This document shows, one piece after another, positions 1 through 64,000 of a stretch of DNA of 64,000 nucleotides (position 1 is the stretch's first letter; every line of letters begins with the position of its first letter). The notes beneath the pieces were generated by a model that was not told the origin of the DNA, searched no databases, and saw only the letters and a list, made by a program, of their open reading frames with translations. A program made the translations under genes and the position numbers. Source of the DNA: Sphingomonas sabuli (GTDB taxonomy: Bacteria; Pseudomonadota; Alphaproteobacteria; Sphingomonadales; Sphingomonadaceae); the NCBI RefSeq assembly GCF_014352855.1, contig NZ_CP060697.1, positions 620,001 to 684,000 of the forward strand, read 5' to 3'.

Positions 1-1
1 G

Positions 2-106
2 GCCAAGATGGACCATGGCAAGCACGACATGAAGGCCGGGGCGGACCCCCACGCCGGCCATGACATGTCGACGATGGCGCAGCCCGCCTCTCATTCGAAC
101 CATTAA
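2..106 (+). CDS. C-terminal end of a His/Met-rich protein (partial)
   Basis: Only the last 34 codons are inside the window, ending in TAA at 104-106. The tail is rich in His, Met and Asp (MDHG, GHDM, HSNH), which is common in periplasmic or membrane copper-handling proteins. It lies 81 bases upstream of copA on the same strand, so it probably belongs to the same metal-resistance block. The family cannot be named from this fragment; an efflux component or a small metal-binding protein are both possible. Confidence 0.6.
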   Translation, partial: AKMDHGKHDMKAGADPHAGHDMSTMAQPASHSNH

Positions 107-187
107 TTAGCCTGACTGAAGGCCGGCGGCTCCCGCTCGGGGCCGCCGGCCCGACGTTCGCTTGTGGTGGCTATCCAAGGAACATCC

Positions 188-2194
188 ATGTCCAATTCGC
201 TTGCGCTCCAGCGGCGCACCTTCCTTCGCGCGGCTGCGCTTGGCGGCGCCGGCGCCGGCCTCGCCGGGATCATGCCCGCCTGGGCCCAGCCCGTTTCCGC
301 GGGCCTCGTCCGTCCCCTGCCGACGGTCAGCGGCACCGACATCGCCCTCACCATCGGCAAGGTGGCGGTCCGGGTCGACGGCAAGGTCAGCCGCGCGGTC
401 GGGGTCAATGGCACCGTGCCCGCACCTTTGGTCCGGCTCAAGGAAGGCCAGAAGGTCCGGCTCCGCGTCCAGAATACGCTCGACGAGGAAAGCTCGATTC
501 ACTGGCACGGCTTGCTGGTGCCGTTCGCCATGGACGGCGTGCCGGGCATCAGCTTTCCCGGGATCATGCCCCGGTCGACCTTCGAGTATGAGTTCGAGGT
601 CATCCAGTCGGGCACGTACTGGTATCACAGCCACTCAGCCTACCAGGAAGAAGACGGACTCTACGGCCCGATCGTGATCGATCCGGCCGGCGCCGACCCG
701 GTCGCTTACGACCGCGAGCATGTGCTGGTCCTGTCCGACCACAGCCCGATGACCGGCGCTACGATCTACAAGAAACTGAAACAGATGGGCGGCGGCTATT
801 TCAACATGCAGCGCCTGACCCTGTCGGGCCAGCTTGCCGGCCGCGACCTCACGGCAAGCGAACGACGCGACTGGGCCAAGATGCGGATGGACCCGGCGGA
901 CATTTCCGACGTCACCGGCTCGACTTATGATTTCACGGTCAACGGCTTTGGTCCGTTCGACAATTGGACCGGCCTGTTTCGAGCCGGCGAGCGCGTCCGC
1001 CTGAGGATCATCAACGCCGCTGCCCAGACCAATTTTAACGTCCGCATTCCAGGCCTCGCAATGACCGTCGTCCAGGCCGACGGGCAGAATGTCCGGCCGG
1101 TCACTGTCGACGAGTTCCAGATCGGCGTTGCCGAGACCTATGACGTCGTTGTCACCCCCGAGGACCGGGCCTATTCCTTCGTCAGCGAGGCGATCGACCG
1201 CTCCGGCCTTGGCCGGGCCACGCTGGCGCCGCGCGAGGGCATGTCCGCTCCCGTCCCGCCGCTCCGGCCCCGGCCGGTCCTGACCATGAAGGATATGGGG
1301 ATGGACATGGGAGGCATGGACCATGGCGGCATGGCCGGCATGGACATGCCCAACTCGCCCAATCCGGCGGCGGTCCGGGGCGTCGATCCGTCGGCCGAGC
1401 AGAATGCGTCGCGCAACCTGTGGAAGCTGACCGGCTGGACCGGCCCGGCAACGACCGGCGTTGCCGGTACCATCGCCGCCGGGATGGCCGGAACGGATCA
1501 TAGCGCGATGGGTCACGGCGCGGCACCTGCCCCGACTCCCGTCGATCATGCGGCCATGGGTCATGGCGCCCCGGCCGGCACCGCCGCTCCAGGCGGCTCG
1601 ATGGCCGGAATGGACCATGGCGCCGGCGGCATGGCTCACAACATGCGCGATTTCAGCAAGGCGCCCCAGGTCGACAAGAATCCCGGCGTCCAGTCGATCT
1701 CGCCGATGCCAACCGACCGCACCGGCGAGCCTCCCGTCGGCCTCGAGGGCCTCGGCCATCGGGTCCTGCTGTACCGCGACCTCGTCGCCCTCAACCGCAA
1801 TCCGGACGTCCGCGCGCCGACCCGGCAGATGGAGATTCACCTGACCGGCAACATGGAACGCTACATGTGGTCGTTCGACGGCGTGAAGATGAGCGAACCC
1901 GCCGAGCCGATTCCGTTCCGGCTCAACGAGCGAGTGCGCGTGACCCTGGTCAACGACACGATGATGCCGCACCCGATCCACCTCCACGGCCATTTTTTCG
2001 AGCTGGTCACGGGGCACGGCGCCAATGGCCCACGAAAGCATACCGTCAACGTCCCGCCCGGCGGCAAGATGACCTTCGACGTCACCGCTGACGCCTCCGG
2101 CGACTGGGCATTCCACTGCCACAATCTCTATCACATGACCGCCGGCATGATGCGCGTCGTCACGGTCCGCCCAATGACTGGAGACGCACAATGA
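188..2194 (+). CDS. copA: CopA, periplasmic multicopper oxidase for copper resistance
   Basis: This 668-residue protein is a CopA/PcoA-type multicopper oxidase, expected to oxidise Cu(I) to the less toxic Cu(II) in the periplasm. A twin-arginine signal is visible (RRTFLRAAALG) ending near AWA, consistent with export of a folded enzyme. The copper ligands are present: HWHG near residue 105, HSH near 147, HPIHLHGHFF near the C-terminus and HCHNLYHMTAGMM at the end. A Met/His-rich insert (MGMDMGGMDHGGMAGMDM) around residue 370 is the usual extra copper-binding region. The ATG at 188 is chosen because AAGGA lies about six bases before it; an upstream in-frame GTG at 164 has no such site. Its stop overlaps copB by four bases (ATGA). 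Confidence 0.95.
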   Translation: MSNSLALQRRTFLRAAALGGAGAGLAGIMPAWAQPVSAGLVRPLPTVSGTDIALTIGKVAVRVDGKVSRAVGVNGTVPAPLVRLKEGQKVRLRVQNTLDEESSIHWHGLLVPFAMDGVPGISFPGIMPRSTFEYEFEVIQSGTYWYHSHSAYQEEDGLYGPIVIDPAGADPVAYDREHVLVLSDHSPMTGATIYKKLKQMGGGYFNMQRLTLSGQLAGRDLTASERRDWAKMRMDPADISDVTGSTYDFTVNGFGPFDNWTGLFRAGERVRLRIINAAAQTNFNVRIPGLAMTVVQADGQNVRPVTVDEFQIGVAETYDVVVTPEDRAYSFVSEAIDRSGLGRATLAPREGMSAPVPPLRPRPVLTMKDMGMDMGGMDHGGMAGMDMPNSPNPAAVRGVDPSAEQNASRNLWKLTGWTGPATTGVAGTIAAGMAGTDHSAMGHGAAPAPTPVDHAAMGHGAPAGTAAPGGSMAGMDHGAGGMAHNMRDFSKAPQVDKNPGVQSISPMPTDRTGEPPVGLEGLGHRVLLYRDLVALNRNPDVRAPTRQMEIHLTGNMERYMWSFDGVKMSEPAEPIPFRLNERVRVTLVNDTMMPHPIHLHGHFFELVTGHGANGPRKHTVNVPPGGKMTFDVTADASGDWAFHCHNLYHMTAGMMRVVTVRPMTGDAQ

Positions 2195-3420
2195 CCCCGC
2201 CTCTCAAGCTGGCGCTGCTCGCTGCGGCTGCCGCAGCCATCCCGGCCACCCCGGCAGTGGCGCAGCACCAGGGGCATGCGGCGCAGCCCAAACCTGCCGC
2301 TCCGGCGCAGCCCGTCTGCCTCCCCGAGCATGCCGCAATGGGGCACTGCACCCTGGCTCCAGCGCAAAAGCCGGAACAACCCAAGCCCACCGCTCCGGCG
2401 CAGCCCGTCTGCCTGCCCGAACATGCGGCGATGGGCCATTGTACTTTGGCTCCAGCCCCTGGGCCGGCGCAGCCCAAGCCCGCCACCCCGGCGCAACCCA
2501 TCTGCCTACCCGAACATGCGGCGATGGGCCATTGTACTTTGGCTCCAGCCCCAGCGCCGGCGCAGCCCAAGCTCGCCGACCCAGCGCAGCCGGCCTGCCT
2601 GCCCGAACATGCGGCGATGGGGCATTGCACACTCGCACCGGCGGGTGCGGTAGCTGGCGCCGAGGGCACCGACCTTCCCGCCGGCAATGCCCCGCCGCCG
2701 CCGGTTCCAACCGCCAATGCAGCCGATGCGGTCTACGGCAGTCCGGCGATGGAAATGGGCCGGCACCATCTCAATGAGTTTCACGGCGGGCAAAAGCTCT
2801 TCCAAGTGATGGCCAACGTCGCCGAGGCTCAAATCCGGAAGGGCCGCGACGGCTTCGAATGGGACGCCGAAGGCTGGTATGGCGGCGACATCAACCGCCT
2901 GTGGCTGAAGAGCGAAGGCGAAGGCGCGTTCGGCGAAGGCCTCGAGAAGGCCGAAGTGCAGGTGCTCTACAGCCACGCGGTCGACCCATATTTCAACATC
3001 CAGGGCGGCCTTCGCTACGACTTCAAGCCCAACCCGTCGCGAGTCTATGCAACGATCGGGTTCGAAGGCCTCGCACCGAGCTTCTTTGATGTCGAAGGCG
3101 CCCTGTTCCTGTCGAACAAGGGCGAGGTGATGGCCCGTCTCGAAGGCTATTATGACCAGCGCATTACCCAGCGCCTGGTCCTCCAGCCACGCGCCGAGCT
3201 CAATTTTGCCGCTCAAAGCAGCCGGCAGATCGGCGTCGGCTCGGGCCTGTCCGACGCCGAGATCGGCGTTCGGCTGCGCTACGACATCCGCCGCGAGTTC
3301 GCCCCGTATCTCGGGATCCAGTACCGCCGCGCCTTCGGCCGAACCCGCGACTATCTGCGGGACGCGGGCGAGGATGCGGGCGGCTGGAGCTTTCTTGCCG
3401 GTGTGCGGACATGGTTCTGA
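2191..3420 (+). CDS. copB: CopB, outer-membrane copper resistance protein with four Cys/His repeats
   Basis: The protein has 409 residues: a signal peptide (to about residue 24), a Pro/Ala-rich linker with four copies of an 11-residue motif CLPEHAAMGHC at residues 43, 74, 105 and 136 (period exactly 31), then a C-terminal beta-barrel domain typical of CopB/PcoB (from about residue 190, ending in WF as outer-membrane proteins do). The family is known from copper resistance operons next to CopA. The repeat replaces the Met/His-rich linker of classical CopB and would offer eight Cys and eight His for metal. Start ATG overlaps the copA stop, so the two are translationally coupled. Confidence 0.93.
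   Translation: MTPPLKLALLAAAAAAIPATPAVAQHQGHAAQPKPAAPAQPVCLPEHAAMGHCTLAPAQKPEQPKPTAPAQPVCLPEHAAMGHCTLAPAPGPAQPKPATPAQPICLPEHAAMGHCTLAPAPAPAQPKLADPAQPACLPEHAAMGHCTLAPAGAVAGAEGTDLPAGNAPPPPVPTANAADAVYGSPAMEMGRHHLNEFHGGQKLFQVMANVAEAQIRKGRDGFEWDAEGWYGGDINRLWLKSEGEGAFGEGLEKAEVQVLYSHAVDPYFNIQGGLRYDFKPNPSRVYATIGFEGLAPSFFDVEGALFLSNKGEVMARLEGYYDQRITQRLVLQPRAELNFAAQSSRQIGVGSGLSDAEIGVRLRYDIRREFAPYLGIQYRRAFGRTRDYLRDAGEDAGGWSFLAGVRTWF
2299..2640 (+). repeat. Four tandem 93-bp coding repeats in copB
   Basis: Four in-frame copies of a 31-codon unit. The core encodes CLPEHAAMGHCTLAPA and the spacer is Pro/Ala/Gln/Lys-rich. Copies two to four are nearly identical at DNA level around the core, pointing to recent duplication or gene conversion. 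The spacing is constant at 93 bases between the first Cys codons (2317, 2410, 2503, 2596). Confidence 0.9.
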
Positions 3421-3439
3421 CGAGAAGAGGAGAATCTCG

Positions 3440-3907
3440 ATGAAATGGCCAATCACGATCGCCGCAGCCAGCCTCGCGCTGCTCCCTGCGACCGCTTTGG
3501 CAGCGCCGGCGCGGAACGCCGACACGGCGGCAGTCATCAAGGTGCTGGGCGACTATAAGGCTGCGATCGAGCGGCTCGACGGGCGCGGCACGGAGCGTCT
3601 GTTCACTCCGGACTCGATGATCTTCGAGACGGGCGGCGCCGAGGGCAATTACGCCAATTATCTACGCCATCATCTCGGGCCGGAGCTCAAGGAATTCCGG
3701 TCGTTCAAATTCTCGAATTACAAGGTCGACGTCCGCTTCGTCGGCGGGGCGGCGGTTGCAACCGAGACTTACGGCTACCGGATTGAGACCATCAAGGGCG
3801 AGGTCGCCGAGCGGCTCGGCGTTGCCACGAGCGTTCTCAGGAAGGAGAAGGGTCGATGGAGGATCGTCATGATGCACAATAGCGCGCGCCGGCCGAAACC
3901 GTCATGA
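3440..3907 (+). CDS. Exported NTF2-like (DUF4440/SnoaL-type) protein
   Basis: The 155-residue product has a clear signal peptide (MKWPITIAAASLALLPATALAAPA). The mature part has the alpha+beta pattern of the NTF2-like/DUF4440 family: an N-terminal helix (VIKVLGDYKAAIERLD), the LFTPDSMIFETGG strand region and a final RWRIVMMHNSARR strand. Such domains bind small ligands or act as periplasmic accessory proteins; the ligand is unknown. It sits 19 bases after copB behind a GAAGAGGAG ribosome site and overlaps the next gene by ATGA, so it belongs to the copper operon. Confidence 0.8.
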   Translation: MKWPITIAAASLALLPATALAAPARNADTAAVIKVLGDYKAAIERLDGRGTERLFTPDSMIFETGGAEGNYANYLRHHLGPELKEFRSFKFSNYKVDVRFVGGAAVATETYGYRIETIKGEVAERLGVATSVLRKEKGRWRIVMMHNSARRPKPS

Positions 3908-4599
3908 GCGCCCGGCACGCAAATAGCGCCGAGCGCCGCAACTGGATAGTGCGCCTCCTGTCGGCCTTCGCCTTCCTCTCACTGGCGCTGGCGCTGGCGG
4001 AACCGGCCACCGCGCATGAAAAGCATAAGAAGAAGCCCGAGCAGGCGCAGCAGGTCCAACGCCAGCAGCCGGCATCCGCCGGCGGGCAAGTTCCCGCGGC
4101 GGAGCATACCGGAGCCGGTCACGGCCAGGCGGGCGAAATGATGGACGGCATGGACATGGGCATGGACCGGTCCAGCATGTCCTTTGCCGAACGCCTGCTC
4201 GATTGGTTCGGGCGGCTTCATCCGATGATCGTCCATTTCCCGATCGCCTTCTTCCCGGCGGCCTTGTTCACCGCGGTCGTCGGGCGCCGGCAGCCGGCGT
4301 TCAGCGCCCCGGTGCAGTTCCTCGTGGTTGCAGGCGGAATCTTCGCCCCGATCGCCGCCATCGCCGGATGGTTCGCGGGTCTCGGCGCCGATCCCGAGGC
4401 AATCCTAACCTACCACCGCTGGCTCGGGGTCGCGATCGGACTTGCCGGAGCCGGGCTCGGCGTCTGGGCCTGGCGGCGGCCCTGGGAAGACCGCGGCGGC
4501 GGCATGATCCTCGCGCTGACGGTCATGACGGTCGCGATTGCAGTTCAGGGCTTCCTCGGCGCCGGAGTGACGCACGGGATCGAGCATTTGATGTTCTGA
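3904..4599 (+). CDS. DUF2231 inner-membrane protein with His/Lys/Met-rich N-terminus
   Basis: The 231-residue protein has an N-terminal hydrophobic segment, then a charged region with HEKHKKK and MMDGMDMGMD motifs that could bind metal. A four-helix membrane domain follows, beginning at the family signature LHPMIVHFPIAFFPAAL (about residue 107). This matches DUF2231, a membrane family often found beside heavy-metal genes and sometimes discussed as heme-binding; its role is not established. It is coupled to the preceding gene by an ATGA overlap and followed 11 bases later by a DUF305 gene. Confidence 0.82.
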   Translation: MSARHANSAERRNWIVRLLSAFAFLSLALALAEPATAHEKHKKKPEQAQQVQRQQPASAGGQVPAAEHTGAGHGQAGEMMDGMDMGMDRSSMSFAERLLDWFGRLHPMIVHFPIAFFPAALFTAVVGRRQPAFSAPVQFLVVAGGIFAPIAAIAGWFAGLGADPEAILTYHRWLGVAIGLAGAGLGVWAWRRPWEDRGGGMILALTVMTVAIAVQGFLGAGVTHGIEHLMF

Positions 4600-4610
4600 G
4601 GAGGACAGCA

Positions 4611-5108
4611 ATGGAACAGGGACACAATGAACATGGCGGAATGAGCCGCCAGATGATGCACCGGCACTATCTCATGTTCGGGCTCAACATGCTGATCAGC
4701 ACGGTCATCATGTATGTCGTGATGTTCGAGATGATCCGCGGTTCCGGCGAGTTCGTCCAGAACATCAACTTCTTTTATATGGCCCTGACCATGGCGATGC
4801 CGATGGGCGCGTTGATGCTGCTGATGATGGGGTCGATGTACGCCGATAAGAGGCTCAACCTCATCCTCTATGCTGCTTTGGCCCTGATCTTCATTCTCGC
4901 CTTCGCGGCGGTCCGGACGCAGGCCCTGGTCGGCGACAAACAGTTCGTCCGGTCAATGATCCCGCATCATTCGGGAGCGATCCTGATGTGCAACCAGGCT
5001 TCATTGCGCGACCCCGAAATCCGTCAGCTCTGCTTTGCGCCAACCGGCATCGTTGCCTCGCAGGAACGCGAAATCGCCCAAATGAAGACCCTCCTCAAGC
5101 GGCTCTAG
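4611..5108 (+). CDS. Membrane-anchored DUF305 protein
   Basis: The 165-residue product starts with a His/Met-rich segment, has about three membrane helices (residues 20-105) and ends in a short DUF305 region with the signature MIPHHSGAILMCNQA and a following helical stretch. DUF305 proteins are ferritin-like helical proteins frequently found with copper and other metal resistance genes; the HH pair probably binds metal. GAGGAGG seven bases before the ATG sets the start. It lies between the DUF2231 and DUF411 genes in one transcription unit. Confidence 0.85.
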   Translation: MEQGHNEHGGMSRQMMHRHYLMFGLNMLISTVIMYVVMFEMIRGSGEFVQNINFFYMALTMAMPMGALMLLMMGSMYADKRLNLILYAALALIFILAFAAVRTQALVGDKQFVRSMIPHHSGAILMCNQASLRDPEIRQLCFAPTGIVASQEREIAQMKTLLKRL

Positions 5109-5133
5109 CCCGCGAAACGAAAGGAAGCAGCGA

Positions 5134-5598
5134 GTGACCTTGACCCTTTCCCGTCGCGCCTTCGTTGGCGCTGCCGCCGGCAGCCTCGCGGCCGCGGCCT
5201 GTGGATCGCCCCGGCGCACCCCGCCCCAGGCGATGACCATCTATCGCGATCCGAGCTGCGGCTGCTGTGAGGCATGGGCCGGCATCGCCCGGCAGGCAGG
5301 CTATGAGGTGCGGGTCGTCGATCACCCGGACATGCCGGCGATCAAGCGCCGCTATGGCGTGCCCGACCGATTGCTGTCCTGCCATACGAGCGTCGTCGGG
5401 AACTACGCCGTCGAGGGTCACGTCCCGCTCGTCGATGTGAGAAGGCTTCTTAAGGCACGGCCGGCCCAGATCAAGGGTATTGCAGTGCCCGGGATGCCGA
5501 TCGGTTCGCCCGGAATGGAATCGCCGGACGGGACCAGGCAGAAGTTCCAGGTAATGGCCTTCGATGGTGGCGGGCGTGTGTCCGTCTTCCGCGGCTGA
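5134..5598 (+). CDS. DUF411 periplasmic metal-binding protein
   Basis: The 154-residue protein starts at GTG after an AAGGAAG site. It has a Tat-like N-terminus (SRRAFVGAAAGSLAAAACG), with a Cys at the end of the hydrophobic stretch that may be a lipobox. The DUF411 domain is clear: a thioredoxin-like strand MTIYRDPSCGCCEAW containing a CxCC metal site, then SCHTSVVGNYAVEGHVP and the conserved GIAVPGMPIGSPGME. DUF411 proteins are commonly found in copper resistance loci and thought to bind Cu. It is the last gene of the coupled copper operon before a 150-base gap. Confidence 0.88.
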   Translation: MTLTLSRRAFVGAAAGSLAAAACGSPRRTPPQAMTIYRDPSCGCCEAWAGIARQAGYEVRVVDHPDMPAIKRRYGVPDRLLSCHTSVVGNYAVEGHVPLVDVRRLLKARPAQIKGIAVPGMPIGSPGMESPDGTRQKFQVMAFDGGGRVSVFRG

Positions 5599-5748
5599 GC
5601 CGATCTCAGAAGATCTGCATGATCGAATGATGCGGTCGGCGACACTTGAACCACCATGTGGGGAAGGCGTTTTACGCTCGACCGCACGCCATTCTTCAGC
5701 CGGACCTGATCCGGCGAATGAGCGACAACCAATACCATGGAGAGAAAG

Positions 5749-6534
5749 ATGAAGAGAATGATGTTTGCCGGCGCCGCAAGCGCCCTTGTTCTGATGCTGT
5801 CGGCGTGCGGAAGCCGCGACGAGCCCGCGAACAATGTCGCGGCCGGCCATGACATGAACGCCATGGCGGACAGCGGCCCCTTCGCCGATTCGGAAATGAA
5901 GATGGACCAGGCGATGACCGCGGCGGTCGGAGTCAATGCGGCGGACAGTTGGGTGCGCAAGATGATCGAGCATCACAAGGGCGCGATCGACATGTCGCGC
6001 ATCCTCCTCGCACAGAACGTCACTGGTCATGTCGCCGACATGGCGCAGCAGACGATCGACAAGCAGGGTGCGGAGGTTACCGCGCTGGAGAAATTGGTCG
6101 CCACCGGAAACCCGGACGCCGCGAGCGCCGCGCCCTACAAGCCGGCAGCGATGGCGATGCACAGTGCTATGATGGCGGCGTCAGGTGCGGATATTTCCGA
6201 CACGTGGATTCGAAAGATGCTGGAACATCACAAGGGCGCGATCGCCATGTCCGACATCGCTTTGGCTAATGGCGCTAGGGGCGCCGTTCGAGCGCAAATC
6301 GAGAAAACCAAGGCCGAGCAACAAAAGGAGATCGACCATATCGAAGGCATGCTGTCAGGCCAGCAGTTGGCAAGCGAGCCGACCGCGCCGGCAGTAGCGC
6401 CGGCCGCCAAGGAAAAGGCTCCTGCAGCAAAGCCTGCACCGGCGAAGGCCGCTCCGGTCAAGCCGAAGCCTGCCGAGCCCAAGGCTCCGACTCCTACGTG
6501 TTTGCCTGAGCATCGAGCCGCTGGACATTGCTAG
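5749..6534 (+). CDS. Lipoprotein with two DUF305 units and a C-terminal CLPEHxxxGHC motif
   Basis: From the ATG at 5749 (GGAGAGAA site just upstream; an in-frame ATG at 5737 is less well placed) the product has 261 residues. A lipoprotein signal ends in LSAC. Two tandem DUF305-like units follow, each with WxRKMxEHHKGAI (near residues 66 and 154), then a long Ala/Pro/Lys linker. The last eleven residues are CLPEHRAAGHC, the same motif repeated four times in CopB upstream. This suggests a periplasmic copper-binding lipoprotein with a transferable metal-binding tail. It has its own gap upstream (5599-5748), which may contain a promoter. Confidence 0.85.
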   Translation: MKRMMFAGAASALVLMLSACGSRDEPANNVAAGHDMNAMADSGPFADSEMKMDQAMTAAVGVNAADSWVRKMIEHHKGAIDMSRILLAQNVTGHVADMAQQTIDKQGAEVTALEKLVATGNPDAASAAPYKPAAMAMHSAMMAASGADISDTWIRKMLEHHKGAIAMSDIALANGARGAVRAQIEKTKAEQQKEIDHIEGMLSGQQLASEPTAPAVAPAAKEKAPAAKPAPAKAAPVKPKPAEPKAPTPTCLPEHRAAGHC

Positions 6535-6652
6535 CATCGGTAACTTGAAGTCGACGGGGTCATAGGCTTCGATCGGCATAGGCCGTTGACGGCCCCGGCG
6601 CGCACGCCGCCGGGGCCGTCTCCATCCAACGAGCAGGAACCTTCACCAGCCA

Positions 6653-7354
6653 ATGCGAACCCATGTGATCGCCCGCAAGACGCACAAATGGCTGGGCCTG
6701 TTCATCGGGCTCCAGGTGGTAATCTGGTCGCTCAGCGGCCTCTACATGACGGTCGTGCACATCGACACCATCCACGGCGATCACCTCGTGCGAGCCGGGC
6801 GCCAGCATTCGGTAACCGCGTCCTCACTGGCCGATCCCGTCGTCCTGGCCGCCGCCAATGATGCGCAATCGATCCGGCTCGGGTGGCTTGAAGGAAAGCC
6901 GATCTATATCGCCAGGGGCGAATCTGGAGAGATCGCCCTTGATGCTAGAAACGGCGCTAGAATCCCACCGCCGGATGAGGCGGCGATCCGCAAACTGGCC
7001 ACCTCAAACTACACCGGCCGCGATCCGATCGCCTCGGCCGACCTGATCACCGATATCCCCGGCGAGATTCGCGGTCGCACGCCGCCCCTGTGGCGTGTCG
7101 AGTTCAACCACTGGAACAAGCCAACCTTTTACCTTTCGCCCGTGTCCGGCGAATTGCTGTCCAGGCGGCACGAGCTCTGGCGCATCTTCGACTTCCTCTG
7201 GATGCTGCACATCATGGACTATGACGAGCGCGAGAACGTCAACAACACGCTCCTGCGTATATTCACCTGGGGTGCGGTGCTGATGGCCCTCTCCGGCGCC
7301 TGGCTCCTGCTCTACGCCTTCCCCAAGAAGAAAAAGAAGGCCGCGCCCCGATGA
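6653..7354 (+). CDS. PepSY-domain membrane protein (first of a pair)
   Basis: The 233-residue protein has an N-terminal membrane helix preceded by RKTHKWLGLFIGLQ, a periplasmic PepSY-like region (about residues 50-165), and a C-terminal pair of segments around DFLWMLHIMDY and a final helix, ending in a Lys-rich tail. This layout resembles small PepSY-associated transmembrane proteins, some of which work with iron or copper reductases. Its stop overlaps the next gene by ATGA and the two proteins are alike along their length, so they look like a tandem duplicate. Confidence 0.78.
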   Translation: MRTHVIARKTHKWLGLFIGLQVVIWSLSGLYMTVVHIDTIHGDHLVRAGRQHSVTASSLADPVVLAAANDAQSIRLGWLEGKPIYIARGESGEIALDARNGARIPPPDEAAIRKLATSNYTGRDPIASADLITDIPGEIRGRTPPLWRVEFNHWNKPTFYLSPVSGELLSRRHELWRIFDFLWMLHIMDYDERENVNNTLLRIFTWGAVLMALSGAWLLLYAFPKKKKKAAPR

Positions 7355-8097
7355 TCATCAAGTCGATCTGGCTTCGCAAAATTCATAAGTGGGTTGGTCT
7401 GGTGATCGGCCTCCAATTTCTAATCTGGGCGATCAGCGGCGCGGCCATGGCTCTGATCAGCATGGACGAGGTCGCGGGCGGTGACATGGCTGAGCCCGCC
7501 CAACCGCCCCCGATTCCGGGCGCTTCTGGTTGGGCGCAGGTCCAACGTCAGTTGGGCGACGAGCCGATCACCGCTGTCGCTATTCGAGCTCTGCCCGATC
7601 GCCAACTCATTCAGGCGACGACAGATCGCGGGATCAAGCTTTTCGATGCTGGAAGCGGCGAACCGGTCAGTATTGACCGCTCATCCGCCGCGGCGATTGC
7701 CAAGGCCATGCATCCCGAGGGATCGACGCCCTTGCGAGTGATGCCGTTGTCCAAATTGACGCTCGCGGTCCGCGAGCATGAACTGCCCATCTGGCGGGTC
7801 GACTTCGCCGACCAGAAAAACAGCAGCTATTATGTCTCGGGAACGACTGGCGAGCTGCTCGAACGCCGCAACGAAAGCTGGCGCCTCTGGGACTTCTTCT
7901 GGATGCTCCACAACATGGACTATGCGCAGAGGACCAGTTTCAACCATCCGCTAATCATCATGGTCGGCTTCGCCATGGCGTGGCTCGCGGCCACCGGCTT
8001 CTGGCTGCTCTTTCGCACCATGTGGCGCCACGATTTTGCACAATTTCGTCGCGCAACGAGTTTCGGTCGACGAGAGGCAGCAAAATTGGGCGATTGA
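7351..8097 (+). CDS. PepSY-domain membrane protein (second of a pair)
   Basis: The 248-residue protein is a paralogue of the upstream gene. It shares the start RKIHKWVGLVIGLQFLIWAISG, the middle region with PIWRVDFADQKNSSYYVSGTTGELL, and the WDFFWMLHNMDY segment before the last membrane helix. The two may form a heterodimer in the inner membrane. It is the last gene of the copper block; 143 bases after its stop lies the tRNA remnant taken as the island end. Confidence 0.78.
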   Translation: MIIKSIWLRKIHKWVGLVIGLQFLIWAISGAAMALISMDEVAGGDMAEPAQPPPIPGASGWAQVQRQLGDEPITAVAIRALPDRQLIQATTDRGIKLFDAGSGEPVSIDRSSAAAIAKAMHPEGSTPLRVMPLSKLTLAVREHELPIWRVDFADQKNSSYYVSGTTGELLERRNESWRLWDFFWMLHNMDYAQRTSFNHPLIIMVGFAMAWLAATGFWLLFRTMWRHDFAQFRRATSFGRREAAKLGD

Positions 8098-8240
8098 TGC
8101 CATCGCAAGTCGTCAACGTTTCAACCAAAAATGTGTGCTCGAATTTGTGCTGTTGCTCAATGTGTGACCAAGTGGTGTGTTGGAGCGTTTTCAGCGCTCG
8201 GATGCAGCTAAGTAACTGTTTTTGTTGATATAAACGCGAA
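8098..8240 (+). other. Island-end non-coding stretch with short direct repeats
   Basis: This AT-richer stretch between the last PepSY gene and the tRNA remnant holds repeated short motifs: TGTGTGCTC, TTGTGCTGTTGCTC, TGTGTGACC and TGGTGTGTTGG within about 60 bases (8130-8185). Such clustered repeats next to an attachment site could be arm-type integrase sites. No gene is seen. Confidence 0.35.
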
Positions 8241-8285
8241 CTCTTAATCAGCGGGTCCTAGGTTCGAGCCCTAGTGCGTCCACCA
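8241..8285 (+). other. 3' half of tRNA-Lys(CTT): probable attachment site of a genomic island
   Basis: The sequence folds as the 3' half of a tRNA: anticodon loop CTCTTAA (anticodon CTT, lysine), stem TCAGC, five-base variable loop, T arm CTAGG-TTCGAGC-CCTAG, acceptor strand TGCGTCC, discriminator A and encoded CCA. The bases before the anticodon loop do not pair with TCAGC, so the 5' half is absent and this is not a working tRNA gene. Elements that integrate into tRNA 3' ends leave exactly this remnant at the far end. The orientation puts the element on the left and the chromosome on the right. Confidence 0.82.
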
Positions 8286-8356
8286 TTCCTTCCTTTTAAC
8301 CGCCTGCTAACCATTCCGGCGCATCCTTTCTCCGTCCCATGGGTTGGAGCCCGACG

Positions 8357-8611
8357 ATGCGCGTACGAATGATCCTTGGTGTAGCGGCCATGATCGGCCT
8401 TCCGCTCGCAGCGCATGCTGCAGAGCCCGCCAACGCGCCCTCCCCTCGGACCGAGCAAGCGACGCAGAAGCCGGCGGTGCAACTGGCGTCGCAGGATGCG
8501 AAAGTCGACATGGGCAAGGCCACGGAGAGCGATGCGGATACCACCGCGCCGAAGCGCCGGGCTCGAGTGACGACTTGCCGCTGCGGCGATCAGGCACCGA
8601 GCGCCAACTAG
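8357..8611 (+). CDS. Small secreted protein of unknown function
   Basis: An 84-residue product with a signal peptide (MRVRMILGVAAMIGLPLAAHAAE) and a short low-complexity mature part ending in a Cys pair (TCRC). TTGGAG seven bases before the ATG at 8357 supports that start over the ATG at 8339. It is the first gene on the chromosomal side of the tRNA remnant, and its 3' end overlaps the convergent CHAT gene by four bases. No family is recognised. Confidence 0.55.
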   Translation: MRVRMILGVAAMIGLPLAAHAAEPANAPSPRTEQATQKPAVQLASQDAKVDMGKATESDADTTAPKRRARVTTCRCGDQAPSAN

Positions 8612-11600
8612 CGCGCCTTGCTCCTGACCAGGGGCGCTTCCCCGTCCCCGACGATCGCGAACGCCGCCCAGTAGAACGGGTGCGACGTATCGGCGTCGTC
8701 CATCAGCTTAGCCTGTGACAGGCGCATGGCGGTCACCGTCGGCGTCCCCGGCGACGCGGCGAACAATCCGGCGACCAGCCTTTCCGTCGCGCTGAAATCG
8801 TCCGGGACCGGCCAGTGGCTGGCGACGACCAGCCGCCCGCCCGCGCCAACGAAGGCGCGGACAAGCCCGTCGAGAGCCACGTCGCCTCCGGTCGCCAGAC
8901 CCGCGCTTTGCGTCGCCACCGCGGTTGCCGTGCCGGCCGTGTCGCAGGCGGACAGGATGACGACATCGGCGTCCAGATCGAGGTCGAAAATCTCACGAAA
9001 CGTGAGCAGTCCGTCCGATCCCTTCGGCCCGAAACTGGTCAGCAGCGCCGGCTGGGTCGGACATTGCGGCCGCGGCGCCGTGACCACCCCGTGCGTCGCG
9101 AAATGTATGATGCGATAGTCCTTGAGATCGTCGCGCGCCTCGATCGCCGTGTCGGTAAAGGCGTCGCCGGTAACAACGTCAACGCCCCGGCTCCCTTCCC
9201 GCGCCAGAATATCGCCGGCGATCTTCAACTCCCGCGCGCTGATCGGCCGTTGCCATGAGGCCAGCGGAAGCATGCAGTTCACGTCAATCGCATCCTGGGG
9301 GCCTGCGGCTCGTCCCGCCGGCACGCTGTTGTGACCAAGGCCAAGATACGCCTTGTCACCCGCCGATGGAGGCGCATTGCGAAGACTGACGAACGAACGC
9401 GGCGAAACGGCCGTGCTGACGTCGCGGTCGCGGCCAAGCCAGGCGAGGCCGGTGAAATCGAAATCGCTGTCGGGGTTGGCAGCGACGCGCGCAGCATAAC
9501 GGTCGACCGACGACCGATCGGTAATCAAAGCGTTCGCGGGCATCCGCAGCATGGCGCCGTCGGGTTCGAAGATGAGATGCTTCGTGCGGGCGATTTCGGC
9601 CGCGAAGGGCGCGAACAGGTCCCCGTATAATTTGTGCGCCATGGGGATGTCGTAGGCGTAGGTCACCTGCTGCCCCCGCTCCACCGTCACGATGCTTTCG
9701 CGGAGCGTCTTCACCTGCGCCTCAAGCTCGCCCGCGGTGACCGGCAGCTTGACGACACCAGCCGACGTGGGCGTGGCGAGGAAGGCGTAAATGCCTTCGT
9801 CGACCACAGTCATCCGGTAGTAGGCTTCGCCCGGGCGAAGAGCCTTTTGCAGTTCGTCGAGCGTGATGATGTCGCTCGTCACGGCGCGGTATCGCGGATA
9901 GTCGGCTAGCGATGATTGGGTCGCCAGCGCTGCCTTGCGCGCGGTGTCGAGATCGACGCGAAGCGCGGCCGTTCGCGCCGCTTCCGTCGCCGTCGGCGTG
10001 GCCAGCGCCTCCATCCGGGTCAGCGAGATACGCGTCCGTTCGACCTGGCGGGTCAGCGATACCGCCTGGCGGAACAGGCGCGACGCCTCGCCAGTCCCGC
10101 CGTTGAGTTCGCGCGCCAGGATCGCCTGTGTCTGCGCGAGGCCCGGGCGCATCATCAATTGCGTCGCCGCGAAAATCTCCGCGCCTTCGGCCGGCGTCGC
10201 CCCGTCCTTCAGCAGAATGTCGACATAGGGCCGCAACACGCGCGCAAACGACGGCGGCAAGGTGCTGGCATCGCCATGCGACTTCACGATCTCGCGGAAT
10301 ACCGTTTCGGCCTCTGTGACGTTGCCGGACCTGGCGAGATGCCCGGCAAAGCGGGCCCGGGCGTTGAGCAGCGCCGCCGACCCCGGATAGTTGGTTTCGA
10401 GGATGATCACCGCCTGGCGGAACTGGCGGTCGGCTTCGGCGATATTGCCCGTCTGTTCGGCCAGCGCGCCCAGGTCGCCGACGATCTGCGAGCGCATCCA
10501 GGCAATCGATGCCACGCGCCCGCCGCGCACCGCGGCAAGCTTTGTGTCGGCTTCGCCAAGCGCGTCGCGGGCCCCGCCGAAATTTCCCTGCAGCCGTAGC
10601 GACGTGCCGCGCAACTGCAGGGCCTGGCCGTCGAGGATTTCGCCTTTCTCTTCCGGCGTCAGGTCGTCGGACGCTCCGCCCAGCTGCTGACCGACTCCGG
10701 CTTCGGAATTCAGCCGCTGCGACGTGACGCTGTCGATCGACGGACGCGTCTCGTCCTGTTCGGCCGACCGGGCCGCGAAGGCAGGCATCGGCTTGGCGAG
10801 CTCGACCAGGGCCGCGTCGGGCTGGGACTGGTTGAGCAGGTGCATGGCGCGATAGTTACGCAGGCGGCGGCCGTCGATCGGGTCGCCGAACACTTGTTCG
10901 TCCGCCCGCGCAAACAACGCGTCCGCTTCCTGGAAGCGGCCGAGGTTGGACTTCTGCAACGCTTCGTTGATGAGCGCTTCCGCCCGGCTGATCGGCGCCG
11001 TCTCCGCGCTGCCGACCGCGGCGAAGAATTCCGCCGCATCGGCGTAGCTGCCGACATTGTTGCGCCGATAGGCCTCGGAAAGCGCCCGGGTCGGGTCGAG
11101 CGTGCCGGCCTGCACCCGCGCAAAGGCCGCGGGATCGCCGGCGCCGGTCATCGCGATCGACACTTCGCCGTCCACCGCGGCGTCGGCGACGAGACTGCGC
11201 AGGCCCAGCCGCAGCGCGCTGTCATACCCCGCCAATCCTTCGGCGATGTAGAGCGTGTTTCCGCGGCGAAATTCATAGGTGCGATAGGTCACCGGAACGT
11301 CGTTGAGCGTGCAATTGCTGATCGAGACCTCGCCCAGCTGCTCGATAGCGCCGCGTCCGGCGGGCTTGCACGTGGCGGTCCGGGTGCGCAGTCCCGCGAG
11401 CCGCGCGGATGCGCCTTCGCTGCGCAGAAGGTACAGCTTGCCGACCGGAAGCGCGGCGTCGCGGCAGGTGATGGCGTAGCCGGCGTCGAACATGCCGACG
11501 AGCGCGGGGTCGGTGGCCACCGGCTGGGCCGAACAATAGCTGGATCCCGCTGAGCCGATGCGGAAGCTGTCGCGGACACTGATCGGCGCGGCCCATACTC

Positions 11601-11661
11601 CGATTGCCCAGGCGAACGACGCCAGCGCGACGGCGGCAACGGCTGGTTTCACCATCCTCAT
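8608..11661 (-). CDS. Secreted TPR-CHAT protein (caspase-like peptidase)
   Basis: The product has about 1017 residues: an N-terminal signal peptide (VKPAVAAVALASFAWAIGVWA), a long middle of helical TPR-type repeats (about residues 200-560), a coiled region, and a C-terminal CHAT domain. The CHAT catalytic pair is visible: His in HFATHG (about 857) and Cys in LSACDTAG (about 906). CHAT domains are clan CD peptidases related to caspases and separases. The gene starts 16 bases after the stop of a TpsB-type transporter, so the two form an operon; the transporter could carry it or its substrate across the outer membrane. GGAGGAGG precedes the chosen ATG. Confidence 0.9.
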   Translation of the reverse strand: MRMVKPAVAAVALASFAWAIGVWAAPISVRDSFRIGSAGSSYCSAQPVATDPALVGMFDAGYAITCRDAALPVGKLYLLRSEGASARLAGLRTRTATCKPAGRGAIEQLGEVSISNCTLNDVPVTYRTYEFRRGNTLYIAEGLAGYDSALRLGLRSLVADAAVDGEVSIAMTGAGDPAAFARVQAGTLDPTRALSEAYRRNNVGSYADAAEFFAAVGSAETAPISRAEALINEALQKSNLGRFQEADALFARADEQVFGDPIDGRRLRNYRAMHLLNQSQPDAALVELAKPMPAFAARSAEQDETRPSIDSVTSQRLNSEAGVGQQLGGASDDLTPEEKGEILDGQALQLRGTSLRLQGNFGGARDALGEADTKLAAVRGGRVASIAWMRSQIVGDLGALAEQTGNIAEADRQFRQAVIILETNYPGSAALLNARARFAGHLARSGNVTEAETVFREIVKSHGDASTLPPSFARVLRPYVDILLKDGATPAEGAEIFAATQLMMRPGLAQTQAILARELNGGTGEASRLFRQAVSLTRQVERTRISLTRMEALATPTATEAARTAALRVDLDTARKAALATQSSLADYPRYRAVTSDIITLDELQKALRPGEAYYRMTVVDEGIYAFLATPTSAGVVKLPVTAGELEAQVKTLRESIVTVERGQQVTYAYDIPMAHKLYGDLFAPFAAEIARTKHLIFEPDGAMLRMPANALITDRSSVDRYAARVAANPDSDFDFTGLAWLGRDRDVSTAVSPRSFVSLRNAPPSAGDKAYLGLGHNSVPAGRAAGPQDAIDVNCMLPLASWQRPISARELKIAGDILAREGSRGVDVVTGDAFTDTAIEARDDLKDYRIIHFATHGVVTAPRPQCPTQPALLTSFGPKGSDGLLTFREIFDLDLDADVVILSACDTAGTATAVATQSAGLATGGDVALDGLVRAFVGAGGRLVVASHWPVPDDFSATERLVAGLFAASPGTPTVTAMRLSQAKLMDDADTSHPFYWAAFAIVGDGEAPLVRSKAR

Positions 11662-11677
11662 CACCCTCCTCCGCCGG

Positions 11678-13471
11678 TCATTCGTACGTCCATGGCCACA
11701 AGCGCGTGGTCACCGAAATGAGAAGCCGCGGATCGGGCCGCTTCTCGTCGAAGCCGATCCGGGTCAGCGGAACCGCCAGTACCGCGTCCAGCACGAAGCG
11801 ATCGTAGGTCCCGCGCGCGCCTATGCCCGCCGACGCCAGATGATCGCGCCCCGCGATCAGCGGCGGCCCGACGCTGTCGACCGTGACCCAGTCGTAAAAG
11901 ACATACCCTTCGATCGCCGCGTCTTTCGCATCCGCGGGCACCGTGCTGCCGTAACGGATTTCCGAGCGGGCACCGAACCCGCGATCCCCCAGCAACGAGC
12001 CGGGGTCGTAGCCGCGTCCGACGCTGTAATTGCCCGCGGCGAACTGGTCGAAACTCAGCAGGGGCTTCCAGCTATACTGCGCTTGCGCCGCGATCGCGAA
12101 CGTCAGCTTCGGCAGGGGCCGGTATTCCCCCTGCAACAACGTGCGGACCACCGTCGCCGTCGACAGCCCGTTAAGCCGGCTTTGCGGCGTACCGCTGGTG
12201 CATCCGGCCGCCGGACAGGGCTCGGTCGCGCCGAGCATGTCCACACCCTTGCGCAGGTCTGCCTGAGCGTAGACCCGCCACGGTGGTTCGGACGGGTTGC
12301 GGTCGGCGGAAAAATCCGTCCCGCGCGCTTCGATGCCGAGGCGCAGAAAGGCTGTGCGCAACCGGTCGCGCGCGATCCGCTCGCCCACGAAATCGACGTC
12401 CTGGTCAGCGATGTCGATGCCGACCGACCCGCGGATCGTGCGGTCGAGCTTGCGGACGATCGGGTAGTCGACCTGCAGCGTGCTCAGCAGTGTTCGTGCC
12501 GTCAGGTCGTCCGGCCCTTCGATGGACGGCCGCGCCCGGGCGTAGGTGAACATTCCCCCGGCGCGCATCCCGCGATCGCCCAGCGCGAAGTCGTGGCCGA
12601 CCTGCATGGTCGTCTGCTCGCTGAAGTCGGCCGTCGAAAAGACCCCGATGGTCGTGCGATCCGCCAGCCCCGTGATGCCGAATGCCTGCGCCCGCGCGAA
12701 CCCGCCCCAGCGGCCAAGGATCTTCGACCCGCCGTTCTGGATGTTGATGTCCGAATAGATTGGCGTACGCTGGACGGTGACGTCGCCCAACACCTCGCCC
12801 GGCTTGGTGCCCGCAGGGCGCAGCGTAAGACGGACCGTATAGCCCGGAAGGTCGCTGGCCAGCAGCAAATAGCGCTCGGCCTCGAAGCGGTTGAACACCG
12901 GGCGCTTGCTGAGCTTGTTGAGATAGGCCGCGATGATCCGTTCCGCGCCATTGGCGTTGCCGCGGACTCGCACTTGCGCCAGCCGCGCCATCACCACCTG
13001 AAACCGCACTGTGCCGTCGGTGATCTTCTGTTCCGGCACCTGCACGGCAGCAATGTAGCCCGCGGCCCGCAGCTTGGCCGCCGCCCGGTCGCGGATTTCG
13101 CAGACGATCGAGATCGGCTGTTCAGTGCCGGTCAAACCGACATATCTGTCCGCCATGGCCGCGCCGGACAAGCCCTGCAGGCCGTCAAATTCGACGCCGC
13201 GCAGGGTTAGACGGACGTGCTTGAACTCCGGCGTATCGAGCGCGCAAGGGCTGCGTTCGAGCTCGGCATCGACTTCCAACCGGATGGCGCGATCACGGCG
13301 CAGGTCGGCGTCCGGCCGGGTCACCTCCTCGCGTGTCGGCGGGGCGGCCTGCGGCGGAACGGGCGGCGGCGCCTGGGCGGCAACGGACGCCGCGGGAACG
13401 GCAAGCGCAAGAGTGGCGGAGCGGAGCATCGCCGCCCGTGCGCTGGTCTTGCGGCGTCCCTGCAATGCCAT
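11678..13471 (-). CDS. TpsB/ShlB-FhaC-type outer-membrane transporter
   Basis: The 597-residue protein has a signal peptide, a Pro-rich linker, POTRA domains (about residues 65-200, including ITDGTVRFQVVMARLAQVRV) and a 16-strand barrel domain. The barrel carries the VGRGYDPGSLLGDRGFG motif (VRGY/F region of Omp85/TpsB lid loop) near residue 485 and ends in a C-terminal aromatic strand (RLWPWTYE). Family members secrete partner proteins across the outer membrane. GGAGG eight bases before the ATG supports the start. No TpsA partner with a filamentous-haemagglutinin N-terminal domain is seen nearby; the only operon partner is the TPR-CHAT gene. Confidence 0.92.
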   Translation of the reverse strand: MALQGRRKTSARAAMLRSATLALAVPAASVAAQAPPPVPPQAAPPTREEVTRPDADLRRDRAIRLEVDAELERSPCALDTPEFKHVRLTLRGVEFDGLQGLSGAAMADRYVGLTGTEQPISIVCEIRDRAAAKLRAAGYIAAVQVPEQKITDGTVRFQVVMARLAQVRVRGNANGAERIIAAYLNKLSKRPVFNRFEAERYLLLASDLPGYTVRLTLRPAGTKPGEVLGDVTVQRTPIYSDINIQNGGSKILGRWGGFARAQAFGITGLADRTTIGVFSTADFSEQTTMQVGHDFALGDRGMRAGGMFTYARARPSIEGPDDLTARTLLSTLQVDYPIVRKLDRTIRGSVGIDIADQDVDFVGERIARDRLRTAFLRLGIEARGTDFSADRNPSEPPWRVYAQADLRKGVDMLGATEPCPAAGCTSGTPQSRLNGLSTATVVRTLLQGEYRPLPKLTFAIAAQAQYSWKPLLSFDQFAAGNYSVGRGYDPGSLLGDRGFGARSEIRYGSTVPADAKDAAIEGYVFYDWVTVDSVGPPLIAGRDHLASAGIGARGTYDRFVLDAVLAVPLTRIGFDEKRPDPRLLISVTTRLWPWTYE

Positions 13472-13598
13472 CCGCCAGACCTCCCCCTGCCAGCGACCAG
13501 CGGCCCTTTGCCTAGCCTATAGCAGAAGCGCGGATTTACACACCCACCGCCCGCGAAAATCGGGAAGCGACGGCGCGTCGCCCACCGCTGTCATGCGG

Positions 13599-14366
13599 CT
13601 AGGCTTCGAAGCGGCCCCGTAGCGCATCCAGCGACGCGTCGTGGGTCAGGTCGAGATGGAGCGGCGTCACCGTGACGAACCCGTCGACGATGCCTTCGAG
13701 ATCGGTCGAATGCGACGGGGTCTGAACCATCGGGCCAAGGCCGAACCAGTAATATTTGTATCCGCGCGGGTCGGTCCGCTCGACGATCCGCAACCGCCCG
13801 TAATCGCGGATGCCCTGCCGGCACACGCGGATGCCCTTCACCTCTTCGGGTGAAAGCGCGGGAAAGTTGACGTTGATCAGCGTGCCGGGCGGCGGCGCAT
13901 AGGTTAGCAACGGACCGAGCGTCGTTTCCGCCCAGGCTTCGGCGGCCGCGAACGGCACCGTGTCGCCCATTCCCTCGCGCGAATAATTCTGGCTGAGCGC
14001 GATCGACGGTACGCCGGCCAGAGCGCCCTCCATCGCGGCAGATACCGTGCCCGAATAGGTCACGTCCTCGGCAAGGTTGGCGCCGCGATTGATTCCGGAC
14101 AGGATCAGGTCGGGCGGCGAATCCTTCATGATATGCGCCAGTGCCAGCATCACCGCGTCGGTCGGCGTGCCGGTGACGGAGAAGCGGCGGTTGTCGTGGC
14201 GCCGCACGCGCACCGGCTGCGTAAGCGTCAGCGAATGCCCCGCACCCGACTGCTCTTCAGTCGGCGCGACCACCCACACGTCGTCGGAGAAAGCGCGAGC
14301 GACGGTTTCGAGAAGGTCGAGCCCGCGGGCGTTGATCCCGTCGTCGTTGGTAAGGAGGATCCGCAT
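13599..14366 (-). CDS. surE: 5'/3'-nucleotidase SurE
   Basis: The 255-residue protein begins MRILLTNDDGINARG, the SurE signature with the metal-binding Asp pair, followed by VVAPTEEQSGAGHSLT and SGINRGANLAEDVTYSGTVSAAMEGA. SurE dephosphorylates nucleoside monophosphates and acts in stationary-phase survival in the cytoplasm. The ATG at 14366 is chosen because the family starts there; a longer open frame upstream has no conserved residues. Upstream, divergently, lie the promoter and leader of dksA. Confidence 0.95.
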   Translation of the reverse strand: MRILLTNDDGINARGLDLLETVARAFSDDVWVVAPTEEQSGAGHSLTLTQPVRVRRHDNRRFSVTGTPTDAVMLALAHIMKDSPPDLILSGINRGANLAEDVTYSGTVSAAMEGALAGVPSIALSQNYSREGMGDTVPFAAAEAWAETTLGPLLTYAPPPGTLINVNFPALSPEEVKGIRVCRQGIRDYGRLRIVERTDPRGYKYYWFGLGPMVQTPSHSTDLEGIVDGFVTVTPLHLDLTHDASLDALRGRFEA

Positions 14367-14475
14367 CCTCGCCTCATAGCGAGCGGCAGGCGGGCCGCAA
14401 CCGATGCTTATCAAAGGAGAATTGCGCCAATTCGGCAACAGCTTGTGGATTTCGGGGATGGACGTCCGTCAGCGC

Positions 14476-14504
14476 TTGTTAAGCGATATGGGCTTAATTA
14501 TAGG
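14476..14504 (+). promoter_or_regulatory. Probable promoter of dksA
   Basis: TTGTTA (14476-14481) and TATAGG (14499-14504) are separated by 17 bases in an AT-rich patch of otherwise GC-rich DNA. It predicts a 5' leader of about 150 bases before the dksA ATG. Confidence 0.5.
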
Positions 14505-14537
14505 CGCCGTCGGGGATTACCGGCTTTCCAGGTCTAA

Positions 14538-14643
14538 GTCCCGGGAAAGCCTTGTTGAATCCGCCACCGGCTGTACCGGGTGGCCCGGTCGCAGCTGCGG
14601 CGGCGGGCTATTGAGGGAACCGGACGGCGCAAGCTCCCGGGAC
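14538..14643 (+). promoter_or_regulatory. Structured 5' leader of dksA
   Basis: A perfect 9-base inverted repeat, GTCCCGGGA (14538-14546) and TCCCGGGAC (14635-14643), would close a domain of about 100 bases directly before the dksA ribosome site (GGGAGGG at 14648). Inside it lies a further hairpin, CCACCGG-CTGTA-CCGGGTGG, and the palindrome GCAGCTGC. It matches no riboswitch class known to me; it could be a regulatory leader or a processed small RNA. Confidence 0.4.
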
Positions 14644-14660
14644 CGGTGGGAGGGTTCAAG

Positions 14661-15125
14661 ATGGCGACTGCGCTCAAAGATATCTTCAACGAACAACCGG
14701 TCCCGTTCGACCGCATCATCGTTCCGGAAGGCTATGGCCCGTCCGACGGCGAAGAGTTCATGTGCGACCTGCATCGCGCCTACTTCCTCAAGAAGCTGCG
14801 CGAATGGAAGGAAGCCATCGTCGAGGAATCGCGCCAGACCATGGCCCAGCTCCAGGTCGACTCGCTGCGCGAGCCGGACATCGCCGACCGCGCGTCGAGC
14901 GAGACCGACTGGGGTATCGAGCTTCGCACCCGCGACCGCCAGCGCAAGCTGATCAGCAAGATCGATGCCGCCGTGCGCCGTCTTTACGAGGGCGAATATG
15001 GCTATTGCGAAGTGACCGGCGACCCAATCTCGCTGGCCCGGCTCGAAGCCCGCCCGATCGCGACCATGACATTGGAAGCGCAGGAGCAGCACGAGCGCGT
15101 CGAGAAAGTCTCGCGCGACGACTGA
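14661..15125 (+). CDS. dksA: DksA-type RNA polymerase-binding transcription factor
   Basis: The 154-residue protein matches alphaproteobacterial DksA: an N-terminal region, a coiled coil whose tip carries DIADRA (the DxxDxA motif that reaches the polymerase secondary channel) and a C-terminal globular part YGYCEVTGDPISLARLEARP. Only one of the four zinc-finger Cys remains, which is usual in this class. It works with ppGpp in the stringent response. GGGAGGG sits seven bases before the ATG. A 9-bp hairpin follows the gene. Confidence 0.93.
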   Translation: MATALKDIFNEQPVPFDRIIVPEGYGPSDGEEFMCDLHRAYFLKKLREWKEAIVEESRQTMAQLQVDSLREPDIADRASSETDWGIELRTRDRQRKLISKIDAAVRRLYEGEYGYCEVTGDPISLARLEARPIATMTLEAQEQHERVEKVSRDD

Positions 15126-15163
15126 GCGCGGGTTTGGTCACGCAATCTGACACTTGAGGGCGT

Positions 15164-15184
15164 GGCGGCGACCGGGTCGCCGCC
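15164..15184. terminator. GC hairpin between convergent dksA and DUF465 gene
   Basis: GGCGGCGAC, loop CGG, GTCGCCGCC forms a perfect 9-bp stem in the 71-base gap between the two convergent stops. There is no T run, so termination would be weak or need Rho; a bidirectional block is plausible. Confidence 0.45.
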
Positions 15185-15196
15185 TAACCGGCTCCG

Positions 15197-15361
15197 CTAG
15201 TGCTCGTAGTGGCCGGCCAGCTCGTCCTTGAGCCGGAGCTTTTCTTTCTTGAGTTGATGGAGAAGATCGTCATTCGGGTGCGACCGATGCTCCTCTTCGT
15301 CGATGATCGCGTGGAGCGCTGCGTGCTTGGATGCGAGCGTGTCGGCTTCAACCTTGTCCAT
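15197..15361 (-). CDS. Small DUF465 (YdcH-like) protein
   Basis: This 54-residue protein begins MDKVEADTLASKHAALHAII and continues through DEEEHRSHPNDDLLHQLKKEKLRLKDELA, split here by a short stretch. The pattern of a short helical hairpin with H..L...I..E and LKK.KL.LKDE is the DUF465/YdcH signature common in alphaproteobacteria. Its function is unknown. It converges on dksA and lies upstream of rcdA on the other strand. Confidence 0.85.
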   Translation of the reverse strand: MDKVEADTLASKHAALHAIIDEEEHRSHPNDDLLHQLKKEKLRLKDELAGHYEH

Positions 15362-15498
15362 CTGTGCATGTTCCTTTCGTGCAAACGCGGTGACAGCGCA
15401 GTCAATAAAGCATGTTTCCGCGCCTTTGTCTTGCGGCTGTCACATCCGTCCGTCGCGGCGTAACCGGCGGCCCATCGCGGGTTTACGGCGAGCCGAGT

Positions 15499-15517
15499 TT
15501 GTCCCGCGTTGGGACAA
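15499..15517. promoter_or_regulatory. Inverted repeat upstream of rcdA (possible operator)
   Basis: TTGTCCC-GCGTT-GGGACAA is a perfect 7-bp inverted repeat in the 230-base intergenic region between the DUF465 gene and rcdA. Its centre is about 85 bases before the rcdA start, a position suited to a dimeric regulator. The regulator is unknown. Confidence 0.35.
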
Positions 15518-15591
15518 TTTGAGCGTCTCCGCGGCACTTTGCGGCTGCATTTCGCGTTTTCCCTTCGTGCATAAAATGACAGTTTGAAGCG

Positions 15592-16080
15592 ATGGAAAAT
15601 TCCTACGAACAGGGCGAAGCCGAAATCCGCATCACGCCGCGGCTGGTCGACTCCTTCTACACGGAGGCGATGCTGCTGGCGGACGAGGCGCGCTCCTATT
15701 TCGACGACGCCGGGCGCGACGACCGGTGCGCGCTGGACCCGTTCGTCCGCGTCAACTTTGCCTGCGAGTCGCTCAAGGTCACGACTCGCATCATGCACAT
15801 CGTCGCCTGGCTGCTGACCCAGCGCGCGGTGGAAAGCGGCGAGATCGCGCTTCGCGACGGTCGCCGTCCGGAACGGCGTCTGGGCCATGCGCAGGAAAGC
15901 GACCCGGAAATCGTCGCCCGCCTGCCCGAAGCGGCACAGCGGCTGGTGAGCGCCAGCACCGATCTGTACGCGCGGGTGAAGCGGTTGGACGAAGGCAGCC
16001 TGATCGAGGAGCCGGCCGCAAGTCCGGCGCGTGCCCTGATGGGGCGGCTCGAACGCGGCCTTGGAGGCCAGGTCGCCTAA
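15592..16080 (+). CDS. rcdA: RcdA-like DUF1465 protein (CtrA degradation adaptor family)
   Basis: The 162-residue all-helical protein matches DUF1465. Visible features are the N-terminal TPRLVDSFYTEAMLLADEARSYFD split around the first helix, the central SLKVTTRIMHIVAWLLTQRAV and the LPEAAQRLVSASTDLYARVKRLD helix. In Caulobacter the family member RcdA is an adaptor delivering CtrA and other substrates to ClpXP; in sphingomonads that role is inferred. The acidic C-terminus differs from Caulobacter. Confidence 0.82.
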   Translation: MENSYEQGEAEIRITPRLVDSFYTEAMLLADEARSYFDDAGRDDRCALDPFVRVNFACESLKVTTRIMHIVAWLLTQRAVESGEIALRDGRRPERRLGHAQESDPEIVARLPEAAQRLVSASTDLYARVKRLDEGSLIEEPAASPARALMGRLERGLGGQVA

Positions 16081-16098
16081 CTGCTAGCATCCTCGCCG

Positions 16099-17244
16099 AT
16101 GCACAGCTTCACCTTCAAACCCGGGCCCACCGTCATCGCCGGCGCCGGCAAGGCGACCGACCTGGCCGCGCTCCTGCCCCCCGGCCCCACCCTGTTCGTC
16201 ACCGACACCCAGCTGATCGAACTCGGCCTCACCGGCGCCTGCCGTGAAGCGCTTGCGCAGGCGGAGCGCTCGCCGGTGGTCTTCGACGCTGTCGAGGCCG
16301 ATCCGTCCCGGGCCACGCTTGAGCAAGCCGTCGAAGCCGGGCGGGCGGCCGGCGTGCGCTCCGTCGTCGGTTTCGGCGGCGGCAGTCCGATGGACGTCGC
16401 CAAGCTGGCCGCTTACCTGCTCGGCTCCGGGGACGATCTTGACGGCATCTGGGGAGTCGACAACGCCAAGGGGGCGCGCCTTCCGCTGGCGCTGGTTCCG
16501 ACGACTGCGGGGACCGGGTCCGAAGCCACGCCGATTTCGATTATCACCTGCGACGGCGGAGTGAAGATGGGCGTCGTGTCGCGGCCGCTGGTCGCCGACT
16601 GGGCGGTGCTCGATGCCGAACTGACGCTTGGCCTGCCCCGCCACGTCACTGCCGCCACCGGCATCGACGCAATGGTCCATGCGATCGAGTCCTATACTTC
16701 GGCGCGGCTGAAGAACCCGATGTCCGACCAGCTTGCCCGCCAGGCACTGCAGCTGCTCGGCGGCAACCTGCTCACCGCCTGCGAAGAGCCGGGCAACGTG
16801 GCGGCACGCGAGGCGATGCTGCTTGGCGCCCATCTTGCCGGGCTGGCCTTTGCCAACGCACCCGTCGCTGGCGTCCACGCCCTCGCCTATCCGCTCGGCG
16901 GGCTGCACCATTTGCCGCACGGCGTCAGCAACGCGCTGATGCTGCGCCACGTGCTCGCCCATAACAGCGAGGCCGCACGCGACCATTATGCCGAGCTGGC
17001 CGAAGTCCTCGTCCCCGATTGCGCCGGACAAGGCAGCCAGGCGCGCGCCGCGTTGCTGATCGAAACGCTCGACGACCTTGCGACCCGCTCCGGTATCCCG
17101 CTGCGCCTGCGCGACTATGGTATCGCGTTCGAAGAGGCGCCGCGGCTGGCAAGCGAGGCGATGAAACAGGAGCGTCTGTTGATCAACAATCCCTGTCCGA
17201 TCGATGAGACCGACGCCCGGCGCCTCTACGAGGCCGCCTGGTGA
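16099..17244 (+). CDS. Iron-containing alcohol dehydrogenase
   Basis: The 381-residue protein is a group III (Fe-ADH) dehydrogenase. The NAD-binding motif GFGGGSPMDVAKL is near residue 93, PTTAGTGSEATPISI follows, and the metal ligands lie in AMVHAIESYTS and the PLGGLHHLPHGVSNALML segment. It would oxidise an alcohol or reduce an aldehyde with NAD(P); the substrate is not evident. Its stop overlaps the GTG of a thioesterase gene (GTGA), so the two may act on one acyl or aldehyde intermediate. Confidence 0.9.
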   Translation: MHSFTFKPGPTVIAGAGKATDLAALLPPGPTLFVTDTQLIELGLTGACREALAQAERSPVVFDAVEADPSRATLEQAVEAGRAAGVRSVVGFGGGSPMDVAKLAAYLLGSGDDLDGIWGVDNAKGARLPLALVPTTAGTGSEATPISIITCDGGVKMGVVSRPLVADWAVLDAELTLGLPRHVTAATGIDAMVHAIESYTSARLKNPMSDQLARQALQLLGGNLLTACEEPGNVAAREAMLLGAHLAGLAFANAPVAGVHALAYPLGGLHHLPHGVSNALMLRHVLAHNSEAARDHYAELAEVLVPDCAGQGSQARAALLIETLDDLATRSGIPLRLRDYGIAFEEAPRLASEAMKQERLLINNPCPIDETDARRLYEAAW

Positions 17245-17672
17245 GCCGCGAGACTCCGGCCCGGCGCGACGAGTTCGCCGTGTGGCGCGACATCTCCACA
17301 CGCTGGGCCGACAACGATGTCTACGGACACGTCAACAACACCGTCTATTACACGTGGTTCGACACGGCGGTGAACAGCTGGCTGATCGAACAGGGCATGC
17401 TCGACATCATCGGCGGCAACCCGGTCGGACTCGTCGTCGAGACGCGGTGCAGCTATTTCGCGCCGCTATCTTATCCGCAGGCGGTCGAGGCCGGGCTGCG
17501 CGTCGCCAAGCTCGGCACGTCGAGCATTCGCTATCGTATCGGCATCTTCGCCAAGGGCGCGGATAGCGCGGCGGCGCAGGGCGATTTCGTCCATGTTGTG
17601 GTTGATCGGCAATCGCGGCGGCCGGTACCGATCCCCGATCAGTGGCGCACGAAACTGGACGCGATCAGCTAG
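17241..17672 (+). CDS. Hotdog-fold acyl-CoA thioesterase (4HBT family)
   Basis: The 143-residue protein has the hotdog signature TRWADNDVYGHVNNTVYYTWFDTA, with the conserved Asp/Asn and YGHVNN active-site segment of the 4-hydroxybenzoyl-CoA thioesterase group. It starts at GTG inside the stop of the alcohol dehydrogenase and its 3' end overlaps the convergent flavoprotein gene by eight bases. The acyl-CoA substrate is unknown. Confidence 0.88.
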   Translation: MSRETPARRDEFAVWRDISTRWADNDVYGHVNNTVYYTWFDTAVNSWLIEQGMLDIIGGNPVGLVVETRCSYFAPLSYPQAVEAGLRVAKLGTSSIRYRIGIFAKGADSAAAQGDFVHVVVDRQSRRPVPIPDQWRTKLDAIS

Positions 17673-18627
17673 CGCACAGCCGCGCTTTGGCGGCGGCATA
17701 TTCCGCGACCAGCGTGTCGATGTACGCACCGGCGCCCTGTACCTTGCGGATGGCACCGATGCCCTGCCCCGATCCCCAGATATCGCGCCACGCCTTGGCC
17801 TTGGTCGATCCGTCCGACCCGAAGCCGGTCGGCAACGCCTCGAGCTTGTCGAGCGCGTCCGGATCGAGCCCGCTGCGTTCAATCGACGAGCGCAGGTAAT
17901 TGCCCGGTATCCCGGTAAACAGCGCACTGTTGACGATGTCGGCGGCCCCGCCTTCGACGATGGCATTGCGGTAATCGTCGCTGCAGCGCGCTTCGGGCGT
18001 GGCGATGAACGGAGACCCGATATAGGCGAAGTCCGCGCCCATCGCCTGCGCCGCGAGCACGCCCTGCCCGGTCGCGATCGATCCCGACAGCAACAGCGGC
18101 CCGTCGAACCATTCGCGGATCTCGTGGATCAGCGCGAACGGCGACCAGCGCCCGGCATGACCCCCCGCCCCGGCGGCGACCGCAATCAGTCCGTCGGCGC
18201 CCTTTTCGATCGCCTTGCGGGCGAAGCGGTTGTCGATGATGTCGTGCAGTGTGATCCCGCCCCAGCCGTGGACCGCGTGATTGAGTTCCTCGCGCGCTCC
18301 GAGCGAGGTGATGACGATCGGCACCTTCCACTTGGCGCACACGGCCATGTCCTCGTCGAACCGGTCGTTGGTGCGGTGGACGATCTGATTGACCGCGAAC
18401 GGCGCCGATGGCCGGTCGGGATTGGCCTTGTCGTGCGCGGCCAGCGCCTCGGTAATCTCGTGCAGCCATTCGTCGAGTTGCGAGGCGGGCCGGGCGTTAA
18501 GCGCGGGAAAGCTGCCGACGATGCCGGCGCTGCATTGCGCGATGACAAGCTGCGGATTGGAAATGATGAACAGGGGGGCCCCGACGACGGGGATGCGCAG
18601 GCCGGATAAAATGGATGGAATGCTCAT
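17665..18627 (-). CDS. Nitronate monooxygenase-like FMN oxidoreductase
   Basis: The 320-residue TIM-barrel protein matches the nitronate monooxygenase/2-nitropropane dioxygenase group. It has RIPVVGAPLFIISNPQLVIA at the N-terminus, the AVNQIVHRT and GADGLIAVAAGAGGHAG FMN-phosphate region, and LLSGSIATGQGVLAAQAMGADFAYIGSPF near residue 215. Such enzymes oxidise nitronates or reduce quinones and enoyl compounds; the substrate is not evident. It converges on the thioesterase gene. Confidence 0.88.
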   Translation of the reverse strand: MSIPSILSGLRIPVVGAPLFIISNPQLVIAQCSAGIVGSFPALNARPASQLDEWLHEITEALAAHDKANPDRPSAPFAVNQIVHRTNDRFDEDMAVCAKWKVPIVITSLGAREELNHAVHGWGGITLHDIIDNRFARKAIEKGADGLIAVAAGAGGHAGRWSPFALIHEIREWFDGPLLLSGSIATGQGVLAAQAMGADFAYIGSPFIATPEARCSDDYRNAIVEGGAADIVNSALFTGIPGNYLRSSIERSGLDPDALDKLEALPTGFGSDGSTKAKAWRDIWGSGQGIGAIRKVQGAGAYIDTLVAEYAAAKARLCAS

Positions 18628-18652
18628 GTCGCTCCCCGGTTGAGCGCCCGTG

Positions 18653-19192
18653 TTAGCCGCGCTCGCCGATGGGGGGAAGGAACAGCGGCTTGCCGTCGAT
18701 ATTTCCCGGCGGAGAATAGCGGCAGATCAGCCAGTCGATGCCCTTGGCGCGATGCACGGCGCAGCCGACGCGCGTCGTCGAAGGCCACATCATCGTCGTG
18801 TAATGGCCCACGTCCATCCAGTTTCCGGTGGTGCTGACGTTGGGATAGATGCCGGACCGGAAATAGCGCCGCTCGTCGACGAAGGTGCGGATCATCTGCT
18901 CCGGGGTGAAGGCACCGGCCGTCCCCATCCACAGGTTCTCACGCTGGCCCGGACGGCTTTGCTTTGGCGAATGCTGCAGCGTGCCGATGGCCGCCAGCGT
19001 CGGCCCATAAGCGGCGGCGGACGATGCCAGCAGCGGGTCCCAGGCGAGGGGCGCAAGGCCCATCGATGCGCGGGCGGCGTTATGGGCGGCAAGCAGGCGA
19101 GCGCTGATCGGGTCGAGCGGCTGGGCCGCGGCGGGGGGCGCTAGCGCCAGTGCGGCGGCGGAGGCAGCGAACGTTCGAGCAAGGGCCTTCAT
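18653..19192 (-). CDS. Secreted CAP/SCP-domain protein
   Basis: The 179-residue product has a signal peptide (MKALARTFAASAAALALAPPAAA) and a CAP domain: LLAAHNAARASMGLAPLAWDP at the start, RENLWMGTAGAFTPEQMI, and VGHYTTMMWPSTTRVGCAV and ICRYSPPGNIDG at the end. These contain the conserved His, Glu and W-P residues of the family. CAP domains occur in secreted proteins of varied function. It starts 29 bases downstream of the dusB stop on the same strand. Confidence 0.88.
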   Translation of the reverse strand: MKALARTFAASAAALALAPPAAAQPLDPISARLLAAHNAARASMGLAPLAWDPLLASSAAAYGPTLAAIGTLQHSPKQSRPGQRENLWMGTAGAFTPEQMIRTFVDERRYFRSGIYPNVSTTGNWMDVGHYTTMMWPSTTRVGCAVHRAKGIDWLICRYSPPGNIDGKPLFLPPIGERG

Positions 19193-19221
19193 CACGACCT
19201 CCCCCAAAGCGAGCGGCGATC

Positions 19222-20220
19222 TTAGGCTGCGGCCCTCGCCAGCCACGGAGCATAAAATTCCCGCAGCATCTGCACAACGACCTGCGGATCGTCCTGGCTG
19301 TTGACCCGGTTGCGCAGTTCCGCCGATCCGGGCAGCCCCTTGGTATACCAGCCGATGTGTTTGCGCGCGAGATTGACGCCGGTGTGCCGTCCGTACAGCT
19401 CCAGCATTTCGTCATACTGGCTGAGCATCGTGTCGAGCTGCTGGTCGAGCGTCGGATCGGTCCAGGCGGCGCCGTCGACCAGCTCCGCCATCGCCTGCGC
19501 CAACAGCCACGGCCGCCCGTAGGCGCCGCGGCCGATCATTACCCCGTCGGCAGCGGATTGCTCCAGCGCGGTGCGCGCGTCGTCGACCGAATTGATGTCG
19601 CCGTTGACGATCACCGGCACCGACACCGCCTCCTTGACGCTGCGCACGAAGCTCCAGTCGGCACTGCCCTTGTACATCTGGCAGCGGGTGCGGCCGTGAA
19701 TGGTGATCAGTCTGACGCCAAGGTCCTCGGCAATGCGCGCCAGTTCCGGCGCGTTGAGGCTGGCATGGTCCCAGCCCATGCGGGTCTTGAGCGTCACCGG
19801 AAGGTCGACGGCCTTGACCGTCGCTTCGATCAGCTTCGCGGCCAGCGGCAGGTCGCGCATCAGCGACGAGCCGGCATAGCCGTTGACGACCTTCTTGACC
19901 GGGCAGCCCATGTTGATGTCGATGATCGCCGCGCCGCGCTGCTCGTTGAGCTTGGCGGCTTCGGCCATGACGTGCGGCTCGCACCCAGCCAGCTGCAGCG
20001 ACACCGGCTGCTCCGCCGGGTCCCACAACGCCTTCTGCAGCGACTGGCGGGTTTCGCGGATCATCGCCTGGCTGGCGATCATCTCGCTGACCGTCAGCCC
20101 GGCGCCGAACCGCTTCACCACCCGCCGGAACGGCAGGTCGGTGACGCCTGTCATCGGCGCCAGGATTACCGGCGCGTCGATCCGCACGGGACCGATGGAA
20201 ATGGGGTTCAGCATCGCCAT
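19222..20220 (-). CDS. dusB: tRNA-dihydrouridine synthase
   Basis: The 332-residue FMN enzyme reduces uridines in tRNA D-loops. It has [22 protein letters not shown], the catalytic-Cys motif [21 protein letters not shown] split around Cys, [22 protein letters not shown] and VNGDINS. Length and motifs fit the DusB/NifR3 group. It is divergent from ispDF across 65 bases, an order usual in alphaproteobacteria. Confidence 0.93.
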
Positions 20221-20285
20221 GGAAGGGCGCCAGATAATGGATCAGGCCTTGGCGGACAAGGCGAGCGGGCCTAGACGCCCGCCCC

Positions 20286-21428
20286 GTGACCACCACGGCC
20301 CTCATCGTCGCCGCCGGCAAGGGCGAGCGCCTCGGCGGCGGATTGCCCAAGCAATATCGCTTGCTTGGCGGCAAGCCGGTGCTGCGCCGGGCGATCGAAG
20401 CCTTGATCGGCCATCGCGCGATCGACGCTGTGCGCGTGGTCATCGGCCCCGGGCAGCAGGACCTCGCAGCCGCTGCTCTGGCCGGGCTCGACGTCGGCAG
20501 GCCGATCGAAGGCGGCGCCGAGCGGGCGGATTCGGTCCGCGCGGGTCTGGCCCAGTTGTCCGGGGACGCCGTTCTGGTCCACGACGCCGCCCGCCCCTTC
20601 TGCCCGCCGGCGGTGATCGACCGGCTGCTCCCACCGCTGGAATTTTTCGACGGCGCGGCACCGGTACTCGCCGTCGGCGACACGCTCGCTCGGGCTACCG
20701 ACACGCTGGGCGAGCCGGTCGACCGCACTGGCATGGTCCGGGTGCAGACTCCGCAGGCCTTTCGCCTGGATGCCCTGCGTGCCGCTTATGCCGCCTGGTC
20801 AGGCGATGCGCCGACCGACGAGACTACGGTGGCTCGGGCAGCAGGCCTCAAGGTGGCGACAGTGCAAGGGGACACGGCGCTGGAAAAGATCACCGAGCCC
20901 GCGGATTTCGAGCGTGCCGAACAATGGCTCGCCTCGCGGCTGGTGGCCCGCACCGGCATGGGTTTCGACGTCCACGCATTCGAAGGCGACGGCCCGCTGA
21001 TGATGGGTGGCATAGAAGTTGCGCACCCGCGCGGCCTGGCCGGACATAGCGACGCCGACGTGGTTCTTCACGCCCTCACCGATGCCTTGCTCGGGGCGGC
21101 GGCGCTTGGCGATATCGGCCTCCACTTCCCGCCCTCGGACGATCGCTGGAAAGGCGCCTCTTCGGACATTTTCCTCGCCCACGCCGTCGGCCTGATCCGC
21201 GAACGCGGCGGCATCGTCGATCATCTCGATTGCACGGTGATCTGCGAATCCCCGAAAATCGGGCCGCTGAGGGAGCAAATGCGGGCGCGGATCGCTGACA
21301 TTGCAGGAATGACGCTGTCACAGATCAGCATCAAGGCGACGACGACCGAGCGGCTGGGCTTTACCGGCCGCGGCGAGGGGATCGCCGCACAGGCCATCGC
21401 TAGCATCCGGATGGAGAGCGCGGGATGA
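20286..21428 (+). CDS. ispDF: Bifunctional IspD/IspF enzyme of the MEP pathway
   Basis: The 380-residue fusion has an N-terminal IspD domain ([28 protein letters not shown] near 98) that makes CDP-methylerythritol. The C-terminal IspF domain ([58 protein letters not shown]) makes the cyclodiphosphate. The metal ligands DVH and the H in GHSDAD are present. The fusion is typical of alphaproteobacteria and Campylobacter. It starts at GTG and overlaps pncC by ATGA. The next pathway kinase, ispE, lies at 42691-43500. Confidence 0.96.
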
Positions 21429-21928
21429 GCGACTGGCTGTTGCCCGACAAATTGTACGACAAGGCCAAGGAAGTGGTCGAAGCCAATCGCGCCGCCGGCC
21501 GCCACGTCGCCGTCGCCGAAAGCTGCACCGGCGGCTTGGTTTGCGCCGCGCTGACCGAAATCCCCGGATCGTCGGAAATGTTCGAAGCCGGTTACGTCAC
21601 TTATTCCAATGCCTCGAAGATCGACGATCTGGGGGTCAGCCAGGACGTCGTCGAAACCTTTGGCGCGGTCAGCGTCGCTACCGCATGGGCTATGGCGCGC
21701 GGCGCACTGGCGGCTTCCAAGGCAGACGTCGCGGTGGCCATTACCGGCATTGCCGGCCCCGGCGGAGGCAGCCCCGGCAAGCCGATCGGCACCGTCGTCT
21801 TCGCCCGTGCCGAGCGCGATGCCGACCCGTCGCAGATTGTTGCCGACCAGAAATTGTTCGACGCGACCACCCGGTCGGACGTGCGGCTTCAGGCGGCGCT
21901 TTGCGCGCTTGAGCTGTTGATGCCGTAA
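21425..21928 (+). CDS. pncC: Nicotinamide-nucleotide amidase (CinA C-terminal domain)
   Basis: The 167-residue stand-alone CinA-C domain contains [23 protein letters not shown], with the catalytic Ser, and [23 protein letters not shown]. It deamidates nicotinamide mononucleotide in NAD salvage. It is coupled to ispDF by ATGA, and its last 40 bases overlap the convergent COQ10-like gene. Confidence 0.92.
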
Positions 21929-22350
21929 AGTTCGGCGGCGCGTTTTTCGAACGCACTCGTCATCTGCCGCAACGCGCGGTCGAACATCTGCCCGGCAAGG
22001 CTTTCGAACAGCCGCGACTTGAAGGCGAAATCGACCGAAAAGTGCACGTCCGTCCCGCCGCCGGCGGCTGGTTCGAATTGCCATTCGTTGTGCAGGAACT
22101 TGAGCGGCCCCTCGATATAATCGACGCAGATGCGGTTCGGGCGCTCCTTCACGACGCGGCTGGTGAAGCGCTCCTTGAAGGCGCTGAACCCGACGACCAG
22201 GTCGGCAATCGTTTCCCGCTCGCTCGACGAGCGGATGCGCACCGCGACCACCCAGGGCAGGAATTCGGCGTAACGCCCGACGTCCGCGACCATGTCGAAC
22301 AATTGTTCAGGCGTGTACGGAAGATGGCGCGTTTCCGAATGGCGCGGCAT
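21889..22350 (-). CDS. COQ10/RatA-like START-domain protein
   Basis: The 153-residue protein matches the SRPBCC family called COQ10 or RatA: HLPYTPEQLFDMVADVGRYAEFLPWV, then FKERFTSRVV, YIEGPLKFLHNEWQFEP and [10 protein letters not shown]. In mitochondria and alphaproteobacteria this family is a ubiquinone chaperone; the RatA toxin label used for the E. coli member is not supported by context. It begins where lipA stops (one-base overlap), so the two are coupled. Confidence 0.88.
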   Translation of the reverse strand: MPRHSETRHLPYTPEQLFDMVADVGRYAEFLPWVVAVRIRSSSERETIADLVVGFSAFKERFTSRVVKERPNRICVDYIEGPLKFLHNEWQFEPAAGGGTDVHFSVDFAFKSRLFESLAGQMFDRALRQMTSAFEKRAAELYGINSSSAQSAA

Positions 22351-23270
22351 CAGCCCTTCGCGAGCTCCAGCTGCGCGGCGCGATTGGCCTGCATCCGCTT
22401 GAAATCGTCGCCCGCATGATAGCTTGAGCGGGTCAGCGGCGACGCCGCGACCAGCAGGAAGCCCTTGGCGCGGGCAATCGCGGCATATGCGTCGAACGCT
22501 TGCGGGGTGACGAAATCCTCGACCTTCGCGTGGCGCGGCGTCGGCTGCAGATATTGGCCCATGGTCAGGAAATCGACCCCGGCGGAGCGCATGTCGTCCA
22601 TCACCTGGTGCACTTCCAGCCGCTGTTCGCCCAGCCCGACCATCACGCCCGACTTGGTGAAAATACGCGGGTCGTGCCGCTTGACCTGCTCGAGCAGGCG
22701 CAGCGACGCGTAATAGCGAGCGCCCGGCCGGATGGTCGGATAAAGCCGCGGCACCGTCTCCAGGTTATGGTTATAGACGTCGGGCCCGGCCTCGACGATC
22801 GCCTCCACCGCCTTCTCGCTCTTGTTGCGGAAATCGGGGGTGAGGATTTCGATCGTAGTCTGCGGCGTGTTGCGGCGCAGCGCCTCGATCACCTTGACGA
22901 ACTGGCTGGCGCCGCCGTCCGGCAGGTCGTCGCGATCGACCGACGTGATGACGATATGTTCAAGGCCAAGCTCCGCAGCCGCGGTGGCGACATGCTCGGG
23001 CTCCAGCGCATCGACGGCGCGCGGCATGCCTGTCTTCACGTTGCAGAAGGCGCAGGCGCGCGTGCACGTGTCGCCCAGGATCATCACCGTCGCATGCTTC
23101 TTGGTCCAGCATTCGCCGATGTTGGGACAGGCCGCTTCCTCGCACACGGTGGCGAGATTTAGGTCGCGCATCAGCTTGCGCGTGGCGTGATAACCGGGGC
23201 TGACCGGCGCCTTGACGCGGATCCAGTCGGGCTTGCGCTGCCGCGGGGGAACGGGTGCAGGGGCGTTCAT
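22350..23270 (-). CDS. lipA: Lipoyl synthase (radical SAM)
   Basis: The 306-residue enzyme inserts two sulfurs into octanoyl chains on lipoyl domains. The auxiliary cluster site [13 protein letters not shown] (about residue 43), the radical-SAM site [13 protein letters not shown] (about 68) and the C-terminal RSSYHAGDD are all present. It runs in the same direction as the COQ10-like gene. The carbonic anhydrase gene is divergent from it across 65 bases. Confidence 0.97.
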
Positions 23271-23335
23271 GCCCGCCAGATAGCGATCCGATCCCCCGCT
23301 TGCCAGCCCTGAGCCCCCGCTTTAGCGACGGCACC

Positions 23336-23971
23336 ATGCCAAGATTTACCCGCCTGATCGAAGGCTATCGCCGATTCCGCAAGGACGAATGGCCCAACGA
23401 GCGCAATCGCTGGAGCGAGCTGGCCGAAGGGCAAAGTCCCAAGGTCATGGTCATTGCCTGTTCCGATAGCCGGGTCGACCCGGCGCAGATTTTCGACACC
23501 AATCCCGGCGAGATCTTCGTCGTTCGCAATGTCGCCAACCTTGCCCCGCCCTTCGAGACCACGCCGGGCCGGCATGGCGTTTCCGCGGCGCTGGAATTCG
23601 CGGTGACACAGCTGGAGGTCGAGGAAATCCTGGTCCTCGGTCACGGATCCTGCGGGGGCTGCGCGGCGGCGCTAAGCGGTAAATTCGACGATGCGCCGTC
23701 AGGCGAAGGGCGGTTCATCGCCAACTGGGTCTCGATGCTTCACGATACCCGCGATCGCGTCCGGGCTCGGCATTCGCACATCACGGCCGACGCCATCCTG
23801 GAAATGGAATGGGAAGCCGTGAAGCTCAGCCTGGCGAACCTGCGAACCTTTCCGTGGATCGCGGAGCGCGAAAAAAATGGGCGCCTGAAACTTCATGGCG
23901 CCCATTTTTCTATTTCAGAAGGTCGTTTGTACGTGTTGGACGAGGCGGAAGACAGCTTCCGCCCCGTCTGA
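23336..23971 (+). CDS. Beta-class carbonic anhydrase
   Basis: The 211-residue enzyme has the zinc ligands of beta carbonic anhydrases: CSDSRVDP near residue 42 and HGSCGGC near 102. It interconverts CO2 and bicarbonate in the cytoplasm. The ATG at 23336 is where homology starts. A perfect 13-bp hairpin with flanking A and T runs lies inside the 3' part of the coding region. Confidence 0.94.
   Translation: MPRFTRLIEGYRRFRKDEWPNERNRWSELAEGQSPKVMVIACSDSRVDPAQIFDTNPGEIFVVRNVANLAPPFETTPGRHGVSAALEFAVTQLEVEEILVLGHGSCGGCAAALSGKFDDAPSGEGRFIANWVSMLHDTRDRVRARHSHITADAILEMEWEAVKLSLANLRTFPWIAEREKNGRLKLHGAHFSISEGRLYVLDEAEDSFRPV
23873..23909 (+). terminator. Terminator-like hairpin inside the carbonic anhydrase gene
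   Basis: AAAAATGGGCGCC and GGCGCCCATTTTT form a perfect 13-bp stem around an 11-base loop, the form of a bidirectional intrinsic terminator. It lies 62 bases before the stop codon, inside codons for the conserved GRLKLHGAHF strand. It may be chance imposed by the protein sequence, or may reduce read-through between convergent genes. Confidence 0.4.
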
Positions 23972-23986
23972 ACACCCCGCTAGAAA

Positions 23987-24343
23987 CTAGCAGCGGACCT
24001 TATAGTCGTAGTGCGGCTGACCGTACTGATCGACGTAATAGCAATAGCCGCGCGTATCGCGGTAATATTGGCGGTTGTTGACGACCGCACCGAGAACGCC
24101 GCCGAGAACGGCGCCGGCGATGGCACCTTCGACCGTGCTGACACCCGGAATGACCGCACCGGCGATGGCGCCGGCTGCGCCGCCGAGAGCGGCACCGCCA
24201 GCAGCGCGCTGACCGGTTCCGTTGTTATAATACGGGTCGTTGTAGCCGTAGCCGCTGCCGTAGCCGCTGCCATACGGATTGGTGGCGCAGCCGGTGACGG
24301 CGATGCTGCCGGCAACCGCGGCCATGATTGCAAACTTCTTCAT
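23987..24343 (-). CDS. Glycine-zipper lipoprotein
   Basis: The 118-residue protein has a lipoprotein signal (MKKFAIMAAVAGSIAVTGC), a Tyr/Gly-rich segment, a glycine-zipper region of GxxxG-like repeats (about residues 48-90) and a C-terminal YYRDTRGYCYYVDQYGQPHYD with Cys. It resembles outer-membrane 17-kDa-antigen or YMGG-like proteins. GGAGGACT lies before the ATG. Its stop is 15 bases from the convergent carbonic anhydrase stop. Confidence 0.82.
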   Translation of the reverse strand: MKKFAIMAAVAGSIAVTGCATNPYGSGYGSGYGYNDPYYNNGTGQRAAGGAALGGAAGAIAGAVIPGVSTVEGAIAGAVLGGVLGAVVNNRQYYRDTRGYCYYVDQYGQPHYDYKVRC

Positions 24344-24451
24344 AATCCTAGTCCTCCAGACTTCGAACTCCCAGTGATGGTCTAGTGCTTGAGAAAGCGT
24401 TTCGTTCCCGCAGCGATTCGTTAAGAGGGCCGGAAGGAAGGGATTCGGTGC

Positions 24452-25177
24452 ATGAGCAACGGTAACGGCAGCGGCCTGGACGCGAATATCGCGCTGCTGA
24501 TCGACGCGGACAACGCTTCGCCGGAGCATCTTGACGAGGTGCTGCTGGTGCTTGGCGAGTTGGGCGCGATCAACATCCGCCGTGCCTACGGCAATTGGGC
24601 GAAGGCCAGCCTCAAGGGCTGGGGCGATCTGTCCGGCCTTCATTCGATCGTGCCGATGCAGCAGTTCGACGTGGTCAAAGGCAAGAGCGCGACAGACATG
24701 CGCATGACGATCGACGCGATGGACCTGCTCTATCGTGGCAGCATCGATGGCTTCGGCATCATGTCGTCGGACAGTGACTTCCTGCCGCTTGCCCAGCGCA
24801 TCCGCGAAGACGGGCTGCCGGTGTACGGCTTCGGAACGGCCAAGACACCGCTCGGCTTTCGCCAGGCATGCACGCGCTTTTTCGATGTTGCCGCGTTGGC
24901 CGCCAACCAGCCGGATCCAGACGAAACGCCCGAATCCACCGACACGTCGGTCGACGATGCTCTGCTCGAGGTCCTCGGCCATGCGTACAAGGCGTCGGAA
25001 CGCGACGAGGACGGTTACACGACGCTGTCGGAACTGGGCCAGCGGGCCAAGGCTGTGTCGAGCTTCGCCACGCGCAATTACGGTTACACTCGCCTCTCCG
25101 ACCTGCTTCGCGCGATTCCCAATTTCGACGTCAAGACAGGCGGCGACGGCCGGCTGCGCGTCAAGCGCCTGCGCTAG
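24452..25177 (+). CDS. NYN-domain (LabA-like) putative RNase with OST-HTH/LOTUS domain
   Basis: The 241-residue protein has an N-terminal NYN domain of the PIN-like fold. The acidic residues are in ALLIDADNAS (about residue 13) and GIMSSDSDFLPLAQRIRE (about 105). A C-terminal winged-helix OST-HTH/LOTUS domain spans about 165-241 (YTTLSELGQRAKAV, NYGYTRLSDLLRAIPNF). Such proteins are thought to bind or cut RNA. It is monocistronic or paired with the downstream flavin-binding gene. Confidence 0.88.
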   Translation: MSNGNGSGLDANIALLIDADNASPEHLDEVLLVLGELGAINIRRAYGNWAKASLKGWGDLSGLHSIVPMQQFDVVKGKSATDMRMTIDAMDLLYRGSIDGFGIMSSDSDFLPLAQRIREDGLPVYGFGTAKTPLGFRQACTRFFDVAALAANQPDPDETPESTDTSVDDALLEVLGHAYKASERDEDGYTTLSELGQRAKAVSSFATRNYGYTRLSDLLRAIPNFDVKTGGDGRLRVKRLR

Positions 25178-25233
25178 CGGAACCGCCCCCCTCTCCTGCC
25201 CGTTGCGAACCGCAACAGATAAGGAGAATTTCG

Positions 25234-25716
25234 ATGGGTAACGAGCAAGAGCTCAAGTCCGATTTCTGGGATGCGCTGGACGATTCGCCGTTCATGATGC
25301 TTGGCCTGAAAGGGTCCGGCATGACGCGCCCGATGACGGCTCAGGTCGACGATCAGAAGGATATCTATTTCTTCGCTTCGAAAAGCGAGGAACTGGTCAA
25401 GGACCTCGGCACCTCCGGCGACGCCATCGCCGCTTATGCCAGCAAGGGCCATGACTTCTTCGCGTCGGTGAAGGGCCGGCTCGAAGTGTCCAACGACCGC
25501 GCCAAGATCGACGAGCTCTGGAATCCCATGGTCGCGACCTGGTACAAGGACGGCAAGGAGGACCCCGACCTCGTTCTGCTCCGCCTTGCGGACCCCACCG
25601 CCGACGTGTGGAAATCCGACGGCACGTCGCTGCTCAAGACCGTGTGGCTCAAGCTTACCGGCGGAGACCCGGGCGAACAGCTCGACAACGACAACCGCGC
25701 GGAAGTCGCTCTCTAG
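25234..25716 (+). CDS. Pyridoxamine 5'-phosphate oxidase-like stress protein
   Basis: The 160-residue protein matches the general stress protein 26-like PPOX family: FWDALDDSPFMMLGL, MTAQVDDQKDIYFFASKSEELV, FFASVKGRLEVSNDRAKIDELWNP and the C-terminal VWKSDGTSL segment. Members bind FMN or FAD; a specific substrate is not known. AAGGAG precedes the ATG by seven bases. Confidence 0.85.
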   Translation: MGNEQELKSDFWDALDDSPFMMLGLKGSGMTRPMTAQVDDQKDIYFFASKSEELVKDLGTSGDAIAAYASKGHDFFASVKGRLEVSNDRAKIDELWNPMVATWYKDGKEDPDLVLLRLADPTADVWKSDGTSLLKTVWLKLTGGDPGEQLDNDNRAEVAL

Positions 25717-25833
25717 AGACTTACTGCACTACACGCTCGCTTACGGGCGGCAGAGCCGACCCGAAGCGAGCGTTTTCGCACGTTCGGCCGCGGCATCGTT
25801 GACTCTCCGGCAGGCGCAGCGAATGCACTAAAG

Positions 25834-26716
25834 ATGGGGACCGGGATCTTCATCGTCTCCCTCGATTGCGAGGGGAAATGGGGGATGACGCGTGAGGGCG
25901 ATCCCGGCCATGCGCATTTGACCGACGCGGGACTCGCGGAAGCCTATCGAACGTTGCTGTCGACGTTCGCGCGTTACGACATTCCGGCTACGTTCGCCTT
26001 CGTCATGGCGCTCGCGCTCGATCGCGACGCGTTTGCCGCAATCGCGCCGACATATCCCGGACTAGAATTCTACATTGCGGACATGAAGGCCGGCCGCTCG
26101 GAAGGCTGGCACCTTCCGCGCACGTTCGGAGAGGTACGCGCCGACGGCCGCCACGAGATTGCCAGCCACGGCTTCATCCATCGGCCGCTCGACGACGGTG
26201 CCTATATCGACGCTGATCTTGCCGCTGCGCAACATGCGGCCGCAGGGCTCGGCCTGCATCCGACAACCCTTGTCTATCCGCGGAATCTGGTTGGCCATGT
26301 GGACCGTCTCGCGCAACATGGCTTCATTGGGTATCGCGAACAGCGGCAGCGTCCGGCCGGCGTCGCGGGACGGCTGGCTGGAATCGCTGCTGAATTCGAT
26401 ATCCGCCCCAAGGCGCAGCCGATCAAGGCCAAGACAAACGGGGTCGTTCCGATTCCCTGCGGCCATTTCGTGAACTGGCGCTTCGGCGCGCGTCGCCGCG
26501 TGCCGATATCGGTAACGTCAGCACGCTTGCGGAACTTGGTGAAGGACGCGGCACGTACCGGTCGCGTCGCACACCTCTGGTTGCATCCGCACAACATCGC
26601 CACCGCGCCCGACACCGCAGTCGCGCTGGAAGCCGCGTTGGCGCAAGCGCGCAGCGACGCCGACCGGGGCCGGCTGCGCATCCTGACGCAGGAGCAATAT
26701 TGCCGCGAGGTTGCGG

Positions 26717-26727
<11 letters not shown>
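25834..26727 (+). CDS. Polysaccharide deacetylase family protein
   Basis: The 297-residue protein has a NodB-like fold. SLDCEGKWG carries the catalytic Asp, HEIASHGFIHRPL the metal-binding His pair, and HLWLHPHNI the distal His motif. These motifs fit carbohydrate deacetylases acting on N-acetyl sugars in polysaccharides. No signal peptide is seen, so it may act on a lipid-linked or cytoplasmic substrate. Its 3' end overlaps the convergent ettA stop by 11 bases. Confidence 0.85.
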
Positions 26728-28396
<1,669 letters not shown>

Positions 28397-28462
28397 GGGG
28401 TCGCTTCGATCCTTCAGGAATATGGGAACGCTGCGCCAGTTAGTGGGTCGAGCGCGGTTTTT

Positions 28463-30103
28463 CTAGTCGCGTCCGGCCATCTCCGCGGCATCGGCAAAGC
28501 GATAATCGCTGAACTGGGCGCGGATATCCTTCTTGCTCAGCTTGCCGGTGGCGCTGTGCGGCAGCGCGTCGACGAACTCGATTGCGTCGGGCATCCACCA
28601 TTTCGCGACGTTGGCGCGCAAATGTTCGCGGATCGCCTCTTCGCCGACATCGCTGTCCTTGCCGCGCACGACCAGCAGCAGCGGCCGTTCATCCCACTTG
28701 GGGTGCGGAATGCCGATCGCCGCCGCCTCGGCCACGCCGGGACAGCCGACTGCGGCATTTTCAAGGTCGATAGAGCTGATCCATTCGCCGCCCGACTTGA
28801 TCACGTCCTTGGCGCGATCGGTGATTTGCATGGTTCCGTCGGGATGAAGGACGGCGACGTCGCCCGTGTCGAACCATTGTTCGTCGTCGGTCGCATCCTC
28901 CTCGGCCTTGAAATAGCGCTTCACCACCCATGGCCCGCGCGCTTGCAAACGGCCGGACGACATGCCGTCGCGCGGCTGGACGCGGCCTTCGTCATCGACC
29001 ACGCGGAGCTCGATCCCGAATGGCACCGCGCCCTGCCGAGCGATCATCTCCACCTGATCGTCGTCGGACAATTGATCGAAGCCGCGCGGCGGCGCGCCAC
29101 AGGTGCCGATGGGCGACGTCTCGGTCATGCCCCAGGCGTGACCGACGTCGACCCCGCGATCGCGTAGCCAGCGGATCATCGCCCGCGGCGCAGCCGACCC
29201 ACCAATGGTCACCTTCTCCAGCACGCCCAGCTTTTCGCCGGTGCGCTCGATATGTTCGATCATCGTCAGCCAGACGGTCGGCACACCCGCCGAGTGGGTC
29301 ACTTTCTCCTCGCGAAAGAGGCGGCACATCACGTCGGGCCGGTAATCTGCCGACAGCACCAGCTTGGCGCCCGTCGCCGGCGCGGCCCACGGCACGCCCC
29401 AGGCGTTGGCGTGAAACATCGGCACGATGGGCAGCACGACCGACTGTTTCGACAAGCCCATGATGTCAGGGCTGATCTGCGCAAACGTGTGCAGCATCGT
29501 CGAGCGATGCTCGTAAAGGACGCCTTTGGGATTACCGGTGGTACCGGAGGTGTAGCACAGGCCGCACGGGTCGCGCTCATCGCCCTCCGGCCAGACGTAA
29601 TCGCCGTCTTCCGTATCGATCCAATCCTTGAACCCGGTCTCGCCCTCGGCGGGATCCATGCAGATATACTGTTCGATGGTCGTCCACCGCGGCTTCATGG
29701 CCTCGACCAGCGGCGTGAAGGCGCGGTCGTAGAACAGGATGCGGTCTTCGGCGTGGTTGGCGATATATTCCAGCTGGTCGGGGAACAGCCGCGGGTTGAT
29801 GGTGTGCAACACCCCGCCCATCCCGCAGGTGCCATACCAGGCGATCAGGTGATGGACGTGGTTCATCGCCAGCGTGGCCACACGGTCGCCCTTGCGAATG
29901 CCGAAATTTTCCAGCTTTTGCGCCAGCTTGCGCGCGTCCCTGGCGACATCGCGCCAGGTCGTTCGAGTGACGTTGCCGTCCGCCCATGCGGTAACGATCT
30001 CGCCGTCGCCATGCTCGCGCTCGGCATGATCGACCAGCCGAGTGACGCGCATCGGCCAGTCCTGCATTGCGCCTAAAAGTCCCATCATCTCCCTCTCCGC
30101 CAT
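28463..30103 (-). CDS. Medium/long-chain fatty acid-CoA ligase (AlkK-like)
   Basis: The 546-residue AMP-forming ligase has the P-loop [18 protein letters not shown] near residue 180, the [11 protein letters not shown] adenine-binding motif, and the hinge and catalytic Lys region [17 protein letters not shown] and [12 protein letters not shown] near the C-terminus. It activates fatty acids to CoA thioesters in the cytoplasm. The AlkK-like assignment comes from overall length and motif order; chain-length preference cannot be told. Confidence 0.9.
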
Positions 30104-30138
30104 GCATCATGACGGAAAAGAAGCGCCGGGCAAGGGAC

Positions 30139-30471
30139 CTAGAAGGGCAGCTTGAATCCCGGCGGCAGCGGAATGCCGCTGGTCATCTTCTGCATTTCCG
30201 GACCGGCGGCAGCGTCGGCCTTGGTCTTGGCGTCGTTGATCGCGGCGGTGACGAGGTCCTCGACCATCGACTTTTCCGACGGTTGCAGCAGGCTTTCGTC
30301 GATCTCGACACCCAGGATACGGCCTTTTGCCGTGGCGCGGACCTTGACCAGCCCGCCGCCAGCAGCGCCCTCGACCTCGATCTTGTCGAGATTGTCCTGG
30401 GCCTTCTGCATTTCGGCCTGGACCTCCTGGGCCATCTTCATGATCTCGTCGAGGTTCGGCATCTCGGGCAT
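30139..30471 (-). CDS. YbaB/EbfC nucleoid-associated protein
   Basis: The 110-residue protein contains NLDEIMKMAQEVQAEMQKAQ, then EGAAGGGLVKVRATAKGRILGVEID and the acidic C-terminal helix, ending PPGFKLPF. This is the YbaB/EbfC DNA-binding family. The ATG at 30471 lies one base after the dnaX stop with AAAGG upstream. The dnaX-ybaB pair is conserved, but the usual next gene recR is not here; an acyl-CoA ligase follows. Confidence 0.92.
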   Translation of the reverse strand: MPEMPNLDEIMKMAQEVQAEMQKAQDNLDKIEVEGAAGGGLVKVRATAKGRILGVEIDESLLQPSEKSMVEDLVTAAINDAKTKADAAAGPEMQKMTSGIPLPPGFKLPF

Positions 30472-30472
30472 T

Positions 30473-32113
30473 TCAGGCACCTTTGTTGAGTGAGAAGGAT
30501 TCCAGTTCGGCATCGGGGAAGGCATCGAAGGCCGACCGCACCGCCGTGTCCTGAAGTACTGACGCGCGAACCTGTTCCTCCGCCATCTTTTCCTGCTCCA
30601 GCAGCGACGGCTCGGCCGCCTCGTCGGCAACGGTGACGGTCCACGCCGCCCCGGTCGCTTCCTTGAGCACCGCGGCGACATCGCGCGGCCAGTCGGCGCC
30701 TAAAGGCCGCCGCGGCTTCACCACCAGCTCCGGCGGGGCATAGCGGACGACCCCGACCTGATCGTGCAACTGGACCGCCAGCTGGTGCTTGCCATGCTCC
30801 TCGACGCGCTCGACCAGCGCCCGGAAATCGGCCGGCAAGGCTGTAGCAGCAGCAGCAGACGGTGCCGGGTCGGGCTTTGCCGCCGCGGCGCCGGACGGTG
30901 CCGTGGGCGCGCCCGCCTTGGTGCCCGTGATGCGTTCGATCAGACTGGCAGGGTCCGGCAAATCGGCGGAATGAATGAGGCGCAACACGACCATCGTCGC
31001 CGCTTCCTGCGGATCAGGGGCGATAGTGACGTCACCCAGGCCCTTCAGCAGCATCTGCCACAGCCGGTGGATCTTGCCCCAGCTCAAGGCGTCGGCGAGC
31101 TTGTCCGCAAAGTCGCGCTGCTCGGCCGATAGCAGGGCTTCCGCCTGCGCCCCGGCCTTGGCACGCGTGGCGGAATGCAGGGCTTCCATTAGTTCGCGAA
31201 GGATCGAGGCCGGATCCATGCCCAAGTCATGCGCCTCGTCCAGCGAGCTCAGCGCACCCGGCACGTCGCCCTGCAGGATCAGCTCAAGCAGGTCGCGGAT
31301 GCGGCCGCGATCGGCCAGGCCGAGCATGTCGCGAACCTGGTCGGCGGTCACCGTCCCCGCGCCATGAGCAATCGCCTGATCGAGGATGGACAGGCCGTCG
31401 CGGGCCGAGCCTTCGGCGGCGCGAGCAATCATCGCGAGCGCGTCCGGATCGACGTCGACCCCTTCCGCCTTCGCCACCGCATCGAAATGGGCGACCAGCT
31501 TTTCGGGCGGGATGCGTCGCAGGTCGAACCGTTGCGTACGCGACAGGACCGTGACCGGCACCTTGTTGACCTCGGTCGTCGCGAACAGGAACTTAACATG
31601 CTCAGGCGGCTCCTCAAGCGTTTTCAGCAACGCATTGAAAGCATTCTTCGAAAGCATGTGAACTTCGTCGATGATGTAGATCTTGTATCGCGCGGAAACC
31701 GACGCGTAGCGCACCGCGTCGATGATCTCGCGGATATCGTCGACACCGGTATGGGACGCGGCGTCCATCTCCACCACGTCGATGTGGCGGCCTTCGGCGA
31801 TGGCCCGGCAATTCTCGCACACGCCGCACGGGTCGATGGTCGGTTGCCCCTGTCCGTCCGGTCCGATGCAGTTGAGCGCCTTGGCGATCAGCCGCGCCGT
31901 CGACGTCTTGCCGACGCCGCGTACGCCGGTGAGCAGGAACGCGTGGGCAATGCGGCCGCGATCGATGGCATTGGCCAGCGTCCGTACCATCGCGTCCTGG
32001 CCGATCAGCTGGTCGAAGCTTTGCGGCCGGTATTTGCGCGCCAGCACCCGATAGGGCGAAGCTGCGGCCACTTCGGGCAGGTCCAGTCCAAGAGCGGGCG
32101 ATTCGTCGGTCAT
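30473..32113 (-). CDS. dnaX: DNA polymerase III subunit gamma/tau
   Basis: The 546-residue clamp-loader ATPase begins its conserved part at YRVLARKYRPQSFDQLIGQ. It has Walker A GVRGVGKTSTAR, the zinc motif CxxC (CGVCENC), Walker B IIDEVHML and the sensor SRTQRFDLRRI. The C-terminal third carries the Pro/Ala-rich linker and tau-like domain. The ATG at 32113 is chosen from homology; the open frame upstream overlaps the 4.5S RNA gene and is not coding. Confidence 0.95.
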   Translation of the reverse strand: MTDESPALGLDLPEVAAASPYRVLARKYRPQSFDQLIGQDAMVRTLANAIDRGRIAHAFLLTGVRGVGKTSTARLIAKALNCIGPDGQGQPTIDPCGVCENCRAIAEGRHIDVVEMDAASHTGVDDIREIIDAVRYASVSARYKIYIIDEVHMLSKNAFNALLKTLEEPPEHVKFLFATTEVNKVPVTVLSRTQRFDLRRIPPEKLVAHFDAVAKAEGVDVDPDALAMIARAAEGSARDGLSILDQAIAHGAGTVTADQVRDMLGLADRGRIRDLLELILQGDVPGALSSLDEAHDLGMDPASILRELMEALHSATRAKAGAQAEALLSAEQRDFADKLADALSWGKIHRLWQMLLKGLGDVTIAPDPQEAATMVVLRLIHSADLPDPASLIERITGTKAGAPTAPSGAAAAKPDPAPSAAAATALPADFRALVERVEEHGKHQLAVQLHDQVGVVRYAPPELVVKPRRPLGADWPRDVAAVLKEATGAAWTVTVADEAAEPSLLEQEKMAEEQVRASVLQDTAVRSAFDAFPDAELESFSLNKGA

Positions 32114-32153
32114 CGCTCCCGTTCTACGCATCGCGGCGGCGCATTGCGAGCGG

Positions 32154-32182
32154 TTGCCTCTGCGCGAATTCGCCCCCATATG
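32154..32182 (+). promoter_or_regulatory. Probable promoter of ffs
   Basis: TTGCCT (32154-32159), 17 bases, then CATATG (32177-32182). The predicted start is around 32189, where the 5' strand of the terminal helix of the 4.5S RNA begins. Confidence 0.45.
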
Positions 32183-32188
32183 GCCCGC

Positions 32189-32278
32189 GGGAGCCGGGCG
32201 GACGGGGCTGTCGCCAACCTGGTCAGGTCCGGAAGGAAGCAGCCACAACGATTCCGTCCCGGGTCGTTCCGGTTCCCA
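32189..32278 (+). ncRNA. ffs: 4.5S signal recognition particle RNA
   Basis: The universally conserved SRP domain IV core is present at about 32211-32252 (GGTCAGGTCCGGAAGGAAGC with the flanking GCCAACCT and AGCC). The ends pair: GGGAGCCGG (32189-32197) with CCGGTTCCC (32269-32277), and inner GGACGG with CCGTCC. This gives the expected hairpin of about 90 bases. It binds Ffh for co-translational membrane targeting. It lies opposite and upstream of dnaX, an order seen in many bacteria. Confidence 0.94.
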
Positions 32279-32286
32279 CCCCAGCC

Positions 32287-32622
32287 CTAGCCGCGGAGCC
32301 AGTTCCGGGCCGCCGGCGGAATGCGGACGCTAAGGCTTTCCATCTCGTCAGTCAGGAAGATCTGGCATGCCAGCCGCGACGTGCGCGTCGCATGGGCGGC
32401 GAAATCCAGCATGTCCTCTTCCTCGTCGCTTGCCGCGGGCAAGTTCGCGAAGTCAGCGGTGTCGACGATGACGTGGCAAGTGGAACAGGCCATCATCCCT
32501 TCGCACGCTCCTTCCAGCGGCTGCTTGGCCGCCCAGGCAACGTCCAGCAGCCGGTCGCCCGCCTTGGCGTCGACTTCACGGTCCAATGTGCCGTCGGCCT
32601 TGTAGAAACGCACCCTAGTCAC
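32287..32622 (-). CDS. [2Fe-2S] ferredoxin, adrenodoxin type
   Basis: The 111-residue protein has the cluster ligands in GACEGMMACSTCHVIV and the fourth Cys in SRLACQIFL, the C-x5-C-x2-C...C pattern of Fdx/adrenodoxin ferredoxins. These serve Fe-S assembly or P450 and Rieske oxygenases. Its start overlaps the stop of the upstream cysteine desulfurase, supporting a role in Fe-S cluster biogenesis. Confidence 0.92.
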   Translation of the reverse strand: MTRVRFYKADGTLDREVDAKAGDRLLDVAWAAKQPLEGACEGMMACSTCHVIVDTADFANLPAASDEEEDMLDFAAHATRTSRLACQIFLTDEMESLSVRIPPAARNWLRG

Positions 32623-33737
32623 GCGGCAAAGCGCTCCTGAGCCCGTGCGGCCTCGTCGATGCGGCCGATCGCGTCCACAAGCTCCGCCTCAGTCGTATAG
32701 CGGCCGAAGCCAAGGCGGATGGACGCGCGGGCGTCCCGGTCGCTCAGACCGATTGCTCGCAGTACGTGGCTTGGCCGTCCGGAACCGCTGGCACAGGCAC
32801 TGCCCAGCGACATGCAGATGTCCCGTAAGTCCGACAAAAGCCGTGCGCTATCAAGACCTTCTCGCCTGATATTGAGATTGCCTTGATAACGTCGATCGAC
32901 GCTGCCGTTGATCGCCCATTCCGGTCCAAGCGACTTCAGTGCCGCGTTCCACAAGCCTGCGACATGGGCCGCGTCGTCCTGTGCACTGTCCCGGGCCAGG
33001 CGTGCAGCTTCGCCAAAACCGACACACAAGGCGGGCGACAAGGTACCAGACCGAAGCCCCTGTTCCTGCCCGCCACCGTGGATCAGCGGCGCCGGTTCGG
33101 CGCAATCTCGCATCCACAAGGCGCCGATGCCCTTCGGTCCATGAATCTTGTGTGCCGACACGGCGACGAGGTCCGGCCCCGCCGGAATGTCGACCCGTCC
33201 AAGCGCCTGCACCGCGTCGCACAGCATCATTGCCCCGGCGGCGTGCGCAATTCGCGCGATTTCCTCCACCGGCTGGATCACGCCGATTTCGTTATTGACC
33301 AGCATCGCCGCGACCAGCGCGGTCTGGCCGTCCACGGCCGCCCGCAGCGTCTCCAGCTCGACCAGCCCGTCCGAGCCGACCGGCAGGTAGGTGACCTCCA
33401 CCCCCTGCCCTTCGAGCCAAGCACAGCTGTCGAGCACCGCGGCATGTTCGGTCCCCAGGGTTACGATGCGCCGTCTCTCGGGTCCCGCTCTCTCCAGCGT
33501 GCCCTTGATGGCCCAGTTGAGCGCTTCGGTCGCGCTGCCGGTAAAAGCCAGAGAGCCGCCCGGCAGGCCGATTGCGCCCGCGACCTGTTGCCGCGCCACG
33601 TCGATCGTCGCCGCCGCCTCCCGCCCCCAGCGCGAGGGAGAATGTGGGTTGGCGAACTTGTCCTCGATCCACGGCCGCATCGCCGCCGCGACTTCCGGGG
33701 CGACCGGCGTGGTTGCCTGGTAATCGAGATAGATCAT
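32619..33737 (-). CDS. Cysteine desulfurase (second of two)
   Basis: The 372-residue PLP enzyme begins MIYLDYQATTPVAPEVAAAM. It has the PLP-Lys in SAHKIHGPKGIGALW, and the sulfur-carrying Cys in LGSACASGSGRPSHVL near residue 323. The family mobilises sulfur from cysteine for Fe-S clusters and thio-modification. It overlaps the upstream desulfurase gene and the downstream ferredoxin gene by four bases each. It is closest in pattern to the IscS/NifS group. Confidence 0.92.
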   Translation of the reverse strand: MIYLDYQATTPVAPEVAAAMRPWIEDKFANPHSPSRWGREAAATIDVARQQVAGAIGLPGGSLAFTGSATEALNWAIKGTLERAGPERRRIVTLGTEHAAVLDSCAWLEGQGVEVTYLPVGSDGLVELETLRAAVDGQTALVAAMLVNNEIGVIQPVEEIARIAHAAGAMMLCDAVQALGRVDIPAGPDLVAVSAHKIHGPKGIGALWMRDCAEPAPLIHGGGQEQGLRSGTLSPALCVGFGEAARLARDSAQDDAAHVAGLWNAALKSLGPEWAINGSVDRRYQGNLNIRREGLDSARLLSDLRDICMSLGSACASGSGRPSHVLRAIGLSDRDARASIRLGFGRYTTEAELVDAIGRIDEAARAQERFAA

Positions 33738-34810
33738 GCCGCTCGGGCCGAACCGCGCGCCGCGATCCGGCGCCATTCGTCGACAAAGGCGTCCACGTCC
33801 GCCTCGCCGGTAGCAGGGCCGAAGCTGACGCGGAGCACCGAGCCGGCAAGGTCGGCGGCAATTCCCATCGCCTTCAGCACGTCGCTGTCCTTCATCTTGC
33901 CGCTGGAACAGGCGCTACCCGCGCTGACCGCGAAGCCGGCAAGATCGAATTGGGCCAGCAGGCTCGCCTGGCCGATGCCCGGCAACGCCACGGAGCCGAT
34001 GTTGGCGATGCGCGGGCTGGTCCCAGCGATGACCACGCCGCCGCTCGCTGTGATCGCCGCGTCGAGCCGCTCTCTGAGCTTGGCCAGCCGGGGCATCGCG
34101 TCCGCGAACGCGCGGCTCTCCAGCGCTGCGGCAAAAGCCGCGCAGGCGGGCACGTCCTGCGTTCCGCGCCGATACCCCTGTTCCTGCCCGCCGACCGGCT
34201 GCAGCGTCGCCAGATCCTTGACCAGCAGCGCCCCGATGCCTGGCGGTCCGCCGAACTTGTGCGCGGAAATGGCGATGAAGTCGGCATCGGGCAGTGCGAT
34301 CTTTCCGGCGCTCTGGGCGCAATCGCACAGCAGCAAGGACCCGCCTGCGCGTACCTGCTCCGCGATCTCGGCGATCGGCTGGATGACGCCGGTTTCGTTG
34401 TTGACGTGCTGGATCGCGACGAGCGCCGGTCCCGCGTCCAGCGCCGTGCCCAGCGCCGCGCCATCGATACGTCCGCCGTTGTCGACCCCCGCCACGGTCG
34501 CGTCCGCCCCCATTTCGTGCGGCACGATGGAATGTTCGGTTGCCCCGACGATGCGCCCCGGCACGCGTGCCCGGGCGGCAACGATCGCCACCGCCTCGCT
34601 GGCCCCGCTGGTGAAAATGACGTCATGCCGCCAATCCAGCGTCTGCCTGATGGTCTCGCGCGCCCGTTCCAGCGCGCCGCGCGCACGGCGGCCGTCGGCA
34701 TGAGGGGAACTGGGGTTCGCCCATTCCGCCATCGCCGCGATCATCGCGTCGCGCGCCTGCGGCAGGATCGGCGTGGTCGCCGCATGGTCGAGGTAGATGC
34801 GCTTGCTCAT
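33734..34810 (-). CDS. Cysteine desulfurase family protein (first of two)
   Basis: The 358-residue PLP enzyme starts MSKRIYLDHAATTPILPQARDAM. It carries the PLP-Lys in SAHKFGGPPGIGALL and the persulfide Cys in AGSACSSGKMKDSDVL near residue 324. It shares its fold and motifs with the next gene but is clearly diverged, so the two are old paralogues kept in tandem. The three genes (two desulfurases, ferredoxin) overlap and must be co-translated. No scaffold gene (iscU/sufU) is in the window. Confidence 0.9.
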   Translation of the reverse strand: MSKRIYLDHAATTPILPQARDAMIAAMAEWANPSSPHADGRRARGALERARETIRQTLDWRHDVIFTSGASEAVAIVAARARVPGRIVGATEHSIVPHEMGADATVAGVDNGGRIDGAALGTALDAGPALVAIQHVNNETGVIQPIAEIAEQVRAGGSLLLCDCAQSAGKIALPDADFIAISAHKFGGPPGIGALLVKDLATLQPVGGQEQGYRRGTQDVPACAAFAAALESRAFADAMPRLAKLRERLDAAITASGGVVIAGTSPRIANIGSVALPGIGQASLLAQFDLAGFAVSAGSACSSGKMKDSDVLKAMGIAADLAGSVLRVSFGPATGEADVDAFVDEWRRIAARGSARAA

Positions 34811-34831
34811 GTCGCCGTGATCGTGTGCCGA

Positions 34832-34859
34832 TTGCCAGTTGTACCGCCACCCCTATATA
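34832..34859 (+). promoter_or_regulatory. Probable promoter of the alpha/beta hydrolase gene
   Basis: TTGCCA (34832-34837), 16 bases, then TATATA (34854-34859), in the 116-base gap between the divergent desulfurase and hydrolase genes. The predicted leader is about 60 bases. Confidence 0.45.
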
Positions 34860-34926
34860 GGACGCGCCGCGGCGGCGCACCCGCCGAAGCGCCCGACCAA
34901 CAGTTACGCGAGCAGCCGACACATCC

Positions 34927-35607
34927 ATGCCTGAAGTCATTTTCCCCGGGCCGGAAGGCCGCCTTGAAGGCCGTTTCCACCCCGGACCGCGTCCGCGCGC
35001 GCCGGTCGCGATGATCCTTCATTCGCACCCGCAGGCCGGCGGGACGATGAACAACAAGCTGGTCCAGCTGCTGTACAAGGACTTCGTCCGGCGCGGCTTC
35101 GCTACCCTGCGCTTCAACTTCCGCGGCGTCGGCAAGAGCCAGGGCACGTTCGACAACGGCATCGGCGAACTGTCCGATGCGGCCAGCGCGCTCGACTGGG
35201 TGCAACAGATCCATCCCGAGGCGGAAACCACCTGGATCGCGGGCGTCAGCTTCGGCGCCTGGATCGGCATGCAATTGCTGATGCGCCGCCCGGAAATCCG
35301 CGGCTTCATCTCGATCGCGCCGCCGGCCAACATGTACGATTTCAGCTTCCTCGCCCCCTGTCCGTCCTCCGGCATCATCATCCAGGGCGAAAGCGACGAG
35401 GTTGTTACCCCAGGTGCGGTGCAGAAGCTGGTCGACAAGCTGCGCACCCAGAAGCACATCACCATCACGCACGACGTGATCCCGGGCGCCAACCATTTCT
35501 TCGCCAACGAACTCGACCTGTTGATGAAGAGCGTCGACGATTACCTCGACATGCGGCTGGCGACCGACCCCAAGCGTCCGGCTATAACGACCAAATCAGG
35601 ACGTTAG
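34927..35607 (+). CDS. Alpha/beta hydrolase
   Basis: The 226-residue protein has an alpha/beta hydrolase fold: HSHPQAGGTMNNKLVQLL, NFRGVGKSQGTFDNG, the nucleophile-elbow region WIAGVSFGAWIGMQ with Ser, and a C-terminal catalytic His in GANHFFANELDLL. This type of small hydrolase is often found beside Fe-S genes in sphingomonads, but its substrate is not known. Its 3' end overlaps the convergent small membrane protein gene by 26 bases. Confidence 0.88.
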   Translation: MPEVIFPGPEGRLEGRFHPGPRPRAPVAMILHSHPQAGGTMNNKLVQLLYKDFVRRGFATLRFNFRGVGKSQGTFDNGIGELSDAASALDWVQQIHPEAETTWIAGVSFGAWIGMQLLMRRPEIRGFISIAPPANMYDFSFLAPCPSSGIIIQGESDEVVTPGAVQKLVDKLRTQKHITITHDVIPGANHFFANELDLLMKSVDDYLDMRLATDPKRPAITTKSGR

Positions 35608-35767
35608 CGACCAGCACCGCGGCCGCGCCGAGCATCAGCGCGCCGCGGGCCCGGTCGGCCTTGCCGAGTAGGATCCGGACGCCGGCAAAGCCGAGCAGGA
35701 AAGCGGCGATCATCGCCAGCGCCATGGCTCCGCCCGCAATCGTTCCCACCGTCACCATCCCCTTCAC
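35582..35767 (-). CDS. Small membrane protein
   Basis: The 61-residue product would have two membrane helices: VGTIAGGAMALAMIAAFLLGF and GALMLGAAAVLVANVLIWSL, linked by a short basic loop. It begins at GTG 35767 or ATG 35758. The composition and helix pattern support a real protein; no family name is known to me. Confidence 0.6.
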   Translation of the reverse strand: MKGMVTVGTIAGGAMALAMIAAFLLGFAGVRILLGKADRARGALMLGAAAVLVANVLIWSL

Positions 35768-35810
35768 AAAGGCTTAACCGCTCGCGCCCCACAATAAGGG
35801 CGTGGACGCA

Positions 35811-36059
35811 ATGCACCAGCAACAGCGGCTCGAGGAAGCCTTCGAGCGCATCGAGGAAACGATCCTGCCGTGCATCGCGATGATGCTGGAAACGCTGATC
35901 GATGCCTCCGCCAGCGTTGCGCAGCAGAGCCCCAAGGTGCTCGCCGCGGAATTGCAGACGCTCGCCGCAGAGCTTGAAGAGCTGACGCAGGCCGTCGAAC
36001 GGTCCAGCCCGGTACACGTCGAACCCGGCGAGTATCGCGCGCAGGTCGGCGCCGCTTAA
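35811..36059 (+). CDS. Small helical protein of unknown function
   Basis: An 82-residue, mostly helical product (RLEEAFERIEETILPCIAMMLETL; LAAELQTLAAELEELTQAVE), with heptad-like spacing that suggests a coiled coil. AAGGG lies ten bases before the ATG; a GTG at 35802 would add three residues. It ends inside the convergent dehydratase gene. Confidence 0.6.
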   Translation: MHQQQRLEEAFERIEETILPCIAMMLETLIDASASVAQQSPKVLAAELQTLAAELEELTQAVERSSPVHVEPGEYRAQVGAA

Positions 36060-37000
36060 GCGCTCCCGACGATCCCGGCGTGTAGGTCCGGATCGATATT
36101 GCCGCCCGACAGCACGGCCACCGTCGCTTCGCCGACCCCGACCTTTCCCGCCAGCAAGGCCGCCAGCGCAACTGCGCCGCCCGGCTCGACCACCAGCTGG
36201 TGCTTGTCCCAGGCAAAGCGGATCGCTGTTTCCACCTCCGCATCGCTAACGGTCAACGCCCGGGCTCCGCGGTCCCGCAGGATGCCAAAGGTGATCGGCG
36301 ACACGCGCGGGGTCTGCAGTGCGTCGCACAAGGTCGGCGGCGCATCGTCCTCCACCGGGACGATCTCGCCCTGCTTTAACGACCGGCGCATGTCGTCCCA
36401 GCCATCGGGCTCGACGATGGCGATCGCCGCGTCTGGGCAGGCCAGGGCAATGCCCGCGGACAACCCGCCGCCGCCACACGGCACCACAATGCGCTTCGTC
36501 GCGACCGGCATCTGCTCCAGTATCTCCAGCCCGACCGTGCCCTGCCCCGCGACGATCGCGGGGTCGTCGAAGCTCGGCACGACGACCAGGCCGCGCCGCT
36601 CGGCAAGTTCGTTCGCAATATCTTCGCGGCTTTCGGTCCGCCGGTCGTAGAAGACGATGTCGGCGCCATGGCTTTGCGTCGCCGCTACTTTCACCCGCGG
36701 TGCGTCGGCCGGCATGACGATGATCGCCCGTATGCCCAGCCGTTTGGCGGCAATGGCCACGCCCTGGGCGTGATTACCGGAGGAAAAGGCGACAACTCCG
36801 CCCTGGCGCTCCGCTTCGGTCAACTGCAGCAGCCGGTTGGTGGCGCCGCGCAATTTGAAGGCATGGCCGGTCTGCAGGCACTCCGCTTTCAGCCAGACGG
36901 TGTGGCCCGAAATCAACGATTCGATCAGCGGGGTGCCTACTACATGCCCGGCAATTCGCCCCGCAGCGTCACGAACATCGTCAAGGCTGACTGAATTCAA
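36056..37000 (-). CDS. Threonine/serine dehydratase-type PLP enzyme
   Basis: The 314-residue fold-type II PLP protein has KAECLQTGHAFKLRGATNRL, carrying the PLP-Lys, and SSGNHAQGVAIAAKRLG. The glycine loop PCGGGGLSAGIALA is near residue 177. The family deaminates threonine or serine to 2-oxo acids, or racemises serine; the short form without an ACT domain leaves this open. It starts at TTG with AAGGA eight bases upstream. Confidence 0.88.
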   Translation of the reverse strand: MNSVSLDDVRDAAGRIAGHVVGTPLIESLISGHTVWLKAECLQTGHAFKLRGATNRLLQLTEAERQGGVVAFSSGNHAQGVAIAAKRLGIRAIIVMPADAPRVKVAATQSHGADIVFYDRRTESREDIANELAERRGLVVVPSFDDPAIVAGQGTVGLEILEQMPVATKRIVVPCGGGGLSAGIALACPDAAIAIVEPDGWDDMRRSLKQGEIVPVEDDAPPTLCDALQTPRVSPITFGILRDRGARALTVSDAEVETAIRFAWDKHQLVVEPGGAVALAALLAGKVGVGEATVAVLSGGNIDPDLHAGIVGSA

Positions 37001-37091
37001 GGCAAAAATCCTTCCTTCGCAACAGCTTGGCTAGACCGTGCAACACGCGGGATCAACCGTTCGGAAACGGTAGCAATCCTTCCAAAAAATC

Positions 37092-37120
37092 TTGCGTATG
37101 CGGACACCCGCACATATATC
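37092..37120 (+). promoter_or_regulatory. Probable promoter of the ornithine decarboxylase gene
   Basis: TTGCGT (37092-37097), 17 bases, then TATATC (37115-37120). Transcription from about 37127 would make earlier ATG codons in the same frame unusable or marginal, which fits the TTG start at 37200. Confidence 0.45.
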
Positions 37121-37199
37121 GCGCGTCCGCTGCCCCATGGGACTTCCAACCGCAAGGCAGCCCTTGTTCAAAATAACTACCCGTTGGAGGTCCCTTGAA

Positions 37200-38426
37200 T
37201 TGCTCAAGCATCATCGCCCGCTGGGGCTAGCGAACATCGCTTCCGGCTCGCGCCGGGCTTTCGACATCGCCCAAGACCGTCCGGTGCAGCCGGTGACGCT
37301 GTTGCGTCCCCATGCCGCGCACCGCGCCGCCCGCTATTTCATCGAGAAGTTTCCGGGCCGATCGCTCTATGCGGTGAAGGCGAACCCGTCGCCTGACCTG
37401 CTCAAGGTCCTGTGGGACGCCGGCATCACCCATTACGACGTCGCGTCGATGGGCGAAGTGCGGCTGGTCCGCGATACGCTGCCCGAGGCAGTGCTGTGCT
37501 TCATGCACCCGGTGAAGGCCGAAGAAGCCATTGCCCAGGCCTATCATGATTATGGCGTGCGGACCTTCAGCCTCGACACTATCGAGGAACTGGAAAAGAT
37601 CGTCCGCGCCACCTCGACCGGTGGCGTCGCCCCGTCGGACCTCAACCTGTTGGTGCGCCTGCGCGTATCGTCGGAGCACGCCAAGTATAGCCTGGCGTCC
37701 AAGTTCGGCGCCGATCCGGCCGAGCTCAAGCAGCTGCTGATCGCCGCGCGTCAGGCGTCCGATGCCATGGGCATCTGCTTCCACGTCGGCAGCCAGGCGA
37801 TGAGCCCGGCCGCTTATGCCGATGCGATGGGCCGCGTCCGCGACGCGATCATCGAGGCCGCCATCACGGTCGACATCGTCGATGTCGGCGGCGGTTTCCC
37901 CTCGACCTATCCGGGCATGGAGCCGCCCCCGCTGGAAAACTACTTCCAGATCATCCACTCGGCGTTCGAAGCGCTGCCGATCAGCTATTCGGCCGAACTG
38001 TGGTGTGAGCCCGGTCGTGCGCTGTGCGCCGAATATGCCAGCTTGCTGGTCCGTGTCGAAAAGCGTCGCGGCGATGAACTGTACATCAACGACGGCGCTT
38101 ACGGCGCTTTGTTCGATGCGGCTCACGTCGGCTGGCGTTTCCCGGTCGCGTTGCAGCGGGATTCCAAGGCCAAGCCGGTCGGCTTCAGCTTTTACGGTCC
38201 GACCTGCGACGATCTCGACCACATGGCCGGCCCATTCGAACTGCCCGCCGACATTCAGGCCGGCGACTATGTCGAAATCGGCATGCTCGGCGCCTATGGC
38301 TGCGCGATGCGCACGCAGTTCAACGGCTTCGGCGTCGATGCCGTCGAAGTGGTCGACGACGAGCCGATGGCGACGCTGTACGGATCGAGCCGCGACGTCG
38401 CCCGTTCGAACGTCGTAACGCTGTAG
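37200..38426 (+). CDS. Ornithine/lysine decarboxylase (group IV, alanine-racemase fold)
   Basis: The PLP enzyme has about 408 residues. It carries YAVKANPSPDLLKVLWDAG with the PLP-Lys, GICFHVGSQAMSPAAY, VDIVDVGGGFPSTYPG, CEPGRALCAEYASL and YGPTCDDLDHM with the Cys contributed across the dimer. It decarboxylates ornithine to putrescine (perhaps also lysine). TTG at 37200 is chosen because GGAGG lies nine bases before it; ATG 37140 is an alternative with no good site. The next gene is a deoxyhypusine-synthase homologue, so the pair probably makes homospermidine. Confidence 0.92.
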   Translation: MLKHHRPLGLANIASGSRRAFDIAQDRPVQPVTLLRPHAAHRAARYFIEKFPGRSLYAVKANPSPDLLKVLWDAGITHYDVASMGEVRLVRDTLPEAVLCFMHPVKAEEAIAQAYHDYGVRTFSLDTIEELEKIVRATSTGGVAPSDLNLLVRLRVSSEHAKYSLASKFGADPAELKQLLIAARQASDAMGICFHVGSQAMSPAAYADAMGRVRDAIIEAAITVDIVDVGGGFPSTYPGMEPPPLENYFQIIHSAFEALPISYSAELWCEPGRALCAEYASLLVRVEKRRGDELYINDGAYGALFDAAHVGWRFPVALQRDSKAKPVGFSFYGPTCDDLDHMAGPFELPADIQAGDYVEIGMLGAYGCAMRTQFNGFGVDAVEVVDDEPMATLYGSSRDVARSNVVTL

Positions 38427-38539
38427 CGTAATCGCCCGCCACGTGCGGGCTTGGGGTTGAGGCTGTCCCCCGCAAAGTAACGACATGCCCTTTTCGACGC
38501 TGCCCCCCACGGGACGGTGCCAATGGAGCATTTGATAAA

Positions 38540-39622
38540 ATGACGACGGACACGCTGAACAAGGTTCAGGACACCAGCAAGGTCAACGACACCCGCAAGG
38601 CGGAGCTGTTGTCGAGCCCGGTCGAACATATCGACATTACCGATTTCGACGCCCGCCCGATCGTCGAGGCGATGGGCAAGATGAGCTTCACCAGCCGCGA
38701 TCTCGCCAATGCCGCGAAGATCTACAACACGATGCTCGAGGACAAGGATTGCTCGATCATCCTGGTCATCGCCGGGTCGACCTCGGCCGGCGGCTGCATG
38801 GACCTGTACACCCAGCTGGTGAAGTCCAACATGGTCGACGCCATCGTCGCCACCGGCGCGACCATCGTCGACATGGATTTCTTCGAAGCGCTTGGTCACA
38901 AGCACTACCAGGCGAAGGAAATCCCCGACGACGACACGCTGCGCTCGCTCTACATCGACCGCATCTACGACACCTATATCGACGAAGAGCAGCTGCAGGA
39001 TTGCGACCACACCATCGGCCGCATCGCCGACAGCCTTGAGCCGCGCGCCTATTCGAGCCGCGAATTCATCAAGGAAATGGGCAAGTGGCTGGCCGACGGC
39101 AACGCCAAGAAGCCCAACAGCCTGGTCCAGACCGCCTACGAACATGACGTGCCGATCTTCTGCCCGGCGTTCGTCGACTCATCGGCCGGCTTCGGCCTCG
39201 TCAAGCATCAAGTCGACGCGATGAAGCGCGGCGGCCGCTACATGGTGCTCGACGCCATCGCCGACTTCCGCGAGCTGACCGACATCAAGATCAAGGCGGG
39301 CACGACCGGCTTGCTGATGATCGGGGGCGGCGTGCCGAAGAACTTCACGCAGGACACGGTCGTCTGTGCCGAAATCCTCGGCCACGACGACGTCGAAGTG
39401 CACAAGTACGCGATCCAGATCACCGTCGCCGACGTCCGCGACGGCGCCTGCTCCTCCTCGACGCTTCAGGAAGCGGCGAGCTGGGGCAAGGTATCGACCG
39501 CGATGGAGCAGATGGTGTTCGCCGAGGCGACCAGCGTGCTGCCCCTGCTGGCGTCCGATGCCTATCATCGCGGCGCGTGGAAAAACCGCGCCAAGCGCGC
39601 TTTCGCGAAGCTCTTCGACTGA
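38540..39622 (+). CDS. Deoxyhypusine synthase-like homospermidine synthase
   Basis: The 360-residue protein matches the deoxyhypusine synthase family: ILVIAGSTSAGGCMDLYTQLV, AIVATGATIVDMDF and HKYAIQITVADVRDGACSSSTLQEA. The catalytic Lys is in SWGKV, about residue 317. Bacteria lack eIF5A, and relatives in alphaproteobacteria transfer an aminobutyl group from one putrescine to another to make sym-homospermidine. The ornithine decarboxylase 113 bases upstream would supply putrescine. A terminator hairpin follows. Confidence 0.9.
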   Translation: MTTDTLNKVQDTSKVNDTRKAELLSSPVEHIDITDFDARPIVEAMGKMSFTSRDLANAAKIYNTMLEDKDCSIILVIAGSTSAGGCMDLYTQLVKSNMVDAIVATGATIVDMDFFEALGHKHYQAKEIPDDDTLRSLYIDRIYDTYIDEEQLQDCDHTIGRIADSLEPRAYSSREFIKEMGKWLADGNAKKPNSLVQTAYEHDVPIFCPAFVDSSAGFGLVKHQVDAMKRGGRYMVLDAIADFRELTDIKIKAGTTGLLMIGGGVPKNFTQDTVVCAEILGHDDVEVHKYAIQITVADVRDGACSSSTLQEAASWGKVSTAMEQMVFAEATSVLPLLASDAYHRGAWKNRAKRAFAKLFD

Positions 39623-39674
39623 CCTCGGGCGATTTGCTCGATTGAGCGCATTGCCAATTCTGAAGAAGTGAAGC

Positions 39675-39708
39675 ACCCTCCTCCGGCATAATCCGGGGGA
39701 GGGTTTTT
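39675..39708 (+). terminator. Intrinsic terminator overlapping the ribosome site of the next gene
   Basis: ACCCTCCTCCGG, loop CATAAT, CCGGGGGAGGGT and five Ts form a 12-bp stem (one T-G pair) with a T run. The 3' strand contains GGGGGAGGG, the only good ribosome site for the MAPEG gene whose ATG is at 39710. The same hairpin can thus end the upstream transcript and mask the downstream start. Confidence 0.8.
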
Positions 39709-39709
39709 C

Positions 39710-40159
39710 ATGCCGTACAGTCCAATTCTCGCGCCGGTCGTGGCGCTGGTCGCCTGGTCGCTGGTGATGCTGGTGTGGATGGCGATCGCCCGCCGCCGGG
39801 CATTCGCGAAAATGGGCATCAGGCTGGACAATATTCCGCGCGGGTCGCGCGGCGTGAACCTCGACGGCCGCGCTCCCGATGAGGCGCAATGGCCGGCGCA
39901 CAACTACATCCACCTGATGGAACAGCCGACGCTGTTTTATGCCATCTGCCTGACGCTGGCGATGATGGGGTTCGGCAATGGCATCAACTACTGGCTGGCC
40001 TGGGGTTACGTCGGCCTGCGGGTCGTCCACAGCATCATCCAGGCGACGGTCAACATCGTGCCCCTTCGTCTGGCGGTTTTTGCCTTGTCGACCCTATGCC
40101 TGATGAGCCTGACGGTTCACGCGGGCTTGCGTATCCTGCACGATTGCGGGCTGATCTAG
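39710..40159 (+). CDS. MAPEG-family membrane protein
   Basis: The 149-residue protein has four membrane helices and the MAPEG pattern: NYIHLMEQPTLFYAICLTLAMMG split around the N-E-P region, and LAWGYVGLRVVHSIIQATVN. In eukaryotes the family includes microsomal glutathione transferases and eicosanoid enzymes; bacterial members are poorly known. Its ribosome site lies within the hairpin just upstream, and its stop overlaps the convergent rlmD gene by four bases. Confidence 0.88.
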   Translation: MPYSPILAPVVALVAWSLVMLVWMAIARRRAFAKMGIRLDNIPRGSRGVNLDGRAPDEAQWPAHNYIHLMEQPTLFYAICLTLAMMGFGNGINYWLAWGYVGLRVVHSIIQATVNIVPLRLAVFALSTLCLMSLTVHAGLRILHDCGLI

Positions 40160-41325
40160 CGCGAGAAGCTGCCTGCTAGCTCGACATGGGTCGACCAGCG
40201 GAACTGGCCGACCGGCCTGACCCAGTCGAGCGCGTAGCCGCCGTCGATCAGCAATCGCGCGTCGCGGGCGAAGGTCGCCGGGTTGCAGCTGACGTACGCC
40301 ACCCGGCCGACCGCCGATCCGGCAAGCTGGGCGACCTGCTGCTCCGCTCCCGCGCGCGGCGGGTCGAGGATCACGGCCTGAAAGCGACCCAGCTCAGTCG
40401 TGTCCAGCGGACGGCGATAGAGGTCCCGATGCTCGACCAGCGTCGCGGGCGACGCACGCTTCAGCGCCGCCGCGGTGTCCCGGCTGGCCTCTGCGGCATA
40501 AGCCGCGCGGGTCGCCAACGCGAATGTACCGAGCCCGGCGAACAGGTCGGCCACGGGCCGCTCTTCGCCGACGCACTCGCGCACGCAATCGACCAGCGCC
40601 GCCTCCCCGTCCTCCGTCGCCTGGAGAAACGCTCCGGGAGGAAAGGCCACATCGGCGCCTGACAGGCGGATACTGGCCGGTAACGGCTCGTACACCGGCT
40701 CCGGCCCGTCACCCGTATCGACCGCCAGCCGGGCAAGCCCCTGCGCCATGGCAAAGCCGGTCAGCGCCTCGATCGCCGCCAAGCCTTCCGCTGACACGTG
40801 GCGCAGCAGCACGTCGATACCCTGGTGCAACAGGGTCATCTGCACCTCCGCCCCGCGCTTGGGCTTGAGCAGGGTGCCCAGCAGCGCCCGCAATGGCTGG
40901 ACCAAGGCGAACAGTTCGGGCCGCAATATGTGGCATTCGCGCATGTCGACGATGCGGTGTGATTTTTCGCCGTGAAAGCCGATCGCCACGCCATTGCCGA
41001 GTTTCAGCGCCTTGAGTGTCGCTCGCCGCCGCGACCGCGGTGGAGACAAATGCGGCGTGCGGATTTCGGTTTCCAGCGCATGCTGCGCCAGCGCGGTTTC
41101 CACCCGCGAAACCAGATAGTCGCGGTAGGCCGCATCGTCGGCATGCTGCAGTTGGCATCCGCCGCATTCCGGGAAATGCCGGCACGGCGGGTGCTGGTGA
41201 TGCTTGCCGAAAGCCAGCGCGCCGTCCTCCAGCACCGCGTCGCCGGGGATTCCGAACGGCACATGGCGGCCGCTGGCGGTGACGCCATCGCCGCGCGCCG
41301 CGATGCGGACGACGAGTTCGCTCAC
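40156..41325 (-). CDS. rlmD: 23S rRNA (uracil-C5)-methyltransferase, RlmD-like
   Basis: The 389-residue SAM enzyme has the Fe-S ligands CRHFPECGGCQLQH (C-x5-C-x2-C), a fourth Cys in MRECHILRPEL, SAM motifs VADLFAGLGTFAL and ILDPPRAGAE, and the catalytic VSCNPATFARD. It methylates a uridine in 23S rRNA (U1939-type by family) or a related site. The N-terminal TRAM domain is short or absent. It starts at GTG inside the stop codon of nnr (GTGA). Confidence 0.88.
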   Translation of the reverse strand: MSELVVRIAARGDGVTASGRHVPFGIPGDAVLEDGALAFGKHHQHPPCRHFPECGGCQLQHADDAAYRDYLVSRVETALAQHALETEIRTPHLSPPRSRRRATLKALKLGNGVAIGFHGEKSHRIVDMRECHILRPELFALVQPLRALLGTLLKPKRGAEVQMTLLHQGIDVLLRHVSAEGLAAIEALTGFAMAQGLARLAVDTGDGPEPVYEPLPASIRLSGADVAFPPGAFLQATEDGEAALVDCVRECVGEERPVADLFAGLGTFALATRAAYAAEASRDTAAALKRASPATLVEHRDLYRRPLDTTELGRFQAVILDPPRAGAEQQVAQLAGSAVGRVAYVSCNPATFARDARLLIDGGYALDWVRPVGQFRWSTHVELAGSFSR

Positions 41326-42680
41326 AAAAGGTCGAGAGCGGACGGGATGGCCGCGGCAAGGTCGTCGGCGACCATGTGCGGCCCGGCCAGTTCGCCGGCG
41401 CGGCCGTGCAGCCACACCGAAGCGCAGGCTGCCTCGAACGCCGGAAGTCCGCGCGCGACCATCGCCGCGGCAATGCCGGCCAGGACGTCGCCCGTGCCGG
41501 CGCTGGCCAGCCACGCCGGCGCCGGCGGGGCAAAGCCGGCGCGACCGTCCGGCGATGCCACCAGCGTATCCGGACCTTTGTAAATCACGACGGCCCCCGA
41601 CCGCCGGGAGGCCTCCAGCGCCTGCTCGACCTTGTTTCCTGGCAAGGTGCCGAACAGCGTCTCGAACTCGCCCGCATGCGGCGTGATGATCGCATTCTGG
41701 CCTTTGAGCCGTTCGGGTTCGCCGAGCGCGCCGATGCCGTCGGCATCGATCACCTTGGGCGCCTTGCTGGTCAGCGCCAGCGTCAGCACCTGCGGAATGT
41801 CGCCCATTCCGGACCCGACGAGGATGCAGCCGATGCGCTCGTCGCTCATGTCGGCGGTGTCGATCTGCGCGATTGCAGCGGGCAGCCCGTCGATCGGGCG
41901 GGACGTGCTAATCCGCACGTAGCCTGCACCGGACCGCGCCGCGGCCATGGCGGCAAGCGCGATGGCCCCCGGCATCTTCCCGGCCAGGCAATGCACCAGC
42001 CCGCGCGTATACTTGTGACCCGCGGGATCGAGCCCCGGCAGCTGCGGCGGACCGATTTCCACCCAGTCCGTACCGGTGTCGATGCCGATGTCGGCGAGCA
42101 CCACCCTTCCGCATGCCGGCATAGCCGGCATCAGCCGGTGTGCGGGCTTTAGCGCGCCGAACGCCACCGTCATGTCGAAGTTCGGGACCGGGCCGAACAG
42201 CGCGCCGCTGTCGCTGTCGACGCCGCTTGGCAGGTCGCAGGCGATGCGCAGCCCGGCAGCCTCCCCAAGCCGGACAAGCTGCGCGTGCACATCACCGTCC
42301 AGAGGGCGCTTTAGGCCGGTACCGAACAGGCAATCGACCATGACCTTCGCCGGTGCCATGCTGTCCCCGAGCGGCTCTACCGCGCCCTCATAAGCCGCCC
42401 TTGCGGCCTTGGCGGCATCGGTCGTCGGCTCCGCGATCGCCGCGACGCGTACCGGCACGCCACGCCCCGCCAGGTGCCGGGCGGCGACATAGCCGTCTCC
42501 GCCATTGTTGCCCGGCCCGCACAGCAGCAGCGTCGGCTGCGGCCCGGCATAGCGTATGATTGCCTCCGCAAGCGCCGCGCCCGCGCGCTCCATCAGCGTT
42601 TCGATCGGCGTGCCGCCGTCGATCGCTGCCTGCTCGGCCGCGCGCATGGCTTGGGTTGCAAGGATTGGGCGGCCGCTCAT
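41322..42680 (-). CDS. nnr: Bifunctional NAD(P)HX epimerase/dehydratase
   Basis: The 452-residue protein has an N-terminal YjeF epimerase domain (TQAMRAAEQAAIDGGTP; LLLCGPGNNGGDGYVAARHL; DCLFGTGLKRPL) and a C-terminal ADP-dependent dehydratase domain (KMPGAIALAAMAAARSGAGYV; ITPHAGEFETLFG; VASPDGRAGF; AGTGDVLAGIAAAMVARG). It repairs hydrated NADH and NADPH. The ATG at 42680 is where homology begins. Confidence 0.94.
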   Translation of the reverse strand: MSGRPILATQAMRAAEQAAIDGGTPIETLMERAGAALAEAIIRYAGPQPTLLLCGPGNNGGDGYVAARHLAGRGVPVRVAAIAEPTTDAAKAARAAYEGAVEPLGDSMAPAKVMVDCLFGTGLKRPLDGDVHAQLVRLGEAAGLRIACDLPSGVDSDSGALFGPVPNFDMTVAFGALKPAHRLMPAMPACGRVVLADIGIDTGTDWVEIGPPQLPGLDPAGHKYTRGLVHCLAGKMPGAIALAAMAAARSGAGYVRISTSRPIDGLPAAIAQIDTADMSDERIGCILVGSGMGDIPQVLTLALTSKAPKVIDADGIGALGEPERLKGQNAIITPHAGEFETLFGTLPGNKVEQALEASRRSGAVVIYKGPDTLVASPDGRAGFAPPAPAWLASAGTGDVLAGIAAAMVARGLPAFEAACASVWLHGRAGELAGPHMVADDLAAAIPSALDLL

Positions 42681-42690
42681 CGGCCGGCCC

Positions 42691-43500
42691 TTAGCGCAGG
42701 CGCGTTGCCAAGCGCCACCATTCGCGCGGCACCCCGGTTTCGGCGCGGTCGCGCTGCTCGATCGTCTCGAACAGGGCAAAGCAAGTCGGGCCGCTACCCG
42801 ACATGCGGACGACATCGACGCCCTGCTGGGCCGACAACCAGGCCATCACCGCGCCGATTTGCGGGGCAAGCACAGCTGCCGCGCTTTCGAGATCGTTGCG
42901 GCCGTGCCGCCAATCGCCAAGCTCCCCACGGTCCAACCCGTCCCATTGGGCAAACACATCCGGAGTCGACAATTTTTCGCGCGGGTTGACCAGCAGCACG
43001 GGTGCACCGGACAAACCGGAATCCTGCGTCCGCAACACGTCGCCCTTCCCATCCCCGCGCATGGGCGTGGAATGAAGGCAGGCGGGAACATCCGCGCCAA
43101 GCCCGCGTGCGATCGGCTCCAACCGGTCCGGCGACCAATGCAGGCCCCAAAGCCGGTTCAACAGCCGCAACGCCGCCGCCGCGTCGGCGGAACCGCCGCC
43201 GATGCCGCCGGCCACCGGCAGCCGCTTGTGCAAATGGATCGCCGCCCCGCTCTGGGAACCGCTGGCCTCGCGCAGCGCCTCGGCGGCGGCCGTGACGAGA
43301 TTTTCGCCCGCACCGATGGCCTCTGCGAACTCCCCGGTGGCACAGAGCGATAGCGCGTCCGCCGGTTCGGCAGTCAGCGTGTCGCCGTCCTCGCAGAAGG
43401 CAAACAGCGTCTCGATGTCATGAAAACCGTCGGCGCGCCTGCCGCGGACGTGCAGCGCCAGGTTGAGCTTGGCGAAGGCGGTCTCTTCGCCGTCGCTCAA
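42691..43500 (-). CDS. ispE: CDP-methylerythritol kinase of the MEP pathway
   Basis: The 269-residue GHMP kinase has the N-terminal FAKLNLALHVRGRRADGFHDIETL, the phosphate loop LPVAGGIGGGSADAAAALR and the C-terminal MSGSGPTCFALF. It phosphorylates CDP-methylerythritol, the step between the IspD and IspF activities encoded together at 20286-21428. It starts at TTG, overlapping the stop of the upstream TPR gene as TTGA, so it depends on coupling. Confidence 0.94.
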   Translation of the reverse strand: MSDGEETAFAKLNLALHVRGRRADGFHDIETLFAFCEDGDTLTAEPADALSLCATGEFAEAIGAGENLVTAAAEALREASGSQSGAAIHLHKRLPVAGGIGGGSADAAAALRLLNRLWGLHWSPDRLEPIARGLGADVPACLHSTPMRGDGKGDVLRTQDSGLSGAPVLLVNPREKLSTPDVFAQWDGLDRGELGDWRHGRNDLESAAAVLAPQIGAVMAWLSAQQGVDVVRMSGSGPTCFALFETIEQRDRAETGVPREWWRLATRLR

Positions 43501-45161
43501 CGGGCCGCAGTCGCTTGGGTCAGCCCGGTGGCGATCTTGCTGCGGATGCGCGTGACGTCAGCCTCCGCTGCTGTGGCAAGCGCTGCCTCCCACGCGAAGC
43601 GCGCTTCGAAACGGCGGCCCGCGGCATAAAGCGCATCGCCCAGATGTTCGTGAATCTCGGCTTGCACCGGATCGGCGATCGCCGCCGACTGCAGAATGTC
43701 GATCGCCTCGTCATAGCGCCCGCGCTTGTACAGCGCCCAGCCCAGCGAATCGGTAATCGACGCATTGTCCGGGGCCAGTTCGCTCGCCTTGCGGACCAAG
43801 GCCTCGGCCGCATCCAGGTCCTCACCGTGCTCAAGCTTGGAATAGCCAAGAAAGTTGAGAATTAACGGCTCGTTCGGCGCCATGGCGACGGCGGCGTTGA
43901 GCACAGCCTTGGACTCCGGCCAGCGGCCAGCCTTTTCAAGCTCGCTTCCGCGCAGCAGGAGCAGCGGCCACAGGCGCGAATTGCCGGCCTGCGACAGACG
44001 CTCGATGGCCTGGGCATAGGCCGCGGCAGCTTCGTCATGCCGCTCCAGTTCGCCGTACACGTCGCCAAGCCGGGCGAAGTCGTCTCCGGTGGCGCCGGGG
44101 CGGGCAACAGCGGACTGCGCCAGCGCGAGAGCCTCGTCGAGCCGCTCTTCTTCCAGCAATGCCCGCGATTCCGAATCGATTGCTTCGGGCTTGAGCGGAT
44201 CGTCGGCAGGCACCGATCGGAGAGCGGCCAGCGCGTCGTCGATGCGGCCCTCTTCACCCAGCAGGCTGCCGAGGAGAATCGTCGTCGCGCTGTTTTGCGG
44301 CGCGGCATAACGGGCGACCTGGACCATCAGCAGCGGCGGCGTCGCGGCGCGCGGCGAACGGCGGATTTCCATCGCCAGCGCCAGCAACTGATCGGCAAAC
44401 GCGGTCGCGCTGCTATTGATTGCCAGCGGTTTCAACCTGCCTTGCTGCAAGGACCGGCGCAACAGCGCGGCATTCTCCGGCAGCTTGTCGATCAGCTCGA
44501 TGGCGTGCTGCTCGTCGCCGGCGGAGCGATAGGCCTCCGCCAGCACCAGCCGCAGCCGGTATTCGCGCGGCCCGGCATTGCTGAGCGCCCGCTCGACATA
44601 AGGCGGCGCGTCGGAAGGGCGGCCCATGCGCAGCAGCATGAAGGCCGCCTGCTCATCGACAAAGGACTTGAGCGCGCTGTTGGCCGGCACTTCCGACAGG
44701 ATCGTGAGCGCGCCAGTCGTATCCTTGCGCTCGGCCGCGTTCCACGCCCTGACCAGCGGCGTCCAGAATGACAGGTCGGGCCCGCCGACGTCCGGGCCCA
44801 GCAAGCGGATCGCCTCCGCGTCGCGCCGCTCCTTCAAAGCCTCGGCAACCAGCAGCAGTTTCGCGTTGAACGACGCCGCAGGCCTGGGTGACGTCTTGAG
44901 CAGGCGCAGCGCGAGCTTCATGTCGCCCGCACTCATCGCCTCGTACACCGCACGGTCGCGAAGATCCGGGTTGGCGGACCCTTCAGCCAGCGTCGCGAGG
45001 ATTTCCGCGGCCTGCGCCGGCCGACCGCTGATCGATGCGGCGCGCGCCTCGATATAGGCCTTGGCCGGATCGCTAATGCCACGCACGCTCGCGGCCGCTG
45101 GCGAAGCCGCCACGGTCAGCCCCGCGGCGATCAGGGCAAGGCGGCTACATGTTCGGATAAT
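43497..45161 (-). CDS. Exported TPR-repeat protein (start non-canonical)
   Basis: The protein has about 553 residues: a good signal peptide (IRTCSRLALIAAGLTVAASPAAA) followed by TPR repeats through nearly all the rest, such as ILNFLGYSKLEHGEDLDAAEALV and DSLGWALYKRGRYDEAIDIL. It is a periplasmic or envelope scaffold of unknown partner. No ATG, GTG or TTG lies at the signal peptide; GGAGGG sits four bases before ATT 45161 and seven before ATC 45158. The first in-frame ATG is at 45254, inside the ETF-QO gene, and gives an implausible extra 31 residues. Confidence 0.85.
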   Translation of the reverse strand: MIRTCSRLALIAAGLTVAASPAAASVRGISDPAKAYIEARAASISGRPAQAAEILATLAEGSANPDLRDRAVYEAMSAGDMKLALRLLKTSPRPAASFNAKLLLVAEALKERRDAEAIRLLGPDVGGPDLSFWTPLVRAWNAAERKDTTGALTILSEVPANSALKSFVDEQAAFMLLRMGRPSDAPPYVERALSNAGPREYRLRLVLAEAYRSAGDEQHAIELIDKLPENAALLRRSLQQGRLKPLAINSSATAFADQLLALAMEIRRSPRAATPPLLMVQVARYAAPQNSATTILLGSLLGEEGRIDDALAALRSVPADDPLKPEAIDSESRALLEEERLDEALALAQSAVARPGATGDDFARLGDVYGELERHDEAAAAYAQAIERLSQAGNSRLWPLLLLRGSELEKAGRWPESKAVLNAAVAMAPNEPLILNFLGYSKLEHGEDLDAAEALVRKASELAPDNASITDSLGWALYKRGRYDEAIDILQSAAIADPVQAEIHEHLGDALYAAGRRFEARFAWEAALATAAEADVTRIRSKIATGLTQATAAR

Positions 45162-46794
45162 TCGGCCCTCCGCCGCCTTCCGGGACCACCCAGTTAATGT
45201 TCTGGGTTGGGTCCTTGATGTCGCAGGTTTTGCAGTGGACGCAATTCTGGGCATTGATTTGCAGGCGCGTCGCGCCGCCCTCCTCTACGAATTCGTAAAC
45301 GCCGGCGGGACAGTAACGCTGCTCGGGCCCGCCATACTGGGCCAGGTTCACCGCCACCGGTATGTCCGCGTCCTTGAGCGTCAGATGAACCGGCTGGTCT
45401 TCTTCGTGGTTCGTATTGGACAGATAGACCGAAGATAGCCTGTCGAAGGTCAGTACGCCATCGGGCTTGGGATAGACGATCGGGTGGACCTGATCCTTGC
45501 GCCGCAAGTCTTCATTGTCCGCCTGCTTGTGCTTGAGCGTCCACGGCAGCGACAGGCCGAGTTGGCCCAGCCACATGTCGAAGCCCGAATAAAGCGTGCC
45601 GATGAAGCCGCCCCATCGGGACACGGCCGGTTGCGCGTTGCGTACCAGCTTCAGCTCCTTCGCCACCCAGCTTGCGTTCAGGGCCTGCGGATAGGCGTCC
45701 AGCGTATCGCCCCGGCGGTCCGCGCCGACCGCTTCGAACGCGGCTTCGGCAGCCAGCATCGCCGACTTCATCGCCGTGTGCGTTCCCTTGATCCGCGGCA
45801 CGTTCACGAACCCCGCCGAACAGCCGATCAGCGCGCCGCCGGGGAAGACCAGCTGCGGCACGGCCTGCCAGCCGCCCTCGTTGATGACCCGCGCGCCATA
45901 GGAAACGCGGCGGCCGCCCTCGATCTCGGCGCGAATTGCCGGATGGGTCTTCCACCGCTGCATTTCCTCGAACGGCGAAAGGAAGGGGTTCTCGTAATCC
46001 AGCGCGACGACGAAGCCGAGCGCAACCTGGCCATTGTCCTGATGATAGAGGAACCCGCCGCCCCAGGCGTCTTCGAGCGGCCAGCCCTGGGTATGGATGA
46101 CCCGGCCCGGCACGTGCTTTTCGGGGGGCACGTCCCACAATTCCTTGACGCCCAGGCCGTAATGCTGCGGCCCGCTCTTGTCGCGCAGGCCGAATATCCG
46201 GGTCAGTTCCTTAGTCAGGTGACCGCGCGCGCCTTCGGCGAGAAAGGTGTAGCGCGCGTGCAGTTCGATCCCCGGCTGGTAATCGGGCCGGTGCGTGCCA
46301 TCGCGAGCGACGCCCATGTCGCCGGTGGCGACGCCGCGGACCGATCCGTCCTCGTTGAACAGGACTTCGGCAGCGGCAAAGCCCGGGAAAATCTCGACGC
46401 CTAGCTCTTCCGCCTGTCCGGCAAGCCAGCGGCACAGATTGCCCAGGCTGAGCGTGTAGGTGCCCTTGTTGTTCATGAAGGGCGGCATCGCGATGTGCGG
46501 CAGGCCCCACTTGCCCTTCTTCGTCAGCACCCAGTGATGGTTTTCGGTCACCGGCACGGTCAGCGGCGCGCCTTTGTCCTTCCAGTCCGGGATCAACTCG
46601 TCGAGAGCGCGCGGGTCGACCACCGCGCCGGACAGGATATGGGCGCCGACTTCGCCGCCCTTTTCGAGCACGCAAACGCCGATCTCGCGGCCGGCTTCGG
46701 CGGCCAGTTGCTTGAGGCGGATCGCCGCGGACAGGCCGGCCGGGCCGGCGCCGACGATCACCACGTCATATTGCATCGACTCCCGTTCGCTCAC
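45145..46794 (-). CDS. Electron transfer flavoprotein-ubiquinone oxidoreductase
   Basis: The FAD/[4Fe-4S] enzyme has about 549 residues. The N-terminal dinucleotide fold is VVIVGAGPAGLSAAIRLK. EKGGEVGAHILSGAVVDPRAL follows, and the Fe-S ligands are in RYCPAGVYEF and NCVHCKTCDIKDPTQNINW. It passes electrons from ETF, reduced by acyl-CoA dehydrogenases, to ubiquinone at the inner membrane. GGAG before GTG 46794 sets the start; ATG 46776 is the alternative. It overlaps the signal-peptide region of the TPR gene. Confidence 0.95.
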   Translation of the reverse strand: MSERESMQYDVVIVGAGPAGLSAAIRLKQLAAEAGREIGVCVLEKGGEVGAHILSGAVVDPRALDELIPDWKDKGAPLTVPVTENHHWVLTKKGKWGLPHIAMPPFMNNKGTYTLSLGNLCRWLAGQAEELGVEIFPGFAAAEVLFNEDGSVRGVATGDMGVARDGTHRPDYQPGIELHARYTFLAEGARGHLTKELTRIFGLRDKSGPQHYGLGVKELWDVPPEKHVPGRVIHTQGWPLEDAWGGGFLYHQDNGQVALGFVVALDYENPFLSPFEEMQRWKTHPAIRAEIEGGRRVSYGARVINEGGWQAVPQLVFPGGALIGCSAGFVNVPRIKGTHTAMKSAMLAAEAAFEAVGADRRGDTLDAYPQALNASWVAKELKLVRNAQPAVSRWGGFIGTLYSGFDMWLGQLGLSLPWTLKHKQADNEDLRRKDQVHPIVYPKPDGVLTFDRLSSVYLSNTNHEEDQPVHLTLKDADIPVAVNLAQYGGPEQRYCPAGVYEFVEEGGATRLQINAQNCVHCKTCDIKDPTQNINWVVPEGGGGPNYPNM

Positions 46795-46890
46795 TTGATC
46801 TCCTTTTCGGCGCACTGGCGGGTCGGTTTGGCTCTCTATGGCGCACGCAATTGCTTGACGCCACCGGCAATGAAGGGGAGAATCCGCGCC

Positions 46891-47598
46891 ATGGTGGGAA
46901 CGGGCATCGCCGCAGACGCGCGCGAGGCCGCCAGCGCGTTGCGCTGGTGGCTGGAGATGGGCGTCGACGTCGCCATCCAGGAGGATGCCCGCAACTGGCT
47001 AGCCGACGATAAGGCCGCCCCTGCCCTGCTCGCCCCGGAGAAGCCTGCCGCGCCGGCCGAACTTCCGGACACGCTTGAGGCGTTCCACCACTGGCTGTCG
47101 AACGACGCGTCCGCGCCGCTGTTCGCGCCGCGGTCGAAGGCGGTTATGCCGCATGGCGATAGCGAACCCGAAATCATGATCCTGGCCGAACCGCCAAGGC
47201 GCGAGGATATCGCTAGCGGGACGCCGCTCAGCGGCGAGGCCAAAAACCTGCTGCAGGCCATGCTCAGGGCCATCGGGATGGCAGGACAAGCCTATGTCGC
47301 AAACCTCGCCTGTTTCCTGGCGCCGGTTTCCCGGATGAGCCCGCAACAGGTCGCGCAATGCGCCGAGGCCGCGCGCCGACACGTCGCGCTGGTCAAGCCG
47401 AAGCGGCTGCTGCTGCTCGGCGATGCGCCGTGCGTGGCGCTGCTGGACAAGACCGTGGCCGACGCTCGCGGCCATACGCACCGTATCGAAGGCGTGCCCG
47501 CCGTCGCCACCTTTCACCCGCGCCAACTGATCATACGCACGGGCGACAAGGGGCGTGCCTGGCAGGACCTGCTGCTTTTGACCAAGGACAGCCAATGA
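46891..47598 (+). CDS. Divergent uracil-DNA glycosylase-like protein
   Basis: The 235-residue protein has the layout of family 4/5 uracil-DNA glycosylases: AEPPRREDIASGTPLSGEAKNLLQAML in place of the GEAPG...PFVG.AG..L motif, YVANLACFLAP and QCAEAARRHV (equivalents of two cluster Cys), KRLLLLGDAP and FHPRQLI. The N-terminal CxxC that completes the 4Fe-4S site is missing, and the water-activating motif is changed. Activity is therefore uncertain. It overlaps the lytic transglycosylase gene by ATGA. Confidence 0.75.
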   Translation: MVGTGIAADAREAASALRWWLEMGVDVAIQEDARNWLADDKAAPALLAPEKPAAPAELPDTLEAFHHWLSNDASAPLFAPRSKAVMPHGDSEPEIMILAEPPRREDIASGTPLSGEAKNLLQAMLRAIGMAGQAYVANLACFLAPVSRMSPQQVAQCAEAARRHVALVKPKRLLLLGDAPCVALLDKTVADARGHTHRIEGVPAVATFHPRQLIIRTGDKGRAWQDLLLLTKDSQ

Positions 47599-49352
47599 CG
47601 ATTTCCGCAATCTTGCTGACAGCTGCAGCGGCGGCCCAGCCCGTATCCGACCCACTGGCGCCCTTGCCGCAGGCGCGACCGGCGCCGATTGCGGCGCAGC
47701 CGATCCCGGTGGCGCCGACGCCCTATCCCGTCATCGGCCAACCGCAACCGTACGTCCCCGTCGCGCCGCCCATCGTCGTCCCGCGTGACTGGCGCGGGGT
47801 TTTCGCGGCCATTCGTGGCGGCCGCTGGCTGGAGGCACAGGCCGGCATCTCCGCGCTTCCGCCCAGCGTCCTGACCCCTGTTGCCAAGGCGGAACTGTAT
47901 ACGGCCAGGAATTCACCCACCGTTGACTTGCCGCGGTTGCAGATGCTGTTGGCCGAAGCGCCGGACCTGCCCAACGCCGACCAATTGTCGCGCATGGCGG
48001 TCACGCGCGGTGCGCTCACCCCGCCGTCAATCATTCCGGCGCGGCGTACGATCGGCCTTGGATCGGCCCCGACCCGGTACCGCGCCAAGCCGGTCAGCGG
48101 AGAACCACTCGCCGACGCGCTGCGCGCGCAGTTGGATGATTATGTGAAGGCGAACGACGGTCCCAACGCCGAAGCGGTCTTTTTGGGGCAGGCGCCATAT
48201 CTGTCCGCCAATGCCCGGGCCGAAGCCGCGCAGCGCGTCGCCTGGACCTATTACAGCCGCAACGACGACTTCAATGCTCGGCGCGTGGCCGATTACTGGC
48301 GCCAGGGTGCAGGCCCTGAATGGGGGTCGCAGGCGGCGTGGGTATCCGCCCTTGCCGCGTGGCGCATGAACGATTGCAACGCCGCGTCGCGCGCGTTCAA
48401 GGAAGTGGCGTCGACCGCTGTCCAACGCGAACTGTCGGCCGGCGGCTATTACTGGGCCGCGCGGGCGGAACAAATGTGCCGCCGTCCGCAATCGGTTCAG
48501 GGGCTGCTCAAGGCCGCCGCGGCATCGCCCGAAAGCTTTTACGGCCTGATCGCGCGCGAAACGCTGGGCACTGAAACTCGGCTTCCGCGAAGTGCGCCCG
48601 TCTCTACGGCGCAGGTCGAAAATTACGGCAACATCCGCCGGGCGGTGGAACTGGCGCGGATCGGTGAGACCGCTCTCGCCGAACAGATGCTGCGCCACCA
48701 AGCCAAGATCGGGTCGCCTGCCGACCATGGCGCCATCCTGGAAATCGCGAAGCGGCTCCATTTGGCCGGGGCGCAATATTGGCTTGGCACCAATGGTCAG
48801 TCGGGCGCCCGCGTCGCGGCCGCGGACCGCTATCCGATGCCGGCCTGGGCACCCGCCGGCGGCTGGCGGGTCGAGCCCGCGCTGGCTTTCGCCCACATCA
48901 CCCAGGAATCGAACTGGCGGTCCGGCGTCGTCAGCCCCGCGGGTGCCGTGGGGCTGATGCAGGTCATGCCGGGAACTGCCGCTTCGCTCGCCAGGTCGAA
49001 CGGTCTCGGCTACTCCTCCTCGACCCTGTACGACCCGACCCAGAATATGGAGTACGGGCAAAGCTACATCGAAAAGATGCGAGCGTCGTCCTATACCGGC
49101 GGCCAACTGCCCAAGGTCATCGCCTCCTATAATGCGGGGCCGCTGCCGGTTGGCCGATGGGCAGCCATCCCCGACAGAGGCGACCCGCTCCTGTGGATCG
49201 AAAGCGTCCCCTATTGGGAAACGCGCTATTACATCCCGGCGGTGATGCGGAACCTGTGGGTGTACGAGGGGCTCAAGGGTCGCGATTCCGAATCCTTGAA
49301 GGCCGTCGTTCAGCATCGCTGGCCCGCCGTTCCGGGCGCATCGGCTCGCTAG
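47595..49352 (+). CDS. Soluble lytic murein transglycosylase
   Basis: The 585-residue protein has a signal-like N-terminus, a Pro-rich linker and a long helical superhelix domain. A C-terminal SLT domain carries the catalytic Glu in AHITQESNWRSGVVSPAGAVGLMQVMPGTA, with ASYNAGPLPVGRW and ESVPYWETRYYIPAV downstream. It cuts peptidoglycan to 1,6-anhydro products in the periplasm. This is the last core gene before the lasso-peptide cluster. Confidence 0.93.
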   Translation: MTISAILLTAAAAAQPVSDPLAPLPQARPAPIAAQPIPVAPTPYPVIGQPQPYVPVAPPIVVPRDWRGVFAAIRGGRWLEAQAGISALPPSVLTPVAKAELYTARNSPTVDLPRLQMLLAEAPDLPNADQLSRMAVTRGALTPPSIIPARRTIGLGSAPTRYRAKPVSGEPLADALRAQLDDYVKANDGPNAEAVFLGQAPYLSANARAEAAQRVAWTYYSRNDDFNARRVADYWRQGAGPEWGSQAAWVSALAAWRMNDCNAASRAFKEVASTAVQRELSAGGYYWAARAEQMCRRPQSVQGLLKAAAASPESFYGLIARETLGTETRLPRSAPVSTAQVENYGNIRRAVELARIGETALAEQMLRHQAKIGSPADHGAILEIAKRLHLAGAQYWLGTNGQSGARVAAADRYPMPAWAPAGGWRVEPALAFAHITQESNWRSGVVSPAGAVGLMQVMPGTAASLARSNGLGYSSSTLYDPTQNMEYGQSYIEKMRASSYTGGQLPKVIASYNAGPLPVGRWAAIPDRGDPLLWIESVPYWETRYYIPAVMRNLWVYEGLKGRDSESLKAVVQHRWPAVPGASAR

Positions 49353-49403
49353 GGCCAAGCAGGTCTTTCCCCCGACGCGCGCGGCGGGCATCATGCGGTC
49401 GCC

Positions 49404-50150
49404 GTGAAACATTTCATCAACCAGGACATGCTCGCGCCCAACGTGATGACGGTGCCGGTCGACGACGGCATCGCCAGTGAGTTTGCCGAGCTGGCGGGCG
49501 CTGACGATCCCGGTACCGATTACCATGTCGAAAGGCCGTGGCTAAAATATAGCGACATGCGCTGGATCTCCGCCCGGACGGAGCGCGCGTTCGAACGATT
49601 CGAGTCCGCGTTCGACCGGCTGGATGTCGCCCGCCACGTTCGCGATTATGTCGACCTCGACAAAAAGGTCCGCTTCTTCACCGGCTTCCTCCACACGCGC
49701 AGCGACTGCAGGGAAAGCAATTTCCACGTCGACTGGAAGCTGACCAACAACGAGGCCTTCACTTTGCTGGTGCCGGTACGCGGTTTAGAGTCCGGTCCTC
49801 GGCTGGCCTACAAGCAGGTCACCGGCGACGTCGCGACCTACGACTACAAACGCGGCGAGGCGATCATCTTCGGCGATCATTTTGTCCACTCGACGCCGGA
49901 AGGCCTATCCGAACCGCCCTTCACAATGCTCGTGCTCTATTTCGGCACCGACAAGATGGAGCATTGGGGAAAGCTGCTGCGCACGCAGGGCTTTCAATGT
50001 CCGTTGCTGCGCCGCCCGGACGGGGAATTCCTGCGCGTCGATCCTCAAAAGGGACCGTCCGGTCCCGGCAACGACGTCGAGTGGACCGCCGAGGCGCCCA
50101 AGCCGCAGGCGCTTGGCACGCCGGGAAATCTGAGCAAGGACAGCGCATGA
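49404..50150 (+). CDS. Putative 2OG-Fe(II) oxygenase of the lasso cluster
   Basis: The 248-residue protein has an apparent iron facial triad: His108-Val-Asp110 in NFHVDWKLTN and His159 or His162 in EAIIFGDHFVHSTPEG. The spacing fits the double-stranded beta-helix fold of 2-oxoglutarate oxygenases. The 2OG-binding Arg or Lys is not certain. Its stop overlaps the start of B1 (ATGA), so it is co-translated with a lasso maturation gene and could hydroxylate the peptide. It starts at GTG. A cupin without oxygenase activity is the main alternative. Confidence 0.62.
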   Translation: MKHFINQDMLAPNVMTVPVDDGIASEFAELAGADDPGTDYHVERPWLKYSDMRWISARTERAFERFESAFDRLDVARHVRDYVDLDKKVRFFTGFLHTRSDCRESNFHVDWKLTNNEAFTLLVPVRGLESGPRLAYKQVTGDVATYDYKRGEAIIFGDHFVHSTPEGLSEPPFTMLVLYFGTDKMEHWGKLLRTQGFQCPLLRRPDGEFLRVDPQKGPSGPGNDVEWTAEAPKPQALGTPGNLSKDSA

Positions 50151-50413
50151 CAACCTACCGACGGACCAGCGAACTGCTCGAGGCTGAAGTTGGCGACGAG
50201 CTAGTCGGGCTCGAACCCCGACTTGGCCATTGCTTCGGGCTCAATTCGGTCGCGGCCGACGTCTGGAGGCAGCTGGAACAGCCGCAAACCTTCGCCGCGC
50301 TCCGCGATTACCTGCTGACCAATTATGAGGTGGAGTCAGAACAGTGCGCGCACGAGCTGCGCGAACTGCTCGACGAAATGGCCGCCAAGGGACTTGTCGC
50401 AGCCGAAGCCTAG
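50147..50413 (+). CDS. Lasso peptide B1 protein (PqqD-like leader-binding domain)
   Basis: The 88-residue protein has a PqqD-like winged-helix fold: the beta start GDELVGLEPRLGHCFGLNSVAADVWRQLE and a C-terminal helix HELRELLDEMAAKGLV. In split-B lasso systems B1 is the RiPP recognition element that holds the leader of the precursor and presents it to B2 and C. It overlaps the oxygenase gene upstream and its stop overlaps the convergent C gene by four bases. Confidence 0.88.
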   Translation: MTTYRRTSELLEAEVGDELVGLEPRLGHCFGLNSVAADVWRQLEQPQTFAALRDYLLTNYEVESEQCAHELRELLDEMAAKGLVAAEA

Positions 50414-52275
50414 AAATTCGTCTTGACGAAATGAGCCAGTCCGACGGCACCGAGAACGGTGTTGCGGTAGAAAATCTCCTGCCACCAATCGTCCCATCGC
50501 GTAGGCCACTCCTCGATCAACCGGTCGAGGCGGTCGACTTCCAGCAATTCCATCACCGCCGGATGATTTCGGCACTCGTGATAGGCGGACCGCACCCGCG
50601 CACGCGTAAACTGGTTATACCAGTCGGCCGCCTGGTACCCGCGCGGTCGAACATCGCCCGGCTGCCTGCCGAGCTTCGCGGCAAAAACACGATCGTATAG
50701 CGGGTTGGCGTGTCCCCGCCCGACAAGGAGCTCGGGCGGCGCGGCAAAGCAGGTCTCGATAAAGTCCCGGTCCGCGGTCGGATCGCGCGTATCGACGCCA
50801 TGGCTGCGGCCAAAAGCGTTGGTGGGATCCTGCGCCATCAGCATCTCGCGGCGCAACTCGAACCAATTGGCGGGTGGACGCCGGTCCTCCAGCTCCGCTT
50901 CGGCCAGTTGCTGGACCGATGCACGATATTTAGGCCGAAGCAGGTCCAGTCCCATCGCCTGGCTCGGCCGCGCGCTGACGAGCCGGATCAGCCAGTTATA
51001 TCCTGATCGCGGGACCAGCCCGCCAAACGTCGAATGCATCAGTCGCGCAAAGTCCCGCGGTCCGGTCGCCGAGGCGAGGGCCGCCCGAAGCCATCGCAAC
51101 GCGCCCTCTTCCCGCAATAGCGGCAATAGCGCCGCCCGGCCCCCGGCACTGACGGTGAAATTTCCAACCGCGCCGTTCAGCAACACGTGCGCGCCTGCGT
51201 CACGCGCACCCTGAACGATGTCGCGGCTCCAGGGGAAGTTCGACAAATGCCCGATCGGGTTGGGGAGCAATGCATGCGCCGTGTCCAACAGATCGAATGG
51301 ATCACCGTTCGGTCGCAGGACGTGGTGACGAATGTTCGGGTGAAGAGCGGCGACGCTGTCCGCCACGCCGCTTTCGTCGCTAATCCTGCCATACGGTGCG
51401 AGCCGGGAAAAACCGCTCTCTGGTGCTGCTGTGAAAGCGTCGAGGGACAGGCCTTGCGCCTGTAACAGTTCGGCAGCGACAACCGTGACAGCGCCGCTGT
51501 CGCGGCCGGAACTCAGTTCCGAAGCAACGCCGCCCGTGCCCTTCGATAACCGCCGTCCAACAGCGGTCTCGAAACTCGTCGCGAAGCGCTCGGCATAATC
51601 CCTGCTCTCCACGCCGCTGGGCCGCACCCTGCGCGGCGACCAGAAAACCGTGGCTCGACTATGCCCGTCGTCATCAATCTCCAGCATCGTCGAGTGATTG
51701 AGCCGCGAAACGCCGCGGTACATCGTGGTGGAGTCGGGAAACGGTATGCCAGAAGCGAACCTCGCGGCCGACGAAAGATCGAGCTCGCGATCAAGTCCCG
51801 GCATCCGCAGCAGCATGTGCAAGTCGGAGGCGAAGCCGATCCCTTCGTGTCGCTGATTATAGAATAGCTGGCATCCCGACATGGGCGCTCGCACCAGCCA
51901 TAGACGCCGGCTGCGGCCGTCGAACAGCGCGAAGGCGAAATCGCCGCGCACATAATCAAGGCATGCCGGACCGTCGTTCTGCCACGCGCGGAGCAGAAGC
52001 TGCAGGTCCGACATATTAGCTAGGCTGGAGGAGTGCGGCTTAACCCGCGACGCAATCTCAGCACGATTGTGCAATCGGGCGTCGCCGGCCATGCGGAGAT
52101 TTGCCTCCGGGACCACGGCTGTTCCCGCGAACCCGTCAAAGTCAGGAATGTGAGCGAAGCTGACAGGGCCATCGCCGACTAAGTCACGTCGAGTCGCGTG
52201 ACTCGACATCGCCCCGCAGGCCAGCCCGGGGTCGATGCCGTCTTTGAAACTGAAGAAACCCGCGAACGCCGTCAC
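50410..52275 (-). CDS. Lasso cyclase C (asparagine synthetase-like)
   Basis: The 621-residue protein has an N-terminal glutaminase-like domain lacking the catalytic Cys at position 2 and a C-terminal Asn-synthetase domain. The ATP loop SSGRDSGAVTVVAAELL is near residue 250, as in lasso cyclases that adenylate the ring Asp/Glu and form the macrolactam. It starts at GTG 52275 with no strong ribosome site, 60 bases after the precursor gene stop on the same strand, so it may rely on coupling or on read-through of the hairpin between them. Confidence 0.9.
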   Translation of the reverse strand: MTAFAGFFSFKDGIDPGLACGAMSSHATRRDLVGDGPVSFAHIPDFDGFAGTAVVPEANLRMAGDARLHNRAEIASRVKPHSSSLANMSDLQLLLRAWQNDGPACLDYVRGDFAFALFDGRSRRLWLVRAPMSGCQLFYNQRHEGIGFASDLHMLLRMPGLDRELDLSSAARFASGIPFPDSTTMYRGVSRLNHSTMLEIDDDGHSRATVFWSPRRVRPSGVESRDYAERFATSFETAVGRRLSKGTGGVASELSSGRDSGAVTVVAAELLQAQGLSLDAFTAAPESGFSRLAPYGRISDESGVADSVAALHPNIRHHVLRPNGDPFDLLDTAHALLPNPIGHLSNFPWSRDIVQGARDAGAHVLLNGAVGNFTVSAGGRAALLPLLREEGALRWLRAALASATGPRDFARLMHSTFGGLVPRSGYNWLIRLVSARPSQAMGLDLLRPKYRASVQQLAEAELEDRRPPANWFELRREMLMAQDPTNAFGRSHGVDTRDPTADRDFIETCFAAPPELLVGRGHANPLYDRVFAAKLGRQPGDVRPRGYQAADWYNQFTRARVRSAYHECRNHPAVMELLEVDRLDRLIEEWPTRWDDWWQEIFYRNTVLGAVGLAHFVKTNF

Positions 52276-52298
52276 TCGACGGCGCCTAGCGCCTTTCT

Positions 52299-52341
52299 GA
52301 GATCCAAAAAAGCGCTACCTAAGTACCGGATTCGGTTAGGA
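52299..52341 (-). terminator. Attenuator-like hairpin between precursor and cyclase genes
   Basis: On the minus strand, directly after the precursor stop, CCTA-ACCG-AATC-CGGT-ACT-TAGG forms an imperfect stem, followed five bases later by six Ts. Weak hairpins between precursor and enzyme genes are known from lasso operons and let the precursor be made in excess. Confidence 0.4.
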
Positions 52342-52476
52342 AAAATTCTTCCCATTATTATTCGAGCCGCCATCGCTGACCACGGTTTTGGCAATCGCTT
52401 CGGCGCTTCCAGCGGCGATGGTCCGGATCATCGGCTTCTTCCAGATACGCCGAGCGCCCGTATAATTATTGTTCAT
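52336..52476 (-). CDS. Candidate lasso peptide precursor A
   Basis: A 46-residue gene in the gap between the kinase and cyclase genes, with AGGAG six bases before its ATG. The leader carries W12-K-K-P15-M-I17, the (Y/W)xxPxL/I motif read by B1. Counting 17 residues from this aromatic residue puts the core start at Ala29: AKTVVSDGGSNNNGKNFS. Asp35 is then core residue 7, able to close a 7-residue macrolactam ring with Ala1 (8- or 9-residue rings if the core begins one or two residues earlier). The last residue is Ser, the site lasso kinases phosphorylate. The usual Thr at -2 is absent, so the cut site is an inference. Confidence 0.75.
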   Translation of the reverse strand: MNNNYTGARRIWKKPMIRTIAAGSAEAIAKTVVSDGGSNNNGKNFS

Positions 52477-52521
52477 GACATGCTCCTAACGGAATGTACT
52501 TACCAAGCCCGGAACGGACCT

Positions 52522-53448
52522 TCAATCATCCTTATCGGAAAGATGCCCTATCACAGATAGCGCTTCGTCGGCGAGAGCTTCCAGGCGGCCGGTGAAAAAT
52601 ACCTCATGAATCATTATACTTTTCGCAATTCTAACGCATTCAGAGAAGTGCTCGCGCTCGGCGCCCACATCGTAGACAAACCCGCCCCGATAGGAGTGCT
52701 CGAACAAGGCGTGGACCGCATCGACGCCGTGTATGGCCTGGATGCGAAAGCTGTCCCCACGATTGAGAATATATATTCCGCCTAGCGCATAGGCCCGGTC
52801 GGCCTTTGCGGTTTCACTGACCGGCACGTCGTATTTCTCGTACGTCGTCTCGCCCTTGAACGATCGACGGAAGTCCACGGTGTCCCGACCACTCGCTTCC
52901 AGCGCGTCACGCCAAAGGCGCAACCGCATCACGCCGGGAAAAACGACCGGATTGCCGGCATCATTCCTGCCGATGGCGGCGACGTCGTCGGTCAGCAATG
53001 CATAGCCCTGGTCCTGGAACCACGCAGCCAGCGTCGACTTGCCGCCGCCAGATTCCGCCATGAAGACATAAGCATGACCGTCGATGACAACGGCGTTGGC
53101 ATGGAGCGGTAGAATGCCGCGCTGGTGCAGCAGCAAGCCGAATGCCGAACCCAGCAGGAAGACGCGAACGTTCTCCGCGGGCACCTCTGCTTCAGCATCG
53201 ACCAGGATCGTCGACCCGCCCGACACGAAGAAGCGCGCGACGTCCGGAACGACCAGCATCATGCCGTCATCGACCGCGTGTACACCCTCTTCTAGGTCAC
53301 GCCCAAAGTCGATCGGCCCTTTCGACACGCGCACGTCGGCTTTGCGATCCGGGTCGCCCTGCACAAGTTCGGGCAACCCGATGTCGCTGTCGATGGTCAG
53401 CCCGAAAAGATAGTAGCGGTGCGCCGGCGCACCGAGCGCGGCCGTCAT
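52522..53448 (-). CDS. HPr kinase-like lasso peptide kinase
   Basis: The 308-residue protein has an HprK C-terminal kinase fold: GILPLHANAVVIDGHAYVFM leading into Walker A AESGGGKST (131-139), then LLTDDVAAIGR and a Tyr/Glu-rich region. In related clusters (paeninodin, Thermobacillus) this kinase phosphorylates the side chain of the C-terminal Ser of the precursor. The precursor gene is 45 bases downstream and ends in Ser. It is divergent from the nucleotidyltransferase gene across only 44 bases. Confidence 0.88.
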   Translation of the reverse strand: MTAALGAPAHRYYLFGLTIDSDIGLPELVQGDPDRKADVRVSKGPIDFGRDLEEGVHAVDDGMMLVVPDVARFFVSGGSTILVDAEAEVPAENVRVFLLGSAFGLLLHQRGILPLHANAVVIDGHAYVFMAESGGGKSTLAAWFQDQGYALLTDDVAAIGRNDAGNPVVFPGVMRLRLWRDALEASGRDTVDFRRSFKGETTYEKYDVPVSETAKADRAYALGGIYILNRGDSFRIQAIHGVDAVHALFEHSYRGGFVYDVGAEREHFSECVRIAKSIMIHEVFFTGRLEALADEALSVIGHLSDKDD

Positions 53449-53492
53449 GCCGCTGTCGCAACCTGCTGTGGCTGAGCTACACAGAGGCCCGA

Positions 53493-54557
53493 ATGATCAC
53501 GCCAGAGCTTCAACTTGCCATCGATTGCTGCCGGGCCAACTTCGTCGGCGCGACCGATGCCGGCGATCTCGCGGTGACGCAGGCCATCGATTGGGAGCGA
53601 TTTCTGCGCGTCGTCCGGCGCCACCGTGTGGAAGCTCTCGCCGCTCGCGCCCTGCACCGTCATCATGCCACCGTCCCTGCCGCAATAGTCGCCGACCTGT
53701 CCAGCGACGCCACGCGGACCGCGCAAGCCAATCTGCGTGCCGCCAACGAATGCCGTCGGTTGCTCGCCGCCTTTCACGATGCCGATGTTCCAGTCCTGTT
53801 CGTAAAAGGTCTGACACTTTCGCAATTGGCCTACGGCGACGCGACAGTGAAAATGTCGTCCGACATCGATTTCCTGGTCGAACCGTCCAGCCTGCCAGCC
53901 GTGGCCGGCATTCTCGCCACTCTTGGCTATTCTCTCGACGCGGCCGATATGGAGGTAGGCAGCGCCGCTTATGAGCGGATGCACCGGCATGCCAAGGACG
54001 TGCCATGGCGCAACCGCGCCGGCATCACGCTTGAGCCGCACACGCGGTTGACCGACCATCCCGACCTCATTCCCGCGATCGGCATGGCGTCGCCGCGGCA
54101 GGAGGTCGGCGTCCTGCCCGGTGTTTCTCTCCCTACCCTCGCTCGCGAAGACCTATTCGCCTATCTTTGCGTGCACGGCGCCTCAAGCGCGTGGTTCCGG
54201 CTCAAATGGGTCGCCGACCTTGTCGGATTGATTGGATCTGACGGCGCGGAGGCCGAGCGTCTTTATCGACTGGCGGTTCGCCAGGGTGCGGGCCGCGCGC
54301 CGGCCCAAGCGCTGCTGGTCGCCAGTCGTCTGTTTGGACTTCCTCTGCCCGAGCGGCTGCGCGCCGAACTTTGCGCCGATCCTGCAAATCGCGCCCTTGC
54401 GAGGATGGCGCTACGCCAGATTAGCGACGAGCGTGAACCGACTGCGCGCCCACTCGGGACGCTGACGATCCACCTCTCCCAGTTGCTCCTGCGCAAGGGG
54501 CTCCGGTTCAAGACTTCCGAAGCCAGGCGCCAGGTTGCGCAGGTTCTAGCCCGCTAG
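53493..54557 (+). CDS. Nucleotidyltransferase of the NTP_transf_5 family
   Basis: The 354-residue protein has VLFVKGLTLSQLAYGD and the metal-binding pair in MSSDIDFLVE (Asp124, Asp126), the signature of NTP_transf_5, followed by a helical C-terminal half. Such genes recur in lasso clusters that also carry a kinase, and have been linked to further modification of the phosphorylated tail. Its exact reaction here is unknown. It leads a plus-strand unit with the exporter gene. Confidence 0.82.
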   Translation: MITPELQLAIDCCRANFVGATDAGDLAVTQAIDWERFLRVVRRHRVEALAARALHRHHATVPAAIVADLSSDATRTAQANLRAANECRRLLAAFHDADVPVLFVKGLTLSQLAYGDATVKMSSDIDFLVEPSSLPAVAGILATLGYSLDAADMEVGSAAYERMHRHAKDVPWRNRAGITLEPHTRLTDHPDLIPAIGMASPRQEVGVLPGVSLPTLAREDLFAYLCVHGASSAWFRLKWVADLVGLIGSDGAEAERLYRLAVRQGAGRAPAQALLVASRLFGLPLPERLRAELCADPANRALARMALRQISDEREPTARPLGTLTIHLSQLLLRKGLRFKTSEARRQVAQVLAR

Positions 54558-54607
54558 AGCGCGCCGGTTGCCAGTCACGGCCGCCTGCCTTAGCCCATCG
54601 CTCTGGA

Positions 54608-56377
54608 ATGGGGGTCATGGCGGGCGGCAAGGTCACTGGTTTCTGGAGTAGCCTCAGGCAACTTCACGCGATCATCACGCCGGCACAGCGGCGGGAGCTG
54701 TGGACGGTCGCGGCTTTGACCGTGGCCGGCGCCGTCGCGGAAGTCACGGCCATCGGTGCCGTCGTGCCATTCCTCGCCCTGCTCGCCAACAGCGGCGGCA
54801 GCGCGGCCGGATCATCGATCTTCCGGGTGTTTTCGGCGCTTGGAGCGACGACTGAACAGCAACAGCTGGCCCTTGCCACCGCAATCCTGTGCAGCGCAGC
54901 GGTCGCCGCCGCGGTGCTGCGCATTTTCCTCGTTCGCAAAACGCAATATTTCGCCAACCTGTTCGGGCACGAACTGTCGCTCGAGGTGCAGCGGCGGATC
55001 CTGTTCCAGCCCTACATCTGGCACACTGGTCAGAATTCGAGCCGCCAGCTGGCCGCGATCGAGAAGGTGCAGCTGGTGACCGGGTTGATCCTGCAGCCAC
55101 TGCTGAGCGCCGCCGCCGCGACGGTGCTGATCGCAGCCGTGCTTGTCGTACTGCTGCAACTAGCGCCGCTCGCGACGATTGCTGCGGGGACGGTGCTCGG
55201 CGTCGCATACTGGATCATTGGCGCCGCGGCGCGGTCCCGCCTCTCCCGCAATTCGCAGCTCGCGGACGAGGCGCTGGAGCGACGCACGCGCATCATCCAG
55301 GAGGCCGCCGGCGGCATTCGCGAGATCATCCTCGACGATTCGCAGGCGCGCGTCGTGGCCAGCTTCCGTGCCGCCGACCTGCAGTTCGCCCATGCGCTGG
55401 CCGACAGCAGCGTAGTGTCCATTATCCCGCGCTACATCCTTGAATCCGCCGGCGTCGTCGTAATCGCCATCGTTGCTCTGGTTATGGCGGAACGCGACGG
55501 CGGCATCATCGCCGCCCTGCCGCTGCTTGGCGCGCTGGCGCTCGGCGCGCAGCGACTGCTGCCGCTGGTTCAGCAGCTGTTCCAGGGCTGGAGCTCGGTC
55601 GCGGCGCATAGCGCAATGATCGACGACCTGCTCGGCCCGCTGCGGCTGCCGTTGCCGGGCCATACGGACAATCTTCCGGCCATGCCCTTCGCGATGGCCA
55701 TCGCGTTCGACGATGTCGGCTTTCGTTTTCCCGGCCGGGACCAGGATGCCGTCGCCGGATTGAGCTTTTCCATCCCCAAGGGCGCGCGGGTCGCGCTGGT
55801 GGGGCGCACCGGCAGCGGCAAAAGCACCTCAGCCGACCTGCTGATGGGCCTGCTCGATCCCGGAAGTGGAAGGATAACGATCGACGGCACGACTCTCGAC
55901 GACACCAACCGCAGGGCGTGGCGCGCAAATATCGGCCACGTCCCGCAGATGCCCTTCCTTGCCGACGCTACGATCGCCGAAAACATTGCCTTGTCGTCGG
56001 AGCCGGACACGGACCGGGTGCGCCAGGCCGCAAAACAGGCGCAGCTTTCCGATTTTATCGACAGCCTGCCGGCCGGCTACGCCACGCATGTTGGCGAGCG
56101 CGGCGCCCGCCTGTCCGGGGGCCAGCGACAGCGGTTGGCGATCGCCCGGGCAATCTACAAGGACGCGCCGCTATTGGTCCTCGACGAAGCCACCAGTGCG
56201 CTGGACGACGAAACGGAACGTGCGATCGCCGGCGCGCTTGACGGGCTGCAGGCGCGGGGAACGACCGTCGTCATCATCGCGCACCGGTCGTCGATGATCG
56301 CCGGCTGCGACCAGGTCATTCGCCTCGACGGCGGCCGGATCGCCGGCACGGAGGCTCAGGCGGCGTCCCTGGGGTAA
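54608..56377 (+). CDS. ABC exporter of the lasso cluster (D protein)
   Basis: The 589-residue half-transporter has six membrane helices (about residues 30-330) and a nucleotide-binding domain: Walker A GRTGSGKST, signature LSGGQRQRLAIARA, Walker B LLVLDEATSALDD and H-loop IIAHRSSMI. It matches lasso D proteins, which export the mature peptide and give self-immunity. It has no N-terminal C39 peptidase domain, as expected since B2 removes the leader. Its 3' end overlaps the convergent B2 gene by 22 bases. Confidence 0.9.
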   Translation: MGVMAGGKVTGFWSSLRQLHAIITPAQRRELWTVAALTVAGAVAEVTAIGAVVPFLALLANSGGSAAGSSIFRVFSALGATTEQQQLALATAILCSAAVAAAVLRIFLVRKTQYFANLFGHELSLEVQRRILFQPYIWHTGQNSSRQLAAIEKVQLVTGLILQPLLSAAAATVLIAAVLVVLLQLAPLATIAAGTVLGVAYWIIGAAARSRLSRNSQLADEALERRTRIIQEAAGGIREIILDDSQARVVASFRAADLQFAHALADSSVVSIIPRYILESAGVVVIAIVALVMAERDGGIIAALPLLGALALGAQRLLPLVQQLFQGWSSVAAHSAMIDDLLGPLRLPLPGHTDNLPAMPFAMAIAFDDVGFRFPGRDQDAVAGLSFSIPKGARVALVGRTGSGKSTSADLLMGLLDPGSGRITIDGTTLDDTNRRAWRANIGHVPQMPFLADATIAENIALSSEPDTDRVRQAAKQAQLSDFIDSLPAGYATHVGERGARLSGGQRQRLAIARAIYKDAPLLVLDEATSALDDETERAIAGALDGLQARGTTVVIIAHRSSMIAGCDQVIRLDGGRIAGTEAQAASLG

Positions 56378-56799
56378 GTGGCAAGCTGCGCGTAAGACCC
56401 GGCTTCTTCGGCGCCGATGACGATCCGGTCGCCAACCTTCACCCAGACATGGGCCTTGAGCGCGTCGTCAGCCGGGTTGGCACCATAACATAGTATCGCG
56501 GGCACGCCGCGGCTGCGCAGCAGACGCTGCAGAGCCAATCCGCGATGAATGCACACGTTGCGCCACGGCGCCCCGTAGCTGGCCCGGTTCAGCGCCCTGA
56601 CCCAGTCATCGATCACTACCGCCTCCGCTGTCGAGCCTTCCAGCGGCACCGATCCGCTTTCGATCGCTCGCTGAAAAGGCATCATGCGCAGGACAAGGCT
56701 GGCGCGGGCAAGTTCGGCAAAGGCTGCAAGAACCCGGACGCGCTCTGCCCAAGGGAGCCGAAGCGCTCCATCCGCCAGCTTGCGTAACCGTGTCGCGAT
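56356..56799 (-). CDS. Lasso peptide B2 protein (transglutaminase-like leader peptidase), ATC start
   Basis: Read from ATC at 56799 the protein has 147 residues, the usual B2 length. The N-terminal helix (RLRKLADGALRLPWAERVRVL) and LRMMPFQRAI come first, then the catalytic Cys in WRNVCIHRGLALQRLLRSRGVP (Cys83), His in LKAHVWVKVGD (His117) and the following Asp. B2 removes the leader before cyclisation. AGGGGA stands six bases before the ATC. The first standard start, ATG 56685, would cut off 38 conserved-looking residues. It lies opposite to the exporter. Confidence 0.82.
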   Translation of the reverse strand: MATRLRKLADGALRLPWAERVRVLAAFAELARASLVLRMMPFQRAIESGSVPLEGSTAEAVVIDDWVRALNRASYGAPWRNVCIHRGLALQRLLRSRGVPAILCYGANPADDALKAHVWVKVGDRIVIGAEEAGSYAQLATYPRDAA

Positions 56800-57004
56800 G
56801 GTTGGTCCCCTAAAGCCGCTAGCGACGGTCGAGCCCGTGCCGTGGCAACATACTCATTCTGGCGGAAAATAGCGCCACTTGGCGAAGTATGACATGGTCC
56901 CTATCCGATTCGGGTTCGATTGCGTCCACTTTTGAAGGTCCATCCATGGTCATCGCTGCTCCGGGTCCGCTCGATTGACGCCGTTCGAGTCCAGGAACGC
57001 CACC
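56800..57004. other. Intergenic region between lasso B2 and polysaccharide genes
   Basis: This 205-base divergent gap separates B2 from the aminotransferase gene. It holds an AT-rich part around 56845-56895 that could contain promoters for one or both directions. No small gene or tRNA is seen. Confidence 0.4.
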
Positions 57005-58225
57005 GTGACCGTGGCCGACGAGGCCGCAGGCGGGCCGTCGCGCGGGCTTGAACTGCGGACCGACGAACAATGGCCGTTTTACGCGGAAGATGAGATCGCA
57101 GCGGTCGCCGATGTCCTCCGCTCCGGCAAGGTCAATCAATGGACCGGACCCGATGTCACGGCCTTCGTCGCCGCGTGCGAGCGGCGCTTCGGCGGCGGCC
57201 GCGGGCTGGCATTGGCCAACGGCTCGCTTGCCCTTGAAATCGTGCTCCGGGCCTATGGCGTCGGCCCTGGTGACGAAGTGGTCGTGTCGCCGCGTTCCTT
57301 CATGGCCTCGGCATCATCCGCTTCGCTGGTCGGCGCAACGCCGGTCTTCGCCGACGTCGATGCCGACAGCGGCAACATCACCCCGAACAGCATCGCACGG
57401 GTCCTTACGGATCGAACGCGGGCGATTATTCCCGTTCACCTCGCGGGCTGGCCGGCCGACATTCAGGGAATGATGGACCTTGTCGATGGCCGCGACGTCG
57501 TCGTCATCGAGGATTGCGCACAGGCACATGGGGCCATGATCGGCGGCCAGAGCGTCGGCAGCATTGGTCACGCCGCCGCTTTTTCCTTTTGTCAGGACAA
57601 GATCATCTCGACCGGCGGCGAAGGCGGCTACGTCAGCTTCCAGGACGAAGCCAAATGGCGCTGGGCCTGGTCGTTCAAGGACCATGGCAAGGATCTGGAC
57701 AAGGCCACATCGGGCGGCGGCACTCCGGGCATGTTCCGCTACGTTCACGACAGCATCGGGACCAACTGGCGCCTGACCGGCCCGCAGGCCGCGATCGGCA
57801 TGGCTCAGCTTGGCAAGCTCGACCGCTGGACCGACCGGCGAACGCGTAACGCACGTATCTGGATCGACGCGCTGGACGGCATTCCCCGGCTGCGCGTCCC
57901 CCTGCCCGACCCGCACCTGCGGCATGCTTTCTACAAGCTCTATTTCTACATCGAAGGCGGCTCCGACGACGATGCCGCGGAGGCACGTGCGACGATTATC
58001 GGCTGTGCGCAGGCGGAGGGCCTGCGGCTATTCTCGGGCAGCTGTTCCGAAATCTATCTGGAACAGGCTTTCGCCGACCTGCCGCGACCCGATTGCCCTG
58101 TTTCGCGCTCATTGGGCGCACGAAGCCTGATGGTTGAAGTGCACCCGACGCTCCAGCCCGATCTCCTCGAGCGACGGGCAGCCCGCCTGGCGGAAATGCT
58201 CCGCGCGGTCCTCGGCGGCGCGTAG
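57005..58225 (+). CDS. DegT/DnrJ/EryC1-type sugar aminotransferase
   Basis: The 406-residue PLP enzyme has LALANGSLALEIVLRAYG, VIEDCAQAHGA and the catalytic Lys199 in SFCQDKIISTGGEGGYV. These match nucleotide-sugar aminotransferases that build amino sugars for LPS or exopolysaccharide. GTG 57005 is chosen because AGGA precedes it by eight bases; TTG 56975 is an alternative. It is followed after ten bases by a CapD-like dehydratase, so the two probably make one amino sugar. Confidence 0.9.
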   Translation: MTVADEAAGGPSRGLELRTDEQWPFYAEDEIAAVADVLRSGKVNQWTGPDVTAFVAACERRFGGGRGLALANGSLALEIVLRAYGVGPGDEVVVSPRSFMASASSASLVGATPVFADVDADSGNITPNSIARVLTDRTRAIIPVHLAGWPADIQGMMDLVDGRDVVVIEDCAQAHGAMIGGQSVGSIGHAAAFSFCQDKIISTGGEGGYVSFQDEAKWRWAWSFKDHGKDLDKATSGGGTPGMFRYVHDSIGTNWRLTGPQAAIGMAQLGKLDRWTDRRTRNARIWIDALDGIPRLRVPLPDPHLRHAFYKLYFYIEGGSDDDAAEARATIIGCAQAEGLRLFSGSCSEIYLEQAFADLPRPDCPVSRSLGARSLMVEVHPTLQPDLLERRAARLAEMLRAVLGGA

Positions 58226-58235
58226 GCAGATCGAC

Positions 58236-60200
58236 GTGCCGATCCAGTTGCTCCGCAAGCTGCCCAACCTGGGACGCCGCCGCAAGCGGGCGATCCTCGT
58301 TGCCTATGACTTGGCGGCGATGCTGGTCTCGCTGTGGGCCAGCTTCTCGGTTCGCCTTGGCGTCCTCTACGTGCCGACCGGCCGGCGGGTCATCATCTCC
58401 GCGCTGATCGCCTTCGCGGTGGGCATTATCGCCCTATACCGTTTCCGTATCTATCACATCGTGTTGCGCTATTTCGACCTGCGCATGGTCACGCGCATTC
58501 TTGCCGCGTCCGCGGCATCGGCGCTGGCCTGGGTCGCGCTCGTCTACCTGATGGACGCCAAGATTGCCTTTTCCTACCGCACCTTCGACGTCCCGCGGTC
58601 GGTCGCCTTCATCTATTGCGGCTTCCTGTTCATGCTGCTGTTCATGGGCCGCTATGCGATGGCGTTGTTGCTCGCCGGCGCCGGGGCCGATCCGGACGAG
58701 AATGCCGATCTTACCCGCAACATCCTGATCTATGGCGCCAACCCGGTCGGGATAAGCCTGGCGGATTCGGTTCGCCTCTCATCGCGCTACCGCCTGGCCG
58801 GCTTCATCGATAGCGATCCCGCGGTCCAGGGTCAGATCGTCGCCGGCTTCCCCATCTATCACCCGTCGAAGCTGCCCCAGCTGGCCGCCGACGGCGAGAT
58901 CGACGAGGTCTTCCTGGCCATGTCCAGCGCCAGCCGGGCCCAGCGACTGGAAGCGATTTCGCAGGTCCGCGCGCTCGACCTTGAAGTGAAGACCGTCCCG
59001 GCGCCCGAGGAAATCGTCTCCGGGCGCTTCACCGTCAGCGACATCCGGCCGGTCGACGTCAGCGACCTGTTGCGTCGTGACCCGGTGGAACCCCTCGGCA
59101 ACCTCATCCAGGAAGCGATCGAGGGCCGCTCGATCCTCGTCACCGGTGCCGGGGGATCGATCGGTTCCGAAATCTGCCGCCAGGTGCTGCAAGGCGGTCC
59201 GCGCAAGCTGGTGCTGCTCGATCACAGCGAGTTCGCGCTTTATACGATCCACGATCATCTCACCGAGATCGCCGAACTGCTTCCGCCCGAGCGAAGGCCG
59301 GACGTGGTGCCGGTGGTCGGCTCGATGCTCGACGACGTGCTGGTACGCCAGCTTCTCGCGACCCATGCCATCGACACGCTCTATCACGCCGCCGCCTACA
59401 AGCACGTGCCGCTGCTTGAGGACAATGAGCTGGTCGGCATCCAGAATAACGTGTTCGGGACGCTGACCGTCGCGCGTGCTGCCTTCGACGCCAAGCTGAC
59501 CCGGTTCACGATGATCTCGACCGACAAGGCGGTCCGGCCGAAGAGCGTAATGGGCGCGACCAAGCGCGTCGCCGAGCTGGTCATCCAGGCTCTGGCCAGC
59601 AGCGCCGGCTGCAAGACGCAATTCGGCATCGTCCGCTTCGGCAACGTGCTCGATTCCTCAGGTTCGGTCGTGCAGCGTTTCCGCAAGCAGATCCGTGCCG
59701 GCGGACCGGTGACGGTCACGCACCGGGACATCACCCGTTTCTTCATGTCCATTCCCGAGGCGACCCAGCTCGTCCTTCAGGCGAGCGCCATGGCCCGCAA
59801 CGGCGAAGTCTTCGTGCTCGACATGGGCGAGCCGGTGAAGATCAGCGAACTTGCCCGGCACATGATCAACCTGTCGGGCATGACCGTTCAGGATGACGAC
59901 AATCCATCGGGCGACGTGGCGATCAACTTCGTCGGCCTGCGCCCGGGTGAGAAGCTGTACGAGGAACTGTTCGTCGGCGAGGAAACGCTGGCCACCGATC
60001 ATCCGCGCATCAGTATGGCGCGGGAACGGATCATCGCCCAACCCGAGCTCGACGAACTGCTCGCCGAACTCCGCTCGGCAGTGGCGACCGGCGATCGTCT
60101 GGTGACCCGTTCCGCGCTGCGCGAATTCCTGACGTCAGAGATCGATGCCGAAGTGATCGAATTCCCGACCCACAAGCAGGCCGACGGCACGAACGGCTAG
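58236..60200 (+). CDS. CapD/FlaA1-type nucleotide-sugar 4,6-dehydratase, membrane bound
   Basis: The 654-residue protein has four N-terminal membrane helices (about residues 20-150), a CoA-binding-like Rossmann domain (ILIYGANPVGISLADSV) and an SDR domain with ILVTGAGGSIGSE near residue 300. The active-site segment is MISTDKAVRPKSVMGATKR. It fits WbpM/CapD enzymes that dehydrate UDP-GlcNAc to a 4-keto-6-deoxy sugar, which the upstream aminotransferase could aminate. Its stop overlaps the convergent epimerase gene by four bases. Confidence 0.93.
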   Translation: MPIQLLRKLPNLGRRRKRAILVAYDLAAMLVSLWASFSVRLGVLYVPTGRRVIISALIAFAVGIIALYRFRIYHIVLRYFDLRMVTRILAASAASALAWVALVYLMDAKIAFSYRTFDVPRSVAFIYCGFLFMLLFMGRYAMALLLAGAGADPDENADLTRNILIYGANPVGISLADSVRLSSRYRLAGFIDSDPAVQGQIVAGFPIYHPSKLPQLAADGEIDEVFLAMSSASRAQRLEAISQVRALDLEVKTVPAPEEIVSGRFTVSDIRPVDVSDLLRRDPVEPLGNLIQEAIEGRSILVTGAGGSIGSEICRQVLQGGPRKLVLLDHSEFALYTIHDHLTEIAELLPPERRPDVVPVVGSMLDDVLVRQLLATHAIDTLYHAAAYKHVPLLEDNELVGIQNNVFGTLTVARAAFDAKLTRFTMISTDKAVRPKSVMGATKRVAELVIQALASSAGCKTQFGIVRFGNVLDSSGSVVQRFRKQIRAGGPVTVTHRDITRFFMSIPEATQLVLQASAMARNGEVFVLDMGEPVKISELARHMINLSGMTVQDDDNPSGDVAINFVGLRPGEKLYEELFVGEETLATDHPRISMARERIIAQPELDELLAELRSAVATGDRLVTRSALREFLTSEIDAEVIEFPTHKQADGTNG

Positions 60201-61093
60201 GTCGAGGCGACCAGCCGCTCCAGTCCCTTACGTAAAGGCGTCGGCGTGAAACCCAGCCGCGCGGCCTTCGCGATATCGATGGCGGGGAATCCAGCCTCCG
60301 CTTGCTCGCCGCGTTCGACAATCAGCGCCTCCGGGCCCGCGCCAGTCAATTCAACAAGCTGCGCGCACACGTCAAGCAAGCTGTTCTTCTCACCGCCGGC
60401 GATGTTGAACGCGCCGGTCTCCTCGTTGGCCAGAAATAGGCGGATGGCCCGCGATACATCGCCGACTTCGACGAAATCGACCGCGAATGACCCGCCATTG
60501 GCGAGCCGGATCGGCGTACCGTCCCGAAGCAGCCGAACGAACCGGGTGAGCAGCGAGGTCTCGACGCCCGCGCCATAAACGGAGCTCAACCGCAACGTCG
60601 TGACCGCTATCCCGCGGTTGCGGTGCCAGTAAGCACCCAGAACGTCCTGCACGAGTTTCGACGACAAATAGAACGGAGCCCGCGCTGACGGGAACATGGG
60701 GTCGTCCTCCGCGGCGCAAGAAACGCCGGGAGCGTAAGCGTTGGCGCTGGTGGTCTGGATCAGGCGCGTGACCCCGGCCTCCTCCATCGCCGCCAGCAGC
60801 TTGAGCAGGCCGAACACGTTCGTCTGGAAGGCAGCGGGAGCGGCGCCTTCGCTTTCCTGGCTCGCCGGAATGTGCGCGGCCAGATGAGCAACGGCGGCGC
60901 AGCCGTCCAGCGCACCGGACGGTAACGGCCTGTCGTCGCTGAAATCGACCGCGACATGCTCGATGTCGTCGTCGGGGGCCGAACGCGACAGCACTCGAAC
61001 CCGGAACCCGTCATCGACCAGGTCGGTCACCAGCCGCCGGCCGACGACGCCCGTGCCGCCGGTAACGGCAATCAGGTCGCCCGTCGCGACCAT
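60197..61093 (-). CDS. NAD-dependent epimerase/dehydratase
   Basis: The 298-residue extended SDR has IAVTGGTGVVGRRLVTDL, VAHLAAHIP, the YxxxK-type segment FYLSSKLVQD (Tyr replaced by Phe-Tyr-Leu order to be checked) and LRLSSVYGAG. It probably converts a nucleotide sugar in the surface polysaccharide pathway. Its ATG overlaps the stop of the ATP-grasp gene, making a coupled trio with the phosphoesterase. Confidence 0.85.
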   Translation of the reverse strand: MVATGDLIAVTGGTGVVGRRLVTDLVDDGFRVRVLSRSAPDDDIEHVAVDFSDDRPLPSGALDGCAAVAHLAAHIPASQESEGAAPAAFQTNVFGLLKLLAAMEEAGVTRLIQTTSANAYAPGVSCAAEDDPMFPSARAPFYLSSKLVQDVLGAYWHRNRGIAVTTLRLSSVYGAGVETSLLTRFVRLLRDGTPIRLANGGSFAVDFVEVGDVSRAIRLFLANEETGAFNIAGGEKNSLLDVCAQLVELTGAGPEALIVERGEQAEAGFPAIDIAKAARLGFTPTPLRKGLERLVAST

Positions 61094-62076
61094 CAGCCGA
61101 GCTGTTCGACCTGCGACGGCGGCACCACGATCTCGCTCCAAAAACGCAGGATCGTCGAATGCTCGATGTTGGGCTGCGTCACTTCCTCGCCGAACAGGAT
61201 GTGGCGAATGCACATTTCGACTTCGTTGAAACCGACGGCCGCCCGCAAGGGTGTGGTGCCGGAAAAGCGGCAGTTGATCTCGAACACGCACGGCCGTCCC
61301 TCCCGGTCGAGCCGGAATTGGAAGTTCGCGGGGCCGTACGGGCCGAGCGCGGCGCCGAACGCTCGCACCTGCTCGTTGAGTTCGGGATAAGCCTCGGTGA
61401 ATGCGCGATAGGTGTTCCCGTCACGCAGGTCGCGCCGCATCACGATCGACGCGCGCGGTTTGCCGTCGAAAACGACCACGCTGGCGGTATATTCGCCGTC
61501 GTCCGTGCCGATGCACTCCTGCACGACCAGTCCCTCGCGGCCAGCGAGCGCGGCATCCAGCTCCGCCTGGCTATTCACCACCGACACCCCGATCGAGCGC
61601 GCCCCGCGGCGCGGCTTCACGACCAGCGGGAAGCCAACCGTCTCGACCACGCGCCGAAGCTCCTCGGCGTTTTCTGGCCGCGCGGAAGCCGGCGCGCGAA
61701 ACCCCGCCTCGTCGAAAAACTGGAACGTCTGGTATTTGTCGTCGGCGATCTCCACGGCCCGCTCGTCGCTGACGAGGATGTTGGTGCCGTAATCGCGCTC
61801 CAGCGCTTCCCGATTGGCGGCGAGCACCGCCAGTTCGGCATCGGTGCCGGGAATGACGATGTCCGGCTTGGCCTTGGCGATGATCTCGCCAAGCCGTTCG
61901 ACATAGGCCGGGTCGTTGGCCATCGGGACAAGATAGGCTTCGTCCGTCCAGTGCAGCCCCGCGGACAGCGGGCTGGGATCGGCGGCAATAAGCTTGGCAT
62001 CCAGCGACGAGCGTTCCAGCGCGCGCATCACCCCTTGGCCGAGCAGCGCACCGGCCCCGGTCACGAGGACTTTCAC
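61093..62076 (-). CDS. ATP-grasp ligase (CarB-like)
   Basis: The 327-residue protein starts VKVLVTGAGALLGQGVMRAL and has an ATP-grasp fold: FPLVVKPRRGARSIGVSVV, VQECIGTDDGEYTASVVVFDG and the metal site FEINCRFSGTTPLRAA. Such enzymes join a carboxylate to an amine or other nucleophile. In polysaccharide loci they may attach amino acids to sugars; the substrates here are unknown. It begins at GTG inside the stop of the metallophosphoesterase (GTGA). Confidence 0.85.
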   Translation of the reverse strand: MKVLVTGAGALLGQGVMRALERSSLDAKLIAADPSPLSAGLHWTDEAYLVPMANDPAYVERLGEIIAKAKPDIVIPGTDAELAVLAANREALERDYGTNILVSDERAVEIADDKYQTFQFFDEAGFRAPASARPENAEELRRVVETVGFPLVVKPRRGARSIGVSVVNSQAELDAALAGREGLVVQECIGTDDGEYTASVVVFDGKPRASIVMRRDLRDGNTYRAFTEAYPELNEQVRAFGAALGPYGPANFQFRLDREGRPCVFEINCRFSGTTPLRAAVGFNEVEMCIRHILFGEEVTQPNIEHSTILRFWSEIVVPPSQVEQLG

Positions 62077-62795
62077 TGGAAAAACTGGCACAGGCGCTCC
62101 TTGGTCGGCGCCGACAGGCCTGTCGCGCGCAGCTTGCGAATCGTCGAATCCCAACTTCGGTCGATCCACCGCTGCTCAATGGAGAATTCAGGACCCGCCG
62201 TCACCATCGCCCACTGCCCGCGCGGATCTTCGCGGTCGCGGGGCTGGCCGATGGACCCCACCGTGTACACGCCGCCCGCCCGATCGGCTGGCCGATAGCC
62301 GCGAAAGCGGTGCACATGCCCGAATATGCCCCAGTCGAAACCGCGCGACTGCAGCACTTCGGCCGCCTGCTGCATCGCGGCTTCGCCGTTGAGGTACGTC
62401 CAGTCAGGAAAGCCGAACGGATTGGCGTGCGATACGAGCAGGCGCTCCGCGGTCCATTCCGCATGCCATGGCAAAGCGTCGACCGCGCCCGGCCCACCCA
62501 GCTGTTCCACGGTCCAGGCGACCGATTCCCGAATCCAGTCCGGCAGCTTGGCGCGATATGCGTCGGCACCCGCGCCGGAGCGGTACAGCACGTCATGGTT
62601 GCCGGTGATGAGGATCGCCCCGTCGCGCTCCACAGCGTACTGCGTCAGGCGCAGCGTTTCGCGCGGTTCCGGCCCGTAGGTAAAGAGGTCGCCGAGGATG
62701 ATCAGCCGGTCGAAGCCTTCGCTTCTCGCGCCTTCCAGTGCGTCGGCGAAATGCTCGGCCGCGGAATGGATGTCGCTGAGGACGGCGATCTTCAC
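62073..62795 (-). CDS. Metallophosphoesterase
   Basis: The 240-residue protein has the calcineurin-like metal motifs in order: VLSDIHSAAEHF, ILGDLFTYGPEP, ITGNHDVLY, LLVSHANPF and IFGHVHRFRGY. It is in the YfcE/MJ0936-type single-domain group of phosphodiesterases. It is the first gene of the overlapping minus-strand trio (phosphoesterase, ATP-grasp, epimerase), divergent from the glycosyltransferase across 129 bases. Confidence 0.9.
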   Translation of the reverse strand: MKIAVLSDIHSAAEHFADALEGARSEGFDRLIILGDLFTYGPEPRETLRLTQYAVERDGAILITGNHDVLYRSGAGADAYRAKLPDWIRESVAWTVEQLGGPGAVDALPWHAEWTAERLLVSHANPFGFPDWTYLNGEAAMQQAAEVLQSRGFDWGIFGHVHRFRGYRPADRAGGVYTVGSIGQPRDREDPRGQWAMVTAGPEFSIEQRWIDRSWDSTIRKLRATGLSAPTKERLCQFFQ

Positions 62796-62924
62796 GGCCT
62801 ACGGAACTCCGGAAATCCGCCCGTCAGGCGTGCGGGATGTTGCGAATGCTGCCAAGCTCTTACAGAAGCGCATGTGCGGTGTCATCGCGCGACGCCCCTG
62901 CGAGCGGAGAGTTGGTAAAAGCTG

Positions 62925-64000
62925 GTGCCGAACAGGAAAATTCTGGTTGTCGGTTCCTATGCACCTTCCCTCGTCACCTTTCGCGGCCCGTTGATCGCCG
63001 CGATGGTCCAACTGGGTCATGACGTCGTGGCTGCGGCGCCGGACATGGACGACGCCACGGCAGGCAAATTGCGCGCGCTTGGCGCGAGCCCGGCCAATGT
63101 CCCGCTGAAGAATGCCAGCCTGAGCCCATTCGGACTGCTCCGCTCGTTGCGCGCCATGCGCGCGCTGGTCCGCAGCGTTCGACCCGATGCGATCCTGTCT
63201 TACACGGTCAAGCCCGTCGTGCTCGGCGCGCTGGCTGGCCATGCCGAGCGCGTGCCGAAGATCGTCTCGCTGGTAACTGGGCTTGGCTATGCCTTCACCG
63301 GCGGCCGTGAACCAAAGCGCATGGTGAGCAAGGCCGCGGCGTCCTTCCTCTACCGCGCGGCATTCCGCCGCTCGCACGTCATCCTGTTTCAGAATGGCGA
63401 CGACCAGGCGCTGTTCCGCAAGCTTGGGCTGGTGGGGCGCGACCGCCAGACCCATGTGGTCGACGGATCGGGCATCGATATCGACCAGTTTACCCCTGCC
63501 CCGCTTCCCGAAGGCCCGTCATTCCTGATGATTGCCAGGCTGCTGCGCGACAAGGGCATTTGCGAGTTCGGACAGGCGGCGATGCGGATCAAGGCCACGC
63601 ACCCCGACGTTCCGATCGCGTTGGTCGGCATGTTCGACCCCAGTCCGGATTCCCTCTCGCAAGACGAGCTCGACGCGCTGATCGCCGCGGGCATCGACTA
63701 TCGCGGCCAGCTGGCCGACGTCCGCCCGGCGATCGCGCAATGCTCCGTCTACGTCCTGCCCTCCTATCGCGAGGGGACGCCGCGGTCGGTGCTAGAAGCG
63801 ATGGCGATGGGCCGCGCGATCATCACCACCGACGCGCCGGGCTGCCGGGAAACGGTCGTGGACGGCGAAAACGGCCTGCTGGTCCCGCCCCGCGACGCGG
63901 ATGCACTGTACGAGGCGATGCTAACGATGATCGAACGGCCCGAGCCGATTGCGGCAATGGGCGCGGCTTCGCGCCGTATCGCCGAGCGCAAATATGACGT
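62925..64000 (+). CDS. GT4-family glycosyltransferase (C-terminus beyond window)
   Basis: At least 358 codons are open to the right edge. The N-terminal domain (KILVVGSYAPSLVTFRGPLI; SYTVKPVVLGALAG; IVSLVTGLGYAFTGG) and the GT-B donor domain (LLRDKGICEFGQAA; VYVLPSYREGTPRSVLEAMAMG with the EX7E motif) match GT4 transferases of exopolysaccharide and O-antigen pathways. GTG 62925 is the first start after an in-frame TAA at 62916. The sugar donor is not evident. Confidence 0.92.
   Translation, partial: MPNRKILVVGSYAPSLVTFRGPLIAAMVQLGHDVVAAAPDMDDATAGKLRALGASPANVPLKNASLSPFGLLRSLRAMRALVRSVRPDAILSYTVKPVVLGALAGHAERVPKIVSLVTGLGYAFTGGREPKRMVSKAAASFLYRAAFRRSHVILFQNGDDQALFRKLGLVGRDRQTHVVDGSGIDIDQFTPAPLPEGPSFLMIARLLRDKGICEFGQAAMRIKATHPDVPIALVGMFDPSPDSLSQDELDALIAAGIDYRGQLADVRPAIAQCSVYVLPSYREGTPRSVLEAMAMGRAIITTDAPGCRETVVDGENGLLVPPRDADALYEAMLTMIERPEPIAAMGAASRRIAERKYD

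Follow-up and report, generated by a model that had tools for sequence, protein, structure and literature searches.

Introduction

The described systems closest to the locus analysed here are the paeninodin-like lasso peptides of Bacillota (PadeA, PbaA, pseudomycoidin), which, in the parts of the literature on which we draw, share with it a W..P leader motif (with the tryptophan at position -15 in PbaA), a kinase, a C-terminal serine, split B1 and B2 proteins and, in some cases, a nucleotidyltransferase (PMC13381572, PMC9266682). The same sources describe phosphorylation of the C-terminal serine by PadeK, ThcoK, SyanK and PsmK and addition of a hexose by PsmN (PMC9266682). For paeninodin, B1 has been shown to bind the leader and to present it to B2 (PMC5067487, consulted in part). 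Paeninodins were called restricted to Bacillota in the consulted sections of a 2026 study (PMC13381572), whereas the genus studied here is a sphingomonad; and where three Bacillota loci combine Thr(-2) with a B1 tyrosine, our locus has Ala(-2)-Glu(-1) and a B1 cysteine.

Three further systems share part of this set, as far as the consulted portions of the reports go. SyanA/SyanK of Sphingobium yanoikuyae also belongs to a sphingomonad, and its kinase (poly)phosphorylates the C-terminal serine (PMC9266682). BsfA/BsfK of Bradymonas sediminis combines a kinase and a nucleotidyltransferase with a residue other than Thr at -2 and B1-dependent cleavage, the latter being predicted for our locus, but BsfA has Tyr at -17, Ile(-2), a Gly1-Asp8 ring, its phosphate on Ser3 and a C-terminal Asp (PMC10368454). 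The canucin cluster likewise contains an Fe/2-oxoglutarate (Fe/2OG) oxygenase, the hydroxylase CanE, which is stimulated by B1 (PMC9266682); unlike in canucin, the oxygenase found here belongs to a family without a Pfam model, its gene overlaps that of B1, it is fused to PqqD in three of the best 120 of 243 homologues, and the core lacks a C-terminal Asp. Kinase-tailored lasso peptides are thus a known kind, also in sphingomonads. A limited literature search returned no description of the AG.AE precursor family, the core register, the B1 pairing or the linked oxygenase reported below.

Results

A small gene between kinase and cyclase genes

The window, that is, the whole stretch of DNA that was analysed, comprises 64,000 nucleotides of Sphingomonas sabuli (NZ_CP060697.1, positions 620,001 to 684,000), and coordinates refer to it. 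The A, B1, B2, C, D, kinase and nucleotidyltransferase genes all lie within it; the oxygenase-like gene, B1, the nucleotidyltransferase and the ABC exporter are on the plus strand, and the precursor, kinase, cyclase and B2 on the minus strand.

49404..50150, plus: putative Fe(II)/2-oxoglutarate oxygenase, overlapping B1 by 4 bases
50147..50413, plus: B1 (PqqD-type RRE), with Cys29 at the position of the Tyr suspected to contact residue -2
50410..52275, minus: asparagine-synthase-like macrolactam cyclase (C), PF00733 at 57.6 bits, SSGRDS motif, no Cys at position 2
52336..52476, minus: lasso precursor gene (A), probable, 46 codons, translation MNNNYTGARRIWKKPMIRTIAAGSAEAIAKTVVSDGGSNNNGKNFS, profile-supported
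52399..52476, minus: leader, residues 1-26, with WKKPMI at residues 12-17 and AGSAE at 22-26 (alignment A1 and register counts)
52339..52398, minus: predicted core AIAKTVVSDGGSNNNGKNFS, residues 27-46, with ring Ala27-Asp35 (A1-D9) and Ser46 as predicted phosphorylation site
52483..52487, minus: Shine-Dalgarno AGGAG, six bases 5' of the precursor ATG
52522..53448, minus: HPr-kinase-like lasso kinase, with H116, G134, G136, K137, S138, D154 and D155 invariant in 16/16 aligned
53493..54557, plus: nucleotidyltransferase PF14907 (PsmN-like candidate), 163.9 bits
54608..56377, plus: ABC exporter (D), by model matches
56356..56685, minus: B2 leader peptidase, NF033537 at 58.7 bits (cut-off 33)

An earlier reading of this DNA (the original prediction) had proposed an unannotated 46-codon gene as the lasso precursor. 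The frame is there, at exactly 52336-52476 of the minus strand, flanked by the HPr-kinase-like gene (52522-53448) and the asparagine-synthase-like cyclase gene (50410-52275), all three on the same strand, and the ribosome site ascribed to it is the AGGAG six bases before the ATG. Its WxxPxI leader motif was also read correctly, as W12..P15.I17, with W and P invariant in 16/16 sequences; the translation further contains Asp35 and a C-terminal Ser46. When scored with an HMM of 15 relatives from which the window sequence had been left out, the ORF reached 37.6 bits (E 1.2e-10), and the highest score was 5.8 bits among the other 590 window ORFs of 25-150 aa and 7.8 bits among 1000 shuffles, values that make a chance ORF very unlikely. 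The 46-codon ORF is a real gene. It is likely the lasso precursor of its own cluster, a reading supported by the W..P leader motif and by the C-terminal serine beside a kinase.

Other candidates for this role were discarded. The pattern [WY]..P.[LIVMFA] plus an acid at W+22/23 fits 3/591 window ORFs of 25-150 aa, the precursor ORF included, and the two others, at 5.6 and 7.0 kb, lie about 45 kb from the cluster and are not among the top matches of the family profile. Membership in a known precursor model was rejected too, with 0/16 family members matching any NCBIfam family; the window ORF matched 0 Pfam families.

The cyclase scores 135.4 bits against the NCBIfam lasso-cyclase model, under its cut-off of 525. 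For B2, the homology match spans 56377-56739 and reaches past the first ATG of the 56356..56685 ORF, so that the true start is probably upstream; within 56356-56850, no in-frame ATG, GTG or TTG occurs upstream of 56685 before a stop, and the 5' end has either a non-standard start or is damaged.

The surroundings of the cluster hold two further observations. A second lasso-type locus, with a B2 match over the cut-off and a cyclase-like stretch, is found 12 kb before the window (L219); its neighbours are, as we take them from their sequences, peptidase, TonB-receptor, FecR and sigma-factor genes. Directly after the cluster, at 56975-60200, there is a gene that we presume, again from reading its sequence, to be nucleotide-sugar dehydratase-like (epimerase-like), together with a DegT-type aminotransferase gene. 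Capsule loci often adjoin Bacillota paeninodin clusters, according to the consulted parts of PMC13381572 and PMC9266682.

Conservation and spread of the precursor family

A kinase search of 71 genomes of the genus gave a match of at least 96 bits in 36/71, the window's genome included; most weaker matches were frames some 170 aa long, like the ordinary short HPr kinase. Motif scans for precursors at 40 kinase loci of the genus found a small W..P.[VIL]....AG.AE ORF beside the cyclase in 15, a different type (W..P.L....A.x followed by M.G....EG, and similar) in nine, an acid-free type in four and no precursor in 12. For 10 of those 12 loci, an AG.AE precursor is encoded elsewhere in the same genome, one of them (L119 of G008) being a weak match (E 0.003).

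Alignment A1 of 16 rows has W..P, AG.AE and the C-terminal Ser invariant. A profile of these 16 precursors produced 31 matches at E<1e-6, spread over 26/71 genus genomes and including the 16 profile members themselves; at E<=1, matches extended to 54/71 genomes, much of it noise. In the protein database, the profile recovered 467 proteins at E<=0.01. The best 120 of these, among which are the window's own protein and five others equal from the Trp on to profile members, matched no Pfam domain. Taking the core to start at W+15, each of the 120 has W, Ala(-2), Glu(-1), a C-terminal Ser and an acid at core position 8 or 9; the 120/120 for W, P, AG.AE and the terminal Ser is partly circular because the search profile already held those features, the acid position being less so. 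The C-terminal serine that the original prediction had noted is present as Ser46, and its counterpart is found in 32/33 sequences (L115 lacks it). The Asn/Gly-rich tail, which had been thought unusual, turned out to be common in the family.

The gene is thus kept in related clusters, as the original prediction demanded. A cyclase gene adjoins the AG.AE precursor in 15/15 kinase-anchored loci and in 15/16 further ones, that is, in 30/31 non-window loci; the sole precursor locus without it is L106, and the cyclase of that genome's L046 is about 15 kb away. BLAST searches of the 15 kinase-anchored loci with the window proteins found B1 in 12, the nucleotidyltransferase in 12, B2 in seven, the ABC exporter in two and the oxygenase in none. 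Beyond the genus, with part of the candidates per genome scored, the profile matched 3/397 genomes of a family-wide draw (E<=1e-5), of which two belong to the genus, and 4/296 genomes of an order-wide draw, all in the genus.

Ten genomes carry an AG.AE precursor, usually with a cyclase (L104, L106-L111, L113, L114, L116, L118, L119), at least 14 kb or a contig away from a precursor-less kinase locus (L044, L046, L048, L052-L058). The acid-free second family (L069 10388-10510, L070 9555-9677, L071 7064-7186, L072 7750-7866, all of the same genus) lies near kinase, cyclase and nucleotidyltransferase genes in 4/4 loci, with B1 found in two and B2 beside it in three; the cyclase of L069 is split over two frames. 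Its core region has no Asp or Glu, and a Gln is invariant at W+23 (core position 9 if the core starts at W+15) in the four loci and in 12/12 proteins found, two of which belong to these loci. Either this family is not a lasso, or its ring is closed through Gln. A third type, with W..P.L....A.x then M.G....EG.. and a Lys/Ser-rich tail, occurs in L059-L063 and L065-L068; in these kinase clusters, the B1 pocket position is Cys or Val, and in the W+15 register most members would give Met1-Glu9 rings.

Core start and ring size

The register was scored in 33 sequences (the 16 of alignment A1, 16 further loci and L123 of another genus) and in the best 120 of the 467 database relatives, the window being in both sets. 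A core start at W+15 puts an acid at position 8 or 9 in 32/33 and 120/120, the one miss being L119, a relative at E 0.003 with no acid anywhere in its core; Asp35 is then core position 9. Kinase-associated precursors of other phyla, found via the kinase alignment (80 of 196 loci kept), provide a further landmark: in Bacillota, Bacteroidota and Chloroflexota, a Thr stands at W+13, which is -2 if the core starts at W+15, and at this homologous position the canonical Thr of other phyla is Ala in the window's family. The paeninodin-like leader of PbaA has its W at -15, as given in the consulted part of PMC13381572, a position that W12 occupies only if the core starts at Ala27. Since the acid at 8/9, the Thr(-2) at W+13 and the W(-15) of PbaA all agree on Ala27, AIAKTVVSDGGSNNNGKNFS with an A1-D9 ring is the most likely core, rather than the AKTVVSDGGSNNNGKNFS with a 7-residue ring that was originally proposed. 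Its calculated mass would be 1960.96 as a lasso and 2040.93 as a phosphorylated lasso. Two elements of the first proposal survive the shift: Asp35 is kept as the predicted ring-closing residue, and Ala is core residue 1 in both registers.

How firmly are the other two starts excluded? A core beginning at Ala29 (W+17, the spacing used in the original prediction), with a ring A1-D7, would agree with the YxxPxL at -17 to -12 of BsfA and its relatives (consulted part of PMC10368454), and a ring closed between Ala1 and D7 is of a known size; but an acid at 7-9 is then present in only 21/33 and 67/120 sequences, which leaves 12/33 and 53/120 without one, residues -2 and -1 become variable instead of the invariant Ala-Glu, and the alignment puts the Thr(-2) of other phyla at W+13. 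We rejected this register and give it hardly any chance. A start at Ile28 (W+16), with a ring I1-D8 and a leader ending in Glu26-Ala27, is very unlikely. It places an acid at 7-9 in 32/33 and 120/120 sequences too, in rings of 7 or 8, and if Thr(-2) and PbaA are ignored, this equal score amounts to one residue of uncertainty; but it would put Glu at -2 and a variable residue at -1, and it mismatches both the W(-15) of PbaA, as far as that source was consulted, and the Thr(-2) alignment. We therefore keep the start at Ala27 in what follows.

Leader residue -2 and B1

The window precursor has Ala25 at leader position -2 instead of Thr, and Ala is found there in 120/120 of the best relatives out of 467. 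As such, Ala(-2) is not new, and Thr(-2) is not strictly defining: according to the consulted part of PMC10368454, Ile(-2) was shown for BsfA, and predictions with Ile, Val or Ala at -2 are cited there. The same source suspects a B1 tyrosine (FusE Tyr33, BsfB1 Tyr37) of contacting Thr(-2), and reports that BsfA was no longer cleaved once its Ile(-2) had been mutated to Ala or to Thr. Because Ala at this position abolished cleavage of BsfA, Ala(-2) here would need an adapted B1/B2.

The B1 of the window matches PF05402 with 55.5 bits and lasso_PqqD_Bac with 39.7 bits, under the cut-off of 80 for the latter. The position equivalent to the suspected tyrosine was located by alignment to TbiB1 and by a residue count in the BsfB1 sequence given in PMC10368454, where Tyr37 fits if numbering starts at the second Met; in the window it is Cys29. 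A total of 137 loci were examined, 73 with a qualifying precursor, 92 with a B1 match and 53 with both, and only these 53 entered the pairing table. Residue -2 and the B1 position pair as Thr/Tyr in 11, Ala/Cys in 35, Ala/Val in five and Ala/Tyr in two, the last being Ancylobacter and a Xanthobacteraceae bacterium. In other words, the B1 position is Cys or Val in 40/42 Ala loci and Tyr in 11/11 Thr loci. The 35 Ala/Cys loci include seven second copies of genus loci (L126, L128, L129, L131, L133, L134, L136), leaving 28 distinct; with duplicates removed (46 loci), the counts are 33/35 and 11/11. Only precursors with W..P, one of T/A/I/V/S/G at W+13, an acid at W+22/23 and a terminal Ser passed the filter, which ties the table to the W+15 register. 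In addition, the pairing may reflect few evolutionary events, since the Ala/Cys loci are all alphaproteobacterial records or from the window's genus.

Kinase and putative oxygenase

The kinase retains the His-Lys-Asp-Asp motif (H116, K137, D154, D155; 16/16) and GxGKS. It reaches only 13.9 bits against Pfam Hpr_kinase_C, below the cut-off of 33.3, and a PDB sequence search with it gave no match. The C-terminal serine acceptor is present in the precursor, and by analogy with the described kinases, Ser46 (core Ser20) is the predicted phosphorylation site.

In the putative oxygenase, H108, D110 and H162 are invariant in 40/40 aligned sequences. Its AlphaFold model has a mean pLDDT of 89.8, and nearly all of the best 50 Foldseek matches are Fe/2OG-type enzymes (HygX, SnoN, prolyl hydroxylases), with moderate TM-scores of 0.41-0.52 by query length. 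Three of the best 120 of 243 homologues (P0149, P0175, P0183) end in a PqqD domain that contains GNCFGLN; because PqqD is fused to the oxygenase in these three, B1-guided oxidation like that of CanE is plausible. BLAST with the window protein found the oxygenase in 0/40 other genus loci; a scan of genome contigs for it, with 56 stretches, confirmed none, and it occurs in 3/298 family genomes, the window's own included. The other two genomes (L124, L125) have no lasso gene nearby, L125 with one stop inside the match. Both this rarity and the occurrence outside lasso clusters count against an exclusive lasso role of the enzyme.

Discussion

Our analysis indicates that the product of the 46-codon ORF is very probably the precursor of a class II lasso peptide tailored by a kinase. 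Taking the gene, its cluster, their conservation, the register statistics and the catalytic motifs as what is observed, we infer every chemical step of the following model, as well as threading, export and the role of the product. B1 (50147-50413) would bind the leader via W12..P15.I17. On the B1-leader complex, the kinase would phosphorylate the C-terminal Ser46, and this phosphate may receive a sugar from the nucleotidyltransferase; the oxygenase may act there too, by hydroxylating a residue of the core. B2 would then cut after Glu26, with Ala25 sitting in a pocket to which Cys29 of B1 contributes, and the cyclase would adenylate Asp35 and link it with the Ala27 amino group, so that a 9-residue ring is followed by an 11-residue tail. 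The finished lasso peptide, which may be capped with phosphate, would be exported by the ABC transporter.

Two departures from this model deserve consideration. The kinase might modify a ring residue (Ser34, which is core Ser8, or Thr31) instead of Ser46. BsfK acting on Ser3 is a precedent (consulted part of PMC10368454), and the predicted core does contain Ser8 and Thr5; nevertheless, no ring Ser or Thr is conserved in the alignment while the C-terminal Ser is (32/33, and 120/120 of the best of 467), and SyanK of Sphingobium modifies the C-terminal Ser (consulted part of PMC9266682), so we consider ring phosphorylation improbable. The product might also be linear, phosphorylated and perhaps glycosylated like the LPPs of Bacillota, with the cyclase acting on something else. 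The kinase, nucleotidyltransferase and RRE set is indeed common to LPPs, in the consulted sections of PMC13381572, and the ten genomes whose kinase locus lacks a precursor, the AG.AE precursor lying at least 14 kb away or on another contig, would fit such a product. It is, however, the cyclase gene that is most tightly linked to the precursor (30/31 non-window loci), an acid is fixed at core 8/9, and LPPs are described as having no macrolactam cyclase and as being cut by a signal-peptidase-like enzyme; a linear product is accordingly a shade less probable than even the start at Ile28. We thus retain a lasso peptide phosphorylated on Ser46 as the predicted product.

A broader proposal, to which we assign slightly less than an even chance, is that alphaproteobacterial kinase-type lasso systems have rebuilt their cleavage specificity, with Ala(-2)-Glu(-1) for Thr(-2) and Cys or Val for the Tyr of the B1 S2 pocket, to form a naturally orthogonal B1/leader pair, and that the window's B1 might also recruit a new Fe/2OG oxygenase family, yielding a product with a phosphate and possibly a sugar and a hydroxyl. 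Whatever the outcome, one small missed gene has led to a precursor family of 467 database proteins (E<=0.01). The rule that the core starts at W+15, after AG.AE, would supply the right masses to look for by mass spectrometry, and if the separated kinase and precursor loci serve each other, tailoring acts in trans. With the pairing of Ala(-2)/Cys versus Thr(-2)/Tyr, a joint reading of the penultimate leader residue by B1 and B2 becomes directly testable.
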